A stretch of DNA of 64,000 nt, taken from contig NZ_CP066308.1 in assembly GCF_016406105.1 (NCBI RefSeq), positions 1,833,501-1,897,500 on the forward strand. The letters run 5' to 3'. Position numbers and translations under genes: made by a program. The notes under the pieces were generated by a model, which was not told the origin of the DNA, did not search any database, and was given only the letters and a program-made list of their open reading frames with translations. Positions 1 to 64,000 of the stretch are shown here, one piece after another. The first letter of the stretch is position 1; each line of letters begins with the position of its first letter. Origin of the DNA: Brevibacillus composti. GTDB taxonomy: Bacteria > Bacillota > Bacilli > Brevibacillales > Brevibacillaceae.

Positions 1-819
1 GCGAAAAAGGCCCTGGCCAAAGCGAATGTCAGTGCGGAAGAGCTGGATATGATCATCGTGGCGACGGTCACACCGGACATGATGTTCCCCTCGACAGCCT
101 GCATCCTCCAAGAGAAGCTGGGCGCGAAAAAAGCGGCGGCCCTCGATGTGTCTGCCGCCTGCACGGGCTTTCTCTACGGAATTGCGACAGGGAGCCAGTT
201 CATCGCGAGCGGCCTTTACCGCTACGTACTTGTCATCGGCGTGGAGACGCTCTCCAAGATCACCAACTACGAAGACCGCAACACCTGCGTCCTGTTCGGA
301 GACGGGGCGGGGGCGGCTTTGCTCGGTCCGGTGCAGGAGGGCTACGGCTTCCAAGCATTCGAGCTGGGAGCAGACGGCTCCGGCGGACAGCTTCTCTGCC
401 TGCCGGGCGGGGGATCGCGCACTCCGGCGTCCGCGGAATCGGTTACGAACAATCTTCACTACATTTCGATGGCAGGCGGAGAAGTGTTCAAATTTGCGGT
501 CCGCGTGATGAATTCGGCCACGGAAGCGGTCCTGGAAAAGTCGGGTGTGGCCAAGGATGATATTGATCTGCTCGTGCCGCATCAGGCAAACAAACGGATT
601 ATCGATTCTGCGGTGCAGCGTTTCGGTCTGTCGGAGGACAAGGTCGCAATCAACCTGCAACGCTACGGAAATATGTCTTCCGCATCCATCCCGGTGGCGC
701 TGGATGAAGCCATTCAGGAAGGCCGGCTGAAAGAAGGCGACAATGTCGTACTCGTCGGTTTCGGCGGGGGGCTTACATGGGGAGCGACCCTTCTCAAATG
801 GTCGACCCAGGAAGCGTAA
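1..819 (+). CDS. fabH: 3-oxoacyl-ACP synthase III (KAS III), 5'-truncated by the window edge
   Basis: FabH condenses acyl-CoA with malonyl-ACP to start each fatty acid chain in the cytoplasm. The frame is open from base 1, so the true start lies upstream of the window; about 272 residues are visible, and the family is usually 310-330 residues long. The catalytic cysteine sits in the AACTGF motif. The histidine and asparagine of the triad are in PHQANKRII and in the GNMSSAS segment near the C-terminus. The gene ends 14 bases before the GTG of fabD, and the fabD ribosome binding site overlaps its stop. This is the first visible member of a fab operon. The assignment is secure; the only uncertainty is the missing N-terminus. 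Confidence 0.96.
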   Translation, partial: AKKALAKANVSAEELDMIIVATVTPDMMFPSTACILQEKLGAKKAAALDVSAACTGFLYGIATGSQFIASGLYRYVLVIGVETLSKITNYEDRNTCVLFGDGAGAALLGPVQEGYGFQAFELGADGSGGQLLCLPGGGSRTPASAESVTNNLHYISMAGGEVFKFAVRVMNSATEAVLEKSGVAKDDIDLLVPHQANKRIIDSAVQRFGLSEDKVAINLQRYGNMSSASIPVALDEAIQEGRLKEGDNVVLVGFGGGLTWGATLLKWSTQEA

Positions 820-833
820 GGAGGAGAAGCACA

Positions 834-1781
834 GTGGGGAAAGTAGCTTTTGTATTCCCGGGACAGGGTTCTCAATTTGTCGGCATGGGCCAAGAGCTGG
901 CTGAGCAATCGGCAGCGGCCCGCCGGATATTTGAACAGGCGGATGAAGCGTTGGGCTTTTCCCTCTCCCGGCTCTGCTTCGAAGGGCCGGAGGAGGAGCT
1001 GCGGCTGACGGCCAATACGCAGCCGGCCATCTTGACGGCGAGCATTGCCGTGCTGGAGGCCCTTCGCGAAAAACAGCCGGGCGTGCAGGCCGATTTTTAC
1101 GCGGGCCACAGCTTGGGTGAATATTCGGCATTGGTAGCGGCCGGAGCGCTCTCCTTTACCGATGCGGTGCGGACCGTTCGCGCCCGCGGCCAGTTTATGG
1201 AGCAAGCGGTTCCCGCCGGTCAGGGCGCGATGGCGGCTGTGCTGGGACTCGAGCGCGATGCCCTGCACGCCCTTTGCGAAGAGGTAAGCGGCGGCGGACA
1301 TCCGGTCCAACTGGCCAATATGAATTGCCCGGGACAAATCGTCATCTCCGGCTCGGCAGAAGGAGTCAAACAGGCAGGAGAGAAAGCCAAAGCGTCCGGC
1401 GCCAAGCGCGTGCTCGCCCTGAACGTGAGCGGACCGTTCCACTCCAGCCTGATGCAGCCGGCAGCCGAGCAACTGCAGGCTGTCCTTTCGAACGTGAACG
1501 TCCAAAACGCGGCAGTGCCTGTCGTCGCCAACGTATCGGCCCGCCCCGTATCGGAGGCAGGCGCAATCATCGACAGCCTGATTCAACAGGTAGCCGCTCC
1601 GGTTCTCTGGGAGGACTCGGTACAGTGGATGGCGGAACAAGGCGTGACCACCTTTGTGGAAGTCGGTCCCGGCAAAGTCCTGTCTGGCTTGATTAAGAAA
1701 ATTGCACCAGCAGACACAAAAATCGTTTCCGTGCAGGATATGGAATCCCTGACGGAGTTGTTGAACGGAGGGGTTCTATGA
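834..1781 (+). CDS. fabD: Malonyl-CoA:ACP transacylase FabD
   Basis: FabD moves malonyl groups from CoA to acyl carrier protein, supplying the elongation cycle. The 315-residue protein has the N-terminal PGQGSQ motif, the nucleophile Ser93 in [10 protein letters not shown], and the catalytic histidine at about residue 203 in GPFHSSLM. The GTG at 834 is preferred over the longer open frame starting at 777 because GGAGGAG lies 7-8 bases upstream, and translation then begins directly with the conserved KVAFVFPGQ strand. The upstream extension would be fabH coding sequence read in another frame. Its last four bases overlap the start of fabG, which indicates translational coupling. Confidence 0.95.
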
Positions 1782-2518
1782 TCACAGGAAAAACGGCACT
1801 GGTAACCGGAGCGTCCCGGGGAATCGGACGGGCAATCGCACTTACGCTGGCCGAAGCGGGAGCCAATATCGTGGTGAACTATTCCGGCAGTGAGGCGGCG
1901 GCTGCAGAAACTGTCGCCAAGGTAAAAGAGCTGGGCCGCGACGCGATCATGGTTCGAGCCAATGTATCGCAGGCAGAAGAAGTAAACGAGATGTTCAAGA
2001 CGGCTCTGGACCACTTTGGCAGCATCGACATCCTGGTAAACAATGCGGGCATCACCCGCGACAACCTGCTGATGCGGATGAAAGAAGAAGAGTGGGACGA
2101 CGTCATCGCGATCAATCTCAAGGGCGTGTTCAACTGCATCAAGGCCGCCACCCGTCCGATGATGAAGCAGCGCTCCGGCCGGATTATCAACATCACCTCC
2201 ATCGTCGGCGTGATGGGCAATCCGGGGCAGGCCAACTACGTGGCAGCCAAAGCCGGCGTGATCGGCCTCACCAAGACGACCGCCCGCGAACTGGCTTCGC
2301 GCGGCATTACCGTGAATGCGGTCGCTCCGGGCTTTATCGATACCGACATGACGGCTGCCTTGCCGGAGGACGTGAAGTCCGCGATGATGAACCAGATTCC
2401 GCTGGGCCGCTTCGGGCAGGCGGAGGATATCGCCCGTGTCGTGCTGTTCCTGGCATCAGATGCGGCAGGCTACATGACCGGACAGACGCTGCACGTCGAC
2501 GGCGGCATGTATATGTAA
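1778..2518 (+). CDS. fabG: 3-oxoacyl-ACP reductase FabG
   Basis: FabG is the NADPH-dependent ketoreductase of type II fatty acid synthesis. The 246-residue length is typical of the family. It shows the short-chain dehydrogenase signatures: the cofactor glycine motif GASRGIGRA near residue 12, NNAG near residue 89, and the catalytic Ser141, Tyr154 and Lys158 in the YVAAK segment. The C-terminal GMYM is usual for FabG. The start overlaps the fabD stop by four bases. It is followed by a 66-base gap before acpP that holds a possible separate promoter. Confidence 0.96.
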
Positions 2519-2554
2519 GCAAAGAGCCTGCTAGTTTTTCATAGGCTCATCCAC

Positions 2555-2560
2555 TATAAT
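2555..2560 (+). promoter_or_regulatory. Possible internal promoter (-10 TATAAT) before acpP
   Basis: A consensus TATAAT lies 25 bases before the acpP start in the fabG-acpP gap. The -35 region (TAGTTT around 2532-2537) is poor, and a 6-bp stem GAGCCT/AGGCTC overlaps it. An extra promoter would fit the high demand for acyl carrier protein, but this is only inferred. Confidence 0.35.
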
Positions 2561-2584
2561 TACGGGGAGAGGGGGTGAAGCAAA

Positions 2585-2818
2585 ATGGCAGATACATTCG
2601 ATCGCGTGAAAAAAATCATCGTAGACCGTCTGGGTGTAGATGAGTCCAAAATCACTTTGGAGGCTTCTTTCAAAGAAGATCTGGGTGCCGACTCCCTGGA
2701 TGTAGTCGAGCTCGTCATGGAACTGGAAGACGAATTCGATCTGGAGATTTCCGATGAAGACGCTGAAAAGATTACTACTGTTGGTGAGGTTGTTTCCTAC
2801 ATAGACGCTAACAAGTAG
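2585..2818 (+). CDS. acpP: Acyl carrier protein AcpP
   Basis: This 77-residue acidic protein carries the growing acyl chain on a 4'-phosphopantetheine arm. The attachment site is Ser37 in the [10 protein letters not shown] motif, followed by the acidic recognition helix. Length and charge match bacterial AcpP. A strong GGGGGTG ribosome binding site lies a few bases upstream. It sits between fabG and fabF, as in related Bacillales. The gene is followed by a stem-loop rather than by immediate fabF translation. Confidence 0.97.
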
Positions 2819-2830
2819 TTTCCTTCAGTG

Positions 2831-2855
2831 GGGGTCCCGAGCATCTCGGGACTTC
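2831..2855 (+). terminator. GC-rich stem-loop between acpP and fabF (partial terminator or processing site)
   Basis: TCCCGAG (2835-2841) pairs with CTCGGGA (2845-2851) around a three-base loop, and flanking GGGG/CCCC can extend the stem. No run of T follows, so it more likely stabilises or attenuates the message than fully terminates it. This would help keep acpP expression above that of fabF; that role is inferred. Confidence 0.5.
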
Positions 2856-2953
2856 CCCTCCTTCATGAGGAATCGTGCCGGGACAGACTATGCCTCTGCA
2901 TGTATTGGGTGAAACAAGGAAGCGTATGGCTGACTTTACGATAGAGGTGATAC

Positions 2954-4198
2954 ATGATGAAACGAAGAGTGGTGATTACCGGCGTTGGTGTAGTTTCGCC
3001 GCTGGGTAATGACGCTGATACATTCTGGAAGAATCTGCTCGAAGGGAAGTCGGGCATTTCCCGGATCACATCCTTTGATGTCACAGATTACCCGACAAAA
3101 ATTGCGGGAGAAATCAAAGATTTCAACCCGGAAGACTACATGGACAAAAAGGAAATTCGACGTACAGACCGATTCGTTCAGTTTGGATTGGCTGCAGCCA
3201 AAATGGCCGTAGAAAACGCGAAGCTGGAGATTACAGCGGAAAATGCGGAACGTGTTGGTGTATACATCGGATCCGGCATCGGCGGACTCAGCACGTGGGA
3301 GGAACAGCATCAGGTGCTGCTGGAAAAAGGGCCGCGCCGCGTCAGCCCGTTCTTCATCCCGATGCTGATCGCCAATATGGCCTCAGGCGCCGTATCCATC
3401 CAGTACGGTGCAAAGGGACCTACGTCCAGCGCCATTACCGCTTGTGCAACCGGTACCAATGCAATCGGCGATGCCTTGCGTCTCATTCAGTATGACCATG
3501 CCGACGTGATGATCACGGGAGGAGCGGAAGCGACGATCCGGCCGATGGCCTTTGCCGGCTTCTGTTCGGCCAAAGCGATGTCCACGCGCAATGACGAGCC
3601 GGAGAAAGCGAGCCGTCCGTTTGATATCGGACGGGATGGATTCGTCATGGGCGAGGGGGCAGGCGTCCTCATCCTGGAAGAGCTGGAGCATGCCAAGAAG
3701 CGCGGCGCCACGATTATCGCCGAAGTGATCGGCTACGGGATGAGCGCAGATGCCCATCACATCACGGCTCCGTCGCCGGGCGGCGAAGGGGCGGCGCGTT
3801 GCATGCGAAACGCCCTGAAGGATGCGGGTATTGATCCGACCGAAGTGGCGTACATTAATGCACACGGCACCTCTACGGACCAGGGTGACATTGCGGAAAC
3901 CATGGCGATCAAGGAAGTATTCGGAGAGCATGCCTACAAGCTGGCAGTCAGCTCGACCAAATCGATGACGGGGCACCTGCTCGGGGCGACTGGCGGTGTG
4001 GAAGCAATTGCCACGGCGTTTGCTCTGCGCGATCAGATTTTGCCGCCGACGATTAACCTGGAAAACCCCGATCCAGAGTGCGATCTTGACTATGTTCCCA
4101 ATGTGGCACGCAAAGCGGATGTGCATGTGGCCGTCTCCAATACCTTTGGATTTGGCGGACACAACGCAACCGTCATTTTGAAGCGTTACGAGGCATAA
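2954..4198 (+). CDS. fabF: 3-oxoacyl-ACP synthase II FabF
   Basis: FabF elongates acyl-ACP with malonyl-ACP. The 414-residue protein carries the KAS I/II Cys-His-His triad: Cys164 in ITACATGTN, His304 in NAHGTST and His341 in [11 protein letters not shown]. The C-terminal FGFGGHNA motif is also intact. GAGGTG precedes the start; the next codon is also ATG (2957), so the exact start may be one codon later. It lies 135 bases after acpP. The rnc frame begins at the base after its stop codon. Confidence 0.96.
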
Positions 4199-4939
4199 AT
4201 GGTTCCTGCTCAGAAGAAGAGTAGGAAGTCTTCGGGGATGGTGGTGAGGGTGATGAATTTTGCCGAGCTGCAAGAAACCATTGGGATTCGGTTTCGCGAT
4301 GAGAGTGTATTGCGGCAAGCGTTCACCCATTCTTCCTACGTCAACGAGCAACGCGGCAAGCGAATTCAAGACAATGAGCGGCTGGAGTTCCTTGGCGACG
4401 CCGTTCTGGAGCTTACCGTTTCCCAGTTTCTCTACAAGACTTTTCCCAAGATGAGCGAGGGCGAGATGACCAAGCTGCGGGCCGCGATCGTCTGCGAGCC
4501 CTCTCTGGTCAAATTCGCCGAGCTGTTGCGCTTCGGCGAGCTCGTCCTCTTGGGAAAAGGGGAAGAATTGACGGGTGGCAGGCAGCGGCCTGCACTGCTA
4601 GCAGACGTGTTTGAGGCATTTATCGGGGCATTGTACCTGGACCAGGGTCTGGATGCCGTGTTTTCCTTTATGGAAAAATACGTGTACCCGCGCGTGGACA
4701 AAGGAGAGTTCACCAATCTTACGGATTTCAAAAGTCAGCTGCAGGAATTCGTGCAGCAGGACAATCTCGGAGAAATCAACTACCGGATTTTGGAAGAGAG
4801 GGGTCCCGCGCACAACCGTGAGTTCGTGTCTGAAGTTCTTTTGAATAATCGCTCCCTCGGAGTAGGGACAGGCCGCTCCAAGAAAGAGGCGGAACAGCAG
4901 GCTGCTGCTCGCGCTTTGATCAAGCTGGGAGCCAGATAA
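4199..4939 (+). CDS. rnc: Ribonuclease III
   Basis: RNase III cleaves double-stranded RNA in rRNA precursors and in some mRNAs. The signature [14 protein letters not shown] lies near residue 60 and contributes the metal-binding acidic residues. A C-terminal double-stranded RNA binding domain spans roughly residues 175-245 and ends in the [15 protein letters not shown] helix. The first possible start is the ATG directly after the fabF stop, giving 246 residues, close to the usual length. In-frame ATGs at 4238 and 4253 would remove a short basic tail. A strong terminator follows, separating it from smc. Confidence 0.93.
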
Positions 4940-4990
4940 ATGACGAAAGCCCGGGCTTCACGGACGGAGAGCGGGCTTTCGTCATTTTTC
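4940..4990 (+). terminator. Strong intrinsic terminator after rnc
   Basis: A 14-bp perfect stem runs from 4940-4953 (ATGACGAAAGCCCG) to 4972-4985, with an 18-base loop, followed by TTTTT. It begins at the rnc stop codon. The complementary A run on the left could allow function in both directions. It ends the fab-rnc transcript before smc. Confidence 0.85.
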
Positions 4991-5138
4991 ATGGAGACGG
5001 ATGGGGAAGAATCGGGTTCTTCCGGCTCGGATGCGGGCCGGCGTTATTTTGGGCAGGCGGTCGGCCGCCTTCGCCAAACGTCTGCGGTTGTGATAAAATA
5101 AGGGCGAGCAATCCTTGAAATGACGTGATTTTGTTAAC

Positions 5139-5160
5139 TCCTGCCCTGTCAGGAGCTTTT
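5139..5160 (+). promoter_or_regulatory. Short stem-loop in the smc leader
   Basis: CTCCTG and CAGGAG pair around a six-base loop and are followed by CTTTTA, just before the smc ribosome binding site. A possible promoter with TAAAAT as -10 lies at about 5094-5099. The hairpin resembles a weak attenuator; function is inferred. Confidence 0.35.
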
Positions 5161-5179
5161 ATGTGGGAGGACCGCTTGT

Positions 5180-8100
5180 ATGTATTTGAAACGACTGGAA
5201 TTGGTAGGGTTCAAATCGTTTGCAGACCGGACGGAACTGGAGTTCGTCCCGGGCGTTACCGCTGTCGTCGGACCGAATGGGAGCGGGAAAAGCAACGTGT
5301 CGGACTCGATCCGCTGGGTACTCGGCGAACAGAGCGCCAAATCGCTGCGCGGCGCCAAAATGGAGGACATCATTTTCGCCGGGAGCGACTCGCGGAAGCC
5401 GGTCAATTTTGCGGAAGTGACCTTAACCCTGGACAATACCGACCGCTCATTGGACGTGGAGTATTCCGAAGTGTCCGTGACCCGTCGCGTCTACCGTTCG
5501 GGAGATAGTGAATACTACATAAACAAGCGCGCGTGCCGGCTGAAGGACATCATGGAGCTGTTCATGGATACGGGATTGGGCAAGGAAGCCTACTCGATCA
5601 TCGGACAGGGGAAAATCGAAGAGATCCTGAGCACGAAGTCGGAGGATCGCCGCGGCATTTTTGAAGAGGCGGCCGGGATTGTCAAATACAAGACCCGGAA
5701 GCGGGAAGCAGAGAAAAAGCTGGATGAAACCGAGCAAAATCTTGTTCGCATCCACGATATCGTCAGCGAGATCAATGAACAGATCGGTCCGCTGAAGGAA
5801 CAGGCCGAGACGGCTCGCACTTACAAGCAGCTGAATCAGACGCTGGTCGAGCACGAAATCTCGCTCTACGTCCAGCAGATTGAAGCGGCCCATGCCAAGT
5901 GGGAGGAAGCAGGCAAGCGCGTCGGAGAGCTGCAGCAGGAGCTGGCGGGCCAGACTGCCCAGGCATCCTCGCGGGAAGCCGATTTGGAAAAAGCCAAATT
6001 TCACGTCAGCCAGATCGATGAATCCATCGAAGAGCTGCAGCAGGTGCTGCTGACCGTCAGCGAAGAGACGGAAAAGGTAGAGGGACAGCGCGAGGTCTTG
6101 AAGGAGCGGCTGCGCAACCTCGCGGCCAACCGCCAGCAAACGATGGAACAGCTGCATCGGATCAGCGAAAAGCAGCGGGCGGTGGAGGCAGAGCTGGAAG
6201 AGGAGCGGACCCGCACCGAAGAGACGAGCAAGCGCTTGGCCGATGCCCAGAAGTCGCTGCGCGAGGCGGAACAAGAATTTTACTCCATGGTGCAGTCGCT
6301 CACGGACGACGTCGAGAGACTGAAGGGCGATTATTTTGAAAAGGTGAATCAGCTGGCCAATTTGCGCAACGACATTCGCCATCAGCAGCAGCTGCTGCAG
6401 ACAGGACAAGCCCGTGCGGACAGGCTCCTGGCCGAAAAGGAGCGCCTGGATCAGGAAGAGACCACCCGGGTAGAAAAAGTGGAGGCGCTGAAGCAGCAGC
6501 TTCAGGAGATCGAAGCCTCGATTCACGAGACGCTCGCCCGCTACAAGGACTCCCTGGAGCAGATCCGCGAAGGACAAGCGCGCCTGGAGACGGCTCGCCG
6601 GGAGCTGCGGCAGGGAGAGCAGCGCAAGGAAGCGGTCCGCTCGCGGCTGGACATGCTCAAGGAAATGCAAGCCGACTTTTCCGGCTTCCAACAGGGCGTC
6701 AAGGAGATCTTGAAGGCGCGCGAACGCGGGTTCCAAGGGATTCACGGCGCCGTAGCCGAACTGGTCGTCGTCCCGGAAAAGTATGAGACCGCGGTAGAGG
6801 TAGCGCTAGGGGGCGCCCTGCAAAATGTCGTCGTCGAAAACGAAGCGGCAGGCCGGGCCGCGATTGCCTACCTGAAGCAGCACAATGCGGGCCGGGCCAC
6901 TTTTTTGCCGCTGGATGTGATCCGGCCGCGCAGCTTGCAGGCCGATGACAAGCGCCTGCTCGGAAAAGAAGCGGGAGTCGTGGGCATCGCCAGCGAGCTG
7001 GTTTCTTTTGACGCCGCGTACCGCTCGATCGTCGAGTCCCTCCTCGGCAATGTGATCGTGACAGAGACGCTGGAGACCGCCAACCGGGTGGCGCGGGCCA
7101 TGGGCTATCGCTACCGGATCGTCACCCTGGAGGGAGACATCGTCAATGCCGGCGGTTCCATGACGGGTGGCGCGCTGAAGAAAAACACCGCCAATCTGCT
7201 CGGCCGCAACCGGCAGGCAGAAGAGCTGGAAGCGCAGATGAACCAGATCGAACAGGCCATTCTGGGCCATACTAGGCAGGTAGAGGAGCTGACCTATGAG
7301 CTCCGGGCGATCGAGCAGGAACAAGAGCAGCTGCGGACGCAGGGGGAAAGCCTCAGGCTCAAGGAGCAGGAGGTAAAAGTCCTCCTGCAGCAAACCGAAG
7401 GCGAAGGGCGCCATCTCTCCGACCGCTTGCAGATCGTCGACCAGGACATCGCCGGATATGAGCGCGAGATGGAAGAAGCGCGCCGCAAGCTGGCCGAGCT
7501 GGAGGCTGCGCTTGCCGCCATGACAGCCGAAGAGCAGGAGCTGGCCGGCATGATAGCAGCCGCCGAAGCGAAGCGGCAAGAGCAGCTGGAGTCCAAAGAA
7601 GAGATAAACCAGCGCATCACCAGCCTGAAGGTGCTGGAGGCTCAGGTGCGCCAAGAGCACCAGTCCCGCACAGAGCAAGTGGAGAGGCTGGAGGAGCAGC
7701 GGCGCACGCTGCAGCGCGAGTGGGAGGAGCTGAACCAGACGCTCGCCTCCTTTGACGAACTGGAAGCGACGAATGAAACAAGCAGCGCCGGGCTGGACCA
7801 GAAAATTGCCGAGCTGCGCCAGGACAAGGATCGCGTGGCTGCGCTGATTCAGGAGCGCAGGGGCGAGAGAGCGACGCTCTATCAGCGCCAGGAGCAGGTG
7901 GAACTCGAAGTAAAAGAGATTCGCAAACGGCTGAAAGCCTTGGAGGACAGCCTGCACCAGGAAGAGGTAAAGGTGAATCGCTTTGATGTGGAGTTGGATC
8001 ATCTGTTGAACAAACTCTCGGAAGAGTACGAACTCAGCTATGACTTGGCCAAGCAAAAGTATCCGCCCAAGGGCGAGATGGCCAGCGAACAGCAGATCGT

Positions 8101-8749
8101 CAACCGGCTGAAGAAAGAAATCGCTGCCCTGGGCACGGTGAACCTGGGCGCGATTGAAGAATATGACAGACTGTCGGAGCGGCAGCAATTCCTCAGCTCG
8201 CAGGAAGAAGATCTGAACGAAGCCAAGGCGATGCTCTACCAGGTCATCTCCGAGATGGATCAGGAGATGTCCCGCCGCTTCAAAGAGACCTTTGACGCTA
8301 TTTCCGAGCAGTTCCGGGACGTGTTTGTGCAGTTGTTTGGCGGCGGACGCGCAGATCTGGTATTATCCAATCCAGAGAACCTGCTGGAGACCGGGATTGA
8401 CATCGTCGCCCAGCCGCCCGGCAAAAAGCTGCAAAATCTCGCGCTCCTGTCCGGAGGGGAGCGTGCCTTGACGGCGATGGCCCTGTTGTTTGCCATTCTG
8501 AAGGTAAAGCCTGTCCCCTTCTGCGTGCTGGACGAGGTGGAGGCGGCGCTGGACGAGGCCAATGTGACGCGCTTTGCCGAGTACATGCATCGGTTCAGCG
8601 GCCAAACGCAATTCATCTGTGTCACGCACCGCAAAGGAACGATGGAGAGCGCGGATGTGCTCTACGGCGTGACGATGCAGGAGGGCGGCGTCTCCAAGAT
8701 CGTGTCCGTCAAGCTGGAGGACACGCGCAAATTCATCGAAAGCGCGTAG
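5180..8749 (+). CDS. smc: Chromosome segregation protein SMC
   Basis: SMC is the ATPase of the bacterial condensin complex (with ScpA and ScpB) that organises and resolves the chromosome. The 1189-residue protein has the Walker A motif GPNGSGKSN at residues 31-39. Long heptad-rich coiled coils occupy about 170-500 and 680-1000, and a hinge domain spans about 510-665 with its glycine motif GGSMTGG near 658. The ABC signature LSGGERALTA is near 1089 and Walker B FCVLDEVEAALDEAN near 1113. The ATG at 5180 follows GGGAGG. The smc-ftsY order is conserved in Bacillales. Domains look complete. Confidence 0.97.
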   Translation: MYLKRLELVGFKSFADRTELEFVPGVTAVVGPNGSGKSNVSDSIRWVLGEQSAKSLRGAKMEDIIFAGSDSRKPVNFAEVTLTLDNTDRSLDVEYSEVSVTRRVYRSGDSEYYINKRACRLKDIMELFMDTGLGKEAYSIIGQGKIEEILSTKSEDRRGIFEEAAGIVKYKTRKREAEKKLDETEQNLVRIHDIVSEINEQIGPLKEQAETARTYKQLNQTLVEHEISLYVQQIEAAHAKWEEAGKRVGELQQELAGQTAQASSREADLEKAKFHVSQIDESIEELQQVLLTVSEETEKVEGQREVLKERLRNLAANRQQTMEQLHRISEKQRAVEAELEEERTRTEETSKRLADAQKSLREAEQEFYSMVQSLTDDVERLKGDYFEKVNQLANLRNDIRHQQQLLQTGQARADRLLAEKERLDQEETTRVEKVEALKQQLQEIEASIHETLARYKDSLEQIREGQARLETARRELRQGEQRKEAVRSRLDMLKEMQADFSGFQQGVKEILKARERGFQGIHGAVAELVVVPEKYETAVEVALGGALQNVVVENEAAGRAAIAYLKQHNAGRATFLPLDVIRPRSLQADDKRLLGKEAGVVGIASELVSFDAAYRSIVESLLGNVIVTETLETANRVARAMGYRYRIVTLEGDIVNAGGSMTGGALKKNTANLLGRNRQAEELEAQMNQIEQAILGHTRQVEELTYELRAIEQEQEQLRTQGESLRLKEQEVKVLLQQTEGEGRHLSDRLQIVDQDIAGYEREMEEARRKLAELEAALAAMTAEEQELAGMIAAAEAKRQEQLESKEEINQRITSLKVLEAQVRQEHQSRTEQVERLEEQRRTLQREWEELNQTLASFDELEATNETSSAGLDQKIAELRQDKDRVAALIQERRGERATLYQRQEQVELEVKEIRKRLKALEDSLHQEEVKVNRFDVELDHLLNKLSEEYELSYDLAKQKYPPKGEMASEQQIVNRLKKEIAALGTVNLGAIEEYDRLSERQQFLSSQEEDLNEAKAMLYQVISEMDQEMSRRFKETFDAISEQFRDVFVQLFGGGRADLVLSNPENLLETGIDIVAQPPGKKLQNLALLSGGERALTAMALLFAILKVKPVPFCVLDEVEAALDEANVTRFAEYMHRFSGQTQFICVTHRKGTMESADVLYGVTMQEGGVSKIVSVKLEDTRKFIESA

Positions 8750-8783
8750 GCTGTTTCGAATAGACGAGAAAAGGAAGATGATC

Positions 8784-9791
8784 ATGAGTTTTTTTAAACG
8801 CTTGCGGGATACCATCGTACAGAAGTCGGAAGCGGTGACGCAGAAATTTACCGACGGACTGGCGAAAACCAGGGACCTCTTGGTCGAAAAGGTGGAGGAT
8901 TTGGTCCGCCGCTACAAGAAGATCGATGAAAACTTCTTCGAAGAGCTGGAGGAGATCCTGATCACCGCCGATGTCGGCGTAAACACGGTGATGGAGCTGA
9001 TCGACGAGCTCCGCTCCGAGGTGCGCAAGCAAAAAATTGAAAATGCGATGGACCTGCAGCCGATCCTGTCGGAGAAGCTGGTCGCTCTCTTGAAAAACGA
9101 GGACGGGATGGACGCCAGTCTGCGGATCGAAGAAGGACGCCTCAATGTCATCCTGTTCGTCGGCGTAAACGGCGTAGGCAAGACGACCACGATCGGAAAA
9201 ATGGCCCATATGTTCAAGCAGCAGGGGAAAAAAGTGCTGCTGGCAGCGGGCGACACCTTCCGGGCGGCTGCCATCGACCAGCTGGAGGTGTGGGGAGAGC
9301 GCGTCGGGGTGGATGTGATCAAGCACCAGCAGGGGGCCGATCCCGCTGCGGTCATCTACGACGCCGTGCATGCGGCCAAGTCGCGGGGAGCCGATATCCT
9401 CCTCTGCGATACCGCCGGTCGCCTGCAAAACAAAGTGAACCTGATGGAAGAGCTGAGCAAAGTGCACCGCGTCCTCCAGCGGGAGATTCCCGGCGCACCG
9501 CATGAGGTGCTGCTGGTGCTGGATGCGACGACGGGACAAAATGCGCTTTCCCAGGCGAAGACTTTCGGCAAGTCTGCCGGCGTGACCGGCATTGTGCTGA
9601 CCAAGCTGGACGGCACAGCCAAGGGGGGCATCGTCATCGCGATCCGCAACGAGCTGAATATCCCCGTCAAATACGTGGGACTGGGCGAGCGGATGGACGA
9701 TCTCCAGCCGTTTGATCCGGAGCAATTCGTCCACGCCTTGTTCGCCGGCCTGATCGCCAAAGAAGCGGAAGAGCAGCAGGCACAAGAATAG
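8784..9791 (+). CDS. ftsY: Signal recognition particle receptor FtsY
   Basis: FtsY is the membrane-associated GTPase that receives SRP-ribosome complexes and hands nascent membrane proteins to SecYEG. The 335-residue protein has an N domain followed by the G domain with [10 protein letters not shown] (about residue 126), [21 protein letters not shown] and [10 protein letters not shown]. The long acidic A domain of enterobacteria is absent, as is usual in Gram-positives. The ATG at 8784 is chosen over the ATG at 8778 because AAGGA (8771-8775) is then eight bases away. It is immediately followed by a terminator. Confidence 0.96.
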
Positions 9792-9801
9792 AAGTGCAAA
9801 G

Positions 9802-9834
9802 AAAAACGAGCCCGAGAAAGGCTCGTTTTTTGTT
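9802..9834. terminator. Bidirectional terminator between ftsY and the ABC permease
   Basis: AAAAACGAGCC (9802-9812) pairs with GGCTCGTTTTT (9820-9830), with T runs on the right and A runs on the left. It lies between the convergent ends of ftsY and the minus-strand transporter operon, so it probably serves both. Confidence 0.85.
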
Positions 9835-9857
9835 TTGGCGACAGGTTGCGCTCGCCG

Positions 9858-10889
9858 TCAGCGGCCCCTGATCTCCTGACGCATGAACAGCACGTAGGAG
9901 AGGCCGAAGCAGACGGCAGTGGCCGCGAGCAGCCCGGTCATCTGCGGCCAGACGAGCAGCAGGCTTTGGCCGAACGGCAGCGGACTTGGGATCGCTCCGT
10001 ACACCTGTTCCATCGTGAGCGGGCCGAGGCTGCGCACCGAGGGCGTGAGCATGGTCGTCGTCGCCTCGCTGTACAGCTGGCTTGGCGACAGACGCGACAG
10101 GTTTTGCACGAAGTGCTGATGGGACAGCAGTTTCTCCGGCGTCGCCTGGGCGGGCATCGTCGAGCTGGCGACGAGATTGACCAGCATCGGGAAAAACACG
10201 CTGAAGAACAGCCAAACTGCGATGCTGGCGAGAGCCGAGGTGGCCGCCTGGCGGAAACGGGTGGAGAACAGCACGCTCACACTGAGCCAAAAGGCAATAT
10301 ACAGCACGCTCAGCGCGAGGAAAAAGACCATCCGCGCAAACTCCTCGGGCGTCGGCGGGATGCCGATGGAGATGAGTCCCATGCCCATGACGAGAAAGCC
10401 CAGGGCAAATAAGAGGATCGTAATCACGATCAGGGAGGCGGTAAATTTGGCGTTGATCACCGTATCGCGATGCAGCGGCTGGGACAGCAGTCGGTTCAGC
10501 GTGCCTTTTGACCGCTCCGAACTGATCGCATCAAAGCCCATGCCGATCCCGAGCAGCGGGCCGAGAAAGCCCACAAAGGTGATAAAGGGCGGGAGAGAGC
10601 CATCGGATACGGTAAACAGCTTCAAGAAGAGAAAGGACTCGCTGCCTCCTTGGGATGTAACCGCATCGCGAATCGTCGTCATCGCCGTATAAAGCGAGCC
10701 GATGCAGGTCAGTGCCAGAAGGCCGACGAGAATGACAAAACGCCAGCTGCGCAGATGGTCGGCCATCTCTTTTTGGACCAATACCCAAAACGGGCTGAGT
10801 ACGTCTACCCGGGGGGTGGTCATCATATCCGCTTTCGCCGCCGGCTGGCTGCTCGATTCGGTACGCGGCTGGAGGATTCGTTCAAGCAT
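9858..10889 (-). CDS. ABC-2 type transporter permease
   Basis: This is a membrane subunit of an ABC exporter of the ABC-2/NosY type. The 343-residue protein has an N-terminal cytoplasmic part ending in FWVLVQKEMADHLRSWR, which resembles the start of the ABC2_membrane_2 family. Six or so hydrophobic helices follow, with a conserved ISSERSKGTLNRLLSQP segment after the second helix. The minus-strand ATG at 10889 is preferred over 10928 because AAGGGGG lies just upstream. It then overlaps the end of the ATPase gene by eight bases. The substrate is not evident from sequence. It forms one operon with the ATPase and the NEW3 protein. Confidence 0.85.
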   Translation of the reverse strand: MLERILQPRTESSSQPAAKADMMTTPRVDVLSPFWVLVQKEMADHLRSWRFVILVGLLALTCIGSLYTAMTTIRDAVTSQGGSESFLFLKLFTVSDGSLPPFITFVGFLGPLLGIGMGFDAISSERSKGTLNRLLSQPLHRDTVINAKFTASLIVITILLFALGFLVMGMGLISIGIPPTPEEFARMVFFLALSVLYIAFWLSVSVLFSTRFRQAATSALASIAVWLFFSVFFPMLVNLVASSTMPAQATPEKLLSHQHFVQNLSRLSPSQLYSEATTTMLTPSVRSLGPLTMEQVYGAIPSPLPFGQSLLLVWPQMTGLLAATAVCFGLSYVLFMRQEIRGR

Positions 10890-11829
10890 GCTTCTGCCCC
10901 CCTTCGAAGTAGCGGTGGTAGATTTCATCCAGACCGTATGTTTTGGTGCTCAAGCGGTGCAGACTCGCGCCGGATTCCACGACAAGCCGGGCGATGTCCG
11001 CGGCCGCATTGCTTCGGCAGGTCATGACCAACTCGCCGCTGTGGGCGCGTTCCACATGGGTGACGGCGTCCAGAGAGCCGACCTTCTCCAGCAGCTGATC
11101 GCTTGCCGGAAAGACGTCGGCCTCAATCACCACAGGTTCATCCGCGAACAGCTTGGCGGAGAGCTCGGACATGGTGCCCACGGCCAACAGGCTGCCTGCC
11201 ACAAACAGGCCGACGCGGTCGCAGATCTGCTGCACCTGGTGCAGATGGTGGGAAGAGAGAAGCACGGTGATTCCCTGTTCCCGGCTTAATCGCTGAATCA
11301 GCAGCAGGAACTCCCGCACCCCCTCAGGGTCCAGCCCCAGTGTCGGCTCGTCGAGGATGATCACCTCCGGTTCTTTCATCAGCACATCGGCCAGCCCCAG
11401 ACGCTGCCTCATCCCGCGGGAATAGGTGCCCGCGCGCTTGTGGGCGTGCTGCTCCATGCCCACCTGGCTGAGCAGATGCTCCGCCCGCTCCCGCGCTTTC
11501 TCGGCGGGAAGACCGTTCAAGCGGGCGGTAAAGAGCAGGTTTTCCATGCCAGTCCGATCGTCGTAGAACCCGACATCATCCGGCAGATAGCCCACTTTCC
11601 GCTTGACCTGGAGCGGCTCGGTGCGCGGATCGTGCCCGCAGACGCGGATGCTGCCGCCGGTCGGCTCCGTCAAGCCGAGCATCATCAGGATCGTCGTCGA
11701 TTTTCCCGCTCCGTTGGGGCCCAGCAAACCGAAAATCTCACCGCGGCGGATCGAGAGGGAGAGCCGGTCGACCGCTTTGAAAGAGCCATACTCTTTGGAC
11801 ACATCCGCAAGGACGATGGTCTCCTCCAT
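10882..11829 (-). CDS. ABC transporter ATP-binding protein
   Basis: This is the ATPase subunit of the exporter. It has Walker A GPNGAGKST (about residues 38-46), a Q-loop region, the signature YSRGMRQRLGLA, Walker B VIILDEPTLGLDP and the H-loop SSHHLHQV. The domain after about residue 220 is the usual C-terminal extension of the CcmA/NatA-type family. It starts three bases after the stop of the NEW3-domain gene and overlaps the permease start, so the three proteins are probably made together. The class handles peptides, lipids, drugs or sodium; none can be chosen here. Confidence 0.88.
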   Translation of the reverse strand: MEETIVLADVSKEYGSFKAVDRLSLSIRRGEIFGLLGPNGAGKSTTILMMLGLTEPTGGSIRVCGHDPRTEPLQVKRKVGYLPDDVGFYDDRTGMENLLFTARLNGLPAEKARERAEHLLSQVGMEQHAHKRAGTYSRGMRQRLGLADVLMKEPEVIILDEPTLGLDPEGVREFLLLIQRLSREQGITVLLSSHHLHQVQQICDRVGLFVAGSLLAVGTMSELSAKLFADEPVVIEADVFPASDQLLEKVGSLDAVTHVERAHSGELVMTCRSNAAADIARLVVESGASLHRLSTKTYGLDEIYHRYFEGGQKHA

Positions 11830-11832
11830 CGC

Positions 11833-12987
11833 TTACCGCCTCCCGTAGGTGCGGAACAGATACGCCACACCACCTGCTACGGCGACGATGACCAAGACCC
11901 CGAGCCAGCCCCAGAGCAGCGAGGTTTTCACCGCGACACGAAACTGGGCGTCATCGGAAGCCTCCGGCGAATTGACGCTGACGTCGACGACGTAGTCGCC
12001 CGCAATCGCTTTGCTGTCAGCCTTGATCGTGGCTGTCACCTCAGCAGATTGTCCTGCTGCCAGCTTGTCGATTTGCTTGGGTTCAAAAGTAACTTCCCAT
12101 TTGGCGGGCGTATTGGCGCGCAGTTCGAGACCCCGCAGGTCGGCGGAGCCGGTATTGGAGACCTTGAGCTGCAGCTTCCTGGAGTCGCCTGCGGTGACAT
12201 CGGTACTGAGCAGACCGCTTGGCGTGCTGACCTCTACATCGTAGGAGCCCGTGATCACGGCTTCGAATTCCAATTGGGCGGAGGTGGACGAGGTGGCTGC
12301 CTTCACCGGAATCTTGTAGGCGCCTGCCTGCGCATTTTCGGGCGGACGGACCTCGATGTCGATATCTTTGGAGCCGTTGGCATCGACCTGGACGGATGTC
12401 ACGCTTTTTCCTTCTGATTTAAACTGGACGTCCCAGCCTTGGGGAGCCTGTGCGGTCAAAGCGTACAGCTGTTTGTCCGCCGTCCGGTTGCGCAGGCTGG
12501 CATTGTAGGCAAACTGCGAGTCCGCATGTCCTTCCATATTGGTCTGCTCGCTGGTCAGCTCTGTTTTAAACGTCCCCTGCTGGGACACGTTGACCGTGAG
12601 CGGCAGCTGGGTTTTCCCCGGCGCTTGCAACCGCAGGTGGTATACCCCTTTGTTGGCATCCAGCGGCACGTCGACCTGGAGCGTCAGAGAGCGAGACTCT
12701 TTGGGCTTGACGGCGATCGTCTGCACGCTCCATCCATCTGCGGTCAGCTCCGCTTCCCATTTGGGCGGCAAATTCTCCAGCTTCAGGTCGGTGCTCTCGA
12801 TCGCGGCGCCGTTGTTGATCACATCGACGGTATACTGGATCGATTCACCCGGCGTTACGGTAATGGCGGGATATGGCGTATACAGGTCCAGAGTGCCAGC
12901 CGCCTTGGCCGCAGACGGGCCGTTCATCGTCAGACTGAGGGCAAGCGCTGCTCCGAGGAGGGCTTGCCGTTTCCACATGAGCTTCAT
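11833..12987 (-). CDS. Exported NEW3-domain protein with C-terminal membrane anchor
   Basis: The 384-residue protein has a signal peptide (residues 1-30, cleavage likely after AKA), three repeated beta-sandwich segments and a C-terminal transmembrane helix (about 356-378) followed by a short basic tail. Each segment has the pattern of NEW3/CARDB-like repeats (stretches such as NLPPKWEAEL, APQGWDVQF and TPAKWEVTFEP). Such proteins are often encoded beside ABC-2 exporters. AAGGGGG seven bases before the ATG fixes the start. The gene heads the minus-strand operon and is divergent from the sigma factor gene. It may be an extracellular accessory subunit of the exporter; this is inference from context. 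Confidence 0.8.
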   Translation of the reverse strand: MKLMWKRQALLGAALALSLTMNGPSAAKAAGTLDLYTPYPAITVTPGESIQYTVDVINNGAAIESTDLKLENLPPKWEAELTADGWSVQTIAVKPKESRSLTLQVDVPLDANKGVYHLRLQAPGKTQLPLTVNVSQQGTFKTELTSEQTNMEGHADSQFAYNASLRNRTADKQLYALTAQAPQGWDVQFKSEGKSVTSVQVDANGSKDIDIEVRPPENAQAGAYKIPVKAATSSTSAQLEFEAVITGSYDVEVSTPSGLLSTDVTAGDSRKLQLKVSNTGSADLRGLELRANTPAKWEVTFEPKQIDKLAAGQSAEVTATIKADSKAIAGDYVVDVSVNSPEASDDAQFRVAVKTSLLWGWLGVLVIVAVAGGVAYLFRTYGRR

Positions 12988-13060
12988 CCTGTTTCCCCCT
13001 TTTATTTTTGCTCATCTCTAGTACGGCGGAAGCCGGCGGTTTGGATGTGCGGCAAGTTGC

Positions 13061-13115
13061 GGAAAAGTGTTGGAAAGCTGGTGGAAAGCTTTTGGAAAGG
13101 TATTGGAAAGTCGGT
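13061..13115. repeat. Five 11-bp tandem units beginning GGAAAG
   Basis: GGAAA(A/G) recurs at exactly 13061, 13072, 13083, 13094 and 13105. The units are one DNA helical turn apart, and the last five bases of each are variable (GTGTT, CTGGT, CTTTT, GTATT, TCGGT after GGAAAA/GGAAAG). The tract lies in the divergent intergenic region between the NEW3 operon and the sigma factor gene. Phased sites of this kind could bind a regulator cooperatively. Confidence 0.7.
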
Positions 13116-13190
13116 CCGACGCATTGTAGACCCCCTGCCGATTTGCTACACAAATAGTAGAGAGGAAGATACGTGCAAGGGGGAGTCATC

Positions 13191-13763
13191 GTGTCGGCAA
13201 AGATAGAGGATGATCACTTGCTGCGGGAGATCGGGCGGGGCTCGCGGGCAGCCTTTGAGCGGTTCTATGAAAAATACGCAACCTTTGTATACCGAACCGC
13301 CCTGCGGATCATGCATGACCCCGCTGAGGCGGAGGATCTGTGTCACGATGTTTTTCTGGAGGTGTACCGGACGGCGGATCAGTATAAGGAAGAGCGGGGA
13401 AGCGTAGAGGCCTGGCTCGCGGTAAAGACCCGTTCGCGCTGCATCGACCGGCTGCGGAAGACCAAAATCAAGGCCAAATACGCCAAAAACCTGCCGCCTG
13501 CGAAAGAGATGGCAACCGTCGAGGAGACGATCTTGACCAAGCTGGAGCGGGATCTGGTCCGAGATGTGCTCGGCGGCATCCCGGAGGCGCAGCGTCAGGC
13601 CGTGTACGGCTTCTACTTTCAGGCCAAAACCCATCGCGAATTGGCCCAGGCCATGAACCGGCCGCTGGGGACGGTGAAATCTCTCGTTCGCTACGGGCTG
13701 CATAATCTGCGCAAGCAGCTGGTGCAGAACGGATGGGCTGGAAAGGAGGGGAGGGAGAAGTGA
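13191..13763 (+). CDS. ECF-family RNA polymerase sigma factor
   Basis: This 190-residue protein has the two-domain layout of group 4 sigma factors. Region 2 spans about residues 10-75 (AFERFYEKYATFVYRTALRI and the AEDLCHDVFLEVYR helix). Region 4 spans about 125-180 and ends in the TVKSLVRYGLHNLRKQL recognition helix. The GTG at 13191 follows AAGGGGGAG; a GTG at 13173 with GAGAGGA upstream is an alternative that adds six residues. The stop overlaps the GTG of the next gene, a zinc anti-sigma factor, which is the standard arrangement. The target promoters probably include the divergent exporter operon and its own promoter, but that is inference. Confidence 0.88.
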   Translation: MSAKIEDDHLLREIGRGSRAAFERFYEKYATFVYRTALRIMHDPAEAEDLCHDVFLEVYRTADQYKEERGSVEAWLAVKTRSRCIDRLRKTKIKAKYAKNLPPAKEMATVEETILTKLERDLVRDVLGGIPEAQRQAVYGFYFQAKTHRELAQAMNRPLGTVKSLVRYGLHNLRKQLVQNGWAGKEGREK

Positions 13764-14446
13764 TCGGGCGCTGCGAGCTTGTCGTGGAAGAAGAAGTGAT
13801 CGATCTGGTGCGCGGCGGTCTGGAAGCGGGGCGCAAACGGGAAGTGCTGGAGCATCTCGGCAGTTGCCCCGCCTGCGCAGAGTTGCATCGGGAATGGGCG
13901 CATATTTTGGAAGGCCCCCTGCCCGAACAGATGGAGTCCATGGCGATCGAACGGGCGGGCAGGCGTTTGCGGCGGTCCCTCGATCGGATGGAGCGGGGAG
14001 GTTTGCGCCGGCGGACAGTTCGGGCCGCGGCCGTTTTGCTGTCGGCTGCGGCCAGTCTGTGGCTTTCCCTGCTGCTCCTGGAACCGGCCGGAGGGGACAG
14101 CGGTTTTTCAGAGCGACAGGAGACGGCGGTTGTCTATCGGCTGGAGGGGGAGAGCATGCTCCGGTATCTTACGTATCACCAGCTCGACAGCGCTTCGGAG
14201 CCCTCACTCTATCGAAAGACGGCTGCAGACATGGCAGAAATGAGCGGGGAGATCCGGGTGTATCGCGCCCCTTTCTATGAAAAGCGGATCTACGCGGGCG
14301 AGAGCGGCACGCTGATCGAGATAGACGTCGAGATCTGCTTCGTCATCGATGACTGCTCTTCCCCGTCTGGTATGATACAATGGAAGGAACGGATGGTTTG
14401 CAAGGCAGCATGTTCGTGTGTGTACGTCCGAAAAACTTGTCAATAA
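13760..14446 (+). CDS. Zinc-type membrane anti-sigma factor with a cysteine-rich tail
   Basis: The N-terminal 45 residues contain the ZAS signature HLGSCPAC (His-x3-Cys-x2-Cys), which in this family binds zinc and holds the sigma factor. One transmembrane helix follows at about residues 86-106, then an extracytoplasmic domain of about 120 residues with no clear match. The GTG at 13760 overlaps the sigma stop (GTGA) and follows GGAGGGGAGGG. Six cysteines crowd into the last 40 residues, which is odd for an extracytoplasmic domain. Either it is a redox-sensing tail or a late frameshift has replaced the original end. Nothing in the sequence identifies the signal sensed. Confidence 0.78.
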   Translation: MIGRCELVVEEEVIDLVRGGLEAGRKREVLEHLGSCPACAELHREWAHILEGPLPEQMESMAIERAGRRLRRSLDRMERGGLRRRTVRAAAVLLSAAASLWLSLLLLEPAGGDSGFSERQETAVVYRLEGESMLRYLTYHQLDSASEPSLYRKTAADMAEMSGEIRVYRAPFYEKRIYAGESGTLIEIDVEICFVIDDCSSPSGMIQWKERMVCKAACSCVYVRKTCQ

Positions 14447-14452
14447 AAAACC

Positions 14453-14481
14453 TTGACAGCACATGGAGAATTGGGTAGTAT
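14453..14481 (+). promoter_or_regulatory. SigA promoter for ylxM-ffh
   Basis: TTGACA (14453-14458) and TAGTAT (14476-14481) are separated by 17 bases, near-consensus for the housekeeping sigma factor. It lies just after the anti-sigma stop and about 70 bases before ylxM, so ylxM-ffh is transcribed independently of the inserted module. Confidence 0.85.
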
Positions 14482-14490
14482 AAGTATCGT

Positions 14491-14516
14491 GCTGTAAAGG
14501 AAAAGTTCTTTACAGC
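14491..14516. promoter_or_regulatory. Perfect 9-bp dyad at the predicted 5' end of the ylxM-ffh transcript
   Basis: GCTGTAAAG (14491-14499) and CTTTACAGC (14508-14516) form a perfect inverted repeat around an eight-base centre. It starts about nine bases after the -10 box. It could be an operator overlapping the start site, or a 5' stem-loop that protects the mRNA. No T run follows, so it is not a terminator. Confidence 0.6.
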
Positions 14517-14551
14517 AAGATTCGAGTACCTCTCAGCAAAGGGTTGGTTCC

Positions 14552-14890
14552 ATGCTCGAAAAAACCAATCAAGTCAATCTCTTGTTTGACTTCTACGCGC
14601 CGCTCCTCAAAGGCAAGCAGCGCGAATATCTGGAGCTGTACTATCTGGATGATTTGTCGCTGGGGGAAATCGCCGAGATGCACGAGGTCAGCAGACAGGC
14701 TGTGTATGACCACATCAAGCGGGCCGAAAAGCAGCTCTTCGAGTACGAAGACAAACTGCGGCTGTCCGCCCGTCATGAACAGCGCCAGGCTCTGCTCGCC
14801 CGCATGCAGAAAATTGCCGAAGGGCTCGCGGACGAGAAAGCGAGAGAAGATTTGACCACTTTGCTCCACCAACTGTCAGAGATGGATTAG
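14552..14890 (+). CDS. ylxM: SRP-associated helix-turn-helix protein YlxM
   Basis: This 112-residue, mostly helical protein of the UPF0122/YlxM family is encoded just before ffh. It contains a sigma-region-4-like helix-turn-helix ([20 protein letters not shown], about residues 36-55). Family members associate with the SRP pathway in Gram-positive bacteria, though the exact role is unsettled. AAAGGG precedes the start by about ten bases. It is separated from ffh by only ten bases and shares its promoter. Confidence 0.92.
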
Positions 14891-14900
14891 GAGGGCTCGT

Positions 14901-16310
14901 ATGGCGTTTGAAAGCTTAGCCAGCCGGCTGCAAAGCGCATTTGACAAATTGCGCGGCAGAGGCAAGATCGACGAAACCATTGTCAATGAGGCGATGCGCG
15001 AAGTTCGTTTGGCCCTGCTGGAAGCTGACGTCAATTTTAAAGTCGTAAAAGATTTCGTCGCTCGCGTCAAAGAGCGGGCGGTCGGGCAGGAAGTGCTGAA
15101 AAGCCTGACGCCTGGCCAGATGGTCATCAAGATCGTGAACGAAGAGCTGATCGAGCTCATGGGCGGAAACGTCGCCCAGCTGACCGCCTCCCATCGGCCG
15201 CCGACGGTCGTAATGATGGCGGGGCTGCAGGGTGCCGGTAAGACGACCACGACCGGGAAGCTGGCCAAGTATTTGCAAAAGCAAAATCGCAAACCGCTGT
15301 TGGTAGCAGCCGACATCTATCGTCCGGCCGCGATCAAGCAGCTGCAGGTTTTGGGCGAACAATTGAATGTCCCGGTATTCTCGCTGGGAGATCAGGTAAG
15401 CCCGGTAGAGATCGCGAGACAAGCGATCCAGTATGCTAAAGAAAATCATCTCGACTATGTGCTGATCGACACGGCGGGCCGTCTGCATATTGACGAAGCG
15501 CTGATGGAAGAGCTGCAGCAGGTGCGGGATGTGGCCAAGCCGGATGAAATCCTGCTGGTCGTCGATGCGATGACGGGACAAGACGCCGTCAACGTAGCGG
15601 AGAGCTTCAACAGTCAGCTGGAGCTGACGGGTGTAGTCCTGACCAAGCTGGACGGCGACACCCGAGGCGGTGCGGCCTTGTCCGTAAAAGCCGTGACCGG
15701 CAAGCCGATCAAATTCGCGGCGATGGGCGAGAAGCTGGACGCACTGGAGCCTTTCCACCCCGATCGCATGGCCTCCCGGATTCTCGGGATGGGCGATGTG
15801 CTCAGCCTGATCGAAAAAGCGCAGGAAGCTGTCGACGAAGAGAAGGCGCGGGAAATGGAACGGCAGATGCGTCAAGGGGAGTTTACCTTTGACATGTTCC
15901 TGGATGCGATGCAGCAGATGCGCAATCTGGGGCCGTTTGAGGACATTCTCGGCATGATGCCCGGCATGAACAAGATGAAAGGCGCTGTCAAAGTCGATGA
16001 AAAGCAGATTGCCCGTGTCGAGGCGATCGCCAAATCGATGACCAAGGCAGAGCGGGCCAACCCCGATTTGCTCAACGCCAGCAGACGCAAACGCATCGCG
16101 GCGGGCAGCGGCACCTCGATTCAGGAAGTGAACCGTTTCATCAAGCAGTTTGAAGAAATGAAAAAGATGATGAAGCAGTTTACGGGTGTGGCCGACAAGA
16201 TGAAGAAGAAAGCCAAGAAGAAAGGCGGCTTTGGCCTGCCCTTCCTCGGCAAAGGCGGCAACCAGGGAGGAACCAACTTCCCGTTCAATTTCAAACCGCC
16301 CTTTAAATAA
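14901..16310 (+). CDS. ffh: Signal recognition particle GTPase Ffh
   Basis: Ffh binds SRP RNA and signal sequences on the ribosome and docks with FtsY. The NG domain has GLQGAGKTTTTGK (about residues 107-120), DIYRPAAIKQL, DTAGRLHID and TKLDGDTRGG. The M domain (about 295-435) is methionine rich, with MRNLGPFEDILGMMPGMNK and the RNA-binding SRRKRIAAGSGTS helix. At 469 residues it is some 20 longer than B. subtilis Ffh because of a Gly/Asn/Phe-rich tail. GGAGG precedes the ATG. It is co-transcribed with ylxM. Confidence 0.97.
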   Translation: MAFESLASRLQSAFDKLRGRGKIDETIVNEAMREVRLALLEADVNFKVVKDFVARVKERAVGQEVLKSLTPGQMVIKIVNEELIELMGGNVAQLTASHRPPTVVMMAGLQGAGKTTTTGKLAKYLQKQNRKPLLVAADIYRPAAIKQLQVLGEQLNVPVFSLGDQVSPVEIARQAIQYAKENHLDYVLIDTAGRLHIDEALMEELQQVRDVAKPDEILLVVDAMTGQDAVNVAESFNSQLELTGVVLTKLDGDTRGGAALSVKAVTGKPIKFAAMGEKLDALEPFHPDRMASRILGMGDVLSLIEKAQEAVDEEKAREMERQMRQGEFTFDMFLDAMQQMRNLGPFEDILGMMPGMNKMKGAVKVDEKQIARVEAIAKSMTKAERANPDLLNASRRKRIAAGSGTSIQEVNRFIKQFEEMKKMMKQFTGVADKMKKKAKKKGGFGLPFLGKGGNQGGTNFPFNFKPPFK

Positions 16311-16414
16311 GGATGATCTCTTCGCATCTCGCTATGGCGAAGTGCGATGGTTCAGATAAAGCATTGCCAACGTGATTTTCAAAACCGCGTTGATTTCTAT
16401 AGGAGGTGAACAAC

Positions 16415-16687
16415 ATGGCAGTAAAAATCCGTCTGAAGCGTATGGGTTCCAAGAAAGCTCCGTTCTACCGTGTAGTCGTTGCTGACTCCCGTTCTCCGCG
16501 TGATGGCCGTTTCATCGAGGAAATCGGTTACTACAACCCGGTTGCTCAACCGGCTGTTGTTAACATTGACACTGAGAAAGCGGTACAATGGATCCTGAAT
16601 GGTGCAGCTCCAACCGACACCGTTCGCAACCTGCTCTCCAAAGCAGGCGTTCTGGCAAAAGTACACGAAACGAAATACGGCAAGTAA
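16415..16687 (+). CDS. rpsP: 30S ribosomal protein S16
   Basis: S16 is a small-subunit assembly protein. The 90-residue product begins [18 protein letters not shown] and contains the [18 protein letters not shown] motif typical of the family. The ATG at 16415 is six bases after a perfect AGGAGGTG site. An in-frame GTG nine bases earlier would overlap that site and is rejected. It begins the rpsP-khpA-ylqD-rimM-trmD group. The 104-base leader after ffh has an imperfect CTTCGC/GCGAAG stem but no convincing promoter. Confidence 0.97.
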
Positions 16688-16710
16688 GCCGATCATCTGG
16701 AGGTCCGATG

Positions 16711-16938
16711 ATGAAAGCACTGGTCGAAACGATCGCAAAGGCTCTCGTCGATCATCCGAATGAAGTTCGTGTGAATGCTGTGGACAAAGAGCGCATACTC
16801 GTCTATGAATTGTCGGTGCACCCCGAGGATATGGGGAAAATCATCGGCAAGCAGGGGCGAATCGCGAAAGCGCTGCGCAATGTCGTGATCGCCGCGTCCG
16901 TGCAGACGGACAAGCGCGTCACGGTTGAGATTGTCTAG
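16711..16938 (+). CDS. khpA: KH-domain RNA-binding protein KhpA (YlqC)
   Basis: This 75-residue single KH domain binds RNA, and in other Firmicutes it pairs with KhpB to affect cell elongation and division. The GKIIGKQGRIAKALR segment carries the GxxG loop (GKQG). The ATG at 16711 is seven bases after GGAGG; the ATG one codon earlier is too close. It lies 23 bases after rpsP and is followed by a terminator, which may reduce read-through into ylqD. Confidence 0.93.
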   Translation: MKALVETIAKALVDHPNEVRVNAVDKERILVYELSVHPEDMGKIIGKQGRIAKALRNVVIAASVQTDKRVTVEIV

Positions 16939-16941
16939 GAA

Positions 16942-16969
16942 AGGCTGGGAGTTGTCCCAGTCTTTTTTC
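16942..16969 (+). terminator. Terminator after khpA
   Basis: AGGCTGGGA and TCCCAGTCT pair around GTTG, followed by TTTTTT. It lies at the khpA stop and would partly separate rpsP-khpA from the ylqD-rimM-trmD genes downstream. Confidence 0.75.
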
Positions 16970-17042
16970 TACGTTTTGCGAAAGACGAGGTTCGATGACG
17001 TCAGATGCACCGCCCAAGGGATACAGGACGGGAGGAAAGCGG

Positions 17043-17450
17043 ATGCTCACCATCTTGCGTACAGTCAAGGTTAAAATCATATTGACAGAAGCGTCCCGCG
17101 CGGCGATGAAAGAGCAGTACGAAAGGCAGCTTCGCGCGCAGCAGGATGAATGGGATCAGTGGGAGTTTCAGGCGAGGAAGCTGCTGGCGGATGCGCGAAA
17201 ACGGCAGGGGGACATGACCCAACAGGCCCAGCAAAAGATCGCGGAGGAAGAGCGGCGGCGTCAGGAGAAACTGGAGAATCTGCGCATGCAGCTGAGACTG
17301 CTGGAACAGCTCCCCGCCGGAGCAGAGATGGACTATATGACACTGCAGAGCCCGGTTCAGATCCAGGTAGGCGATGTGTGGGAAGAGAAAATGGCGGAAA
17401 CGGCAATCCTGTTAAAAGACGGGATCGTCCACGAGATTCGAGGCGGATGA
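17043..17450 (+). CDS. ylqD: YlqD family protein
   Basis: This 135-residue protein has a charged, helical central region (about residues 25-95) rich in Glu, Gln and Arg, predicted to form a coiled coil. A small C-terminal beta region (QSPVQIQVGDVWEEKM) follows. It matches the Firmicute YlqD family by position and sequence style; its biochemical role is unknown. The ATG at 17043 follows GGAGGAAAG, whereas the longer frame from 16995 lacks such a site. It sits between khpA and rimM, as in related bacteria. Confidence 0.82.
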   Translation: MLTILRTVKVKIILTEASRAAMKEQYERQLRAQQDEWDQWEFQARKLLADARKRQGDMTQQAQQKIAEEERRRQEKLENLRMQLRLLEQLPAGAEMDYMTLQSPVQIQVGDVWEEKMAETAILLKDGIVHEIRGG

Positions 17451-17532
17451 ACAAGCCTGAGCCGCAGGCCGTATGCGTGCCGCAATGCGGCAGGGCCTCG
17501 TCTGTTTGCGTCGACCGGAAAGGAGGAAAGAT

Positions 17533-18051
17533 ATGCAGGAAAAACGCTTTTACAATGTGGGCAAGCTGGTCAATACCCAGGGACTGCGCGGGGAAGTGAG
17601 AGTGATTTCGACCACCGATTTTCCCGACGAGCGGTTTCAAAAGGGGAGCGAGCTATACTTGTTTCATCCCTCTCTGCCGGAGCCGCTGCTGCTCAAGGTA
17701 GCGACCCGGCGCCAGCAAAAGGATTTTGAGATCCTCAGCTTTGAAGGCTACCCTTCGATCAATGACGTGGAGAAGTTCAAGGGCGGCGAGCTGAAAGTTC
17801 CGGAGGATGCTTTGCTGGAGCTGGAGGAGGATGAATTTTACATACATCAGCTGGTCGGCTGCACCGTGGTGACCGATACGGGCGAGGAGCTCGGCAAAAT
17901 CGTCGAGGTGCTGCAGCCGGGGGCCAATGACGTCTGGGTCGTCAAAGGAAAGCGCGGAGAGATCCTGTTGCCGTTTATCGACGACTGCATCAAAGAGGTG
18001 GATATCGCCGGCAAGCGCGTCGTCTGCCATCTGATGGAAGGCTTGCTGTAG
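17533..18051 (+). CDS. rimM: Ribosome maturation factor RimM
   Basis: RimM assists maturation of the 30S head domain and binds S19. The 172-residue protein has the N-terminal barrel (YNVGKLVNTQGLRGEVRVI) and a C-terminal PRC barrel (about 95-172: FYIHQLVGCTVVTDTGEELG, ILLPFIDDCIKEVD). The ATG at 17533 follows AAGGAGGAAAG. Earlier in-frame ATGs at 17473 and 17485 lack a site. trmD starts 15 bases later, the usual pairing. Confidence 0.95.
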   Translation: MQEKRFYNVGKLVNTQGLRGEVRVISTTDFPDERFQKGSELYLFHPSLPEPLLLKVATRRQQKDFEILSFEGYPSINDVEKFKGGELKVPEDALLELEEDEFYIHQLVGCTVVTDTGEELGKIVEVLQPGANDVWVVKGKRGEILLPFIDDCIKEVDIAGKRVVCHLMEGLL

Positions 18052-18066
18052 ATAGGAGGACATGGG

Positions 18067-18825
18067 GTGCGAATCGACATACTGACTCTGTTTCCCGAGA
18101 TGTTTGAAGGCGTCCTCGGGAGCAGCATTCTCGGCAAAGCCAGGGAAAAGGGAATCGTGGAATACCACGTTACCAATTTCCGCGAATACTCCGAGAGCAA
18201 GCACGGCACAGTGGATGATACGCCGTATGGCGGGGGCGGCGGGATGGTGCTGAAGCCCGAGCCCATATTTCGCGCCGTGGAGGCTGTCACCGCCGAAGCC
18301 AAGCCGCGCGTCATCCTGATGTGCCCGCAGGGTAGGCCGTATCAGCAAAAGCTGGCGGAGGAGCTGGCGCAGGAAGAGCATCTGGTGTTTATCTGCGGAC
18401 ACTATGAGGGCTATGACGAGCGGATTCGTCAATATCTGGTGACCGACGAGATCTCCATCGGCGATTACGTGCTGACGGGCGGGGAGCTGGCGGCGATGGT
18501 CGTCATCGACAGCGTCGTGCGTCTGCGTCCGGGCGCGTTGGGGAATCAAGTCTCTGCGGTCGAAGACTCGTTCTCCACGGGTCTGCTGGAGCATCCCCAC
18601 TACACGCGTCCTCCGGAATTTCGCGGGTGGAAGGTGCCGGATATCCTGCTGTCCGGCCACCATGCCAACATCGTCCGCTGGCGCTTGAAAGAATCGCTGC
18701 GCCGCACCAAAGAGCGCAGGCCCGATCTCCTGGAGAAAATCGAGTGGGACAAGGACAAGGAGATGCAAAAACTGCTGCGGGAGCTTGAAGAAGAGGAAAA
18801 AAATGCAGGCTCGTCTGCCGATTAG
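18067..18825 (+). CDS. trmD: tRNA (guanine-37-N1)-methyltransferase TrmD
   Basis: TrmD methylates G37 of tRNAs with S-adenosylmethionine, which prevents frameshifting. The 252-residue protein of the SPOUT class shows the knotted cofactor site: [29 protein letters not shown] and [14 protein letters not shown] (about residues 87-150). Translation begins with GTG at 18067 after AGGAGGA; an ATG five bases upstream is out of frame. It is the last gene before the rplS promoter. Confidence 0.96.
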
Positions 18826-18828
18826 ACC

Positions 18829-18857
18829 TTGTCGTTTGGGTGCCAATATGTTAATAT
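18829..18857 (+). promoter_or_regulatory. SigA promoter for rplS
   Basis: TTGTCG (18829-18834) and TAATAT (18852-18857) are 17 bases apart. They lie right after the trmD stop codon and upstream of a structured leader, so rplS has its own transcript besides any read-through from trmD. Confidence 0.8.
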
Positions 18858-18864
18858 ACTTCTT

Positions 18865-18955
18865 GTGGCAATTTTGCCCGCTGACTAAGGCGGTCCGCTA
18901 CTCGTAAGCCGGTGATGACCGTGCTGCTCATAGGCGAGTAAGAACGTCTGATGGG
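18865..18955 (+). ncRNA. Ribosomal protein L19 leader
   Basis: A roughly 90-base untranslated region between the promoter and the rplS ribosome binding site contains GGCAATTTTGCC, GGCGGTCCGC and GTGATGACCGTGCTGCTCAT segments able to form several short stems. Position, length and sequence style match the Bacillales L19 leader family, an autoregulatory mRNA element. No structure calculation was done, so the exact fold is not claimed. Confidence 0.6.
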
Positions 18956-18971
18956 AAGGAGGGAATTGAAA

Positions 18972-19319
18972 ATGAACCAAGTGATTCGTGAATTGGAAAA
19001 AGAACAACTGAAACAGGACATTCCTGCTTTCCGACCTGGTGACACTGTTCGTGTTCACGTTAAGGTTATCGAGGGTCAGCGCGAACGTATCCAGCTGTTT
19101 GAAGGTGTCGTGATTCGCCGTCGCGGTACAGGCGTAAGCGAGACATTTACTGTTCGTAAGGTATCTTACGGCGTAGGTGTTGAGCGTACGTTCCCATTGC
19201 ACACTCCAAAGATCGACAAGATCGAGGTAGTGCGTTATGGTAAAGTTCGCCGTGCGAAGCTGTACTACCTGCGCGACCGTGTTGGTAAGGCGGCCCGTAT
19301 TAAAGAAATCCGTCGTTAA
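18972..19319 (+). CDS. rplS: 50S ribosomal protein L19
   Basis: L19 lies at the interface of the two ribosomal subunits. The 115-residue protein starts [14 protein letters not shown] and contains the family block [19 protein letters not shown] and the C-terminal [20 protein letters not shown]. The ATG at 18972 follows AAGGAGGG by eight bases. A longer frame from 18951 would put this site inside the gene and is rejected. A terminator follows shortly after. Confidence 0.97.
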
Positions 19320-19340
19320 TAGCAAGTGTTTGATACAAAG

Positions 19341-19370
19341 GGGTCTGGCCTGCTAGCCGGGCCCTTTTTT
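19341..19370 (+). terminator. Intrinsic terminator after rplS
   Basis: GGGTCTGGC (19341-19349) pairs with GCCGGGCCC (19356-19364), including G-T pairs, and is followed by six T. It lies 20 bases after the rplS stop. Confidence 0.8.
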
Positions 19371-19436
19371 CCATTGCATCAGGAATGGACCGCTCCCATT
19401 CAGGGGAAGATACCGGCAGAAGTGGAGGGATTGAGG

Positions 19437-19994
19437 ATGAGCGAAGAAGTCGCCTCCAGCCGAACCAAAAATGAGGCATGGGAATGGCTCAAGGCGCTGG
19501 GCATAGCCGTCTTTCTGGCATTTGTCATTCGCACCTTTTTGTTCGCCCCTTTTATCGTCGATGGGGATTCCATGCAGTACACCTTACATAACCAAGAAAA
19601 ACTGGTGGTCAATAAAGCCATCTACTATCTCTCCGAGCCGAAGCGCGGGGATATTGTCGTGTTTCACGCGGAAGCGCGGCGCGACTATATCAAACGCGTG
19701 ATCGCGGTGGCGGGTGATACGGTGGAAGTGAAAAATGACCAGTTACTGATAAATGGCAAAGCGGTCGAAGAACCGTATCTGGAGGAAAAGCGCAAGGAAG
19801 CGGAAGAGATGGGCATCCCGCTGACCGATGACTTCGGCCCGATCCACATTGGCGAAGGGCAAATTTTTGTCATGGGGGATAACCGTCAGGACAGCCACGA
19901 CAGCCGTGCGATCGGTCCTGTCGATCTGGACCAGGTCGTCGGGCGTGCGGAGTTCGTCTTCTGGCCGCTCTCCGGTATCCGGATCACGCGCTAG
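19437..19994 (+). CDS. lepB: Type I signal peptidase
   Basis: This membrane serine protease removes signal peptides from exported proteins. The 185-residue Gram-positive form has one N-terminal transmembrane helix (about 19-38). Ser45 in the DGDSMQ motif and Lys87 in RRDYIKRVIA form the catalytic dyad. The GDNRQDSHDSR box near the C-terminus is also intact. The ATG at 19437 follows GGAGG and TGAGG; earlier in-frame starts reach back into the rplS terminator. Related Bacillales often encode a signal peptidase here (sipS/sipT class). It is followed by a repeat-rich spacer. Confidence 0.93.
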   Translation: MSEEVASSRTKNEAWEWLKALGIAVFLAFVIRTFLFAPFIVDGDSMQYTLHNQEKLVVNKAIYYLSEPKRGDIVVFHAEARRDYIKRVIAVAGDTVEVKNDQLLINGKAVEEPYLEEKRKEAEEMGIPLTDDFGPIHIGEGQIFVMGDNRQDSHDSRAIGPVDLDQVVGRAEFVFWPLSGIRITR

Positions 19995-20144
19995 GGACCA
20001 ACCGTCATCCAGGCTGGGCGCCAGGCACGATGGGGTATCTGAATCGCACGCAGCGCACCATCAATTGACCGGTACTTGCGCGAAGCACCATGAGTTACCC
20101 GGATGATGGGCAAAGCACCATTACGAAATAGCAGGATAGAGAGA
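19995..20144. repeat. Degenerate 30-bp tandem repeat between the signal peptidase and rbgA
   Basis: The heptamer GCACCAT (GCACGAT in one copy) starts at 20025, 20055, 20085 and 20115, an exact 30-base period. The rest of each unit is loosely conserved, with TTGACCGG or TTACCCGG near the middle and GCGAA or GCAAA at the end. A weaker unit precedes at 19995. A related GCACCATCATTGGACC sequence occurs at 24604-24619. The function is unknown. Confidence 0.7.
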
Positions 20145-20159
20145 GGCAGGTGAGACGTC

Positions 20160-21050
20160 ATGACGATTCAGTGGTTTCCTGGACATATGGCAAAAGCCCG
20201 CAGACAGGTTACGGAGAAGCTGAAGCAGATTGACGTGGTGATCGAGCTGTTGGATGCGAGATTGCCTTTATCCAGCCGCAATCCGATGATTGACGAGATC
20301 GTCAGTGAAAAGCCGCGATTGATCTTGCTCAATAAAGCGGATCTGGCTGATGAGAAAGTGACCGATGAGTGGGTGCGTTACTTCCGTGAGCGGGAGCTGC
20401 GGACGCTTCCGATCGACGCGCTCAGCGGAAAAGGCGTGAATAAGCTGCCGGAGGTATGCAGAGAGCTGGCCGCCGACATGCTGGCCAAGCGCGCGGAGCG
20501 GGGCATGCAGGCACGCGCCATCCGGATCATGATCCTGGGGATTCCCAACGTCGGGAAGTCCTCGCTGATTAACCGGCTGGCCAAGCGGGCCGTCGCCCAA
20601 ACGGGAGACCGTCCGGCCGTGACCAAAGCCCAGCAGTGGGTAAAGATGGGCGATACCTTGGAGCTGCTCGATACCCCGGGGATTCTCTGGCCCAAATTCG
20701 AAGATCAGATGGTCGGTCTGCGGCTGGCGGCAAGCGGGGCAATCAAGGACGAGCTGATCGATTTTACCGAGGTGGCCCTGTTTGCCATCAGCTACATGAT
20801 GCACTACTATCCCGAGCGTCTCGTGGAGCGCTTCAAGCTGAAGGAAATGCCCACGGACCGGGTCGAGCTGCTGGAGACCATCGGCAAAAAGCGCGGCTGT
20901 CTGGTCGCAGGCGGCCAGATCGATTACGACAAGGCTGCCGAGCTCTTTTTGCGTGAGCTGCGGTCCGGCAAGCTGGGCACGGTGACGCTGGAGCGCCCTG
21001 TCGATTGGGAGATGGATGAGCCGATTGGCAAGCCGCTAACTTTGAGCTAA
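20160..21050 (+). CDS. rbgA: Ribosome biogenesis GTPase RbgA (YlqF)
   Basis: RbgA is needed for late assembly of the 50S subunit in B. subtilis. The 296-residue protein is a circularly permuted GTPase: the G4 motif NKAD (58-61) comes before G1 GIPNVGKSS (about 126-134) and G3 DTPG. The N-terminal WFPGHMAKARRQ is the family signature. The C-terminal domain holds the ANTAR-like RNA-binding region. GAGAGGCAGGTGAG precedes the ATG. A terminator lies just after the stop, so it does not share a transcript with rnhB. Confidence 0.96.
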   Translation: MTIQWFPGHMAKARRQVTEKLKQIDVVIELLDARLPLSSRNPMIDEIVSEKPRLILLNKADLADEKVTDEWVRYFRERELRTLPIDALSGKGVNKLPEVCRELAADMLAKRAERGMQARAIRIMILGIPNVGKSSLINRLAKRAVAQTGDRPAVTKAQQWVKMGDTLELLDTPGILWPKFEDQMVGLRLAASGAIKDELIDFTEVALFAISYMMHYYPERLVERFKLKEMPTDRVELLETIGKKRGCLVAGGQIDYDKAAELFLRELRSGKLGTVTLERPVDWEMDEPIGKPLTLS

Positions 21051-21062
21051 ATGGCATTCTGG

Positions 21063-21096
21063 AACCTGTCTGGCCTCTTTGGCGGACAGGTTTTTT
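21063..21096 (+). terminator. Intrinsic terminator after rbgA
   Basis: AACCTGTC (21063-21070) pairs with GACAGGTT (21085-21092), followed by T residues to 21096. The spacer between the stem halves is 14 bases. Confidence 0.82.
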
Positions 21097-21143
21097 CATG
21101 CGGAGACAACCGTGCTGCGGCGACATCCGTTCCCGTTTTTCGA

Positions 21144-21149
21144 TATAAT
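21144..21149 (+). promoter_or_regulatory. Probable -10 box for rnhB
   Basis: A perfect TATAAT lies 36 bases before the rnhB start, downstream of the rbgA terminator. No good -35 hexamer is visible at the right spacing, so the promoter may be weak. Confidence 0.45.
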
Positions 21150-21184
21150 GGACACATTACATAATTCACAAGGTGAGGAAATCA

Positions 21185-21967
21185 ATGAAATTGGCGGAAA
21201 TGTCGATAAAAGAAATACGTGATCTGCTAGAAAAAATGGACGAGGTCCCCAAAGATTTTTTACAATGGCTGCACGAGGATAAACGCAAAGGCGTCAATGA
21301 ATTGGCTCGCCAGGTGGAACAACAGCAGGCCAGACAAGCCCGCTTAGCCAGTCAGTGGGAGGAGATGACCACCTTTGAGCGCTCTCTGCGAGCCGAGGGG
21401 TATACCCATCTCTTCGGCATCGACGAAGTGGGCCGAGGTCCGCTTGCCGGCCCGGTAGTGGCAGCAGCAGTCTGCTTGCCGGCGGATTTTTACCTCCCCG
21501 GTTTAAATGATTCGAAAAAGCTGCCGGCGGCGACCCGAGAGGCTTTTGCCGAAGTGATCCGCTCAAAGGCGCTTGCTGTCGGGATCGGCATCGTCTCTGC
21601 CGAGCGGATCGACGAAATCAATATTCTCGAGGCGACCAAGGAAGCGATGAGGCTGGCTATTAAGGAAGCGGCCCGGACAGTCAGCCCCGACGCCTGTCTG
21701 CTCGATGCCGTGCAGCTGAAGGATTTGCCGTACAAACAACTGCCGATTATCGGCGGAGATGGAAAAAGCGTATCGATTGCGGCAGCTTCTGTCGTCGCCA
21801 AAGTGACGCGCGACCAGATCATGAGCGAGTACGCAGCCGCCTATCCGCAATACAGCTTTGAAAAAAATGCAGGCTATGGCACAGCGGAACATCTGACGGC
21901 CTTGGAGCGCTACGGCATGACCCCGATTCATCGGCGGACGTTTACCGGAGCCAAGGCCCAGGCCTGA
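21185..21967 (+). CDS. rnhB: Ribonuclease HII
   Basis: RNase HII removes RNA and single ribonucleotides from DNA duplexes. The 260-residue protein has the metal-binding motif IDEVGRGPLAGPVVAAA, with Asp80 and Glu81, followed by GLNDSKKL and LLDAV. The N-terminal 75-residue extension is usual for Firmicute enzymes. The ATG at 21185 is eight bases after AGGTGAGG; the GTG at 21173 would lie within that site. The next gene begins 38 bases downstream. Confidence 0.95.
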   Translation: MKLAEMSIKEIRDLLEKMDEVPKDFLQWLHEDKRKGVNELARQVEQQQARQARLASQWEEMTTFERSLRAEGYTHLFGIDEVGRGPLAGPVVAAAVCLPADFYLPGLNDSKKLPAATREAFAEVIRSKALAVGIGIVSAERIDEINILEATKEAMRLAIKEAARTVSPDACLLDAVQLKDLPYKQLPIIGGDGKSVSIAAASVVAKVTRDQIMSEYAAAYPQYSFEKNAGYGTAEHLTALERYGMTPIHRRTFTGAKAQA

Positions 21968-22005
21968 GGTACCGCGTTCCAGACCTGCCGTGAGAAGGTG
22001 AAGTC

Positions 22006-23802
22006 ATGTTTTCCCCTGCCCAAATGATCCAGTCGCTGATGCAGCGCTCCGGCCACCTGTCCGCAGCAAGACCCGTGGAGTTTACACCCGGCCAAGTCTT
22101 TACAGGAGCGATTCTCCGAACGTATCCGGAGAATATGGCGTTGGTCCAGATCGGCGGCATGCAGCTTCAGGCCAAGCTGGAGGCGAGCCTGGAAGCAGGA
22201 CAGCGCGCCTGGCTGCAGGTCCAGCCTTCGCATGGAGGAGTCATCACGCTGAAGGTGCTAAGCGCGCCGCAGGGCGGGGCCGTCGCGGATGCGTCGCTGG
22301 ATGGCCTGATGAAATCCCTCGGCATCGCCGACACCAAAGAAAACCGGTCGCTGGTGCAAGCGCTGGTTTCCGCAAATCTGCCGGTCAATCGGGAAGCAGC
22401 CCAGAGCTTTGCGGCCGTCACCCAGCGGCTGGGGGCGGATCAGGGGACCCTGGATGCCTTTCTCCTTTCCCTGAGGCGGAATTTGCCGGTGACGCCAGAT
22501 GCCATCGCCGGTTTGAAGGCTTTTCTCGCCGAGAAGCCGCTAAGTCAAACGATCCAAGCCTTTTTGCGGGAGGCCGACTCCTTTTTGCGCGGGCACCAAG
22601 TGCCGCCAGCAGCGGGAAACGGTACGGGCAGTCCGGCCACCGCAGCAGGAGGAGGGCAGCTGCAGACGATTGTGGCCGCCCTTCGGGACAAGCTGGCCCA
22701 GCTCGCCTACACCTTGCCGCAGCAGGATGCCTCCGCATCCGGGGAATCGGGCAAGACGCAGGCTGCTCAGCAGGGGACGCCCGCAAATGGAAGCGGGACA
22801 CTAGCCGGCGGGAGCGCATCGACGCTGGCGAGAGGGGCAGAAACAGGCTCTTCAGCCCAGCCGATGAAGAGCGGCTCAGCCGGTCCGGAGGGACTTCAGG
22901 CAAATGCCGCCGGTCAGGGTGCACTGAATCGCCCCGGTGCGGAGACAGGGAAGGCGGGGGAAGCTCCGCTTCCGCGCACGAACGGTACGGGATCGGCAGA
23001 CCTTTCGGGGATGAGCAGCAGGAATGTGGGAGAGATGTCGGGAGCTGACACGGCCAAATCCAATGCGGGCGGTGATCAGTCGCAAACGGCTCCAATCGCT
23101 GCCACAGCGCCGGGGACAGGGGGACAGGCTCCCCATTCGGCAGCAGCCGGCCGGCCAGATCACCCGATCCTGGAGCTGTTCCGGCAGCTTGGTCTCGGCC
23201 ATGAGCGGGAGGTGGCCAGCCAGGCCCTCACAGGCACCTCCGAAATCCTTAAGCATATGGAGACCGCCAAGTCGCTCCTGCTGCAGCTGTCCAGCGGCTC
23301 CCATAGCGGCGTTCCGGCGGCTTTGCGGGATGCGGCGGATACGCTGTTGCAACAGATTACCGGCCAGCAGCTGATGCTGGCGCAGCCCTCCCACCAGCCT
23401 TTTGCGCAGGTGGTCATGCAGATTCCCATCCGCACCCAGGACGGGGAGGATACGGCTTTTGTCCAGATCGAATCCAAGAAAAAAGGCGGCGGGGAACTGG
23501 ACCCGGAGAATTGCCGCCTGTTTTTCAACCTCGACCTGAATAAGATGGGCATCACTCTGCTGGATGTGGCCATCGTCAACCGGATCGTCAATATACAGGT
23601 GTTCAACAACAGCGAGTGGGTAGAACCGCTGGTGCACGCCATGCGGGATGAACTGGTCGGCCAATTGCAGGGGATCGGCTATCAGCTGTCTTCGATGCGG
23701 GTCCAGGCCATCCCGGAGGCGAAGGGCGACAGTCCGGCGCGGATGGCCGCGAAAAGCAAATACCAGCTGAGTGATTACAAGGGGGTCGATTTCCGCGTAT
23801 GA
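22006..23802 (+). CDS. ylqG: FliK-like protein YlqG
   Basis: This 598-residue protein has an ordered N-terminal part (about 1-200) and a low-complexity Gly/Ala/Ser-rich middle (about 205-370). Its C-terminal domain (about 455-575) resembles the hook-length control fold (FAQVVMQIPI, LFFNLDLNKMGITLLDVAIV, MRDELVGQLQGIGYQLSS). It matches the Bacillales YlqG position between rnhB and ylqH. The role is unknown; resemblance to FliK suggests contact with a FlhB-like C-terminal domain, and the next gene encodes exactly that. The GTGAAGGTGAAG stretch precedes the ATG. The stop overlaps the ylqH start. Confidence 0.78.
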   Translation: MFSPAQMIQSLMQRSGHLSAARPVEFTPGQVFTGAILRTYPENMALVQIGGMQLQAKLEASLEAGQRAWLQVQPSHGGVITLKVLSAPQGGAVADASLDGLMKSLGIADTKENRSLVQALVSANLPVNREAAQSFAAVTQRLGADQGTLDAFLLSLRRNLPVTPDAIAGLKAFLAEKPLSQTIQAFLREADSFLRGHQVPPAAGNGTGSPATAAGGGQLQTIVAALRDKLAQLAYTLPQQDASASGESGKTQAAQQGTPANGSGTLAGGSASTLARGAETGSSAQPMKSGSAGPEGLQANAAGQGALNRPGAETGKAGEAPLPRTNGTGSADLSGMSSRNVGEMSGADTAKSNAGGDQSQTAPIAATAPGTGGQAPHSAAAGRPDHPILELFRQLGLGHEREVASQALTGTSEILKHMETAKSLLLQLSSGSHSGVPAALRDAADTLLQQITGQQLMLAQPSHQPFAQVVMQIPIRTQDGEDTAFVQIESKKKGGGELDPENCRLFFNLDLNKMGITLLDVAIVNRIVNIQVFNNSEWVEPLVHAMRDELVGQLQGIGYQLSSMRVQAIPEAKGDSPARMAAKSKYQLSDYKGVDFRV

Positions 23803-24092
23803 GCACGCCTCCCTTTGACAAGGAAAAACGGAAACAAGCCGTCGCGCTCCGCTATCAGGCGGGATTGATGGATGCCCCTGCCGTGGTCGCCAAGGGAAAG
23901 GGCTACGTGGCGGAAAATCTGCTGAAGGCAGCCAAGGAAAACGAGATTCCCATTCAGGAAGATCCTTCGCTGGTCGAAGTGCTGGGCAAGCTGGAGCTGA
24001 ATCAGCAGATCCCCCCCGAGCTGTATCAGGTCGTCGCGGAGATACTCGCCTTTGTCTACAGGCTCGACATAGGAGGCAAGAAGAAAGCATGA
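23799..24092 (+). CDS. ylqH: FlhB C-terminal-domain homologue YlqH
   Basis: This 97-residue soluble protein corresponds to the cytoplasmic C-terminal domain of the flagellar export switch FlhB (YscU/SpaS family). AVALRYQAGLMDAPAVVAKGKGYVAENL and the following IPIQEDPSLVEVL align in style with the part of FlhB after its autocleavage site. The NPTH cleavage motif is missing and the region reads KRKQAVALRY, so it looks like a free-standing FlhB-CC fragment. The start overlaps ylqG by four bases and the stop overlaps yraN by four, so the three are tightly coupled. Confidence 0.82.
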   Translation: MSTPPFDKEKRKQAVALRYQAGLMDAPAVVAKGKGYVAENLLKAAKENEIPIQEDPSLVEVLGKLELNQQIPPELYQVVAEILAFVYRLDIGGKKKA

Positions 24093-24499
24093 CGGATGCA
24101 CGGCGTGACCTGGGGAAGCGGGGAGAACGGCTGGCGGAGGAGTATCTGCTGGCGCAAGGGTACCGCTTGGCGGAGCGGAACTATCGGACGGCACGCGGAG
24201 AGATTGATTTGATCCTGTGGGACGGCGGGGAGCTGGTCTTCGTGGAAGTGCGGACCCGGACCAGCCTGAAGTTCGGGTCGGCCGTCGAGTCCGTTACGCG
24301 GCAAAAGCAGCAGAAACTGAGGGAGATCGCCCTCGCCTACCTGCAAACGCGGAGCGCGCCGGTGAAAGCCTTTCGCTTTGATGTGGTGGGGGTCCAGTAC
24401 CAGTATGAGCACGGACGGGGCTTTCGGACCTCTGGCGGCGATGCCGGACTGCCCGCTGCGGCCGCTCCGGCCATTACGCATATCCGCTACGCTTTTTAA
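24089..24499 (+). CDS. YraN-family putative endonuclease (UPF0102)
   Basis: This 136-residue protein begins with the family pattern RRDLGKRGERLAEEYLLAQGY. It then has the nuclease-like core RTARGEIDLILWDGGELVFVEVRTR (about residues 33-58), with the Glu, Asp and Glu-x-Lys-type residues of a restriction-endonuclease fold; here the last motif is EVRTR. Family members are implicated in DNA uptake or repair but are not well characterised. It overlaps ylqH by four bases. It lies upstream of comM, another DNA-processing gene, as often seen in bacteria. Confidence 0.85.
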   Translation: MTDARRDLGKRGERLAEEYLLAQGYRLAERNYRTARGEIDLILWDGGELVFVEVRTRTSLKFGSAVESVTRQKQQKLREIALAYLQTRSAPVKAFRFDVVGVQYQYEHGRGFRTSGGDAGLPAAAAPAITHIRYAF

Positions 24500-24507
24500 C
24501 TAAAAAC

Positions 24508-24530
24508 GGGCGCGAAATGAGCGCCCCTCT
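24508..24530 (+). terminator. GC stem-loop after yraN
   Basis: GGGCGC and GCGCCC pair around GAAATGA shortly after the yraN stop. Only CTCT follows, so termination is probably partial. Confidence 0.45.
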
Positions 24531-24618
24531 AGGGATACGTCTACAGCATTGCACCCGGTAACGGCGTACTATGTACTGTACTCGACGCGATGAAACTCCT
24601 CCAAGCACCATCATTGGA

Positions 24619-24647
24619 CCTCCGGTTTTTGCCGGAGGGTTTTTTTT
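24619..24647. terminator. Intrinsic terminator between yraN and a convergent small gene
   Basis: CCTCCGG (24619-24625) pairs with CCGGAGG (24632-24638) and is followed by eight T. It lies between convergent genes and may close the ylqG-ylqH-yraN transcript. Confidence 0.8.
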
Positions 24648-24665
24648 GTGGGCAGGGTTGTCTTT

Positions 24666-24866
24666 TTAGGATGACACCATAAAAGAATAGATCGAAAAAA
24701 GCACGAATAGAGCCAAAAAGCAGGAGCCGGATACCAGCAGACTCACCCGGTCTCTTTTGGCCACTCCGACGAGTAGACAGGATATGCCCACGAGCGCGAG
24801 CAGCAGCGGGACAAGGATAACCCATAATTGCTCGATGATGATCACATTTTCACTGATGCGTTTCAT
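24666..24866 (-). CDS. Small two-helix membrane protein, unknown
   Basis: This 66-residue product has two hydrophobic helices (about residues 11-33 and 41-62) separated by the basic turn AKRDR. The minus-strand ATG at 24866 follows GGAGGTGC, so this start is preferred over 24896. I do not recognise a family. It is convergent with yraN and divergent from the next small membrane gene. Two transmembrane helices and the good ribosome binding site support a real gene. Confidence 0.62.
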   Translation of the reverse strand: MKRISENVIIIEQLWVILVPLLLALVGISCLLVGVAKRDRVSLLVSGSCFLALFVLFSIYSFMVSS

Positions 24867-24986
24867 TGGAAAAAGCACCTCCGGGAATGGGGGCAATTTG
24901 TTTTAGATGGTTTGTTGGAAAATAGAGGAGGGATTTGTTGTTCCTTCCATTAATAATATACGAATATAGGATTGGGAGGTGGAATC

Positions 24987-25265
24987 ATGACACTTATTTG
25001 GATTTTTCTTCTGTTACTATTCATTCTGATTGGAATTTTTAAAGATAAAAATGGGGAATACCTGAAGCGGAGCTCGATTGCTTTCATCGTCCTGTCTAAT
25101 ATAGCCGCCATATCAATTGCTTTCATCTCATCAAATCGAGGAGGCGCAGTGCAAGTTGGGTGGATTTACGTAGAGGATTTGCCTTTTTACTTCTTAGTAA
25201 GTGTGCATGGCGTCATTTTGGGGTTGCTGTTGTATTTGTTTGCCAGTGGAAGGTTGAGGGAATGA
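24987..25265 (+). CDS. Small membrane protein, unknown
   Basis: This 92-residue protein has three predicted hydrophobic helices (about 3-18, 29-47 and 66-86), with a charged loop FKDKNGEYLKR after the first. The ATG at 24987 follows GGGAGGTGG by about six bases. No family is recognised. Its AT content is higher than that of neighbouring genes. It faces away from the small minus-strand membrane gene at 24666-24866 across a 120-base AT-rich gap. Confidence 0.62.
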   Translation: MTLIWIFLLLLFILIGIFKDKNGEYLKRSSIAFIVLSNIAAISIAFISSNRGGAVQVGWIYVEDLPFYFLVSVHGVILGLLLYLFASGRLRE

Positions 25266-25396
25266 TCATCCAAAAAGAGAGTCAGAGGACGATACCAATA
25301 CGATATACAATCAGGTTGTCAATCCCGTACCCACTCATCAACCTTATTTGCACACCTCTCCTATCATTTCCTAAGCTGATAGAGAGGTGATTTTTT

Positions 25397-26935
25397 ATGT
25401 ACGCACGCAGTTATTCCGGAGCAGTCCACGGCATCGAGGGCATGATCGTCACCGTCGAGACCGACATCGCCAATGGCCTGCCGCAATTCGATCTGGTCGG
25501 CTTGGGCGGCTCCGCTGTGAAAGAATCGCGGGACAGGGTGAGAGCAGCCCTGCGCAATTCCGGTTTCGAATACCCGATGCAGCGCATCACGGTGAATCTG
25601 GCGCCGGCCGACCTGCGAAAAGAGGGCTCCGGCTTCGACCTGGCCATCGCGATGGGCATCTTGCTCGCATCCAAGCAGATTCCCAAACGGGAGGAAGCCA
25701 TCTTGCTGCTAGGCGAACTGGCCCTGGACGGTTCCCTGCGCCCGGTCAGCGGAGTATTGCCGACGCTGCTCCAAGCCCAAAAAGAAGGCTTTACCCACGT
25801 GATTATCCCCGCGGAGAACGCCGCCGAAGCGAGACTGGCCGATCTCGCCGTGCTCCCTGCCGCCCATTTGGCCGAGGCCGTCCGCTATTGGACGACTGGA
25901 TTGGAGGCGCCCGAAGCGGCAGAGAGCGAGCCGCAGAATAATCCGCTGACACAAAACACCCACGACTTTTCCTATGTCTACGGCCAAGCCTTTGTCAAAA
26001 GGGGCCTCGAAGTAGCGGCGGCAGGCTTTCACAATGTTCTGCTCGTGGGTCCCCCCGGCTCCGGCAAAACGATGCTGGCCACCTGCCTGCCGACCATCAT
26101 GCCGCAGATGAATGTGGACGAATCCTATGACGTGACGAAGATCTACAGCATTGCCGGACAGTTAACGGGACAAGCCGGACTGATTCGGGAGCGGCCGTTC
26201 CGTGCCCCGCACCATACCGTGACGATGCCCGCTCTCGTAGGCGGGGGAGGGCAGAGCCCGCGGCCGGGCGAGTGCAGTCTGGCTCACAGAGGAATCCTGT
26301 TTCTCGACGAGCTGCCGGAGTTTTCCCGGCATGTGCTGGAAGCGCTCAGGCAGCCGCTGGAGGCCGGTGTGGTGACCATCGCGCGGGCGAAGCATGTCTT
26401 TACCTACCCTGCCCGATTCCTCTTGGTCGCATCTCTCAACCCATGTCCCTGCGGCTTTTACGGCTCCAAAGACCAGCGCGAGTGCACCTGCACGCCGCCG
26501 CAGATTCAGCGGTATCGGGCGAAGCTGTCGGGTCCCCTGCTGGACCGGATTGATCTGCATTTGGAGGTGCCTCGCGTGCCGGTCCAGCATTTGCATGAGC
26601 GGAGGACGGCGGAGTCGTCGGAGACGGTGCGCGGACGAGTAGAGGCCGCGCGGGAAATCCAGCAAAAGCGCTACGCCCACCGGCCGGCGACTCCGTTCAA
26701 CAGCACGATGAGCGGGGAAGAGCTGCGCCGCTTTGGCCAATTGGACAGCGAGGGACAAGACCTGCTCCACCTCGCTTTTGAGACGCTGGGGTTAAGTGCC
26801 CGGGCGTATGACCGGATCGTCAAGGTCGCGCGCACGATCGCCGATCTGGAGCAGTCCGAGCGAATTCAGGCCGCACACGTGGCGGAAGCCATCCGTTATC
26901 GTGCGTTGGACCGCTCCCTGCTCGCGCTATCCTAA
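25397..26935 (+). CDS. comM: Mg-chelatase-like AAA+ ATPase ComM (YifB)
   Basis: ComM is a helicase-like AAA+ protein that promotes branch migration during natural transformation in Gram-negatives; the Firmicute role is less clear. The 512-residue protein has an N-terminal Lon-S5-like domain (about 1-150), a Walker A LLVGPPGSGKTM (about 214-225), a Walker B ILFLDELPEF, and a Cys-containing NPCPCGFYG loop. The C-terminal lid ends in AEAIRYRALDRSLLAL. AGAGAGGTGAT precedes the ATG. The last 85 bases of the gene are duplicated at 30807-30900, bounding an island. Confidence 0.94.
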   Translation: MYARSYSGAVHGIEGMIVTVETDIANGLPQFDLVGLGGSAVKESRDRVRAALRNSGFEYPMQRITVNLAPADLRKEGSGFDLAIAMGILLASKQIPKREEAILLLGELALDGSLRPVSGVLPTLLQAQKEGFTHVIIPAENAAEARLADLAVLPAAHLAEAVRYWTTGLEAPEAAESEPQNNPLTQNTHDFSYVYGQAFVKRGLEVAAAGFHNVLLVGPPGSGKTMLATCLPTIMPQMNVDESYDVTKIYSIAGQLTGQAGLIRERPFRAPHHTVTMPALVGGGGQSPRPGECSLAHRGILFLDELPEFSRHVLEALRQPLEAGVVTIARAKHVFTYPARFLLVASLNPCPCGFYGSKDQRECTCTPPQIQRYRAKLSGPLLDRIDLHLEVPRVPVQHLHERRTAESSETVRGRVEAAREIQQKRYAHRPATPFNSTMSGEELRRFGQLDSEGQDLLHLAFETLGLSARAYDRIVKVARTIADLEQSERIQAAHVAEAIRYRALDRSLLALS

Positions 26936-26986
26936 AATTTTCTTACTCACACCAGATTTTTATGTGGATGATGACCATCGGTTTCC
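26851..26986 (+). repeat. Left copy of the comM 3'-end direct repeat
   Basis: Bases 26851-26944 match 30807-30900. A 44-base core is identical (26869-26912 with 30825-30868), with single-base indels and mismatches on both sides. A second block, 26942-26986, matches 30973-31019 with several changes. The repeat spans the comM stop codon and adjacent downstream sequence, resembling the ends of an integrated or recombined island. Confidence 0.85.
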
Positions 26987-27241
26987 GGTTCCTGTAGCTC
27001 CTCTTTTCAACACCAACGTTTACCGAAAGATCACTAGTGTTGCAAGTAATGTAGTCAAAATCTACAAAAGATTCGGTTCCATCTTGAGCTTTGTAAAAAA
27101 ACCATGGAATGGTCAGGGAGTTTCTGTCCAAACCCATTGAAAGACCTCACGTAGTGCCTTTAGAATTTTCTCTTTGGTTCGGCTTAATTATTTTTCAGCA
27201 CCGTGCGCGTGAACGGTATATTACGTTACGGAATTTCTTTC
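26987..27241. other. Gene-free start of the island
   Basis: This AT-rich stretch after comM has no convincing gene. A minus-strand frame of 64 codons (26943-27137) includes WFFYKAQDGTESFVDFDYI, which looks protein-like, but it has no clear ribosome binding site and runs into the repeat. It may be a remnant. The merR promoter begins at 27242. Confidence 0.4.
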
Positions 27242-27273
27242 TTGACCTTTACACTAATGTGAAACTTTATAAT
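27242..27273 (+). promoter_or_regulatory. MerR-type promoter with a 20-bp spacer
   Basis: TTGACC (27242-27247) and TATAAT (27268-27273) are separated by 20 bases, longer than the usual 17. This is typical of promoters twisted into an active form by MerR regulators. The spacer holds an imperfect dyad, TTTACAC-TAA-TGTGAAA. It lies just before the merR gene, implying autoregulation. Confidence 0.7.
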
Positions 27274-27306
27274 AAGGATAATCTCCCCAATCTGCGAGGT
27301 CATCCT

Positions 27307-27690
27307 TTGAGAATCGGAAAGGTAAGAAAATTAACTGGAGTTAGTGCCCGTTCGATTCGTTATTACGAGGAAAAAGGATTGATCAAAGCATCTCGTCAAG
27401 AAAATAATTATCGGGTATATGACGAGAATGTGATCGAATCCACTAACACCATTCAACTTTATCTGGGTTTAGGGCTAACCACAGAACAAATTAGAGACAT
27501 TATCTTCTGCAAATATCCTGAGCGCCAGGAGCATAAAGAAAAGGACGTTTATTGTGAAGAGTTACTGCTTATGTATGAGGCGAAGATGCTTGAGATCAAC
27601 CAACAAATAAATGCTTTAACCGATGCGAGAGAAAAATTGGCTGAGAAAATCAAGCAGATGGAACAAAAACGGGAGGAGGAAAACAAATGA
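27307..27690 (+). CDS. MerR-family transcriptional regulator
   Basis: The 127-residue protein begins with the MerR DNA-binding domain: IGKVRKLTGVSARSIRYYEE, then GLIKASRQENNYRVYDE. A dimerising coiled coil follows (about 85-125). TTG at 27307, preceded by GAGG, is chosen as start because it begins the conserved domain; the open frame from 27109 would add an unrelated N-terminus across the promoter. Two cysteines (IIFCKY and DVYCEE) might sense redox or metals. It overlaps the reductase gene by four bases. Codon use is more AT-rich than the neighbours. Confidence 0.85.
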   Translation: MRIGKVRKLTGVSARSIRYYEEKGLIKASRQENNYRVYDENVIESTNTIQLYLGLGLTTEQIRDIIFCKYPERQEHKEKDVYCEELLLMYEAKMLEINQQINALTDAREKLAEKIKQMEQKREEENK

Positions 27691-28505
27691 CCATATTAGT
27701 GACAGGAGCAACAGGGACCGTAGGACGGCATGTTGTGGATCAACTTATACAAAGGGGCCAAAAGGTACGAGCATTGACACGTAATCCTCTGCAAGCCAAT
27801 CTTCCTCATGATGTAGAAGTTGTAGCTGGAGATTTAAGTGATCCAAGTACGCTAGTTCCCGCGTTGGTTGGCGTAAGCGGCATGCATTTGATTACAACAG
27901 GTGCCGAATATACGCCATTACAAACGGGTCCAGAAATCATTGAACTAGCTGAGAAGGCTGGGGTGCGCAGAGTTACCGTTTTATGGAACGGAGAGAAAGG
28001 CCCTTTTGAGAGGGCAGTTGAAGCAAGTAGTCTGGAGTGGACTCAACTGCAAGCCTTTGAATTTATGGCAAATGCACGAAAATGGGCAAACTCTATACGC
28101 TCTGAGGGGGTTGTTCGCGATCTGTTTGGAGGATCACGAATTGCCCCTGTTCATGAAGCGGATATTGGAAAAGTCGCATCGATTGTACTAACCGAGAAGG
28201 GTCATGCAGGTAAAATATATGTACTAACAGGGCCAGAGAGTTTGTCGGTGCAAGATAAAGTCCGGATCATTGGTGAAGTGATTGGACGAGACATTCAGTA
28301 TATAGTGAGCTCCGAAGAAGAAGAACGTGAACAGATGAGAAGAATGGGTGTTCGGGAGGATGCAATTGATTATGTGATCCGTTGGCACCTTAATCCGCCT
28401 AAATCTGTTAGTACGGTACTGCCCACGGTTGAGGAAGTAACGGGACAAAAACCATCCACTTTCGCAGAGTGGGTTAAGGAAAATGCAAAACTTTTTGTTA
28501 AATAA
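27687..28505 (+). CDS. NmrA-type NAD(P)-binding reductase
   Basis: This 272-residue Rossmann-fold protein of the extended short-chain dehydrogenase group is related to NmrA and to quinone oxidoreductase QorB. The cofactor motif GATGTVGR is at residues 7-14, and RALTRNP after the second strand favours NADP. No Tyr-x3-Lys catalytic pair is obvious. The start overlaps merR (ATGA), so the two are one transcript. Pairing with a MerR regulator suggests a stress-induced reductase for quinones or electrophiles; substrate is unknown. Composition is lower in GC than surrounding core genes. Confidence 0.82.
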   Translation: MTILVTGATGTVGRHVVDQLIQRGQKVRALTRNPLQANLPHDVEVVAGDLSDPSTLVPALVGVSGMHLITTGAEYTPLQTGPEIIELAEKAGVRRVTVLWNGEKGPFERAVEASSLEWTQLQAFEFMANARKWANSIRSEGVVRDLFGGSRIAPVHEADIGKVASIVLTEKGHAGKIYVLTGPESLSVQDKVRIIGEVIGRDIQYIVSSEEEEREQMRRMGVREDAIDYVIRWHLNPPKSVSTVLPTVEEVTGQKPSTFAEWVKENAKLFVK

Positions 28506-28784
28506 AAAAGTATACACGAGAAATAGAACGCATCGCTGGCAAAGATGAATTGAGACATCGGCCGGGAGTATTTTGTGTGGACCGATAAAAAATGAAATTG
28601 GGAGCTGTAAGAGTCTTCTTGGCCCATTTTCCTTCGCCGCCTTTTGCGAACCTTGCAAGAAACACGCTGGAAGTCCCTTACCCCTTTACCCCAAAAACCC
28701 ACTCATTTCCATAATAGTGGACACTTTAAATTATACTGTCGTTTTGTTCCAACTCCCCCCCAAAAATGCAGATAACCATGCACG
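28506..28784. other. AT-rich spacer between the reductase gene and the insertion sequence
   Basis: No gene is supported here. Open frames on the minus strand (28224-28658, 28370-28702) are low-complexity shadows reaching into the reductase gene. The segment TAGTGGACACTTTAA at about 28717-28731 recalls ends of some IS3-like elements, but a partner was not found. Confidence 0.35.
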
Positions 28785-30652
28785 GAAGGGGCTGTCCAAT
28801 AAGTCCCCAAAATAAAAAGTTGGGCGGAAAAACGTAATGTTTTCCGTCCAACTTTTTTGTGCGGCTGCTTTTGCAGGAAAGTAGCGAGGCGGATGCCTGC
28901 CACTTTCAATAGATTGTGGGCCAATGCCACAATCCCAAACTCGACGTGAACCTTGTCCAGCCCCCGTAAGGAGAACCGTCGGAACGACCGGTTGCCCTTG
29001 AGGTGACCGAACACGCTTTCTACCTCCACTTTACGCCGAGCATAGATCGCGGACTTCTCGTCATCCTCAAGGGCTCTTTTGGCCTTTGCCTTTAACTCTT
29101 CCCATATCGTGTTCCAGTGTACCTGGCGATTCCCTTTTGCTTTGGTGCACGAGAGCTTGAGCGGGCAATCGCTACAATCCTCACATTCATAGATCTTGAA
29201 GCTTTGCTCCAGGCCAGAAGCGTTTTTTTTCGTCTGGTATTTCTTAAAGCGAACGTATCGACCATTCGGGCAAACAAAGCGATCATCCTGCTCTTCATAC
29301 GTCCAGTTGGAAGCGTGCCGGATGTCCTTCTGGTATCGTCGGGTTTTCTCCTTCAAATAGTTGCCGTAGGGTATGAGAAACTCAAATCGCGGCTGTTTTT
29401 CTTCGCCCATCGCATACAAGTAGTTTTCCTCGCTGCCATAGCCAGCGTCGGCAATCACGGTTTTGGGCATCGGCAACGAAGACGCCGCCAATCGCTCCAT
29501 ATGCGGAATAAAGCATCGTGTATCCGTAGGACGCTGATGGATGCTGTAGAACAAAACAAACTGGTTTTCCGTGGCCATTTGCACATTGTAGCCTGGCTTC
29601 AGTTGGCCATTTTTCATGTGATCTTCCTTCATGCGCATAAACGTGGCGTCCGGATCGGTTTTCGAGTAGCTGTTGCGATCGCCAAAGCAGGCTTTCTGCT
29701 GCTCATACTTGGCGAAGCGAGGAAGGAAATCCTTCCGAATCTGTTTCAGCGGCCTCTTCAAGGCACTGCGCGCTTTGCGCAAGGCTTTCCGCTCTTCGCT
29801 GCCGCTGGTCTGCGTGAGCTGTTCGGTTAAGCCTTCGACTCTTTCCTCCAGCACGGCCGCTGCTTCTTCGAGCTTGGCAGGGAGCTCTTCCGGGTCTGCC
29901 GCTGCATATTCGCCAGCTTCTTGCTGCGTGAGCGTATGAATATGCGCAAGGGTGGCCTGCACCTTTTCCTTGAGCTTTTCCTCGAAGCGAAGCGTGGATT
30001 TTTTCCACACAAAAGAGTACTTGTTCGCATCGGCTTCAATCTTTGTGCCATCCAAAAAGTACTGCTCCATCGAAATGTAGTTGTCCGCGATGAGCTTGCG
30101 GATCATCGTTTCAAACAGTTCGTCCATGAACGCTTTCATGCGCACGCCGCGAAAATCGTTCAAGGTACGGAAGTCAGGCTGCTGCATCGCCGCCAGCCAC
30201 ATGGCCGGGAGGTTCTCACGCAACAGCTTTTCAATACCGCGGCAGGAATAAACCTTTTGTGAGTAGCCGTAAAGGATCACCTTAAGCATCATTTTGGGAT
30301 GGTAGGAACTGCGGCCTCCGCCCGTGTAATGAGCAAACAACTGCTGATCCGGAATGGCTTCGATCATTTCATCAATGACACGAGCCACATGATGGGTGGG
30401 AACATACATCTCCAAATCCAGAATCATCTGAGCCTGCTTGTTATCGTACGGTTTGAAGGTAGGGGCAAGATGTCGCGTGGGCATCATTTTTTCTTCCACA
30501 TCCTGTAGAGGAAGAGCCAGTTGCATGGTATAATCATGATTAGTAGTCGTCCGATTACGCAAGAAAATCGTCCTTTCTTGAATTGGTAGTGTGGTAACTT
30601 CCATTTTACAAGAAAAGACGGTTTTTTTGTGCTTATTTTTTACATTCAACAA
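28703..30652 (-). CDS. IS1182-family transposase (DDE, DUF772 N-terminus)
   Basis: This 649-codon frame has the N-terminal DUF772 segment (HPKMMLKVILYGYSQKVYSC), a coiled-coil linker (about 235-300), and the catalytic core with LDGTKIEADANKY, VIADAGYGSEENYLY and the C-terminal KVEVESVFGHLKGNRSFRRF (Glu of the DDE triad). A Cys-rich block CEDCSDCPLKLSC lies near residue 495. No strong ribosome binding site marks the start; ATGs at 30604 and 30526 are alternatives. The frame runs about 28 codons past the left inverted repeat into flanking DNA, so the C-terminal tail (about residues 622-649) is host-derived. Confidence 0.88.
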   Translation of the reverse strand: MLNVKNKHKKTVFSCKMEVTTLPIQERTIFLRNRTTTNHDYTMQLALPLQDVEEKMMPTRHLAPTFKPYDNKQAQMILDLEMYVPTHHVARVIDEMIEAIPDQQLFAHYTGGGRSSYHPKMMLKVILYGYSQKVYSCRGIEKLLRENLPAMWLAAMQQPDFRTLNDFRGVRMKAFMDELFETMIRKLIADNYISMEQYFLDGTKIEADANKYSFVWKKSTLRFEEKLKEKVQATLAHIHTLTQQEAGEYAAADPEELPAKLEEAAAVLEERVEGLTEQLTQTSGSEERKALRKARSALKRPLKQIRKDFLPRFAKYEQQKACFGDRNSYSKTDPDATFMRMKEDHMKNGQLKPGYNVQMATENQFVLFYSIHQRPTDTRCFIPHMERLAASSLPMPKTVIADAGYGSEENYLYAMGEEKQPRFEFLIPYGNYLKEKTRRYQKDIRHASNWTYEEQDDRFVCPNGRYVRFKKYQTKKNASGLEQSFKIYECEDCSDCPLKLSCTKAKGNRQVHWNTIWEELKAKAKRALEDDEKSAIYARRKVEVESVFGHLKGNRSFRRFSLRGLDKVHVEFGIVALAHNLLKVAGIRLATFLQKQPHKKVGRKTLRFSAQLFILGTYWTAPSVHGYLHFWGGVGTKRQYNLKCPLLWK

Positions 30653-30703
30653 AAACGGGGCGCCCAGAAGTCAGTTTATGCTGACTTTCTGGACAGCCCC
30701 TTC
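28785..30703 (-). mobile_element. IS1182-family insertion sequence
   Basis: The element is bounded by inverted repeats: GAAGGGGCTGTCCA at 28785-28798 and its complement TGGACAGCCCCTTC at 30690-30703. Similarity extends imperfectly over about 24 bases. It carries one transposase on the minus strand and is about 1.9 kb long. No target duplication is visible next to the repeats. The right end cuts a truncated XRE regulator. Confidence 0.85.
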
Positions 30704-30806
30704 GTTATTTTCCAGTACCTCAGCCAACTTTCTCAGATTCGGAAGGCTTACTTTCATCTTGTTTTGTTCGGCTAACCGTAAAAACACAACGCTCAAACCA
30801 GTTGCA
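30704..30806 (-). pseudogene. Truncated XRE-type regulator fragment
   Basis: The minus strand encodes TGLSVVFLRLAEQNKMKVS and then LPNLRKLAEVLEN, which fits the end of a Cro/C1-type helix-turn-helix domain. The N-terminal half is missing where the comM repeat begins, and the C-terminus is cut by the insertion sequence. It is a remnant and not a working gene. Confidence 0.6.
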
Positions 30807-31019
30807 GCAGCCCGAGCGCATTTTGGCCGCACACGTGGCGGAAGCCATCCGTTATCGTGCGTTGGACCCTCTCTGTTCGCGCTATCATAAAAATTTTCTT
30901 TCATAATGAAATAAAATATATATTTTTCTTATGATGATTTCTTTTCTACAATCAGGATAACGTCAGGTTGCCCTTACTAACACCAGCTTTGATGTGGATG
31001 AGGTCTGACAATCGGTTTT
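30807..31019 (+). repeat. Right copy of the comM 3'-end repeat (comM remnant)
   Basis: Bases 30811-30868 still encode PERILAAHVAEAIRYRALD, matching the ComM C-terminus with Gln to Leu and Ser to Pro changes. A one-base loss then shifts the frame. The downstream block 30973-31019 matches sequence just after intact comM, but a 72-base AT-rich stretch (30901-30972) separates the two blocks here. Confidence 0.85.
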
Positions 31020-31094
31020 CGAGGAGGAAGGGGGACGATTCCATACGCCATCATAGAGAGAGTAGTTGCGTCACCATATGAGGGAGGCTATGAA
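31020..31094 (+). other. Leader before the asparaginase gene
   Basis: This short spacer contains two purine-rich runs, GAGGAGGAAGGGGG (about 31020-31033) and GAGGGAGG just before the start. No clear SigA promoter is visible here; one may lie in the AT-rich 30901-30960 segment. Confidence 0.3.
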
Positions 31095-32084
31095 GTGAAA
31101 AAAATTGTAATCTTGGCATCAGGTGGCACCATTTCGGGCAGCGGCCTTACAGCGCTCGATTTTAAAGATTACAAGACCGGGTCTTATACGATTGAGGATA
31201 TTACCCGCAGCGTACCGCAGCTGGCGGATCTGGCGGAGATTACCGTCGAACAATTGTTTAACATCAGCAGCTGTGACATTACATCCGAGCATTGGATCTT
31301 CATCAAACAGAGAGTGGAACACTATCTGATCGAGAGAGGGTATGACGGGGCTGTCATCACCCACGGCACCAACACACTGGAAGAGAGCGCCTACTTTCTT
31401 AACTTGACGCTTGCGACTGACAAGCCTGTCGTGTTTGTCGGCTCGCAGCGACCGCTGGATGTGCTGGGCTCCGATGCCGGCATCAATTTGCACCGCGCCG
31501 TACGGGTGGCCGTCGATGAACAATCGCGGGGCAAAGGCGTGCTGATCGTCTTAAATGACGAAATTAACGCCGCTCGCGAAGGGACCAAAACGAACACGTA
31601 CCGGCTTCAGACCTTTCAATCCGGTCAGATGGGATTGCTTGGCTACGTGGACATCGACGGGACGGTTCAGTACTACCGCGAGCCGGTTCGCAAGCATACG
31701 ATTCATTCGCGTTTCTCACAGGTGCCGCTGCAGGCGCTGCCGGAAGTGGCCATCGTGTACTCCTACCTGGGAGCAAAGGGCGACGTGATCCGTTATCTGA
31801 CCGAATCCAAGCGTTACCAGGGCATTGTCGTAGCGGGGACGGGCGCCGGAAAGGTTTCCTCGGACGAGGAGCTTGCCTTGGCAGAGGCATCGCGGCAGGG
31901 AATCTTCGTTGTCCGCAGCAGCCGTGTGGGCAATGGCCGAGTGACCGCCTTGAATCAATACCAGGGCTATGGTTTTGTCACGGCCGATAATTTGCTTCCG
32001 CAAAAAGCGAGAATCTTGCTGATGCTGGCTCTTCTCGAAACGAATCAGAAAGACGCGATCCAACAATTCTTCCACGAATATTAA
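31095..32084 (+). CDS. Asparaginase (L-asparaginase/Glu-tRNAGln amidotransferase D fold)
   Basis: Asparaginase hydrolyses L-asparagine to aspartate and ammonia. The 329-residue protein has the first active-site motif LASGGTISG (Thr near residue 12) and the second, VITHGTNTLEES (about 86-97). The SQRPLDVLGSDAGINL stretch is also conserved. No signal peptide is seen, so the enzyme is probably cytoplasmic. GTG at 31095 follows GGGAGG. Downstream lie a LysR regulator and a tricarboxylate transporter in the same direction. A role linked to them, such as making aspartate from an imported or shared carbon source, is speculative. Confidence 0.92.
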   Translation: MKKIVILASGGTISGSGLTALDFKDYKTGSYTIEDITRSVPQLADLAEITVEQLFNISSCDITSEHWIFIKQRVEHYLIERGYDGAVITHGTNTLEESAYFLNLTLATDKPVVFVGSQRPLDVLGSDAGINLHRAVRVAVDEQSRGKGVLIVLNDEINAAREGTKTNTYRLQTFQSGQMGLLGYVDIDGTVQYYREPVRKHTIHSRFSQVPLQALPEVAIVYSYLGAKGDVIRYLTESKRYQGIVVAGTGAGKVSSDEELALAEASRQGIFVVRSSRVGNGRVTALNQYQGYGFVTADNLLPQKARILLMLALLETNQKDAIQQFFHEY

Positions 32085-32168
32085 CGAATCATTCACACCT
32101 GCTTTCCTTCTTTTTTTCTCGTTTCGTTACAATGGATGAATAGACGGAAAGAATAGGGGTGGATACTG

Positions 32169-33050
32169 TTGGACAGCAAGGATTGGTACCTGCTGCAAAT
32201 ACTGCACGAAGAGAAAAATATTACGCGGGCAGCCGAGCGGATGTTTATCTCGCAGCCGGCTTTAACCTACCGAATCCGGCAGCTGGAAGAAGAATTTGGC
32301 GTCACGATTTTGTTCCGAAACAAGCGAGGGATATCCTTTACGCCCGAAGGAGAGTACATCCTGGACTACGCCCGGCAGATGCTGTTGCAGCTGCAGAAAG
32401 CCAAAGAGCATCTCGCCCAGTTAAGCCATGAGGTGACGGGCCAATTGCGGCTGGGTGTTGCCAGCAACTTCGCATATTACCGGCTGCCGCGGATCCTCCG
32501 GCATTTTCATGAGATCTACCCGAAGGTGCAGGTTAATTTGTACACCGGGCTCAGTGCGGATATGTTTCATTTGCTCAATAATGAACAGATTCACATCGCG
32601 ATCATTCGCAGCGAATATTACTGGACGGAAGAGAAGCATCTTGTGGATGAGGAAGCGATGTGCATCATCTCCAGCAGCGAGTTTGCATTTGCCCAAATCC
32701 CTCAGCTTCCCAAAATCAATTACAAGACCGATCCCAAGCTGAAAATTCTGCTGAACAGCTGGTGGCAAGAACATTTTGATACGCCGCCGCTGGTCACCAT
32801 GGAAGTAGACAACGTCGAAATCGCCAAAGAAATGGTCCTGAACGGATTGGGGTACGCGATCATACCGGAGACTTGTCTAAAGGACAGCGATCAGCTGCAT
32901 AAGTCTACTCTCCGCTGGAAAACGGGTCAGCCCGTGGAAAGAAAAACATGGATGATGTATGCCAATGCCACGACCAAGCTGCGCCCGGTGCAGGCTTTCA
33001 TCGAATTTGTGAAAGAACATGTTTCGCCAGACAGAAAAAGAGGCGAATGA
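32169..33050 (+). CDS. LysR-family transcriptional regulator
   Basis: The 293-residue protein has the N-terminal winged helix of LysR proteins: NITRAAERMFISQPALTYRI followed by QLEEEFGVTILFRNKRG. The periplasmic-binding-like effector domain spans about 90-290. TTG at 32169 is preceded by AGGGGTGG. It is 60 bases upstream of tctC and points the same way, unlike the common divergent layout. It probably controls the tct genes and may sense a di- or tricarboxylate; this rests on position only. Confidence 0.9.
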   Translation: MDSKDWYLLQILHEEKNITRAAERMFISQPALTYRIRQLEEEFGVTILFRNKRGISFTPEGEYILDYARQMLLQLQKAKEHLAQLSHEVTGQLRLGVASNFAYYRLPRILRHFHEIYPKVQVNLYTGLSADMFHLLNNEQIHIAIIRSEYYWTEEKHLVDEEAMCIISSSEFAFAQIPQLPKINYKTDPKLKILLNSWWQEHFDTPPLVTMEVDNVEIAKEMVLNGLGYAIIPETCLKDSDQLHKSTLRWKTGQPVERKTWMMYANATTKLRPVQAFIEFVKEHVSPDRKRGE

Positions 33051-33110
33051 TAGATTGCCAATAATTTTCAGAAGGTTTGAAAAAGTGGATTTAACAGGGA
33101 GGTCATCCGA

Positions 33111-34136
33111 ATGAAAAAAATGCTTGGCACGATATTGCTTACCACACTCATGTCCGTCAGTTTGGCAGGCTGCGGCTCGGGCGAAAAAGGCCCAGCCTCG
33201 CCGGAAGCGGCGAAACCCTCCGGCTATCCTGAAAAGCCGATCGTCATCGTGGCTCCATCCGGAGCGGGCGGGGGATGGGATATGACTGCCCGATCGACCG
33301 CCAAAATTCTCTACGACACCAAGCTCGTCGATCAGACGATTACGGTCGAGAACCGGCCGGGCGGTGGCGGGGCCGTGTTCCTTGCCGAATATATGGCCAA
33401 GGATACGAAAAACCCCTACAAGCTGTTTGTCAGCTCGCCTCCGATCATCATCGACAATAACAAAAAAGAGGGGAACAACCCGTATGGGTACAGAGATGTC
33501 ACTCCGCTCGCCCAGCTGACCAAGGATTTTGGCGCTTTCGTGGTCAGAAGCGACTCGCCGATCCAGGATATGCAGGGCGTGATCGATGCGGTCAAGAACG
33601 ACCCGACCAAGGTGACCATCGCCGGCGGCTCTTCACCAGGCTCCATGGACCATCTGATCGCCATCTTGCCTCTGTACAAGTCCGGCGTCGATCCCAAAAG
33701 CGTCAAATACGTCTCCTATGAAGGCGGGGGAGAGGCGATGACAGCCCTGCTCGGCGGAAATGCGGACGTCATCGCTACCGATGCTTCGGGTGTGGGCGAA
33801 TATATGAAGGCAGGCAACATTCGCGTGCTGGCGGTTACCTCTCCGGAGCGCCTTAGTGGAGAACTGGCGTCGATCCCTACGCTGAAGGAGCTCGGCCTCG
33901 ATGCGGAATTCACCATTTGGCGCGGCCTTTTTGGTCCCAAAGAAATGCCGAAGGAAGCACTCGCCTATTGGGATGAGAAATTGAAAGCCCTTTCGGAAAA
34001 ACCAGAGTGGCATGAAGAGTTGAAGACGCGCGGCTGGGAAGCACAATATCTGAACTCGGAACAATTCGTGGAGTTTCTCGGCGAGCAGGATCAGTTGATC
34101 ACGGAAATGCTGAAAGCGCTTGATATGGCGAAGTAA
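33111..34136 (+). CDS. tctC: Tripartite tricarboxylate transporter substrate-binding lipoprotein TctC
   Basis: TctC captures the substrate outside the membrane for the TctAB permease. The 341-residue precursor has a lipoprotein signal ending in the lipobox LAGC (Cys near residue 21). The mature part shows the family features YPEKPIVIVAPSGAGGGWDM, NRPGGGGAVF, and ITIAGGSSPGS-like ligand loops (here VTIAGGSSPGSMD). GGGAGG precedes the ATG. It heads tctCBA. Substrate specificity (citrate, tartrate, aromatic acids or others) cannot be told from sequence. Confidence 0.92.
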   Translation: MKKMLGTILLTTLMSVSLAGCGSGEKGPASPEAAKPSGYPEKPIVIVAPSGAGGGWDMTARSTAKILYDTKLVDQTITVENRPGGGGAVFLAEYMAKDTKNPYKLFVSSPPIIIDNNKKEGNNPYGYRDVTPLAQLTKDFGAFVVRSDSPIQDMQGVIDAVKNDPTKVTIAGGSSPGSMDHLIAILPLYKSGVDPKSVKYVSYEGGGEAMTALLGGNADVIATDASGVGEYMKAGNIRVLAVTSPERLSGELASIPTLKELGLDAEFTIWRGLFGPKEMPKEALAYWDEKLKALSEKPEWHEELKTRGWEAQYLNSEQFVEFLGEQDQLITEMLKALDMAK

Positions 34137-34153
34137 GTGTTTTTTCCGGAATA

Positions 34154-34200
34154 AAGGGGGCAGGGGGGAAAGGAGATCGACCTTCTCTCCGCCCCTTCAA
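34154..34200 (+). promoter_or_regulatory. Long imperfect intercistronic hairpin between tctC and tctB
   Basis: AAGGGG near 34154 can pair with CCCCTT near 34192, with further pairing of GGGGAAAGGAG and CTTCTCTCC inside. No long T run follows. Such structures often lower expression of membrane subunits relative to the binding protein; inferred. Confidence 0.45.
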
Positions 34201-34218
34201 GGCTTAGGGGGGAGAGGT

Positions 34219-34677
34219 ATGAATAAACAGTTTGATCGGTATAGCAGTCTCTTTTTTGCCATTCTCGGCCTTGGATTTGTTTATGAAAGTCAATTCATCT
34301 CCAAAAGCTCGTATGGAAGCAATGTCGGACCGGATATATTTCCGCTCGGCTTGGGACTGGTTCTATGCATTCTCAGCCTGCGTCTCTTCTATGAGACCTT
34401 TGGCTACAAACAGGAAAAGAAAGCGGGCACATCCTTTGATGTAAAGCGGTTCTCAGGAATTCTTGCCGTGTTTGTCCTCTACGCTCTCACGCTCGAGGCG
34501 CTGGGCTATGTGATCAGTACTTTTCTCTTTCTGTTCATCGCGTTTCAGTTGATGGAGAGAGGAAATCTGGGCAAGACAGCGATGGTGGCGGGCATTTTTT
34601 CCGGCGGCGTTTACTATGTCTTCGTCAACGTCCTGGAAGGTTCTTTACCCGGCTTTCCTGAGTGGTTGATAGGGTAG
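34219..34677 (+). CDS. tctB: Tripartite tricarboxylate transporter small membrane subunit TctB
   Basis: TctB is the four-helix small subunit. The 152-residue protein has hydrophobic helices at about residues 10-26, 39-55, 78-98 and 100-145 (the last region includes a break). The family motif GPDIFPLGLGLVL is at about 38-50. The ATG at 34219 follows GGGGAGAGG; the longer frame from 34120 begins inside tctC and is rejected. It lies 15 bases upstream of tctA. Confidence 0.88.
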   Translation: MNKQFDRYSSLFFAILGLGFVYESQFISKSSYGSNVGPDIFPLGLGLVLCILSLRLFYETFGYKQEKKAGTSFDVKRFSGILAVFVLYALTLEALGYVISTFLFLFIAFQLMERGNLGKTAMVAGIFSGGVYYVFVNVLEGSLPGFPEWLIG

Positions 34678-34692
34678 GAGGGGAGAGGAATC

Positions 34693-36216
34693 ATGGGTAC
34701 ACTACACTTTCTCGCGGACGGCTTCTCGATCGCTCTCCAGTGGCATAATCTCGTGTTTGCGTTTTTGGGCGTGCTGATCGGCACAGCCGTCGGCGTCCTG
34801 CCCGGCATCGGACCGATCAGCGGGGTGGCGCTGCTGATTCCGGTGACGGCCACGTTGACCAGCGGGCTGGGACCGGAAGCCGCAGCGACCAGCGCGATCA
34901 TTTTGCTGGCCGGGGTGTACTACGGAGCGATGTACGGAGGCTCCACGACATCCATTTTATTGAATACGCCCGGCGAGTCCTCCTCAGTGGTGACGACGCT
35001 GGATGGCTATCAGATGGCTCGGCAGGGCAGGGCGGGAGCTGCGCTCTCGATTGCCGCGATCGGCTCTTTTATCGCAGGTATCGTCGCCCTGATCGCGCTC
35101 GTCTTTCTGGCGGAGCCCCTGTCCAAGCTGGCGCTGCAATTTGGCCCGGCGGAATACTTCTCGCTGATGATCCTCGGGCTGTGTGCAGTCAGCGGACTGG
35201 CAGGCAAATCGATGACCAAATCACTGATCATGACCGTGCTGGGGCTGCTTCTGGCGACGATTGGCATGGATACGGTATCGGGCGTGGCGCGGTTCACGTA
35301 CAACATCCCGATCCTCTACGGCGGACTGGAGTTTCTCACGCTGGCCGTCGGTTTGTTTGCCTTGAGCGAAGTCTTCAAGAATATACTGGAGCCGAATCAG
35401 GACGGCGAACTGGCCAAAATCGAGAGAATCCTGCCGACCAAAAAGGATTTGAAAGACAGCGCCGCGCCGATCGCCCGAGGGTCGATTCTCGGCTTTTTCA
35501 TCGGGATCCTGCCTGGTGCGGGCGCGATTGTCGCTTCCTTCTTTTCGTACATCCTGGAAAAGAAGATCAGCAAGAATCCGGAGAAATTCGGCACAGGCGC
35601 GATTGAAGGAGTGGCGGCTCCGGAGTCGGCCAACAACGCCGCATCCGGCGGGGCGATGATCCCGCTGCTGACGCTGGGCATTCCCAGTACCGGCACGACC
35701 GCTGTTCTCATGGGCGCTTTTATCATGTACAATGTGCAGCCGGGCCCGATGCTGTTTACCGAGCATCCGCAGATCGCCTGGGGCGTGATTGCCAGCATGT
35801 TTGTCGGAAACATGATGCTGCTGATTCTCAACCTGCCCTTGGTCCGCATTTTTGTCAAGATCATCGAAACCCCGAGAAAATTCCTGCTTCCGATGATCCT
35901 GGCCATTTCCGTCTTCGGCGTATACGCTGTCCAGGCCACCACCTTTGATTTAATCCTGCTGATCGCCTGCGGTATCGCCGGCTACTTTCTGGCAAAGAAT
36001 GACTTTCCGCTGGCGCCGATCGTCTTGGGGCTCGTTCTCGGTCCGATGATCGAAAACAATTTGCGCAGGGCGCTGACGGCCTCCAACGGCGATTACCTGG
36101 TTTTTTTGCAAAAGCCGATCTCCCTTTTGTTCCTCAGCCTCGCCTTGCTGTGGATCATCGTTCCACTGCTGCTGAAGCTGCGGGGAAAAAATGTCCTGGT
36201 GAACGACGAGTCCTGA
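34693..36216 (+). CDS. tctA: Tripartite tricarboxylate transporter large membrane subunit TctA
   Basis: TctA is the large channel-forming permease, here 507 residues with about 11-12 transmembrane helices. It shows the duplicated motif of the family: GVLPGIGPISGVALLIPVT (about 36-54) and GILPGAGAIVASFFSYI in the second half. YGGSTTSILLNTPGE and ALLTLGIPSTGTTA-like segments (here PLLTLGIPSTGTT) complete it. GGAGGGGAGAGG precedes the ATG. A strong terminator lies after the stop. Confidence 0.94.
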   Translation: MGTLHFLADGFSIALQWHNLVFAFLGVLIGTAVGVLPGIGPISGVALLIPVTATLTSGLGPEAAATSAIILLAGVYYGAMYGGSTTSILLNTPGESSSVVTTLDGYQMARQGRAGAALSIAAIGSFIAGIVALIALVFLAEPLSKLALQFGPAEYFSLMILGLCAVSGLAGKSMTKSLIMTVLGLLLATIGMDTVSGVARFTYNIPILYGGLEFLTLAVGLFALSEVFKNILEPNQDGELAKIERILPTKKDLKDSAAPIARGSILGFFIGILPGAGAIVASFFSYILEKKISKNPEKFGTGAIEGVAAPESANNAASGGAMIPLLTLGIPSTGTTAVLMGAFIMYNVQPGPMLFTEHPQIAWGVIASMFVGNMMLLILNLPLVRIFVKIIETPRKFLLPMILAISVFGVYAVQATTFDLILLIACGIAGYFLAKNDFPLAPIVLGLVLGPMIENNLRRALTASNGDYLVFLQKPISLLFLSLALLWIIVPLLLKLRGKNVLVNDES

Positions 36217-36255
36217 CGAGAAGGGGAGAAATGCCCCTTTGATCAGATAAAAAGC

Positions 36256-36287
36256 AACCCCCACTGCATGATCGCAGTGGGGGTTTT
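36256..36287. terminator. Bidirectional terminator between tctA and ktrB
   Basis: AACCCCCACTGC (36256-36267) and GCAGTGGGGGTT (36274-36285) form a perfect 12-bp stem with a six-base loop. It lies between two convergent genes and likely serves both. Confidence 0.88.
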
Positions 36288-36295
36288 CGCGGTCG

Positions 36296-37654
36296 CTATT
36301 GGCCGATGATGATCCGTTCTTTTGGATAGTGATAGGAAACCGCATAGTCGTCTTTTTTCAAGAAGAGCAGCAGGTTGATAATCCCGATCCGTCCGATCAC
36401 CATCATGAGAATCAGGATCAATTTGCCCGCGCTGCTGAGCTCAGGGGTGATGCCCATGGACAAACCCGTCGTACCAAAGGCGGAACAGACCTCAAACAGG
36501 ACCGGGGCGAGCGGCAACCCCTCGATCCACATCAGCGAGATGACTGCCGTCAGCACCAGCACGATGGCGACGAAAAAGACGATAAACGAGCGCATGATAT
36601 CTTCGTCGACCAGCTCTCTGCCGAATACTTTTACATCTTTTCGGCCCCGCATGTAAGAGGCGACGGTGACGACTAGAACAAAAAGAGTCGTCGTCCGAAT
36701 CCCGCCCCCTACACTGCTGGGAGAGGCGCCGATAAACATCAGGATGGAGAGAACCATCACCGTCGGCGTGGTCAGGATGCTGCTGTCCATCGTCGACAGC
36801 CCGGCGCTGCGCGTGGTCACTGATTGAAACAGGGAGTAGAAGAGCGATTCATGCCAGCTCTTGCCTTGGAGAAAAGCCTCTCTTTCAAACAGGAAAAAAA
36901 GCAGTGTCCCCAGCACAATCAGCAGAAAAAAGGTAATTGTTGTAATTTTTGTGAATAGGGAAAAGGTGAATCTTCGCCCCACTCGGCGATGAGCCAGCCA
37001 ATTCCGCAGCTCGATCAGGACAGGGAAGCCCACAGCACCGCAAAGAATTAATCCCATGATGATCGTCTGCAGGATGTAATCATGGGAAAAATCATGCAAG
37101 GAGTTGCCGTAGATGTCAAAGCCGGCATTGGTAAACGCGCTGACTGCGGCAAAAAAGCCGTAATAAAACGCTTCATACCAGTTCTGGTGATAACCGGCGA
37201 TGAGAAAATAACTCCCCAGCAGGATCGTTCCTGCCACTTCAATCACGACAGCGAGGACGAGGATGTTTCGCATCAGTTCCACCAACCCCGCCAGAGTCGG
37301 CCGGTTGTGGTCGGTCGCGATCCACTTGCGATACTCCAGTCCGATCCGCTGCCCGAGCATCATCCAGAAAAATGTGCCCAGCGTCATGATGCCGATCCCG
37401 CCGATTTGAAAGAGCAGCGCGAGCAGGATCACCCCCCGTTGGTTAAACACCTCGTGGATGGTAACCACATTCAGACCCGTTACGCTGATCGCGCTGGCCG
37501 CGGTAAACAGCGCATCGATAAAGGAAAGATGGACGCCAGGAAGCTGGAAAAAAGGCAGCCAGAGCAAAAAGGAAGCGATCAGTACACTGGCCACATACAA
37601 GAAAACAATGATTTGAACGGAACTAAACTTTCTTTTGTTAAAGGTGAGCGTCAA
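36296..37654 (-). CDS. ktrB: KtrB/TrkH-type potassium uptake channel subunit
   Basis: This membrane protein conducts K+ (with Na+ in Ktr systems) and normally works with a cytoplasmic KtrA gating ring. The 452-residue protein has four M1-P-M2 repeats, each with a filter glycine: AISVTGLNVV, AFTNAGFDIY, VTTRSAGLST and FGTTGLSMGIT. The minus-strand TTG at 37654 is chosen because a perfect AGGAGG lies nine bases upstream; the longer frame would place that site inside codons 3-4. No ktrA is next to it, as with the orphan KtrD of B. subtilis. Confidence 0.88.
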   Translation of the reverse strand: MTLTFNKRKFSSVQIIVFLYVASVLIASFLLWLPFFQLPGVHLSFIDALFTAASAISVTGLNVVTIHEVFNQRGVILLALLFQIGGIGIMTLGTFFWMMLGQRIGLEYRKWIATDHNRPTLAGLVELMRNILVLAVVIEVAGTILLGSYFLIAGYHQNWYEAFYYGFFAAVSAFTNAGFDIYGNSLHDFSHDYILQTIIMGLILCGAVGFPVLIELRNWLAHRRVGRRFTFSLFTKITTITFFLLIVLGTLLFFLFEREAFLQGKSWHESLFYSLFQSVTTRSAGLSTMDSSILTTPTVMVLSILMFIGASPSSVGGGIRTTTLFVLVVTVASYMRGRKDVKVFGRELVDEDIMRSFIVFFVAIVLVLTAVISLMWIEGLPLAPVLFEVCSAFGTTGLSMGITPELSSAGKLILILMMVIGRIGIINLLLFLKKDDYAVSYHYPKERIIIGQ

Positions 37655-37675
37655 AAAAAACGGCCTCCTGATCAA

Positions 37676-37857
37676 GTTTCATACCGGTTATCATACCGAA
37701 ATCTAGGGCAACTTGCAAAGAAAGTCTTTCACCGCTCGCTCCAATGACAAGCAGGCTGGCCGGAGAAAAAGCAAATCGATGCTTATTCTCTACAGCCAGC
37801 CTCGGAGCGGACAGGCGGATTTACTTCCCGGCCGCAATCCGTGCACCGGTAATGTCC
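37676..37857. other. Non-coding spacer upstream of ktrB
   Basis: No gene with a ribosome binding site is visible here. The spacer runs from the ktrB start to the short-repeat tract that begins at about 37858 and presumably holds the ktrB promoter, which I could not identify. Confidence 0.35.
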
Positions 37858-37990
37858 GCGCATCAGCAAAGAGCAGCGTCCAGCACGCCAGCGCATCGGC
37901 AATACCAGTGCGTCGGCAATACCATCTCATCAGCACATCAGTTGCTTGCAGATTGCCTCTAGCACATCAGCCACTAGCACATCAGGGGCG
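37858..37990. repeat. Degenerate 15-17 bp repeat tract
   Basis: Units resembling CGCATCAGCAATACCAG recur about every 15-18 bases. CATCGGCAATACCA and CGTCGGCAATACCA start at 37894 and 37911. AGCACATCAG occurs at 37932, 37961 and 37976. The end of the tract includes the stop codon of the small minus-strand gene at 37982-38152. Confidence 0.6.
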
Positions 37991-38152
37991 CAGCCATTCG
38001 TCCCCGGCGTCCGACTCAGGCGGCTGATGTTCCTCGAGGATCTGACGGATCTCCCCCGTGTCTCCTTTGGCGTTAATCCATTCGACCAGTTGCTGCAGTC
38101 CTGCTACTTCTTCCTCTTCTGAGCCGGGTTCTGCAGGAAGCGGTTCTTTCAT
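37982..38152 (-). CDS. Small acidic protein, unknown (56 residues)
   Basis: The minus strand encodes a 56-residue acidic protein starting MKEPLPAEPGSEEEEVAG, with a helical centre (LQQLVEWINAKGD, IRQILEEH) and the C-terminal DEWLRP. A strong GGAGGTG lies six bases before the ATG at 38152. The stop codon is in the repeat tract that follows. No family is recognised. The gene faces away from another tiny gene (38283-38405) across a perfect palindrome. Strong translation signals support it despite its size. Confidence 0.65.
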   Translation of the reverse strand: MKEPLPAEPGSEEEEVAGLQQLVEWINAKGDTGEIRQILEEHQPPESDAGDEWLRP

Positions 38153-38168
38153 CGGAGCACCTCCGCAT

Positions 38169-38180
38169 GTAATCGATTAC
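38169..38180. promoter_or_regulatory. Perfect 12-bp palindrome GTAATCGATTAC
   Basis: The palindrome lies in the gap between two divergent small genes, a usual place for an operator. A second short dyad, TCCGGCAAACCGGA, lies at about 38246-38260. Binding proteins are unknown. Confidence 0.45.
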
Positions 38181-38282
38181 CTGTTAGCATGCGCCGCCCA
38201 AGTGAAAAATATCATCGCTGCCACAGGTGCATACTGAAAAGTAATCCGGCAAACCGGAAAAATCACGCGCAGGAGGAAATCC

Positions 38283-38405
38283 ATGTCCAAAAATAAAAAT
38301 GTCGATCTTCACAAACAGAGCAGTAAGGGGAAACCGGCAGAGGTGCAGCCGCAAACCGGCCAAGCCGATCGTGCGGACAGACAAAACAAACCCACCCAGG
38401 CCTGA
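38283..38405 (+). CDS. Small basic hydrophilic protein (40 residues), possibly spore-related
   Basis: The 40-residue product begins MSKNKNVDLHKQSSKGKP and is entirely hydrophilic, rich in Lys, Gln and Asn, with no hydrophobic core. AGGAGG lies six bases before the ATG. Its style (short, disordered, Lys-Asn start, DLHK, KGK) recalls minor small acid-soluble spore proteins such as SspP, but this is a weak resemblance judged by eye. The gene is divergent from the small acidic gene. Confidence 0.55.
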   Translation: MSKNKNVDLHKQSSKGKPAEVQPQTGQADRADRQNKPTQA

Positions 38406-38507
38406 ACCAATTTGCCCGCGCTCTGGGTTTTTTGAAACCAAGGTGGACCTCATCCGTATTTCCTACATAAGACATTACATTGCAAGCAAACCAGGGAGGG
38501 CATCAGG

Positions 38508-38822
38508 ATGATCGTAACCACAACCAGTACGTTGCAGGGAAAAGAAGTAGAGGAGTATCTCGACATCGTTAGCGGCGAAGTTATTTTAGGCGCCAATGTC
38601 GTTCGAGACTTTTTGGCCGGCATCACCGACATTATCGGGGGGCGCAGCGGCGCGTATGAAAACAAGCTCGCGGAGGGCAGGGAAATGGCCTTGCGCGAAA
38701 TGAAGGAAAAGGCGCGAGCGCTGGGGGCCAACGCCGTCATCGGGGTCGACCTTGATTTTGAGACCCTGCGCGAGGGCATGATGATGGTCATTGCCACAGG
38801 GACGGCCGTCCGCGTAAAATAA
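38508..38822 (+). CDS. YbjQ family protein (UPF0145)
   Basis: This 104-residue protein shows the YbjQ family pattern: [20 protein letters not shown], then [11 protein letters not shown], and the C-terminal [17 protein letters not shown] followed by an ATGTAV strand. Family members form oligomeric beta-alpha rings and are listed as possible heavy-metal-binding proteins, with no settled function. AGGGAGGG lies upstream of the ATG. A good terminator follows. Confidence 0.88.
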
Positions 38823-38904
38823 GACATTTTTATTGGACGCCGGCAGGGGCAACTGCGGCGAAAACAGCAGCTTTTCGCCATAGCCCGCCGTGCATGCAGC
38901 GAGG

Positions 38905-38938
38905 GAACCGGACATTGGTTTGTGTCCGGTTTCTTTTT
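38905..38938 (+). terminator. Intrinsic terminator after the ybjQ-like gene
   Basis: GAACCGGACA pairs with TGTCCGGTTTC around a short loop, followed by six T. It lies about 80 bases after the stop codon. Confidence 0.8.
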
Positions 38939-39014
38939 TATCCTTTACTCCGTATAGCGAATAGGTCTATGCTATAAAATAGAAGGAATATTTGGACAGT
39001 TGGGGAGGACGAAA

Positions 39015-39338
39015 ATGACCGTATCACGCATGATCGCAGAACTAGCGGAAAAAATAAATGCCAATCCCGCTGGTTTGGATGGACTTTCTGCCGTGTTCCA
39101 TTTTCATTTGAAGGAGAGCGGTCTCTACCAAATCAGTTTTGCCGGGGATTCCGTATCTGTAGCCGAAGGCGGCCCCGATCAAGCGGCCTGCTCCTTGGAG
39201 ATGTCCGATTCCAGCTTCATCAAGCTGGTGACAGGCGAGCTGAATCCGACCACGGCTTTTATGATGGGAAAGATCAAGGCCAAGGGAAATCTGGGACTCG
39301 CGCTAAAATTGCATGCCGTCCTGCAGAACTATCGGTAG
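39015..39338 (+). CDS. SCP2 sterol-binding-domain protein
   Basis: This 107-residue protein is almost entirely an SCP2-like lipid-binding fold: a helix, the beta sheet with GLYQISFAGDSVSV, then CSLEMSDSSFIKLVTGELNP, and the signature FMMGKIKAKGNLGLALKL. Bacterial members are thought to bind lipids or acyl-CoA, but their roles are poorly known. The ATG at 39015 follows GGGGAGGA; the in-frame TTG at 39000 lies before that site. It stands alone with terminators on both sides. Confidence 0.88.
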   Translation: MTVSRMIAELAEKINANPAGLDGLSAVFHFHLKESGLYQISFAGDSVSVAEGGPDQAACSLEMSDSSFIKLVTGELNPTTAFMMGKIKAKGNLGLALKLHAVLQNYR

Positions 39339-39477
39339 TTTTTATAAAAGACATGAGATGTCCGAAGAAATGCTGGTTCAGGCGGACATTTCCTGGTTTG
39401 ACAGAATAGGACTGGTCAATGGCTAAACCGTTCGATAGAATAAGTCAAATGAACCAGTCGCAAAAATGAGGAGAACT

Positions 39478-40371
39478 ATGCACGATTTCTGTACATTTTC
39501 GGCGAACGTGAAACATATTGACGAACAATCGGTTCACTTTGATTTGTACCACCAGACCAAAAAGACTCCGCTCGTTCGCGAGCCGCTGAAGCCCGAAGTC
39601 ACCCTGTCCCGTCATTACTTCGACTATCTGATCCGCAGCGGGGTTTTGGAAGTGGAGGCCGGTGGAGACTATACGCCTGGCGAATCGGTTTCGGCTTCTG
39701 TCGGGATGAATATCCGCTCCTTGGGAAGCAATGTGCTGTTTGATATGTGCTTCTCGCCACAGACCTACAAATTATGGCAAAACACCGATGAGGAGATCAC
39801 GGATCTCTCGCTGCCGGCGGATCTTTTCGAAGAGTATGTATACCGCCTGGGAGCGATCAGCCGGTTTCGTTACTTGGGACGAGTAGATGACCCGGCCATG
39901 GCCATCGAGCTGGGAGAGAGCGATCGGATTGAGTTTAAGCAGGACTTTCTCCTCTCCAAGAGCGGCATGATCAAAACGATTGTGGCCTTCGCCAATTCCA
40001 ACAACGGGAATCTCTTTTTGGGCATCTCGGACGAAGGTGAAGTTGTGGGAATCGATCATGAGCTGGAACAGTACGGAGATCCGGACAAATACGTGCTCGC
40101 GATCACCCAATACATACAGGACAAAACGGTGCCAATCTTGAGCCCTTTTCCCAAAATCAGCCTGCAAAAAGTACAGGATAAATACGTCGTCGCCATCTTC
40201 GTTGAAATGGGATCGGAGCTTATTTGCGGATTGGACAAAAACAATGAAAAATATGTAGCTATCCGAACGAACAACCGCTCGGTCGTAGTCAAAGATCCGC
40301 ATCAAATCAGTGAAATCTACGTGAAGCGCAAGCTGGGCAGCGAAATCAGCCGTCGATTGGGGCTTCTGTGA
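39478..40371 (+). CDS. Schlafen AlbA_2-domain protein
   Basis: The 297-residue protein has an N-terminal region (about 1-140) of unknown fold and a C-terminal AlbA_2 (Schlafen-like) domain from about residue 145. The signature is ESDRIEFKQDF, then IVAFANSNNGNLFLGISDEG. Family members bind nucleic acid or act as putative nucleases or regulators. The ATG at 39478 follows AGGAG; the ATG at 39466 precedes that site. The next gene, a lipoprotein, starts about 40 bases later. The specific function is unknown. Confidence 0.8.
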   Translation: MHDFCTFSANVKHIDEQSVHFDLYHQTKKTPLVREPLKPEVTLSRHYFDYLIRSGVLEVEAGGDYTPGESVSASVGMNIRSLGSNVLFDMCFSPQTYKLWQNTDEEITDLSLPADLFEEYVYRLGAISRFRYLGRVDDPAMAIELGESDRIEFKQDFLLSKSGMIKTIVAFANSNNGNLFLGISDEGEVVGIDHELEQYGDPDKYVLAITQYIQDKTVPILSPFPKISLQKVQDKYVVAIFVEMGSELICGLDKNNEKYVAIRTNNRSVVVKDPHQISEIYVKRKLGSEISRRLGLL

Positions 40372-40412
40372 AGGAATCATCAGGAAAGCGAACGCGATGG
40401 GGAGGTACCTGC

Positions 40413-41468
40413 ATGAAAGCGATACTGGGTAAGTATCTGTTTCCATTGTTAATGGCCAGTCTGATCTTGACTGGGTGTGCGGAAAATATTCAGGGACAAC
40501 CCGCTGACATGAAAAAGCGGATCGATGAAGAACTCGGAGCCATTGAGAGAATTACCGTCCTGTCTACCGACGGCGTGGAAGTCCCGCTGGAGCTGACCGC
40601 CTTTCTGAAAGAACTGCCGGAGCAGGGGAAAGACCTGCAAAAGTCAGATCAGCCGCTCGCGCAAGACGACATCAGATACACGCTGGTTCTCTACCGGGCC
40701 AAGCTGGCACCGCTGGTAGTTGAGATCGGCGAGCAGGCCAGCCAGTTCGGGGGAGATACCTACAGAGGCCAAGGCGCGGTCAGGTTTTACCAGTGGATTC
40801 ACCGCCTGGCAGGGGCGGGGCTGTTGTCCGGCTCCTATCGTTCCGTGGTGCTCTCCGCCGTCGATTTGAACCAGACGATCACCCTGGACAAAGAGCAGAC
40901 CGCTGTTTTCCAGGAGGCTTTTTTGGCTGCCGAACCGTTGATGGAAAAGAATTGGCAACAGTACCCGCTCTATCCCTATTACCAGATGCGCGTGGATACA
41001 GGTGAAAGGATGCTGGAGGCCACTTTGCTCACGCCGACCTTGATCGCCATTCCGTTCGGTCGGGAGACGCAGTACTACCGCGTGCCAGGAGCGCTCTTCT
41101 CGAACTTTACCCAGTGGATGCCGCCGCGAAAAATGACGGATCGTGCGTTTCAGCAGCTCTTTCAAGCGAGCGCCATCCGCCTGATTGGCACGGGAGACCA
41201 GCAGCAGGGAGCGATCGAACAAAAACCGACAGAAACGACGGTGGAGCAAGGCATGGCTCATCAGAGCGTCCGCCTCCTGCAAAACAGCATCGAGCTGGAT
41301 CAGGAGCCGAAAAATCCGGGGCAGGAAAAGTACCAGCTTTCTTTTGCGGTGGGAGAGGCCCTCCATACGGTATACTTGTACGACCGTCATTTTCGATACC
41401 AAGGCAAGTGGTTTGCGCAAGATCAGCTTGAAGAAAAAATTTTGCGCTTGCTCGGCACAAAAAAATAA
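40413..41468 (+). CDS. Lipoprotein of unknown function
   Basis: The 351-residue precursor begins with a basic-hydrophobic leader and the lipobox LTGC (Cys near residue 22), so it is lipidated and surface-held. The rest is soluble with mixed alpha/beta character. It contains segments such as RYTLVLYRAKLAPLVVEIG and YQLSFAVGEALHTVYLYDR, and no recognised domain. The ATG at 40413 follows GGGGAGG; the longer frame from 40368 lacks a site. It is probably co-transcribed with the AlbA_2 gene. Confidence 0.72.
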   Translation: MKAILGKYLFPLLMASLILTGCAENIQGQPADMKKRIDEELGAIERITVLSTDGVEVPLELTAFLKELPEQGKDLQKSDQPLAQDDIRYTLVLYRAKLAPLVVEIGEQASQFGGDTYRGQGAVRFYQWIHRLAGAGLLSGSYRSVVLSAVDLNQTITLDKEQTAVFQEAFLAAEPLMEKNWQQYPLYPYYQMRVDTGERMLEATLLTPTLIAIPFGRETQYYRVPGALFSNFTQWMPPRKMTDRAFQQLFQASAIRLIGTGDQQQGAIEQKPTETTVEQGMAHQSVRLLQNSIELDQEPKNPGQEKYQLSFAVGEALHTVYLYDRHFRYQGKWFAQDQLEEKILRLLGTKK

Positions 41469-41655
41469 GCTGGATTTTCATGTTCCACCCCTTTTATGGC
41501 CACGATAACAGTGAAGAAAACAATCATGACACTACCACTTTTGCGATTTTTGTCGTAGAATAGTCATGTTGCACTGATTGTGGCAGTTTTCTCATGCGCA
41601 AAAAAGGTTTGGGCGGGGGAACTGCTGATCTTTATCTGCCATAGGAGGATGGAGA

Positions 41656-42816
41656 ATGAACATTCATGAGTATCAAGGCAAACAGATACTTAAACAGTAT
41701 GGTGTGAAAGTTCCTGAGGGACGCGTTGCCTTCACTGTGGACGAAGCAGTGGAAGCGGCAAAAGAACTGGGCACCCAGGTCGTTGTCGTAAAAGCGCAAA
41801 TTCACGCAGGCGGCCGCGGTAAGGCTGGCGGTGTAAAAGTTGCGAAAAACCTCGACGAGGTACGTACATACGCCCAAGAGATCCTCGGAAAAGTTCTGGT
41901 GACCCACCAAACAGGCCCAGAAGGAAAAGAAGTAAAGCGCCTGCTGATTGAACAAGGCTGCGACATCAAGAAAGAATACTACGTGGGGCTTGTTGTAGAC
42001 CGTGCGACCGGCCGCGTCGTGATGATGGCATCCGAAGAAGGCGGTACCGAAATCGAAGAGGTAGCCGCACATTCTCCTGAGAAAATCATCAAAGAAGTAA
42101 TCGACCCGGTTACAGGTCTGACTGCTTTCCAAGCGCGCAAACTGGCTTATGCCATTAACATTCCGAATGAACTGGTGAACAAGGCTGTCAAATTCATGAT
42201 GGGCCTCTACCAGGCATTTGTGGACAAGGATTGCTCCATCGCTGAAATTAACCCGCTGGTCGTCACCGGAGACGGAGAAGTGATGGCACTGGATGCCAAG
42301 CTGAACTTCGACAGCAATGCGCTGTTCCGTCACCCTGACATTCAGGAACTCCGCGACCTGGACGAAGAAGATGAAAAGGAAATCGAAGCTTCCAAATTTG
42401 ACCTCTCCTACATCGCGCTGGATGGAAATATCGGCTGCATGGTAAACGGTGCGGGTCTGGCGATGGCGACCATGGACATCGTGAAATTCTACGGCGGCGA
42501 ACCGGCGAACTTCCTCGATGTTGGCGGCGGTGCGACCGAAGAGAAAGTAACGGAAGCCTTCAAAATTATCCTGAAAGACCCGAAAGTAAAGGGCATCTTC
42601 GTCAACATTTTTGGCGGCATCATGAAGTGCGACATCATCGCAAACGGCGTGGTGGGCGCTGCCAAACAAGTGAAGCTGGATCGTCCTCTGGTTGTTCGTC
42701 TGGAAGGTACCAACGTAGAATTGGGTAAAAAGATCCTGAACGAATCCGGTCTAAACATCGTCGCTGCCGAATCGATGGCAGATGGCGCTCAGAAGATCGT
42801 AGCGTTGGTAAAATAA
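41656..42816 (+). CDS. sucC: Succinyl-CoA synthetase beta subunit
   Basis: SucC binds ATP or GDP and CoA-succinate in the TCA cycle step from succinyl-CoA to succinate. The 386-residue protein begins [17 protein letters not shown], with the ATP-grasp domain containing [19 protein letters not shown]. The C-terminal CoA-ligase domain has [18 protein letters not shown] and [23 protein letters not shown] precedes the start. sucD follows after 79 bases. Codon use is strongly biased, in line with high expression. Confidence 0.97.
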
Positions 42817-42895
42817 CAAACGATTCCTGGCGTAAGGGTTCGAAGAGATTTTCGAGCGGTATCTAACGTGATGAAAAAGGTGGGAACTATACGCG

Positions 42896-43798
42896 ATGAG
42901 CATTCTCGTGAATAAAGACACAAAAGTCATTACCGTAAACATTACTGGTGCTACAGGTCGTTTCCATGCTCAAGGAGCAGTGGAGTACGGCACGAAAATG
43001 GTCGGCGGGGTTAACCCGGGCAAAGGCGGCATGGAGGTAGACGGCATTCCGGTATTTAACACCGTGAAAGAAGCCGTGGACAAAACAGGCGCCACCGTTT
43101 CCGTGATCTACGTACCGGCTGCATTCGCTGCTGACGCGATCATGGAATCCGTTGATGCGGAACTGGATCTCGTTATCTGCATCACCGAAGGAATTCCGGT
43201 ACTCGACATGGTGAAAGTAAAACGCTACATGGAAGGCAAAAAGACCCGTCTGATCGGTCCGAACTGCCCAGGCGTCATCACTCCGGGCGAGTGCAAAATC
43301 GGCATCATGCCTGGCTACATCCACATGCCAGGAAAAGTGGGCATCGTGTCCCGCTCCGGTACCTTGACCTATGAAGCGGTTCACCAAACCACGACTCGCG
43401 GCATCGGCCAATCCACGGCTGTCGGTATCGGGGGAGACCCGGTAAAAGGCATGGAGTTTATCGACGTGCTGGAGATGTTCAACGAAGACCCGGATACAGA
43501 AGCCGTCATCATGATCGGTGAAATCGGCGGTACCGCTGAAGAAGAAGCGGCCGAGTGGATCAAGGCGAACATGAAAAAACCGGTGATCGGCTTCATCGGC
43601 GGTCAAACTGCTCCTCCAGGAAAGCGGATGGGCCACGCTGGTGCCATTATCTCCGGCGGAAAAGGAACGGCTGCCGAGAAAATTGCCAAGCTGGAAGAAT
43701 GCGGCGTTCGCGTAGCAAAAACGCCGGCGGTCATTGGAGAAACACTGGTTGAAGTGCTGAAAGAGCGCGGCTTGCTCGAGAAAGTCATGAGCAAGTAA
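42896..43798 (+). CDS. sucD: Succinyl-CoA synthetase alpha subunit
   Basis: SucD binds CoA and carries the phosphohistidine of the enzyme. The 300-residue protein has the CoA-binding Rossmann motif [13 protein letters not shown] (about 17-30). [18 protein letters not shown] follows, and the active-site histidine lies in [17 protein letters not shown]. The 42896 ATG follows AAGGTGGG. Codon bias is as strong as in sucC, leaving long spurious frames on the opposite strand. Confidence 0.97.
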
Positions 43799-43823
43799 GC
43801 AAAAGCGAATACAACGCCTTTTT

Positions 43824-43865
43824 AAAAAGAAGGGACAGGCTGTGGCCAGCCCCTTCTTTTTGCTT
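43824..43865 (+). terminator. Intrinsic terminator after sucD
   Basis: AAAAAGAAGGG and CCCTTCTTTTT flank an inner GGCTG/CAGCC stem, giving a long hairpin with a T run. It lies 25 bases after the sucD stop and may work on both strands. Confidence 0.82.
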
Positions 43866-44024
43866 TTCTGTTCCTGTCGAAAGAACGGTGTGACAAAAAA
43901 CGCGGTTAAAATTGCGACAACAGCCGCGGTAACCATCGCGATCACCAGCGCGGCCAAGTTTTCTAGTGCCCCGCTCTGTCTCTCGCTACAATACATGCAG
44001 ATGAACAGAGGGGGAGGAGTCCTG

Positions 44025-45158
44025 ATGATGATGACGAAGCGAACGGATAGAGAACGGGAAGAACTGGGCTGGTACTGTGCGCTGCTCGGTGTGCCGGGGC
44101 TGGGGAGAAAAAAGCTGCGCGAGCTTTATCATGCATACGGTTCGTTTGCGGTGGTGGGCAGAGAGTGGCGCCATGTCGCTGCAGAAAGCGCGCTGCCCGC
44201 AGCAGTGATCACGCGGGGCAATGCGTGCCTCGGCGAAGAGCGCGCTGCAGCGCTCCTCGGACAGCTGCAGCAAGCAGGCATCGGCGTGATCGGCTGCTGG
44301 GAAGCTGGATTTCCGCCTCTGCTCCAGGCGATTCCCGACCCTCCGCTCGCCCTCTTTTACAAAGGAGACTGGGGTTTGGCCGGGCGACCCGGCATCGGAG
44401 TTGTCGGCTCGAGAAGACCTACCTCCTACGGGCGCGCGGCCTGTACGCAGCTGGTCAAGCAGCTCTGCGAGGCCGGCGTCGTCATCGTCTCCGGCCTTGC
44501 GTACGGGATCGATGCGGATGCTCATCGGACGGCCTTGCGGGCAGGCGGTGCCACGATAGGAGTCCTCGGGTGCGGCATCGATGTCGTCTATCCCCCCATG
44601 CACCGCTCTTTGTTCCAGGAGGTAGAGAGAGAAGGCCTGCTGCTGTCCGAACATCCTCCGGGCGTGGCGCCGATCCCCGGTCTTTTTCCGGAGCGAAATC
44701 GCATTATCAGCGGACTGGCTCTGGGCGTGCTGGTCGTGGAAGCGGCAGAGCGGAGCGGCTCTTTGGTTACCGCCGATTGCGCGCTCGAACAGGGGCGGGA
44801 GGTGTTTGCCGTACCCGGTCCGATTTTTTCAGAAGTGAGCGCAGGGCCGCATAACTTGATCAAACAAGGTGCAAAGCTAGTAACAGGCATAGCGGATGTG
44901 CTGGACGAATTGTCGATGCTTCTGGCTCGCGACGAAGGTCGCAGGGAGCGCAGTCCCGCGGCTCCGCGTCAGATGCCTCTGGAGGAAGAGGAGCAGCAGC
45001 TGCTGTCCCAGCTCACCCATGAACCCGTCCATGTGGATGAGCTCCATGAGCGGCTTGCCGAGAGAGGGACGCCGTTTCACCTTTATCGCACGCTGCTGAA
45101 GCTCGAAAGCAAACAGGTGATTGCCAGTCTGCCGGGAGGATATTATGTAAGACGATAG
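44025..45158 (+). CDS. dprA: DNA processing protein DprA (Smf)
   Basis: DprA loads RecA on incoming single-stranded DNA during transformation. The 377-residue protein has an N-terminal helix-hairpin region (GVPGLGRKKLRELY). The Rossmann-like core starts with GVVGSRRPTSYGR (about residue 125) and continues with SGLAYGIDADAHRTAL, LGCGIDVVYPP and FPERNRIISGLA. A winged-helix C-terminus begins near 315. The ATG at 44025 follows GGGGAGGAG by five bases; 44028 and 44031 are also ATG. The upstream open frame is not supported. Confidence 0.95.
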   Translation: MMMTKRTDREREELGWYCALLGVPGLGRKKLRELYHAYGSFAVVGREWRHVAAESALPAAVITRGNACLGEERAAALLGQLQQAGIGVIGCWEAGFPPLLQAIPDPPLALFYKGDWGLAGRPGIGVVGSRRPTSYGRAACTQLVKQLCEAGVVIVSGLAYGIDADAHRTALRAGGATIGVLGCGIDVVYPPMHRSLFQEVEREGLLLSEHPPGVAPIPGLFPERNRIISGLALGVLVVEAAERSGSLVTADCALEQGREVFAVPGPIFSEVSAGPHNLIKQGAKLVTGIADVLDELSMLLARDEGRRERSPAAPRQMPLEEEEQQLLSQLTHEPVHVDELHERLAERGTPFHLYRTLLKLESKQVIASLPGGYYVRR

Positions 45159-45265
45159 TCTCCTTTTCTCACAGCCGTGCAGGATCAATGCCCGCTAGTG
45201 TTTGACAAATCGGATAAGCATATTTAATAATAGGGAGGATTCCTAACAGAAAGGGGAGGAAAAAA

Positions 45266-47344
45266 ATGGCTGACACGCTAGTGATTGTTGAATCCCCGGC
45301 GAAAGCAAAGACGATTGGAAAATACCTGGGAAGCAAATATATAGTAAAGGCGTCCATGGGCCATGTGCGGGACCTCCCGAAAAGCCAGATGGGCGTTGAC
45401 GTATCGCAACAATTCCAACCGAAATACATAACGATTCGAGGCAAGGGGGATGTCCTCAAATCCCTGAAGGATGCCGCGAAAAAAGTGAAGAAAGTCTATC
45501 TGGCGGCGGACCCGGATCGCGAGGGAGAAGCGATTGCCTGGCATCTGGCGCAGTATCTGGGTCTTGATCTGAACCAGCCGCTTCGCGTGGTATTCAACGA
45601 AATCACCAAGGATGCGATTAAAGAAGCCTTCAAGCATCCGCGCCATATCAATATGGATCTGGTCAATGCCCAGCAGGCGAGGAGAATTCTGGACCGTCTG
45701 GTCGGCTACAATATCAGCCCGATCCTGTGGAAAAAGGTTCGCAAAGGTCTCAGTGCAGGCCGCGTTCAATCCGTGACGGTGAAAATGATCATCGACCGGG
45801 AGCGCGAAATCCAGCAGTTTATCCCCGAAGAGTATTGGACGATCAGCAGCCTGCTGATGAGCAACGGCAAAACATTCGAGGCGAAGTTTTTCGGCATCGG
45901 CGACGAAAAACGAGAGCTGAAATCCGAAGCCGATGTAAAAGAAATCCTGGAGAAAATGGGCAAACATCCGCATGTCGTGCAAAAGGTAACGAAGAGGGAG
46001 CGAAAACGGAATCCGGCGCCGCCCTTCATTACCAGCTCGCTTCAACAGGAAGCGGCGCGCAAGCTCAACTTCCGCACTTCCAAGACGATGCGTATCGCTC
46101 AGGAACTGTACGAAGGGATTGATCTGGGCAACAAAGAAGGCACGGTCGGTCTGATCACCTACATGCGTACCGACTCGACCCGCGTCTCCGTCACTGCCCA
46201 AAACGAAGCAAAAGAATACATCCAGGAGCACTTCGGAAAAGACTATCTGCTGACAGAGCCGCGCACGGCGGCAAAAAACGAAAATGCCCAAGATGCGCAC
46301 GAGGCGATTCGTCCCACCTCTGTCATGCGCTCTCCCGACCAGCTCAAAGAAGTGCTCAGCCGGGATCAGCTCCGCCTCTACCGGCTCATCTGGGAGCGCT
46401 TCCTCGCAAGCCAGATGGCTTCCGCTGTGCTGGATACCATGAGCGTGGATATCGATATCAACGGAGTCACATTCCGCGCGACCGGCTCCAAAGTCAAATT
46501 CCCTGGATTTATGAAGGTATATATAGAAGGAAGCGACGACAATAAAGAAGAGGAATCCTTCTTGCCGCCCATCGAGGAAGGCGAGACCCTCGGCGTCGAA
46601 AAAATCGAACCGGCGCAGCACTTTACGCAGCCGCCTCCGCGCTATTCCGAGGCCAGACTGATTAAGACGCTGGAGGAAAAAGGGATCGGCCGTCCGTCGA
46701 CCTATGCCCCTACCCTGGAGACGGTGCAGAAGCGCGGCTATGTCGCGCTGGAGGAAAAGCGATTCGTCCCGACCGAGCTGGGAGAAATCGTCATCAGCCT
46801 GATCGAAGAGTTCTTCCCGGAGATTCTCGATGTCGAATTCACCGCCCACATGGAGTCGGACCTGGACGGCGTCGAGGAAGGTGTGGCGGATTGGGTTAAG
46901 GTGCTCGACCAATTTTACCAGGGCTTCGCCAAGCGGGTCGCAGTTGCGGAAGAGCAGATGGAAGAAGTGGAGCTGAAGGACGAGGAATCCGATGAGTCCT
47001 GCGAGCTGTGCGGCAGCGTCATGGTCTACAAGCTCGGCCGCTTCGGCAAGTTTTTGGCCTGCTCCGGCTTTCCGGACTGCCGCAATACCAAGCCGATCGT
47101 CAAAGATATCGGCGTAAAGTGCCCGAGCTGTGAAACCGGAATGATCGTCGAACGTAAATCAAAGAAGAGCCGCATTTTCTACGGCTGCAACCGCTATCCG
47201 GAATGCGATTTCGTATCCTGGGATAAGCCGATCGCCCGGCCATGCCCCAAATGCAGCAGCCTGTTGGTCGAGAAAAAACGGAAGAAACAAGGCGTCAGCG
47301 TCGTATGCACCAAATGCGATTACCAGGAAGAAGCCGATTCCTGA
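45266..47344 (+). CDS. topA: DNA topoisomerase I
   Basis: TopA relaxes negative supercoils. The 692-residue type IA enzyme has the N-terminal Toprim domain ([32 protein letters not shown]) and the catalytic tyrosine near residue 299 in [14 protein letters not shown]. The C-terminus has three zinc-ribbon modules, each with four cysteines (CELCG...C...C, CPSC, CPKC, from about residue 578). GGGGAGGAAAAAA precedes the ATG. Gene order dprA-topA-trmFO is conserved in Bacillales. Confidence 0.97.
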
Positions 47345-47363
47345 GGACGTGGAGGATAACAGC

Positions 47364-48680
47364 ATGACAACACAACCATATGTAACCGTGGTCGGCGCCG
47401 GGCTTGCAGGCAGCGAAGCGGCCTGGCAAATTGCCGAATCGGGCGTGAGCGTCAAGCTCTACGAAATGCGCCCCAAAACGCAAACACCGGCCCATCATAC
47501 CGATAAATTTGCGGAGCTGGTATGCAGCAACTCGCTGCGGGCCAATTCCCTGACCAATGCGGTCGGCGTCTTAAAGGAAGAGATGCGCCTTTTTGGCTCG
47601 GTCATCATCGGGGCTGCCGACAAGTGCGCGGTCCCGGCCGGAGGCGCTTTGGCCGTAGACCGGCATGAATTTGCCCAGTACGTGACGGATGCCGTGCGAA
47701 ACCACCCGCTGATCGAGGTGATGACCGAAGAAATCACCGAGATACCGGAAGGCATCGTCGTGATCGCGACCGGACCGCTCACGTCCCCGGCACTCTCCGA
47801 GAAGCTGAAGGAACTGACAGGGGAAGAGTATCTCTACTTTTATGATGCGGCCGCCCCGATCATCGAACGGGATTCGATCGACATGGAAAAGGCCTTCGTG
47901 GCATCGCGCTACGACAAAGGGGAAGCGGCCTACCTCAATTGCCCGATGACCGAAGAAGAGTTTAACCGCTTTTACGATGCGCTGATCGAGGCAGAGGCGG
48001 TTCCGCTAAAGGAATTTGAGAAAGAAATCTTTTTTGAAGGCTGCATGCCTATCGAAGTGATGGCCAAGCGTGGCCGTCAGACGATGCTGTTCGGTCCCTT
48101 GAAACCGGTGGGTCTGATCGATCCGCGCACGGGCAAGCAGCCCTTTGCCGTCGTCCAGCTTCGGCAGGACAACAGCGCCGCTACGCTGTACAACCTCGTC
48201 GGTTTTCAGACCCATCTCAAGTGGCCTGAGCAAAAGCGCGTCTTTTCGATGATCCCGGGTCTGGAGAATTGCGAAATCATCCGCTATGGCGTGATGCACC
48301 GCAACACCTTCATCAGCTCGCCTAAGCTGCTTCGTCCGACCTATCAATACAAGGATCGCGACAGCCTCTTCTTCGCGGGACAGATGACAGGTGTGGAAGG
48401 CTACGTGGAGTCGGCGGCTTCCGGTTTGCTTGCTGGTCTGAATGCGGCTCGGCTGGCAAAAGGAGAGGAGCTTCTCGTCCTGCCGCCGGAGACGATTATG
48501 GGCAGCATGGCCCGTTATATCACGACGACGGACCCGAACAACTTTCAGCCGATGAACGCCAATTTCGGGCTCGTTCCCGAGCTGGGCAAGCGCATTCGCA
48601 ACAAGCGGGAGAAGAACGAAAAACTGGCTGAGCGGGCGCTAGACACAATTCAGAATTTTACACAAAAAAGACACAATTAA
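47364..48680 (+). CDS. trmFO: Folate-dependent tRNA U54 methyltransferase TrmFO
   Basis: TrmFO uses methylenetetrahydrofolate and FADH2 to form m5U54 in tRNA. The 438-residue flavoprotein begins with the FAD motif [20 protein letters not shown] (about residues 9-28), then [13 protein letters not shown] and [17 protein letters not shown]. The ATG at 47364 follows GGAGG; the earlier frame opening at 47349 precedes that site. It is 19 bases after topA, so they may share a transcript. Confidence 0.96.
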
Positions 48681-48682
48681 GG

Positions 48683-48712
48683 TTGATATCTGATTTTTTC
48701 CTATGTTACTAT
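48683..48712 (+). promoter_or_regulatory. SigA promoter for xerC-hslVU-codY
   Basis: TTGATA (48683-48688) and TACTAT (48707-48712) are 18 bases apart, immediately after the trmFO stop. The homologous codV-clpQY-codY operon of B. subtilis also starts here. Confidence 0.7.
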
Positions 48713-48742
48713 ATAGGTGCCTTCGAGGAGGGTGCGTGTGAG

Positions 48743-49684
48743 ATGGACAATGAGCAAAAAATATCCAATGAAATTGAGTCGTTCATCCAGTATTTGCGCA
48801 TTGAAAAAAATGCCTCTTCTCTGACGGTGAAGCTTTACGTGGCAGATATCAGCGAATTCGTCGCCTTTATGGAACAGCACCAAATCCCTGTATTTGCTGC
48901 TGTTTCTTATTTGCATGGCCGTTCCTTTCTCGCGCATCTGGCAAAGAAAGGCTTATCTCGGCGCAGCATCGCCCGCAAGCTGTCCAGTTTGCGCAGCTTG
49001 TTTCGCTATCTGGTGAGAGAAGGTCATTTGACGCAGAATCCGTTTCAAATGGTATCGACACCCAAACTGGAGAAAAAACTGCCCTCCTTTTTGTACCCAT
49101 ACGAAATCCAGTCGTTTTTTGACCTGCCTGACACTACGACCCCACTTGGCATGCGGGATTTGCTCATCTTTGAGCTTCTATATGCAAGTGGGATTCGCGT
49201 GTCGGAGCTGGTAACACTAAAAATGGATGCAGTAAACATCAGCTTGGGGGTCGCGCTTGTCTACGGCAAAGGGGCAAAGGAGAGATATGTTCCCGTCGGC
49301 AGTTATGCCTGCGACGTTCTTCGGCAATACCTAGAATATGGAAGAAAACAGCTTTTGGCCGACAAACAAGACCATGGGTATCTGCTGCTCAATTATCGCG
49401 GGGAACCGCTCTCTGATCGGAGTGTCCGCCGCATTGTGGACAAATACGTGGAAACACATGCACTCAATCTTCGTGTCTCCCCGCATACGTTCCGCCACAC
49501 ATTTGCTACCCATATGCTAAACGGGGGGGCAGATTTGCGCACAGTGCAGGAATTGCTCGGTCACGTCAATATCTCGACTACCCAAGTGTACACACATGTG
49601 ACGAAGGAGAGGTTGCGCCACGTCTACGACGCAGCCCATCCGCGCGCGGGTCAGTCCCGTCCAGGATCGGCCGGTAGTACATAA
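48743..49684 (+). CDS. xerC: Tyrosine recombinase XerC (CodV)
   Basis: XerC, with XerD, resolves chromosome dimers at dif. The 313-residue protein has an N-terminal SAM-like domain (about 1-100). The catalytic residues are Arg in [13 protein letters not shown] (about 151), Lys in [10 protein letters not shown], the His-x2-Arg box [10 protein letters not shown], His in [10 protein letters not shown] and the nucleophile Tyr in VYTHV. The ATG at 48743 is within reach of GAGGAGGG. It is the first gene of the codY operon. Confidence 0.93.
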
Positions 49685-49700
49685 GCGGGAGGAATCTGAA

Positions 49701-50243
49701 ATGGGACAGTTTCACGCAACAACGATTTTTGCCATTCATCACAATGGGGAAGCGGCCATGGCTGGCGACGGACAAGTCACGTTCGGCAACAGCATGGTAA
49801 TGAAGCACGGTGCGAAAAAAGTAAGACGACTCTATCGCGGTGAGGTGCTGGCCGGTTTCGCCGGATCAGTGGCCGACGCGATCACCCTGTTTGAAAAGTT
49901 CGAAGGAAAGCTGGAAGAATACCACGGCAACTTGCAGCGGGCAGCCGTTGAGCTGGCCAAGGAATGGCGGATGGATAAGATTCTGCGCCGACTGGAAGCG
50001 ATGATGATCGTCTGCAACAAGAACCACTTGCTTTTGATTTCCGGCAACGGGGAAATCATCGAGCCTGATGACGGAATCCTCGCAATTGGCTCCGGCGGGA
50101 GCTTTGCGCTGGCTGCCGGCAGGGCGTTAAAGCGGTACGCGCCCCACTTGAGCGCCAGAGAGATTGCCGAAGCCTCCTTGCGAACAGCCGCAGAGATATG
50201 CGTATTCACCAATGACAATCTGGTCGTCGATGAGATGAAGTGA
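49701..50243 (+). CDS. hslV: ATP-dependent protease subunit HslV (ClpQ)
   Basis: HslV is the N-terminal-nucleophile peptidase of the HslUV proteasome-like protease. The 180-residue protein has the GDGQVTFGN and [13 protein letters not shown]-like segments (here [14 protein letters not shown]) of the family. The N-terminus is [10 protein letters not shown]. The B. subtilis homologue uses Ser2, but residue 2 here is Gly, so the active nucleophile is probably the first Thr of TTIF after removal of six residues. GGGAGG precedes the ATG. hslU follows directly. Confidence 0.94.
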
Positions 50244-50257
50244 AGGGAGGACTCCTG

Positions 50258-51652
50258 GTGTTGAACCTTGAACAACTAACCCCGCGTGCGATTGTCGAAC
50301 ATCTGGATAAATACATCGTCGGGCAAGGTCAAGCGAAGAAGGCGATCGCCGTCGCTCTGAGAAACCGCTACCGCCGCGAACGGCTGCCGGAGCAGATCAG
50401 AGAAGATGTGATCCCGAAAAATATCCTCATGATCGGTCCGACCGGTGTGGGGAAAACGGAGATCGCTCGCCGAATCGCCAAGTTGACAGGTGCCCCGTTC
50501 ATCAAAGTGGAGGCGACCAAGTTCACCGAAGTGGGCTATGTCGGACGCGACGTGGAGTCGATGGTCCGCGATCTCATCGAGGCGGCGATCCGCACGGTCA
50601 AGCAGGAAAAGATGGAGGCTGTGAAGGAAAAGGCCGAAAAATTGGCCAACGAAGCCATCGTACAGATTCTCGTACCGTCCAAAAAGCAGCAGCACTCCTT
50701 CAAAAACCCGCTCGAGATGCTGTTTGGCGGTCAACAGCAGCAGCAGAACACCCCGGAGCCGGATGACGTCTCTCTCGAGCAGCAGCGCCGTCAAGTGGCC
50801 TGGCAGCTGGCTGCCGGTCAATTGGAGGAGCAGATGATCGAGATCGATGTGGAGGATCAAGCGCCATCGATGTTTGACATGTTCCAGGTGCCGGGGACCG
50901 AGCAAATGGGAATGCAAATGCAGGACATGCTCGGAAATCTTCTGCCAAAACGAACGAAGAAGAGAAAATTGCGAATAAAAGATGCGCGCAAGGTATTAAT
51001 CGGGCAGGAAGCGCAAAAACTGGTGGATATGGATGAAGTGACGCAGGAGTCGATCCGTCGCGCGGAAAATCACGGCATTATCTTTATCGATGAAATCGAC
51101 AAGATTGCCGGCAAAGACGGCAGGGGACCGGATGTATCCCGCGAAGGGGTGCAGAGAGACATCCTGCCGATCGTCGAAGGCTCGACGGTGATGACGAAGT
51201 ACGGGCCAGTGAAGACTGACTATATTTTGTTCATTGCTGCGGGAGCGTTCCATATCGCCAAGCCATCCGACTTGATCCCGGAGCTGCAAGGTCGATTCCC
51301 GATCCGGGTGGAGCTGACCAGCTTGCGTGTAGAGGACTTTGTTCGGATCCTGACCGAGCCGAAAAATGCCTTGCTGAAGCAATACATCGCACTTCTCGAG
51401 ACCGAAGGAATCCGCGTTGATTTTACGCCCGAAGCCATCCAGGAGATTGCCCGCTTGGCTGCGGAAGTAAACCAGTCGACGGACAACATCGGTGCAAGGC
51501 GACTTCACACCATGTTGGAAAAGCTGCTGGAGGACCTGTCGTTCGAGGCCCCGGACATCCACTTGGAAGTCGTCCAGATTACGCCCGAATACGTGCGTGA
51601 AAAACTTGGCTCGATCGTCGGTAACAAGGATTTGAGCCAATACATTCTCTAA
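50258..51652 (+). CDS. hslU: ATP-dependent protease ATPase subunit HslU (ClpY)
   Basis: HslU is the AAA+ unfoldase that feeds HslV. The 464-residue protein begins at [17 protein letters not shown], with Walker [10 protein letters not shown] (about 60), the [16 protein letters not shown] pore-loop region, an intermediate domain with a Gln-rich loop, and Walker [13 protein letters not shown]. The C-terminal sensor-2 is [12 protein letters not shown] at 50258 follows GGAGGA by six bases; TTG at 50261 is the alternative. The frame opening at 50240 overlaps hslV and is rejected. Confidence 0.96.
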
Positions 51653-51706
51653 TAGGAAAGAACGATTATAACGATGGTCAAGTAATTTGACTGGGAGGAA
51701 ACCAGA

Positions 51707-52486
51707 ATGGATTTGTTGTCGAAAACGAGAAGAATTAACCGACTGCTGCAAAAGTCAGCAGGTCATGCGGTCAACTTTAGCGAGATGGCCCAAGTGCTCA
51801 GCGATGTCATCGAGGCCAATATCTTCGTCGTGAGCCGCAAAGGCAAACTGCTTGGATTTGCCATCCATCAAGAGGTGGACAATGAGCGCATTCGCAAAAT
51901 GCTGGAAGAGCGCCGTTTCCCCGAGGAGTACAGCCACGGTCTGCTCAAGGTGGAAGAGACCTCTGCCAACCTGGACGTAGACAGCCCATATACGATTTTC
52001 CCTGTGGAGATGAAAGAGGTATTCCGCACAGGCTGGACGACGCTGGTGCCGATCATGGGCGGCGGAGACCGCTTGGGCACGCTGATTCTGGGCCGCGTCA
52101 ATAACCAGTTCGTCGACGATGACCTCGTTCTCGCGGAAGTAGGGGCGACAGTTGTTGGGATGGAAATTTTGCGTGAACGCTCGGAAGCCATCGAGGAAGA
52201 AGCGCGCAGCAAGGCTGTTGTGCAAATGGCGATCGGCTCCCTCTCCTACAGCGAGCTGGAAGCCGTGGAGCATATTTTTGAAGAGCTGGAAGGCAAAGAA
52301 GGTCTGCTGGTAGCCTCTAAGATCGCCGATCGCGTAGGCATTACCCGCTCCGTCATTGTGAACGCTCTGCGCAAGCTGGAGAGTGCAGGGGTAATCGAGT
52401 CCCGCTCTCTGGGTATGAAGGGCACCTATATTAAAGTGCTGAATGAAAAGCTTCTGCCTGAGCTGGAAAAACTGAAAAGTTCATAA
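51707..52486 (+). CDS. codY: GTP- and branched-chain-amino-acid-sensing repressor CodY
   Basis: CodY represses many nutrient genes in rich conditions. The 259-residue protein has an N-terminal GAF domain (about 1-155) and a C-terminal winged helix with [20 protein letters not shown] (about 203-222). Length and sequence are close to the B. subtilis protein. GGGAGG precedes the ATG. It is 54 bases after hslU and ends in a terminator before the flagellar operon. Whether it acts on its neighbours cannot be read from sequence. Confidence 0.97.
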
Positions 52487-52550
52487 AAAAGTAGAATACC
52501 GCCAAGACCGGAAAGGAAAAAAAGAAGTTTACTTTCGGTGAAATCGGGGA

Positions 52551-52590
52551 AAAAAAGGGTGTAGCTCTCCATGCTGCACCCTTTTTTCTG
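52551..52590 (+). terminator. Intrinsic terminator after codY
   Basis: AAAAAAGGGTGTAG (52551-52564) pairs with CTGCACCCTTTTTT (52574-52587) with one G-T pair. It separates codY from the flagellar operon. Confidence 0.88.
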
Positions 52591-52804
52591 GGCATTTGTA
52601 CCTAGATGAATGTCGGAATAGAAAGAATAGAAGGTCAACACGCAAAAATTTTGTCGCAAGAAAAGTAGGAAATGCAAATATATGTAAGCATTTTGAACAA
52701 AAATTCCATTCTACTGACAGGATTAGGTAACATCAGGGATTTAGTCCCATTGAATCATTTTGCCAAATCTTATGCGAATAGGGCTTTTTTCGTCATACCA
52801 GTTT

Positions 52805-52813
52805 TGCTATGAT
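52805..52813 (+). promoter_or_regulatory. Possible extended -10 promoter for the fla operon
   Basis: TGCTATGAT (extended -10 with TG) lies at 52805-52813, with a weak TTTTTT -35 at 52785-52790, 17 bases upstream. It is the best SigA-like site in the 310-base gap before flgB. No clear SigD (TAAA-15-GCCGATAT) site was seen. Confidence 0.5.
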
Positions 52814-52900
52814 GGAGTCGTATTCGATGTCGAATTAGAAGGAATTACCGGGAGTTTTGTGGAAATAAAGAGAAGTTGTGGAATGGGGGGAGTTGAAAGC

Positions 52901-53311
52901 ATGCTGGTAAACAAAAATTTGGGGATATTGGAGCGTTCTTTGGACGCTGCCACTCTTCGACAAAGAACGATCGCCAACAACGTCGCAAACATTGACACCC
53001 CTCAGTTCAAAAGCAAACAAGTTGTGTTTGAAGACCTACTGCGACAAGAACTGACAGGGACATCCAGACAAAATTTGGAAGCCTATCGGACTGACCGCAG
53101 GCATATTCCGTTTGCTGGCAGCGGCGGAAAGGCCATGCCTATGGTCATGTCCAATCCCAACAACATAGTTCAAAACAACGGCAATGATGTAGACCTGGAA
53201 TTCGAAATGAATGAGTACGCCAAAAACCAAATTTGGTACAACGGCTTGACGCAGATGACAGCGGGGTATTTCCAAAAATTGCGCAGCGTAATTGAAGGCG
53301 GAGGGAAGTAA
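52901..53311 (+). CDS. flgB: Flagellar basal-body rod protein FlgB
   Basis: FlgB forms part of the proximal rod. The 136-residue protein has the rod/hook N-terminal signature LERSLDAATLRQRTIANNVANIDTP-like stretch (first 20: LERSLDAATLRQRTIANNVA) and a C-terminal QMTAGYFQKLRSVI helix for coiled-coil packing. The ATG at 52901 follows GGGGGAG by about eight bases. Earlier in-frame ATGs from 52760 lie in the promoter region and are rejected. It opens the flagellar operon; flgC follows after two bases. Confidence 0.95.
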   Translation: MLVNKNLGILERSLDAATLRQRTIANNVANIDTPQFKSKQVVFEDLLRQELTGTSRQNLEAYRTDRRHIPFAGSGGKAMPMVMSNPNNIVQNNGNDVDLEFEMNEYAKNQIWYNGLTQMTAGYFQKLRSVIEGGGK

Positions 53312-53313
53312 GC

Positions 53314-53772
53314 ATGAGTATGTTTCAAGGGCTTGATACGAGCGCATCCGCTTTGACTGCAAACCGGCTGCGACTCGACACGATTGCAGCAAACGTGGCC
53401 AATGCAAATACGACCCGGGCGACACAGGTAAACGGGGTGTGGCAGCCCTACAAGCGAAAAATGGTCGAGCTGTCTCCCAAAGCACCGAGCCAATCCTTTG
53501 ACAGCATCTTGCAGGGAGCGATCGGCATGATTGGAGGGAAACCGGAACAAGGCGTGAGAGTCACCGCCATCCGCGAAGACAACACGCCGTTCAAACGCCT
53601 GTATGACCCGACACATCCGGATGCGGATGCCGACGGCTACGTCCTGATGCCGAATGTGGACATCATGAAGGAAATGGTGGACATGATTTCCGCTTCGAGG
53701 GCTTATGAGGCAAACGTGACGATTCTGAACGGCGCCAAGAGCATGATGATGAAAGCACTTGAGATCAAGTAG
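53314..53772 (+). CDS. flgC: Flagellar basal-body rod protein FlgC
   Basis: FlgC is a rod subunit exported by the flagellar type III system. The 152-residue protein has the N-terminal DTSASALTANRLRLDTIAAN motif and the C-terminal DMISASRAYEANVTILNGAK helix. GGAGGGAAG precedes the ATG and overlaps the end of flgB. Length and order match other Bacillales. Confidence 0.96.
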   Translation: MSMFQGLDTSASALTANRLRLDTIAANVANANTTRATQVNGVWQPYKRKMVELSPKAPSQSFDSILQGAIGMIGGKPEQGVRVTAIREDNTPFKRLYDPTHPDADADGYVLMPNVDIMKEMVDMISASRAYEANVTILNGAKSMMMKALEIK

Positions 53773-53790
53773 GGAGAGGAGACGTAAACC

Positions 53791-54090
53791 ATGGACATAA
53801 ACGCGCTTTCCCGGATTGGCGGAGTGCAGCCGCAAATCCAGCCCAAAACCTATTCGGTGGATGAGGTGAGCAAATCGTTTTCCTCTTTTCTGTCCGATGC
53901 AATGACCCAGGTAAATCAGGCTCAGCTGGAGTCCGCTGACCTGACGGCCAAGTTTGCAGCCGGACAGATTCAAGACATCCATCAGGTGACGATTGCTGGA
54001 CAGAAATCCAGCGTCATGCTGCAATTGACCATGCAAGTTCGCAACAAGGTGATCGAATCCTATCAGGAAATCATGCGAATGCCACTTTAA
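53791..54090 (+). CDS. fliE: Flagellar hook-basal body protein FliE
   Basis: FliE joins the MS ring to the rod. The 99-residue helical protein contains SFSSFLSDAMTQVNQAQLES and the C-terminal MLQLTMQVRNKVIESYQEIM, both typical. GGAGAGGAG precedes the ATG. It is 18 bases after flgC. Confidence 0.95.
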   Translation: MDINALSRIGGVQPQIQPKTYSVDEVSKSFSSFLSDAMTQVNQAQLESADLTAKFAAGQIQDIHQVTIAGQKSSVMLQLTMQVRNKVIESYQEIMRMPL

Positions 54091-54120
54091 TGTTTGGCGG
54101 TATCATTGGTGAGGTGAACC

Positions 54121-55701
54121 ATGAACGAGCGTCTAGCAGTATATAAAGAACAAGCTTTGGCGAAATGGAACCAGCTGCCTAACAAACAGAAATGGATGAT
54201 TTCCGGCATCGCACTCTTTCTCTTGCTTTCACTTGGCCTATACATATTTATCGCATCACAGCCCGTGTACAAGCCTTTGTACAACCAACGCTTAAGTGAA
54301 CAGGAAATCGGAATCATCAAGCAGGAGCTGGACGGACAGAAAATTCCCTATCGCATCACGGACAACGGAACGAGCATCGAAGTCCCGGAAAAGGTTGCGC
54401 AGGATGTCATCGTCGATTTGGCAGCCCAGGGCATACCCAGTCAGGCAGGAATTAACGCAGAGATCTTTTCCAATACCTTGGGAGTAACGGACAGACAGTT
54501 CGACGTGATGAAAAAGGAAGCCCTGCAGCAGGAGCTCCGCAAAATGCTGGAGCGGGTAAAGGGTGTGCGCAGTGCGCAGGTTATGATCACGCTTCCCCAG
54601 GAAAGCGTCTGGGTCACAGAGACGCCTGAAGAGGCGACCGCTTCCGTCATCGTCGATGTAGAACCGGGAACCAGACTGGACCAAAAACAGATCAATTCCT
54701 TATACCTGCTGGTCTCGCGCAGTGTGCCAAAGCTGTCGCCGGAAAACATCACCATCTCCGATCAGTACTCCAATCTGCTGGATCGGACAGACGGGAATGA
54801 GACCGAGGGCAATCTGACAGCGTATGAGCAGCAAGAGCGGATCAAGGCAGACGTAGAGAAAAAAATTCAGCAAAATCTGTATACGCTGCTCGGCACCATC
54901 ATGGGCAGGGACAAGGTCATTGTTCATACTTTTATTTCCATGAATTTCGACAAGGAAAACCGTGTTGAAAATTTGGTAGAAGCTCCTGACAAGGAAAATA
55001 ACGAAGGTCTTATTATTTCTTCGCAAAGACTATCCAAAACATTTAGTGGACAAGGTGCCCCTCCAGGCGGGATTGCGGGAACCGGAGCCAATGACACACC
55101 TGGCTATCCCGGCAGCACGCCGCAGGGCAGCAACAGTCAGTACGAAGAACTGAACGACACGATCAACCGGGAAGTAAACCGGATCACGCGAAATATTTCG
55201 ATGAGTCCCTACAAGATCGATGACATCACGATCAACGTCGGCGTCGAACCTCCTGAGGGGGGACAGCTCGACGAACAGACGATCGAAGGGATCAGGCAGG
55301 TTCTCCGTAATGTCGTTCGCGTCACGTTGAGCGACAAGGGCATCGAACTGACACAGGAAGAATTGGACAAGCATATTTCCGTTCTGCCTCGTCCGTTCTC
55401 CGGCAAAGTCACGGTTGAAAATACCGGCTTCCTCTCTCCGGCGCTGCTCTATGGCACAGGTGCGGTTGCTCTCCTGGCCCTCGGTGCTGTGGCGTATCTC
55501 ATCTACCGCCGACGCAACCAGGCCAAACAGCAGGTGGAAGAGCTGGAAGATGCACTGCCGATGCAACCGATGGAAATACCAGATTTGGCTTACCAAGAGG
55601 ACAGCGATCAGACAGTGGTGCGAAAACAACTGGAAAAATTGGCGCGCAGCAAGCCGGACGAATTCGTCGTATTGCTTCGTACATGGTTAGCTGAAGATTA
55701 A
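54121..55701 (+). CDS. fliF: Flagellar MS-ring protein FliF
   Basis: FliF assembles the MS ring in the cytoplasmic membrane, the base of the flagellum. The 526-residue protein has a transmembrane helix at residues 26-47 and another at about 441-462. Ring-building motifs lie between them, including YKPLYNQRLSEQEIGIIKQE and RVKGVRSAQVMITLPQ. A Gly/Pro/Ser-rich linker is at about 310-340, and the C-terminal acidic tail binds FliG. GGTGAGG precedes the ATG. fliG starts 13 bases after its stop. Confidence 0.96.
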   Translation: MNERLAVYKEQALAKWNQLPNKQKWMISGIALFLLLSLGLYIFIASQPVYKPLYNQRLSEQEIGIIKQELDGQKIPYRITDNGTSIEVPEKVAQDVIVDLAAQGIPSQAGINAEIFSNTLGVTDRQFDVMKKEALQQELRKMLERVKGVRSAQVMITLPQESVWVTETPEEATASVIVDVEPGTRLDQKQINSLYLLVSRSVPKLSPENITISDQYSNLLDRTDGNETEGNLTAYEQQERIKADVEKKIQQNLYTLLGTIMGRDKVIVHTFISMNFDKENRVENLVEAPDKENNEGLIISSQRLSKTFSGQGAPPGGIAGTGANDTPGYPGSTPQGSNSQYEELNDTINREVNRITRNISMSPYKIDDITINVGVEPPEGGQLDEQTIEGIRQVLRNVVRVTLSDKGIELTQEELDKHISVLPRPFSGKVTVENTGFLSPALLYGTGAVALLALGAVAYLIYRRRNQAKQQVEELEDALPMQPMEIPDLAYQEDSDQTVVRKQLEKLARSKPDEFVVLLRTWLAED

Positions 55702-55714
55702 GGAGTGAAAGGGA

Positions 55715-56728
55715 ATGGCTCGCGGCGCAAAAGAATTGTCCGGAAGACAGAAGGCTGCGATCCTGCTCATCTCTCTCGGGCCGGAGGTCTCCGCCCAGGT
55801 GTTCAAGCATCTGCGGGAGGATGAGATTGAGCAGCTTACGTTGGAGATCGCCAACGTACGAAAGGTAGACACCGACGAAAAAGACAAAATCCTGTCTGAA
55901 TTTCATCAAATCGCGGTAGCCCAGGAAGTTATCGCACAGGGCGGGATTACCTACGCCAAGGAAATTCTGCAAAAGGCGCTGGGTGAAACCAAAGCGATGG
56001 ATATTATCAATCGCCTCACCGCCAATCTGCAGGTTCGTCCATTTGACTTCGCCCGGAAAGCGGATCCCGGTCAGATTCTCAACTTCATCCAAAACGAGCA
56101 TCCGCAGACCATCGCGCTCGTACTCTCGTATCTGGAGCCGCAGCAAGCAGCGATGATTCTCTCGGCGCTTCCACAGGACCGTCAGGCGGAAGTGGCCAAA
56201 CGGATCGCCTTGATGGACAGCACATCGCCGGAGGTCATTACGCAGGTAGAGCAGGTGCTGGAGCAAAAGCTGTCTGCCACCGTTACGCAGGATTACACGC
56301 AGGCCGGCGGGATCGAAGCGATTGTGGCCGTGCTCAACGGGGTCGACCGCGGTACGGAGCGCACGATTTTGGATTCATTGGAAATTCAAGACCCGGAATT
56401 GGCAGAAGAAATCAAGAAGCGTATGTTTGTCTTCGAAGATATTGCGACGCTCGACAACCGGTCGATACAACGGGTCATCCGCGACGTGGAGAATGCAGAC
56501 CTACAGCTTGCGCTTAAAGTGGCCAGCGAAGAAGTGCGAGAAGTTATCTTCCGCAACATGTCCAAACGAATGGCGGATACGTTCAAGGAAGAAATGGAGT
56601 TTATGGGGCCTGTCCGTCTGCGTGATGTCGAGGAAGCGCAGTCCCGTATTGTCGCGATCATTCGCCGCCTAGAAGAAGCAGGTGAGATCATCATCGCCCG
56701 CGGCGGAGGAGATGATATCATTGTCTAG
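55715..56728 (+). CDS. fliG: Flagellar motor switch protein FliG
   Basis: FliG is the rotor protein that takes torque from the stator. The 337-residue protein has the N-terminal FliF-binding domain (KAAILLISLGPEVSAQVFKH), the middle EHPQTIALVLSYLEPQQAA (EHPQ motif), and the C-terminal torque helix with charged FVFEDIATLDNRSIQRVIRD. GGAGTG precedes the ATG. Its last bases overlap fliH. Confidence 0.97.
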   Translation: MARGAKELSGRQKAAILLISLGPEVSAQVFKHLREDEIEQLTLEIANVRKVDTDEKDKILSEFHQIAVAQEVIAQGGITYAKEILQKALGETKAMDIINRLTANLQVRPFDFARKADPGQILNFIQNEHPQTIALVLSYLEPQQAAMILSALPQDRQAEVAKRIALMDSTSPEVITQVEQVLEQKLSATVTQDYTQAGGIEAIVAVLNGVDRGTERTILDSLEIQDPELAEEIKKRMFVFEDIATLDNRSIQRVIRDVENADLQLALKVASEEVREVIFRNMSKRMADTFKEEMEFMGPVRLRDVEEAQSRIVAIIRRLEEAGEIIIARGGGDDIIV

Positions 56729-57530
56729 GATTTTCAAGCTGTCTCATTACCAAACTTCGGAAGAGGCATTTCTCCTCTCCGTGAAGTCTCCGATTTTACA
56801 GACGGTAGAGACTGCGGAAAGGTTGCAAGAAAATCTGGAAAATGTAAAAAATGCGGAAGAAGAAGCGCAAATCATTCTCCAGGATGCCGAAGAAACCGCG
56901 CAGGGACTGCTTCTGGAAGCCAGAGAGCAGGCGGAAAAAATAAAGCGGGATGCCCAGGCTGAAATGGAAGAATGGTGGGAGAACAAAAGAAATGAGGCAG
57001 CCGTTCTCTTTTCCCAGACAGAGGAAGAAGCGAGAGAACAAGGCTATAAGGCCGGTCATCAGGACGGAAGGCAAGAGGCCTGGGAAGAAGTGCGAAATCA
57101 GGTGGAAGAAGCACGCAGCCTTCTCCAGTTCGCCTTTCAGGAAAAAGGTAGAATCATCGCGGAAGCCGAGCCGTTTTTGGTAGAGCTGAGCATTGAAATA
57201 GCAAGAAAAATCATCGGGCAGGATCTGCAAACCTCCCCCGAACGCGTTCTCGACATCGTCAAAAGCACGCTGAAGCGTTCACGCGTACATGGAGAGATCA
57301 CGGTCTGCGTGCACCAGCGCCACTTCCCGTTCATCCAGGAGCACAGGGAGCAGCTGCTCGCCATTCTCGACGGACAGGCTGAGCTGCAGATCTACCCCGA
57401 TCATACTGTGGATGAAGGCGGCTGTGTCATCCGAACGCCGCTGGGCAGTGTGGACGCGCGGATCGATACCCAGCTCACGGAAATTCGCCAAGCGCTGCTT
57501 GATCTCGCCAAGGGAAGTGAGGAAGCATGA
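56721..57530 (+). CDS. fliH: Flagellar export ATPase regulator FliH
   Basis: FliH is the stalk protein that holds FliI at the export gate and regulates its ATPase. The roughly 269-residue protein has a long Glu/Gln-rich coiled coil (about 30-130) and a C-terminal V-ATPase subunit E-like domain with EIARKIIGQDLQTSPERVLD and DEGGCVIRTPLGSVDARIDT. Two starts are possible. TTG at 56721 is nine bases after the GGAGGAG run and is preferred; ATG at 56712 lies too close to the same run. Either overlaps fliG. The stop overlaps fliI. Confidence 0.88.
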   Translation: MSRIFKLSHYQTSEEAFLLSVKSPILQTVETAERLQENLENVKNAEEEAQIILQDAEETAQGLLLEAREQAEKIKRDAQAEMEEWWENKRNEAAVLFSQTEEEAREQGYKAGHQDGRQEAWEEVRNQVEEARSLLQFAFQEKGRIIAEAEPFLVELSIEIARKIIGQDLQTSPERVLDIVKSTLKRSRVHGEITVCVHQRHFPFIQEHREQLLAILDGQAELQIYPDHTVDEGGCVIRTPLGSVDARIDTQLTEIRQALLDLAKGSEEA

Positions 57531-58846
57531 CGGTGCTCGATCTGGGAAAGTACAGACACGTCCTGCAAAACATCGATCCCGTCCGCGTCAACGGCAAGGT
57601 CACTCAGGTGGTGGGACTGACCATCGAGTCCCAAGGGCCGGAGGTAAAGCTGGGAGAAATTTGCCATATCTACGCCAGTCAGAGCCAGGAGCCAATCGCG
57701 GCAGAAGTGGTCGGCTTCCGTGAAAACAAGGTGCTGCTGATGCCGCTCGGTGAACTGACGGCAATCGGTCCGGGAAGCGATGTGGTCGCCACGGGACGCT
57801 CCCTCCACGTAAAAGTGGGGCCGGAGATTCTGGGACGCATCCTGGACGGGCTTGGCCGGCCGCTACAAGGGCAGCTGCCGGTGGGTCTGGCCTCCTACCC
57901 GACCAATAACATGCCGCCCAATCCGCTGCTTCGGCCCCGGATTCAGGAGCCGCTCAGCGTGGGGGTCAGGGCCATTGACGGACTGCTGACTGTGGGCAAA
58001 GGACAGCGCGTCGGGATATTCGCAGGCTCCGGCGTCGGCAAGAGCACGCTGATGGGCATGATCGCGCGCAATACGACGGCAGACATCAACGTCATCGGCT
58101 TGATCGGCGAGCGTGGACGCGAGGTCATGGAGTTTATCGAGCGTGATTTGGGGGAAGAGGGACTGAAGAGGTCCGTCGTCGTCGTGGCCACCTCCGATCA
58201 ACCGGCGATGATCCGCATCAAAGGTGCGATGATCGCTACCTCCATCGCAGAGTATTTCCGCGATCGCGGGCTGAATGTCATGCTGATGATGGACTCGGTG
58301 ACACGCTTCGCCATGGCCCAGCGGGAAATCGGCCTGGCGATCGGGGAGCCGCCCGCGACACGAGGGTATACCCCTTCTGTCTTTGCTCTGTTGCCAAAGC
58401 TGTTGGAGCGTGCCGGAACAGCAGACAAAGGGAGCATCACCGCTTTTTACACCGTGCTGGTAGACTCGGACGACATGAATGATCCGATCGCCGACGCGGT
58501 GCGCGGAATCCTGGACGGACACATCGTGCTGGACAGAAAAATAGCCCACAAAGGGCATTTTCCGGCAATCGACGTCATGGCCAGCGTGAGCCGCGTCATG
58601 AATGAGATTTGTACCAGCGAGCATCTGGAAGCGGCGCGTCAGCTCAAAAAACATCTGGCCATCCACAAAGAAGCGGAAGATTTGATCAACATCGGAGCTT
58701 ACAAAGCGGGCAGCAACCGGGATATCGACCTGGCGATCCGCTACCGGGACGTCATTCGCGATTTTACCGCGCAGGGCACCCACGAGCCATCTGATCTCCA
58801 TAACACGATCAAAGCGCTGATCACTCATTTTGGGGGAGTGAACTAG
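57527..58846 (+). CDS. fliI: Flagellum-specific ATPase FliI
   Basis: FliI energises flagellar type III export. The 439-residue protein is an F1-beta-like ATPase with Walker A FAGSGVGKSTLMG (about 165-177) and GERGREVMEFIERDLGEEGL. Walker B VMLMMDSVTRFAMAQREIGL is followed by the GEPPATRGYTPSVFALLPKL motif of the FliI/YscN group. It overlaps fliH by four bases and fliJ begins two bases after its stop. Confidence 0.97.
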   Translation: MTVLDLGKYRHVLQNIDPVRVNGKVTQVVGLTIESQGPEVKLGEICHIYASQSQEPIAAEVVGFRENKVLLMPLGELTAIGPGSDVVATGRSLHVKVGPEILGRILDGLGRPLQGQLPVGLASYPTNNMPPNPLLRPRIQEPLSVGVRAIDGLLTVGKGQRVGIFAGSGVGKSTLMGMIARNTTADINVIGLIGERGREVMEFIERDLGEEGLKRSVVVVATSDQPAMIRIKGAMIATSIAEYFRDRGLNVMLMMDSVTRFAMAQREIGLAIGEPPATRGYTPSVFALLPKLLERAGTADKGSITAFYTVLVDSDDMNDPIADAVRGILDGHIVLDRKIAHKGHFPAIDVMASVSRVMNEICTSEHLEAARQLKKHLAIHKEAEDLINIGAYKAGSNRDIDLAIRYRDVIRDFTAQGTHEPSDLHNTIKALITHFGGVN

Positions 58847-58847
58847 A

Positions 58848-59300
58848 TTGAAAGTATTCCAGTTTCATCTCCAGAAGGTATTGGACGTGAAGGAAAAAGA
58901 GAAGGAACAGGCGGAATGGGCTTTCGGCAAATCGGTTCAGCGTAAAAACGAAGAAGAGTGGAAGCTGGGCAAACTGGAAGGCCTTCGGGAGCAAGCGACC
59001 GGAATGCTCCACTCGGCTCAGAGCCAATCCCAAACGGTCAGCATCTCTAGGCTCATGGAGATCGCCCGCTACCGGGAATCGGTCGATCGCTCCATTTCAC
59101 GGCAAAAGGCAACGCTTTACGGTTGCGAGCAAGAGGTGGAGCGGTGTCAGCGCCGCTTGACCGAACAGATGAAAGAGACACAGCTCTGGCAAAAGCTGCG
59201 CGACAAGGCGCAAGGACAGTATCTTGAAGCGCTGAAACAGCGGGAACAAAAAGAGATGGACGAGATTGGCACACAGCTCTATCTTCGCAAAAGCAACTGA
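58848..59300 (+). CDS. fliJ: Flagellar export chaperone FliJ
   Basis: FliJ is a coiled-coil protein in the centre of the FliI ring that links it to FlhA. The 150-residue product is charged and helical throughout, beginning MKVFQFHLQKVLDVKEKEKE, as in Bacillales FliJ. Translation starts at TTG 58848 with GGGGGAG about nine bases upstream, within the end of fliI. ylxF follows after 12 bases. Confidence 0.92.
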   Translation: MKVFQFHLQKVLDVKEKEKEQAEWAFGKSVQRKNEEEWKLGKLEGLREQATGMLHSAQSQSQTVSISRLMEIARYRESVDRSISRQKATLYGCEQEVERCQRRLTEQMKETQLWQKLRDKAQGQYLEALKQREQKEMDEIGTQLYLRKSN

Positions 59301-59312
59301 TGGAGGTTCACT

Positions 59313-60212
59313 ATGGAAGAAATCCAAGAAGAACGGGAATACAGCAGGTGGGAATGGCTCTTTTATATGATTATCATCCCTGCTCTGTTTGCCACGCTCC
59401 TTGGGGGAGTCTTTCTCAGCTTTCTGGGTGTCAATGTCTTGGGACATGTGCTTGGTTGGGCAAACACCGTCCCCTACGTGGAAAAATTGATTCCCGATGA
59501 TTATGCGGCAAGCAGTGGCGAAGACAAAGAGGCAAATACGGAAAAGCAGCTGCAAGGCTTGCAGGAAGAGCAGACCAAAAACCAGCAAACCATCGCCAGC
59601 TTGACGCAGGAAGCGGAAAAGAAAGACTCCGCCATCCAGGCGCTGGAGAAACAGGTGAGCGATCTGCAAAAGCTGATCGAGGACAAGCGTACCACAGAGG
59701 AAGAGCGGCAGAAGCAATACCAGGAATTGGCAAAACTTTATTCCACGATGTCTCCGAAAAACGCGGCGGCCATCGTCGAAAATTTAAGCCTGGAAGAAGC
59801 CGTCACCGTCCTGAAAAAGATGAAAGCCGATCAGCAGGCAGGCATTTTGGCCAAAATGGACCCGAAAAAAGCGGCAGACATCTCCATTCTGTTGAAAGAT
59901 TCGGTCGTAAACAAGGATGATGACATTGCTGCCCTGCAAGAGCGGGTGCAGGTGCTGACTAAAGCCCTGAGCGAGACGCGCAAGGATTCGTCCAACATCG
60001 ATGCGCTGATCAATACTTTTTCCCAAATGCCTGCCGAGGATGCCGCAGCGATCATTCGCTCTCTGATGGGCACGAATCAAAACCGGGCCATCTCGATTCT
60101 GGCCGGCATGTCCGATGACAAGCGGGCATCGATCCTGGCAGCCGTCGTGAAAGAAGACACCGAGAAGAAAGAGAATGTCGCGGCGAAGATTACCAGCGAG
60201 TTGCTTCGATAA
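59313..60212 (+). CDS. ylxF: MotE/MgtE_N-like flagellar operon protein YlxF
   Basis: The 299-residue protein has an N-terminal transmembrane helix (about 16-42) and a coiled coil (about 75-140). Two MgtE_N/MotE-like repeats follow (LYSTMSPKNAAAIVENLSLE at about 147-166 and FSQMPAEDAAAIIRSLMG at about 240-257). Homologues named YlxF occur in B. subtilis fla operons; MotE proteins in other phyla act with motor parts. GGAGG precedes the ATG. The exact role in this lineage is not known. Confidence 0.85.
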   Translation: MEEIQEEREYSRWEWLFYMIIIPALFATLLGGVFLSFLGVNVLGHVLGWANTVPYVEKLIPDDYAASSGEDKEANTEKQLQGLQEEQTKNQQTIASLTQEAEKKDSAIQALEKQVSDLQKLIEDKRTTEEERQKQYQELAKLYSTMSPKNAAAIVENLSLEEAVTVLKKMKADQQAGILAKMDPKKAADISILLKDSVVNKDDDIAALQERVQVLTKALSETRKDSSNIDALINTFSQMPAEDAAAIIRSLMGTNQNRAISILAGMSDDKRASILAAVVKEDTEKKENVAAKITSELLR

Positions 60213-60283
60213 GCGGCGGGAGGAAACCCTTCCAACGCCTGTCGTTCCTATAAGCAACAAAATAAAAAGAGGAGGTGTATGAG

Positions 60284-61615
60284 ATGAATGTAGCGAATCT
60301 GACCCCTCCGGTTGGTCCCGTGGCTCCGGCAGCAGGCGCGCTGAATGCCGTTGGAACCGCAGGAGAGCAAGCGTACGGCTCGCTCGGCAATCTGTTCGCC
60401 ATGCAAATGACGGCGGTCCTGGATAACATGCAGGCTGCCGATGAGGTGAACGGGCTTGCCAGCGGCGGAGAGCTGATTGGCGAGGATATGGCGGAAATGT
60501 CGGAATGGCTGCTCCTGCTCCAACAGTTTCTCAGCCTGACTCCCCAAGAACAGCAAGAAGCCGCGGCCCAGCTGACGGAGAAAGCGGATCGGCTCCCGGA
60601 GCTGTTGTCCAAGCTGCCCCAGCCCCAGCCTGTTACCGGAGATCAAGCGGATAACCTGCTTGCTGCGTTCACTCAGCGGGGAATCCCGCAGGCAACAGGA
60701 GAAAAGTTGGCGGCCTTTCTGACCGCGCTCTCCCAGGCGAATCAGCAGCAAATGGGACAGAACCTATTGGCGAAGCCGGGCATGCAAGCCGAGGAAATCC
60801 TTCAGCAGTTGGGGATTCAGCTGCCCCGCGTAGAAAAAGGGCAGGCAGAGCAGAAGAAGCCGTTTGCCACGCTTCTCCAAGCCAGCCAGGAGAATGCCGA
60901 TGCCAACAAGCAATCCGCACTTCTCCAGCAGACGCAGCGGACTAATCTGCAGCAAACGCTTCAACCGATGCGTTTCACTCAGGCACTGGCGAGCTATCAG
61001 GCAGAAGCCGGCCTGCAGTCCAAACTCACGATGCCGGCAGCAGCAGCACCGTCCGTCGATTTGTCTGGATCGGAGCCTGATGCCAATATCTTGCCTGGGC
61101 AGATCGGACAGCCTGCATGGTTCGAGGGTGCAGCGACCAGAACGACTGGACCGCTTGCCGCGCATCCGGTGCAAGCCCATCAGTTCAGCCAGCAGGTCAC
61201 GCAATTGTTCGTGAAGCAGATGAAGCTCACCGAAGTAAATGGCGTGCACGAGGCCAGATTGATCCTGTACCCGCAATCCCTGGGCCAGGTAGACGTCAAG
61301 ATCACTTCGCATAACGGGATGATTACGGCGCAATTCCATGCGGAAACAGCTGCCGGAAAAGAACTGCTCGACAACCAGCTCTCCCAATTGCGAGCAGCTT
61401 TGACCCAGCAGGGCTTGCAGGTGGATCGCCTGGAAGTGAACCAGCAGCCGCAACAATCGGCCTTGTCCTTCCAGCAGCAGCAGCGCGAACGCCAGCAACA
61501 GCAGCAGGAAAACGAGAATCGACAAAAGCAAACGCAGGATGAAACGGAGTTTTCCCTGGAAGACCTCTTGAGCAAGAGCGAAGAGGCGATCAGCAGAATC
61601 GGGCGGTCCCGTTAG
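60284..61615 (+). CDS. fliK: Flagellar hook-length control protein FliK
   Basis: FliK measures the hook and switches export from hook to filament subunits. The 443-residue protein has a variable N-terminal part and a conserved C-terminal domain (about 310-385) with HEARLILYPQSLGQVDVKIT and LSQLRAALTQQGLQVDRLEV. A Gln/Glu-rich run follows (about 388-425). ATG at 60284 follows a perfect AGGAGGTG; the GTG three codons earlier overlaps the site. It is followed after 24 bases by a TIGR02530-type gene, with no flgD between. Confidence 0.9.
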   Translation: MNVANLTPPVGPVAPAAGALNAVGTAGEQAYGSLGNLFAMQMTAVLDNMQAADEVNGLASGGELIGEDMAEMSEWLLLLQQFLSLTPQEQQEAAAQLTEKADRLPELLSKLPQPQPVTGDQADNLLAAFTQRGIPQATGEKLAAFLTALSQANQQQMGQNLLAKPGMQAEEILQQLGIQLPRVEKGQAEQKKPFATLLQASQENADANKQSALLQQTQRTNLQQTLQPMRFTQALASYQAEAGLQSKLTMPAAAAPSVDLSGSEPDANILPGQIGQPAWFEGAATRTTGPLAAHPVQAHQFSQQVTQLFVKQMKLTEVNGVHEARLILYPQSLGQVDVKITSHNGMITAQFHAETAAGKELLDNQLSQLRAALTQQGLQVDRLEVNQQPQQSALSFQQQQRERQQQQQENENRQKQTQDETEFSLEDLLSKSEEAISRIGRSR

Positions 61616-61639
61616 GGTTCGTGGCAAGGAGGAGACGCC

Positions 61640-62035
61640 ATGAAGACGTTTCACATCGGGCAGACCTACTTTCCTGTCAAACCGAGTCAAACGGCTCCCC
61701 TGCGGCCGGGCAGCACGGCGCCTAGCGGCAAAGCTTTTCGCGATTACCTGGCTGACTCAATTGAACAAACCAGGGGTAACCGGACACTTACATTCAGCCA
61801 GCACGCGTTGAACCGGCTGCAGGAGTCGGGCATCACGCTGGATGAGTCCAAGCTCGACCGTTTGGCAAGCGGCCTCAAAAAAGCTGCTGACAAAGGGGCG
61901 AGGGAGTCGCTGATCATGATGGATAATGTGGCGTACGTCGTCAGCATCCAGAATCAAAAGGTCATAACTGCCGTCGATGACAAACGAATGAGAGACAATG
62001 TTTTTACCAATATTGACAGTGCTGTTTTTGTATAA
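61640..62035 (+). CDS. Flagellar operon protein of the TIGR02530 type
   Basis: The 131-residue protein contains LTFSQHALNRLQESGITLDE (about 51-70) and ends in MMDNVAYVVSIQNQKVITAVDD followed by the FTNIDSAVF tail. This pattern is typical of a small family found next to hook genes in Firmicutes and other phyla. The molecular role is not established. AAGGAGGAG precedes the ATG. It lies between fliK and flgE, where the family is usual, but the expected neighbour flgD is absent. Confidence 0.82.
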   Translation: MKTFHIGQTYFPVKPSQTAPLRPGSTAPSGKAFRDYLADSIEQTRGNRTLTFSQHALNRLQESGITLDESKLDRLASGLKKAADKGARESLIMMDNVAYVVSIQNQKVITAVDDKRMRDNVFTNIDSAVFV

Positions 62036-62123
62036 CAAGGCTGGACCTCTTCGGAGGGGGCCTCATTGGCTGCCGACCGACTGAAGCAGTCAGCAACAGA
62101 CACTTATCGAGGAGGAATCGGAT

Positions 62124-62942
62124 ATGCTTCGTTCCATGTATTCTGGAATTTCTGGCTTGCGCGGTTTCCAGACCAAGCTGGATGTGATCGGAAACAACAT
62201 TGCCAACGTCAACACGGTTGGGTTTAAGAAAGGCCGAGTAATGTTCCAGGACATTCTCAGCCAGAATATCGCCGGCGCTACGGGACCCGATGACGGCGGG
62301 GGCAGAGGCGGTGTCAACCCGATGCAGGTAGGACTTGGTACGCAAATGGCTTCGATTGACACGGTATTTTCGGCCGGAAGCCCGATGACGACGAACCTGC
62401 CTACGGACCTGTCCATTGAGGGCGATGGCTTTTTCATGGTAACCCCTGACGATGGCACGACCTTCTATTACACACGGGCCGGCAATTTTACCCGGGACTC
62501 CCAGGGCTTTCTGGTAAACCCGCAGGGCATGAAGCTGGTGGACAGCGGCGGCGGGACGATCCAGATTCCATTGGATACCTACGCATCCTATTCGATCGGG
62601 AAAGACGGCGTCATTACGACTGTGGATGATACAGGTGCGCTGGATACTCCTTTCACCATCGGGGTCATGATGTTTAACAACCCAGGCGGACTGAAGAAGA
62701 TTGGGAACTCCCTCTATGAATACACGCTGAACGCCGGAGCGTTCGACGATGCGCCGGATACGCCGATTGACGCGACGACAGCGGGCGTCAGCATTATCTC
62801 CGGACAACTGGAGATGTCCAACGTCGATCTGTCCGAGGAGTTTACGGAAATGATCGTCGCGCAGCGCGGCTTCCAAGCGAACTCGCGGATTATCACGACT
62901 TCTGATTCCGTTCTGGAAGAGTTGGTCAACCTGAAACGTTAA
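62124..62942 (+). CDS. flgE: Flagellar hook protein FlgE (FlgG-like length)
   Basis: This protein builds the hook. At 272 residues it is short, as in B. subtilis, where it was once named FlgG. It has the N-terminal SMYSGISGLRGFQTKLDVIG motif, then NTVGFKKGRV, the central IEGDGFFMV segment, and the C-terminal VDLSEEFTEMIVAQRGFQAN helix. GAGGAGG precedes the ATG. A distal-rod FlgG role is less likely because of position after fliK. Confidence 0.9.
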   Translation: MLRSMYSGISGLRGFQTKLDVIGNNIANVNTVGFKKGRVMFQDILSQNIAGATGPDDGGGRGGVNPMQVGLGTQMASIDTVFSAGSPMTTNLPTDLSIEGDGFFMVTPDDGTTFYYTRAGNFTRDSQGFLVNPQGMKLVDSGGGTIQIPLDTYASYSIGKDGVITTVDDTGALDTPFTIGVMMFNNPGGLKKIGNSLYEYTLNAGAFDDAPDTPIDATTAGVSIISGQLEMSNVDLSEEFTEMIVAQRGFQANSRIITTSDSVLEELVNLKR

Positions 62943-63007
62943 TGATTAGGGGAATCGGGGGGTGAAGCCTTGTGCTTCCTCCCCCTGCGACCCGAAAGGA
63001 GCGGCAG

Positions 63008-63232
63008 ATGATCCAATTAACCCGATTTAACGGCGCCCAGTTTTATTTGAACGCGACGCATATCGAGACGGTAGAGTCCACTCCGGATACGGTTATCACC
63101 TTGCTTACGGGGAAGAAGCACATTGTGAGGGAAACGGCAGAGGAAGTGATAGCACGGATCCTGCAGTTCTACCAGCAAGCGTTTCCGGCATATACGCCGC
63201 CGCGCATGCCGGATGACGATTCCATTGAATAG
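63008..63232 (+). CDS. swrD: Swarming motility protein SwrD (FlbD family)
   Basis: The 74-residue protein is a FlbD/SwrD family member: MIQLTRFNGAQFYLNATHIE at the start, then VITLLTGKKHIVRETAEEVI. In B. subtilis SwrD raises motor torque. The ATG at 63008 follows AAAGGAG. The longer frame from 62972 is rejected because its start lies before that site. fliL follows after 15 bases. Confidence 0.92.
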   Translation: MIQLTRFNGAQFYLNATHIETVESTPDTVITLLTGKKHIVRETAEEVIARILQFYQQAFPAYTPPRMPDDDSIE

Positions 63233-63247
63233 CGGGAGGCACAAGCA

Positions 63248-63706
63248 ATGTTTCAAAATCGATTGTTCAACATGGCCCTAATTATCATTATCGCGATATC
63301 GCTTCTGGGAGTCATCTCGTTTGTGCTCTGGCAAACCTATCTCTCCCCGGCTGCTCAGACAGCAAGCAAAGAGGAGGCTACCGAAGTCAAGACGCTTTCG
63401 GCCAAGGAGATGCAAGAGTATTCGGTTGACACGGGAGAGATCACGACGAACCTGCTTACCAAAAACTACATCATCGTCCGCTTTACGATTACCGCAGACA
63501 GCAAGGGTTCCAAGGAAGAGCTGGAGCAGCGGCTGCCGCAGGTCAACCAGATCATCATCAAGACCCTGGCCGGACTGGAGCCGGATGACATCAAGGGGAC
63601 CGAAGGGATCAACAAGCTGGAAGCGAAGATCATGAATGAAATCAGCACGCTGATGCAGGAAGGCAAAATTATCCAAGTCATTACGACGAAACAGCTATTG
63701 TCCTAA
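63248..63706 (+). CDS. fliL: Flagellar basal body-associated protein FliL
   Basis: FliL surrounds the stator and supports motor output. The 152-residue protein has one N-terminal membrane helix (about 9-30) and an extracytoplasmic domain. That domain contains EITTNLLTKNYIIVRFTITA and the C-terminal EISTLMQEGKIIQVITTK pattern of the family. GGGAGG precedes the ATG. Confidence 0.92.
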   Translation: MFQNRLFNMALIIIIAISLLGVISFVLWQTYLSPAAQTASKEEATEVKTLSAKEMQEYSVDTGEITTNLLTKNYIIVRFTITADSKGSKEELEQRLPQVNQIIIKTLAGLEPDDIKGTEGINKLEAKIMNEISTLMQEGKIIQVITTKQLLS

Positions 63707-63745
63707 ATAATCCGAAAAGTATACATAGCAAGGAGGTGACGACAG

Positions 63746-64000
63746 ATGGCCGAGGTTCTCTCACAAAGTGAGATTGACGCGCTGTTGGCAGCCCTCTCCT
63801 CGGGAGAGATGGATGCCAACGAGCTGAAAAAGGAAGAAACGGAAAGACGGGTTAAAGTATACGACTTTAAGCGGGCACTGCGATTTTCCAAGGATCAGAT
63901 TCGGGGATTGACGCGCATTCACGAAAACTACGCAAGGTTGTTAACCACCTATTTTTCAGCTCAGCTTCGTACCTTCGTGCAAATAACAGTTGCCTCCGTC
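63746..64000 (+). CDS. fliM: Flagellar motor switch protein FliM, 3'-truncated by the window edge
   Basis: The frame is open from the ATG at 63746 to the end of the window (85 codons). It begins MAEVLSQSEIDALLAAL, the EIDALL motif that binds phosphorylated CheY. It then has the FliM core start YDFKRALRFSKDQIRGLTRI and ENYARLLTTYFSAQLRTFVQ. AGGAGGTG is about eight bases upstream. The rest of the gene lies beyond the window. Confidence 0.95.
   Translation, partial: MAEVLSQSEIDALLAALSSGEMDANELKKEETERRVKVYDFKRALRFSKDQIRGLTRIHENYARLLTTYFSAQLRTFVQITVASV

Follow-up and report, generated by a model that had tools for sequence, protein, structure and literature searches.

A probable scar of a lost serine-recombinase element beside an intact comM gene in Brevibacillus composti

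Elements that cut comM and integrases divided at their attachment sites

According to Durrant et al. 2022 (PMC10083194), 12.4% of predicted site-specific integrases have magnesium chelatase homologs as their target, and targets are enriched in competence genes. The large serine recombinases (LSRs) treated there represent a like element family with a magnesium chelatase/comM-family target; the locus described here differs in being a decayed end beside an intact comM, and the portions of that paper compared here mention neither a split integrase-XRE gene nor leftovers. In Acinetobacter and other Gram-negatives comM is likewise cut by mobile elements, AbaR and others (PMC11472951, PMC4774983), but those are Tn7-like and other elements, whereas here LSR elements in Gram-positives are concerned, and the leftover comM halves may be fossils of recovery. 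Some mobile elements have been argued to evade removal by transformation via disruption of competence genes, comM included (PMC4774983), and recovery of comM by recombination has been proposed, with no excess over chance (PMC11472951). That LSRs target the magnesium chelatase/comM gene, and that comM is hit in Gram-negatives, is already in print.

A second set of likenesses concerns attachment sites that lie inside a coding gene of the element. In the integration-dependent immunity of mycobacteriophages (PMC8092301) attP is inside a DNA-binding regulator gene and the phage and prophage proteins differ, as they appear to do here, but tyrosine integrases and a separate repressor operate there, whereas here a recombinase-XRE fusion would be cut and its XRE part moved to the far end of the prophage. 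In archaeal suicidal integrases of the SSV1 type (PMC8371274) the att site is inside the integrase gene, which is split by integration, as seems to happen here; those are tyrosine recombinases and are inactivated, whereas the serine recombinase considered here would retain about 530 residues, as far as the junction, and shed an XRE tail. A serine recombinase adjoining a magnesium chelatase-related gene, as here, is also described for Wolbachia phages of the WOcauB2 type (PMC5447182), which belong to another phage group and are likened by description, not by sequence. A near neighbour of the idea of a split LSR-XRE gene is a note on the Streptomyces phage Tubberson, in which integration-dependent immunity with a serine integrase was proposed by synteny. 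Among open-licence PMC papers we found none on a recombinase-XRE gene split at attP and none on phage Harrison together with attP, and the matches listed there for Brevibacillus with comM held nothing related by title.

The repeated comM end and the XRE fragment

The window, the whole 64-kb stretch of Brevibacillus composti DNA that was analysed, comes from a contig of 4.46 Mb and contains an intact comM (YifB/Mg-chelatase-like, 512 aa, 25397..26935, plus strand), with yraN as upstream neighbour as in several relatives. A preliminary description of this DNA reported that the comM gene end and its flank recur 3.9 kb away with a 44-base identical core, and alignments and shuffles uphold this. 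In a gapped alignment with 1-base indels, the last ~29 codons of comM (copy 1, 26847..26944, plus strand) match copy 2 (30803..30900, plus strand) at 90% over 99 columns; the direct repeat 26847-26912/30803-30868 is 92% identical over 66 nt, and the local score of the repeat is 144 against a best of 35 among 500 dinucleotide shuffles. The downstream flank is repeated as well (about 45 bases, 26945..26987 and 30976..31021, both on the plus strand), resuming in copy 2 past an insert at 30901..30975 (plus strand). Its match scores 46 against a top of 34 in 2000 shuffles, or 54.5 against 51 under laxer scoring, and it is genuine, though weaker than the main repeat. A query of 321 bases from the comM 3' end matches just these two places genome-wide, with no third. 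Copy 2 is a dead piece of comM codons ~484-512, frameshifted as the preliminary description had said, although the insert that splits it measures 75 bases and not the 72 given there. A tblastn match that put copy 2 at codons 464-505 was discarded, as it had overrun into the neighbouring XRE sequence; the DNA repeat begins at codon ~484.

The earlier reading also took the comM 3' end for an attachment site. An element integrated at the extreme 3' end would have rebuilt the gene end and displaced the old copy 3.9 kb away, and the direct repeats, with intact comM at one edge and a gene-end copy at the other, have the look of such an event. However, the repeat continues beyond the stop codon into the flank, no integrase is present among the scanned ORFs, and the gene joined to copy 2 lies, in relatives, at a site inside comM close to codon 347 (NPCPCG). 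The repeat has no integrase beside it and does not amount to an att core that stops with the gene, both of which an island of that kind should show, and we regard integration at the 3' end as extremely unlikely.

The sequence fused to copy 2 is an XRE fragment of 33 aa (30712..30811, minus strand, by alignment), 82% identical to residues 64-96 of an XRE gene adjoining a comM fragment in genome G001 and 61% identical to a gene of G012. At the deletion junction of XRE and the comM 3' piece (comM'), which alignments place at 30803..30812, the sequence is TGCAGCAGC in the window, as in the XRE relatives, and TGGAGCAGT in comM copy 1. The DNA upstream of copy 2 matches XRE relatives that directly precede comM 3' fragments in G001, G020, G024 and G022, and XRE relatives also stand at the ends of large comM-cutting insertions in G012, G006 and G005. 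Between G001 and G020, identity per 50 bases is 66-96% on the XRE side and 98-100% once comM' is reached, and between G024 and G022 it falls from 93-100% to 81-94%; in both pairs no more than about 50 bases separate the switch from the junction, which fits site-specific joining.

The other end of these insertions carries an LSR. In G012 an LSR of 546 aa ends at the comM 5' half, and at least 16 genomes among 398 of the class hold such an LSR with 50-73% identity over about 500 residues of the query, a count from which partial matches in G002 and G005 and the additional matches of G006 and G012 are excluded. In all 16 listed genomes the LSR abuts comM cut near codon 350 (12 at the 5' half, four at the 3' half). 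The XRE gene is present in 12 of 17 LSR genomes, that is, the 16 listed and G005, and was not found in the other five searched (G110, G069, G063, G169 and G338). There are 15 XRE places in all, two of which (L200, L201) are without comM, and in 12 of the 12 genomes holding both genes the best XRE place abuts the comM half complementary to that of the LSR. The two genes lie on different contigs in G005, G026, G057 and G259; of the eight pairs on the same contig, seven are on one strand and span 43-130 kb, while in G322 the parts are 1.7 Mb apart on opposite strands.

Because of this complementary arrangement, 30712-31021 is very probably what decay has left of the attR of an LSR-borne prophage or island, now lost, that was once integrated inside comM. 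Against this reading stand the shortness of the XRE match, the five LSR genomes without XRE together with the separated parts in G322, and the fact that neither an LSR nor a codon-347 junction is left in the window. The preliminary description had proposed a decayed integration scar whose integrase is gone, and at comM this is borne out by the XRE-comM' fusion: a Pfam scan finds no serine or tyrosine recombinase in the four ORFs between the copies, and the five PF07508 places of the genome are all outside the window, which also has no tRNA. The window has XRE beside the complementary comM half, with only a piece of each remaining, and no LSR beside a comM half, so that it is a remnant rather than a member of the comM-targeting family. 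If the comM 3' end had simply been duplicated locally and IS elements had then been active there, the XRE piece would be coincidental. Duplications are common and the genome has nine IS1182 copies, nearly identical where compared; set against this, XRE relatives adjoin comM in every one of the 12 partnered genomes and in four genus members with leftovers, and this explanation seems very improbable.

The site of the presumed integration is placed by homology, as the window has no LSR and the codon ~347 junction with its CCTTGTCC-like core, present in relatives, is deleted from it. The NPCPCG codons, where LSR elements cut comM in relatives according to their junctions, are uninterrupted in the window sequence (26438..26455, plus strand). 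An LSR element may first have integrated inside comM near codon 347, giving the order comM 5' half, LSR, element, XRE, comM 3' half. A deletion would then have joined the XRE gene to comM' codon ~484. It would have taken about 63 residues from the start of XRE and also, assuming a cut at codon 347, comM' codons ~347-483. The remainder of the element, recombinase included, may have been lost beside a copy of IS1182, which would end the XRE side. The right end of IS1182 is 11 bases from the XRE alignment, and the XRE piece ends near there; no XRE remainder was found left of IS1182 in the stretches compared. No target duplication is visible by eye in the eight of nine IS1182 copies compared, which makes its absence uninformative as a test of deletion. 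These eight copies tend to have purine-rich left and T-rich right flanks.

Codon 347 is one of two internal comM sites used in the genus, the other being near codon 206-216 (L079-L081 in G022, L082 in G019, L094 in G004), which we take to be just before the Walker A motif. The LSR at that second site in G022 has about 22% identity to the codon-347 LSR family.

A MerR-reductase pair, IS1182 and an XRE fragment do lie between the copies, as the preliminary description had it, but the first of these is probably not island content. The MerR-NmrA segment (27235..28503, plus strand, by Pfam and DNA identity) shares 88% DNA identity with G001 and 82-83% with G025 and G011, none of these matches being near comM, and it is probably a separate import rather than part of the comM element. 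The IS1182-family element (28788..30700, minus strand, ends read from the sequence) is one of the 9 genome copies. The four scanned ORFs are MerR, NmrA, the IS1182 transposase and one without a Pfam match, and Tn7-like transposition genes, as in AbaR-type islands, are not among them. Between the scar and TrkH (36296..37675, minus strand) is a block of asparaginase, LysR and TctCBA-like genes (31095..36216, plus strand), the Tct naming being our assumption; the best match of the asparaginase among 60 relatives, at 63%, is in G008, far from comM. The MerR-NmrA segment, IS1182 and the asparaginase-Tct block all look like separate cargo. In B. borstelensis (G024), whose comM is 81% identical to that of the window, about 140 bases separate comM from TrkH, after which come the genes found from 36296 on in the window; this indicates that 26936-36295 is extra or variable DNA. 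The comparison of this interval in relatives, suggested earlier as a check for insertion, thus yields an empty arrangement in B. borstelensis, but this is another species and its comM locus lacks the asparaginase-Tct block too.

Leftover pieces and the probable restoration of comM

Full-length comM is present in 22 of 26 genomes across the genus, the exceptions being G012, G006, G005 and G022. A protein search identifies an extra comM piece in at least seven of the 22 (G000, G001 twice, G004, G014, G019, G020 and G024), and DNA checks of selected stretches add G010, G008 and G013; the other 12 were covered by the protein search alone. In G010 the leftover is 59 nt at 90%, with LSR scraps, and in G008 it is a weak, inverted match of 87 nt at 79%. 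In G013 an XRE gene lies 2.6 kb downstream of comM and is followed by about 45 bases resembling comM' by eye, called by comparison with G012 and missed by blastn with G013's own comM. The leftovers of G013, G010, G014, G019 and G004 are beside intact comM.

In 17 genomes comM lies 5.9-11.6 kb from sucC. The distance is 14.7 kb in the window, 161 kb in G008, where the extra DNA sits between comM and TrkH, and 176 kb in G010; in G020 the two genes are on different contigs, and in four genomes comM is cut. The DNA between comM and sucC in G010 contains scraps of the comM LSR. In G014 (L095) comM is inverted relative to sucC, with an XRE-comM' leftover in between, and G002 has a broken comM-family LSR (G002:C1:2403072-2404480) about 12 kb before an intact comM.

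An intact comM in the window today implies that a gene once cut was probably restored, a step that we consider somewhat favoured. The likeliest route is that comM DNA from a close relative came in, recombined with the comM 5' half at one side and joined element or IS DNA at the other, the old 3' half remaining as a scar. The leftover in G019 is the mirror image of the window scar: it consists of the comM 5' half and 366 bases of upstream flank, with 95% identity over 1029 bases. One-sided homology combined with an illegitimate join of the incoming comM DNA would yield both kinds of leftover. A comM mosaic was sought as proof of restoration and set aside, as sliding identity along comM gave no clear recombination tract.

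A variant of the remnant reading, and a real rival, is that comM was never cut here and that a circular element, carrying a comM 3' end and flank, entered through one crossover with comM, which would yield intact comM, element, XRE and comM' in a single step. Elements of this kind may be suggested by the XRE-comM' pieces of G001 and G024, which are unlike the host comM and stand away from it, and by the comM' pieces of G001 and G020, which are 100% identical over 514 nt. In the window, however, copy 2 is nearest to the host comM (the 44-base identical run), the best foreign matches being 88% over 42 nt and 91% over 32 nt, and the DNA adjoining copy 1 is the unrelated MerR-NmrA segment. We consider entry by single crossover possible but unlikely; its chances overlap those of the attR claim. 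More widely, the comM pieces of G014, G019 and G004 are most like each host's own comM, those of G020, G024 and one of G001 are nearer to the comM of other species, and the second piece of G001 has no match above 71% over more than 200 nt. G001 and G020 belong to different species; about 1.8 kb of their comM' and flank agree at 90-100% per 50 bases, and the XRE genes attached to this DNA differ (L087/L089).

Under restoration after cutting, the half-comM leftovers by whole comM in several species of Brevibacillus could be fossils left when hosts regained the gene, and such fossils could be dated and counted in strain collections. In G022 a CAP12/Pycsar TIR-domain protein is encoded directly after the comM' leftover (L091:7203-8024).

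A recombinase-XRE gene probably divided on insertion

In relatives of the lost element the integrase gene appears to be split in two on insertion. In the IMG/VR contigs L126-L129 the LSR and XRE form one continuous ORF of 686 aa from match start to stop (the L129 contig is the same as L145, and L126 the same as L146). They are also one ORF in the Paenibacillus phage Harrison, 695 aa as annotated, and in L125 they are in frame up to the contig end. In L136, L137, L139 and L140 the reading frame continues past the recombinase without this XRE, and the fusion is therefore not universal. Among the matches listed for the 398 genomes (best 2 candidates per genome) no chromosomal match spans LSR and XRE; chromosomal LSR matches extend to residue 505-553 of the 686 of the query, and XRE is separate.

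The att cores were compared by reading codons on both sides of the junctions, a longest-common-substring search having given spurious words for several pairs. In nine of 11 pairs the LSR frame and the XRE frame read the core in the same codon phase; G057 and G084 gave no clear reading. These observations suggest that free phages carry LSR and XRE as a single in-frame gene, with attP where the two parts meet, and that integration would split it, an arrangement that we did not find in print. An attP within a coding gene whose product differs between phage and prophage thus fits the LSR element family, as judged from sequence. Assignment to the class of suicidal integrases was rejected: the matching families are those of serine, not tyrosine, recombinases, and the chromosomal LSR would keep most of its length after the split, given where its matches end.

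Integration may cut two genes at once, the host comM and the element's own integrase gene, releasing the recombinase from an XRE tail that comes to lie tens of kb away. We speculate, with an even chance of being right, that this separation acts as a physical sensor that sets the direction of recombination or the regulation of the prophage, and that the window is a fossil of the freed XRE end by a later-repaired comM. A split recombinase-XRE gene would give serine integrases a switch that is simple and open to test, and control over their direction is important for gene-insertion tools. No conserved XRE start codon after integration was seen by eye at the junctions of relatives. The dN/dS of XRE is about 0.24 between G012 and G006 and about 0.14 between G001 and G020, low values that speak for purifying selection. 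Four LSR elements are reversed in comM (L148, L152, L157 and L159), which suggests that the core may work both ways.
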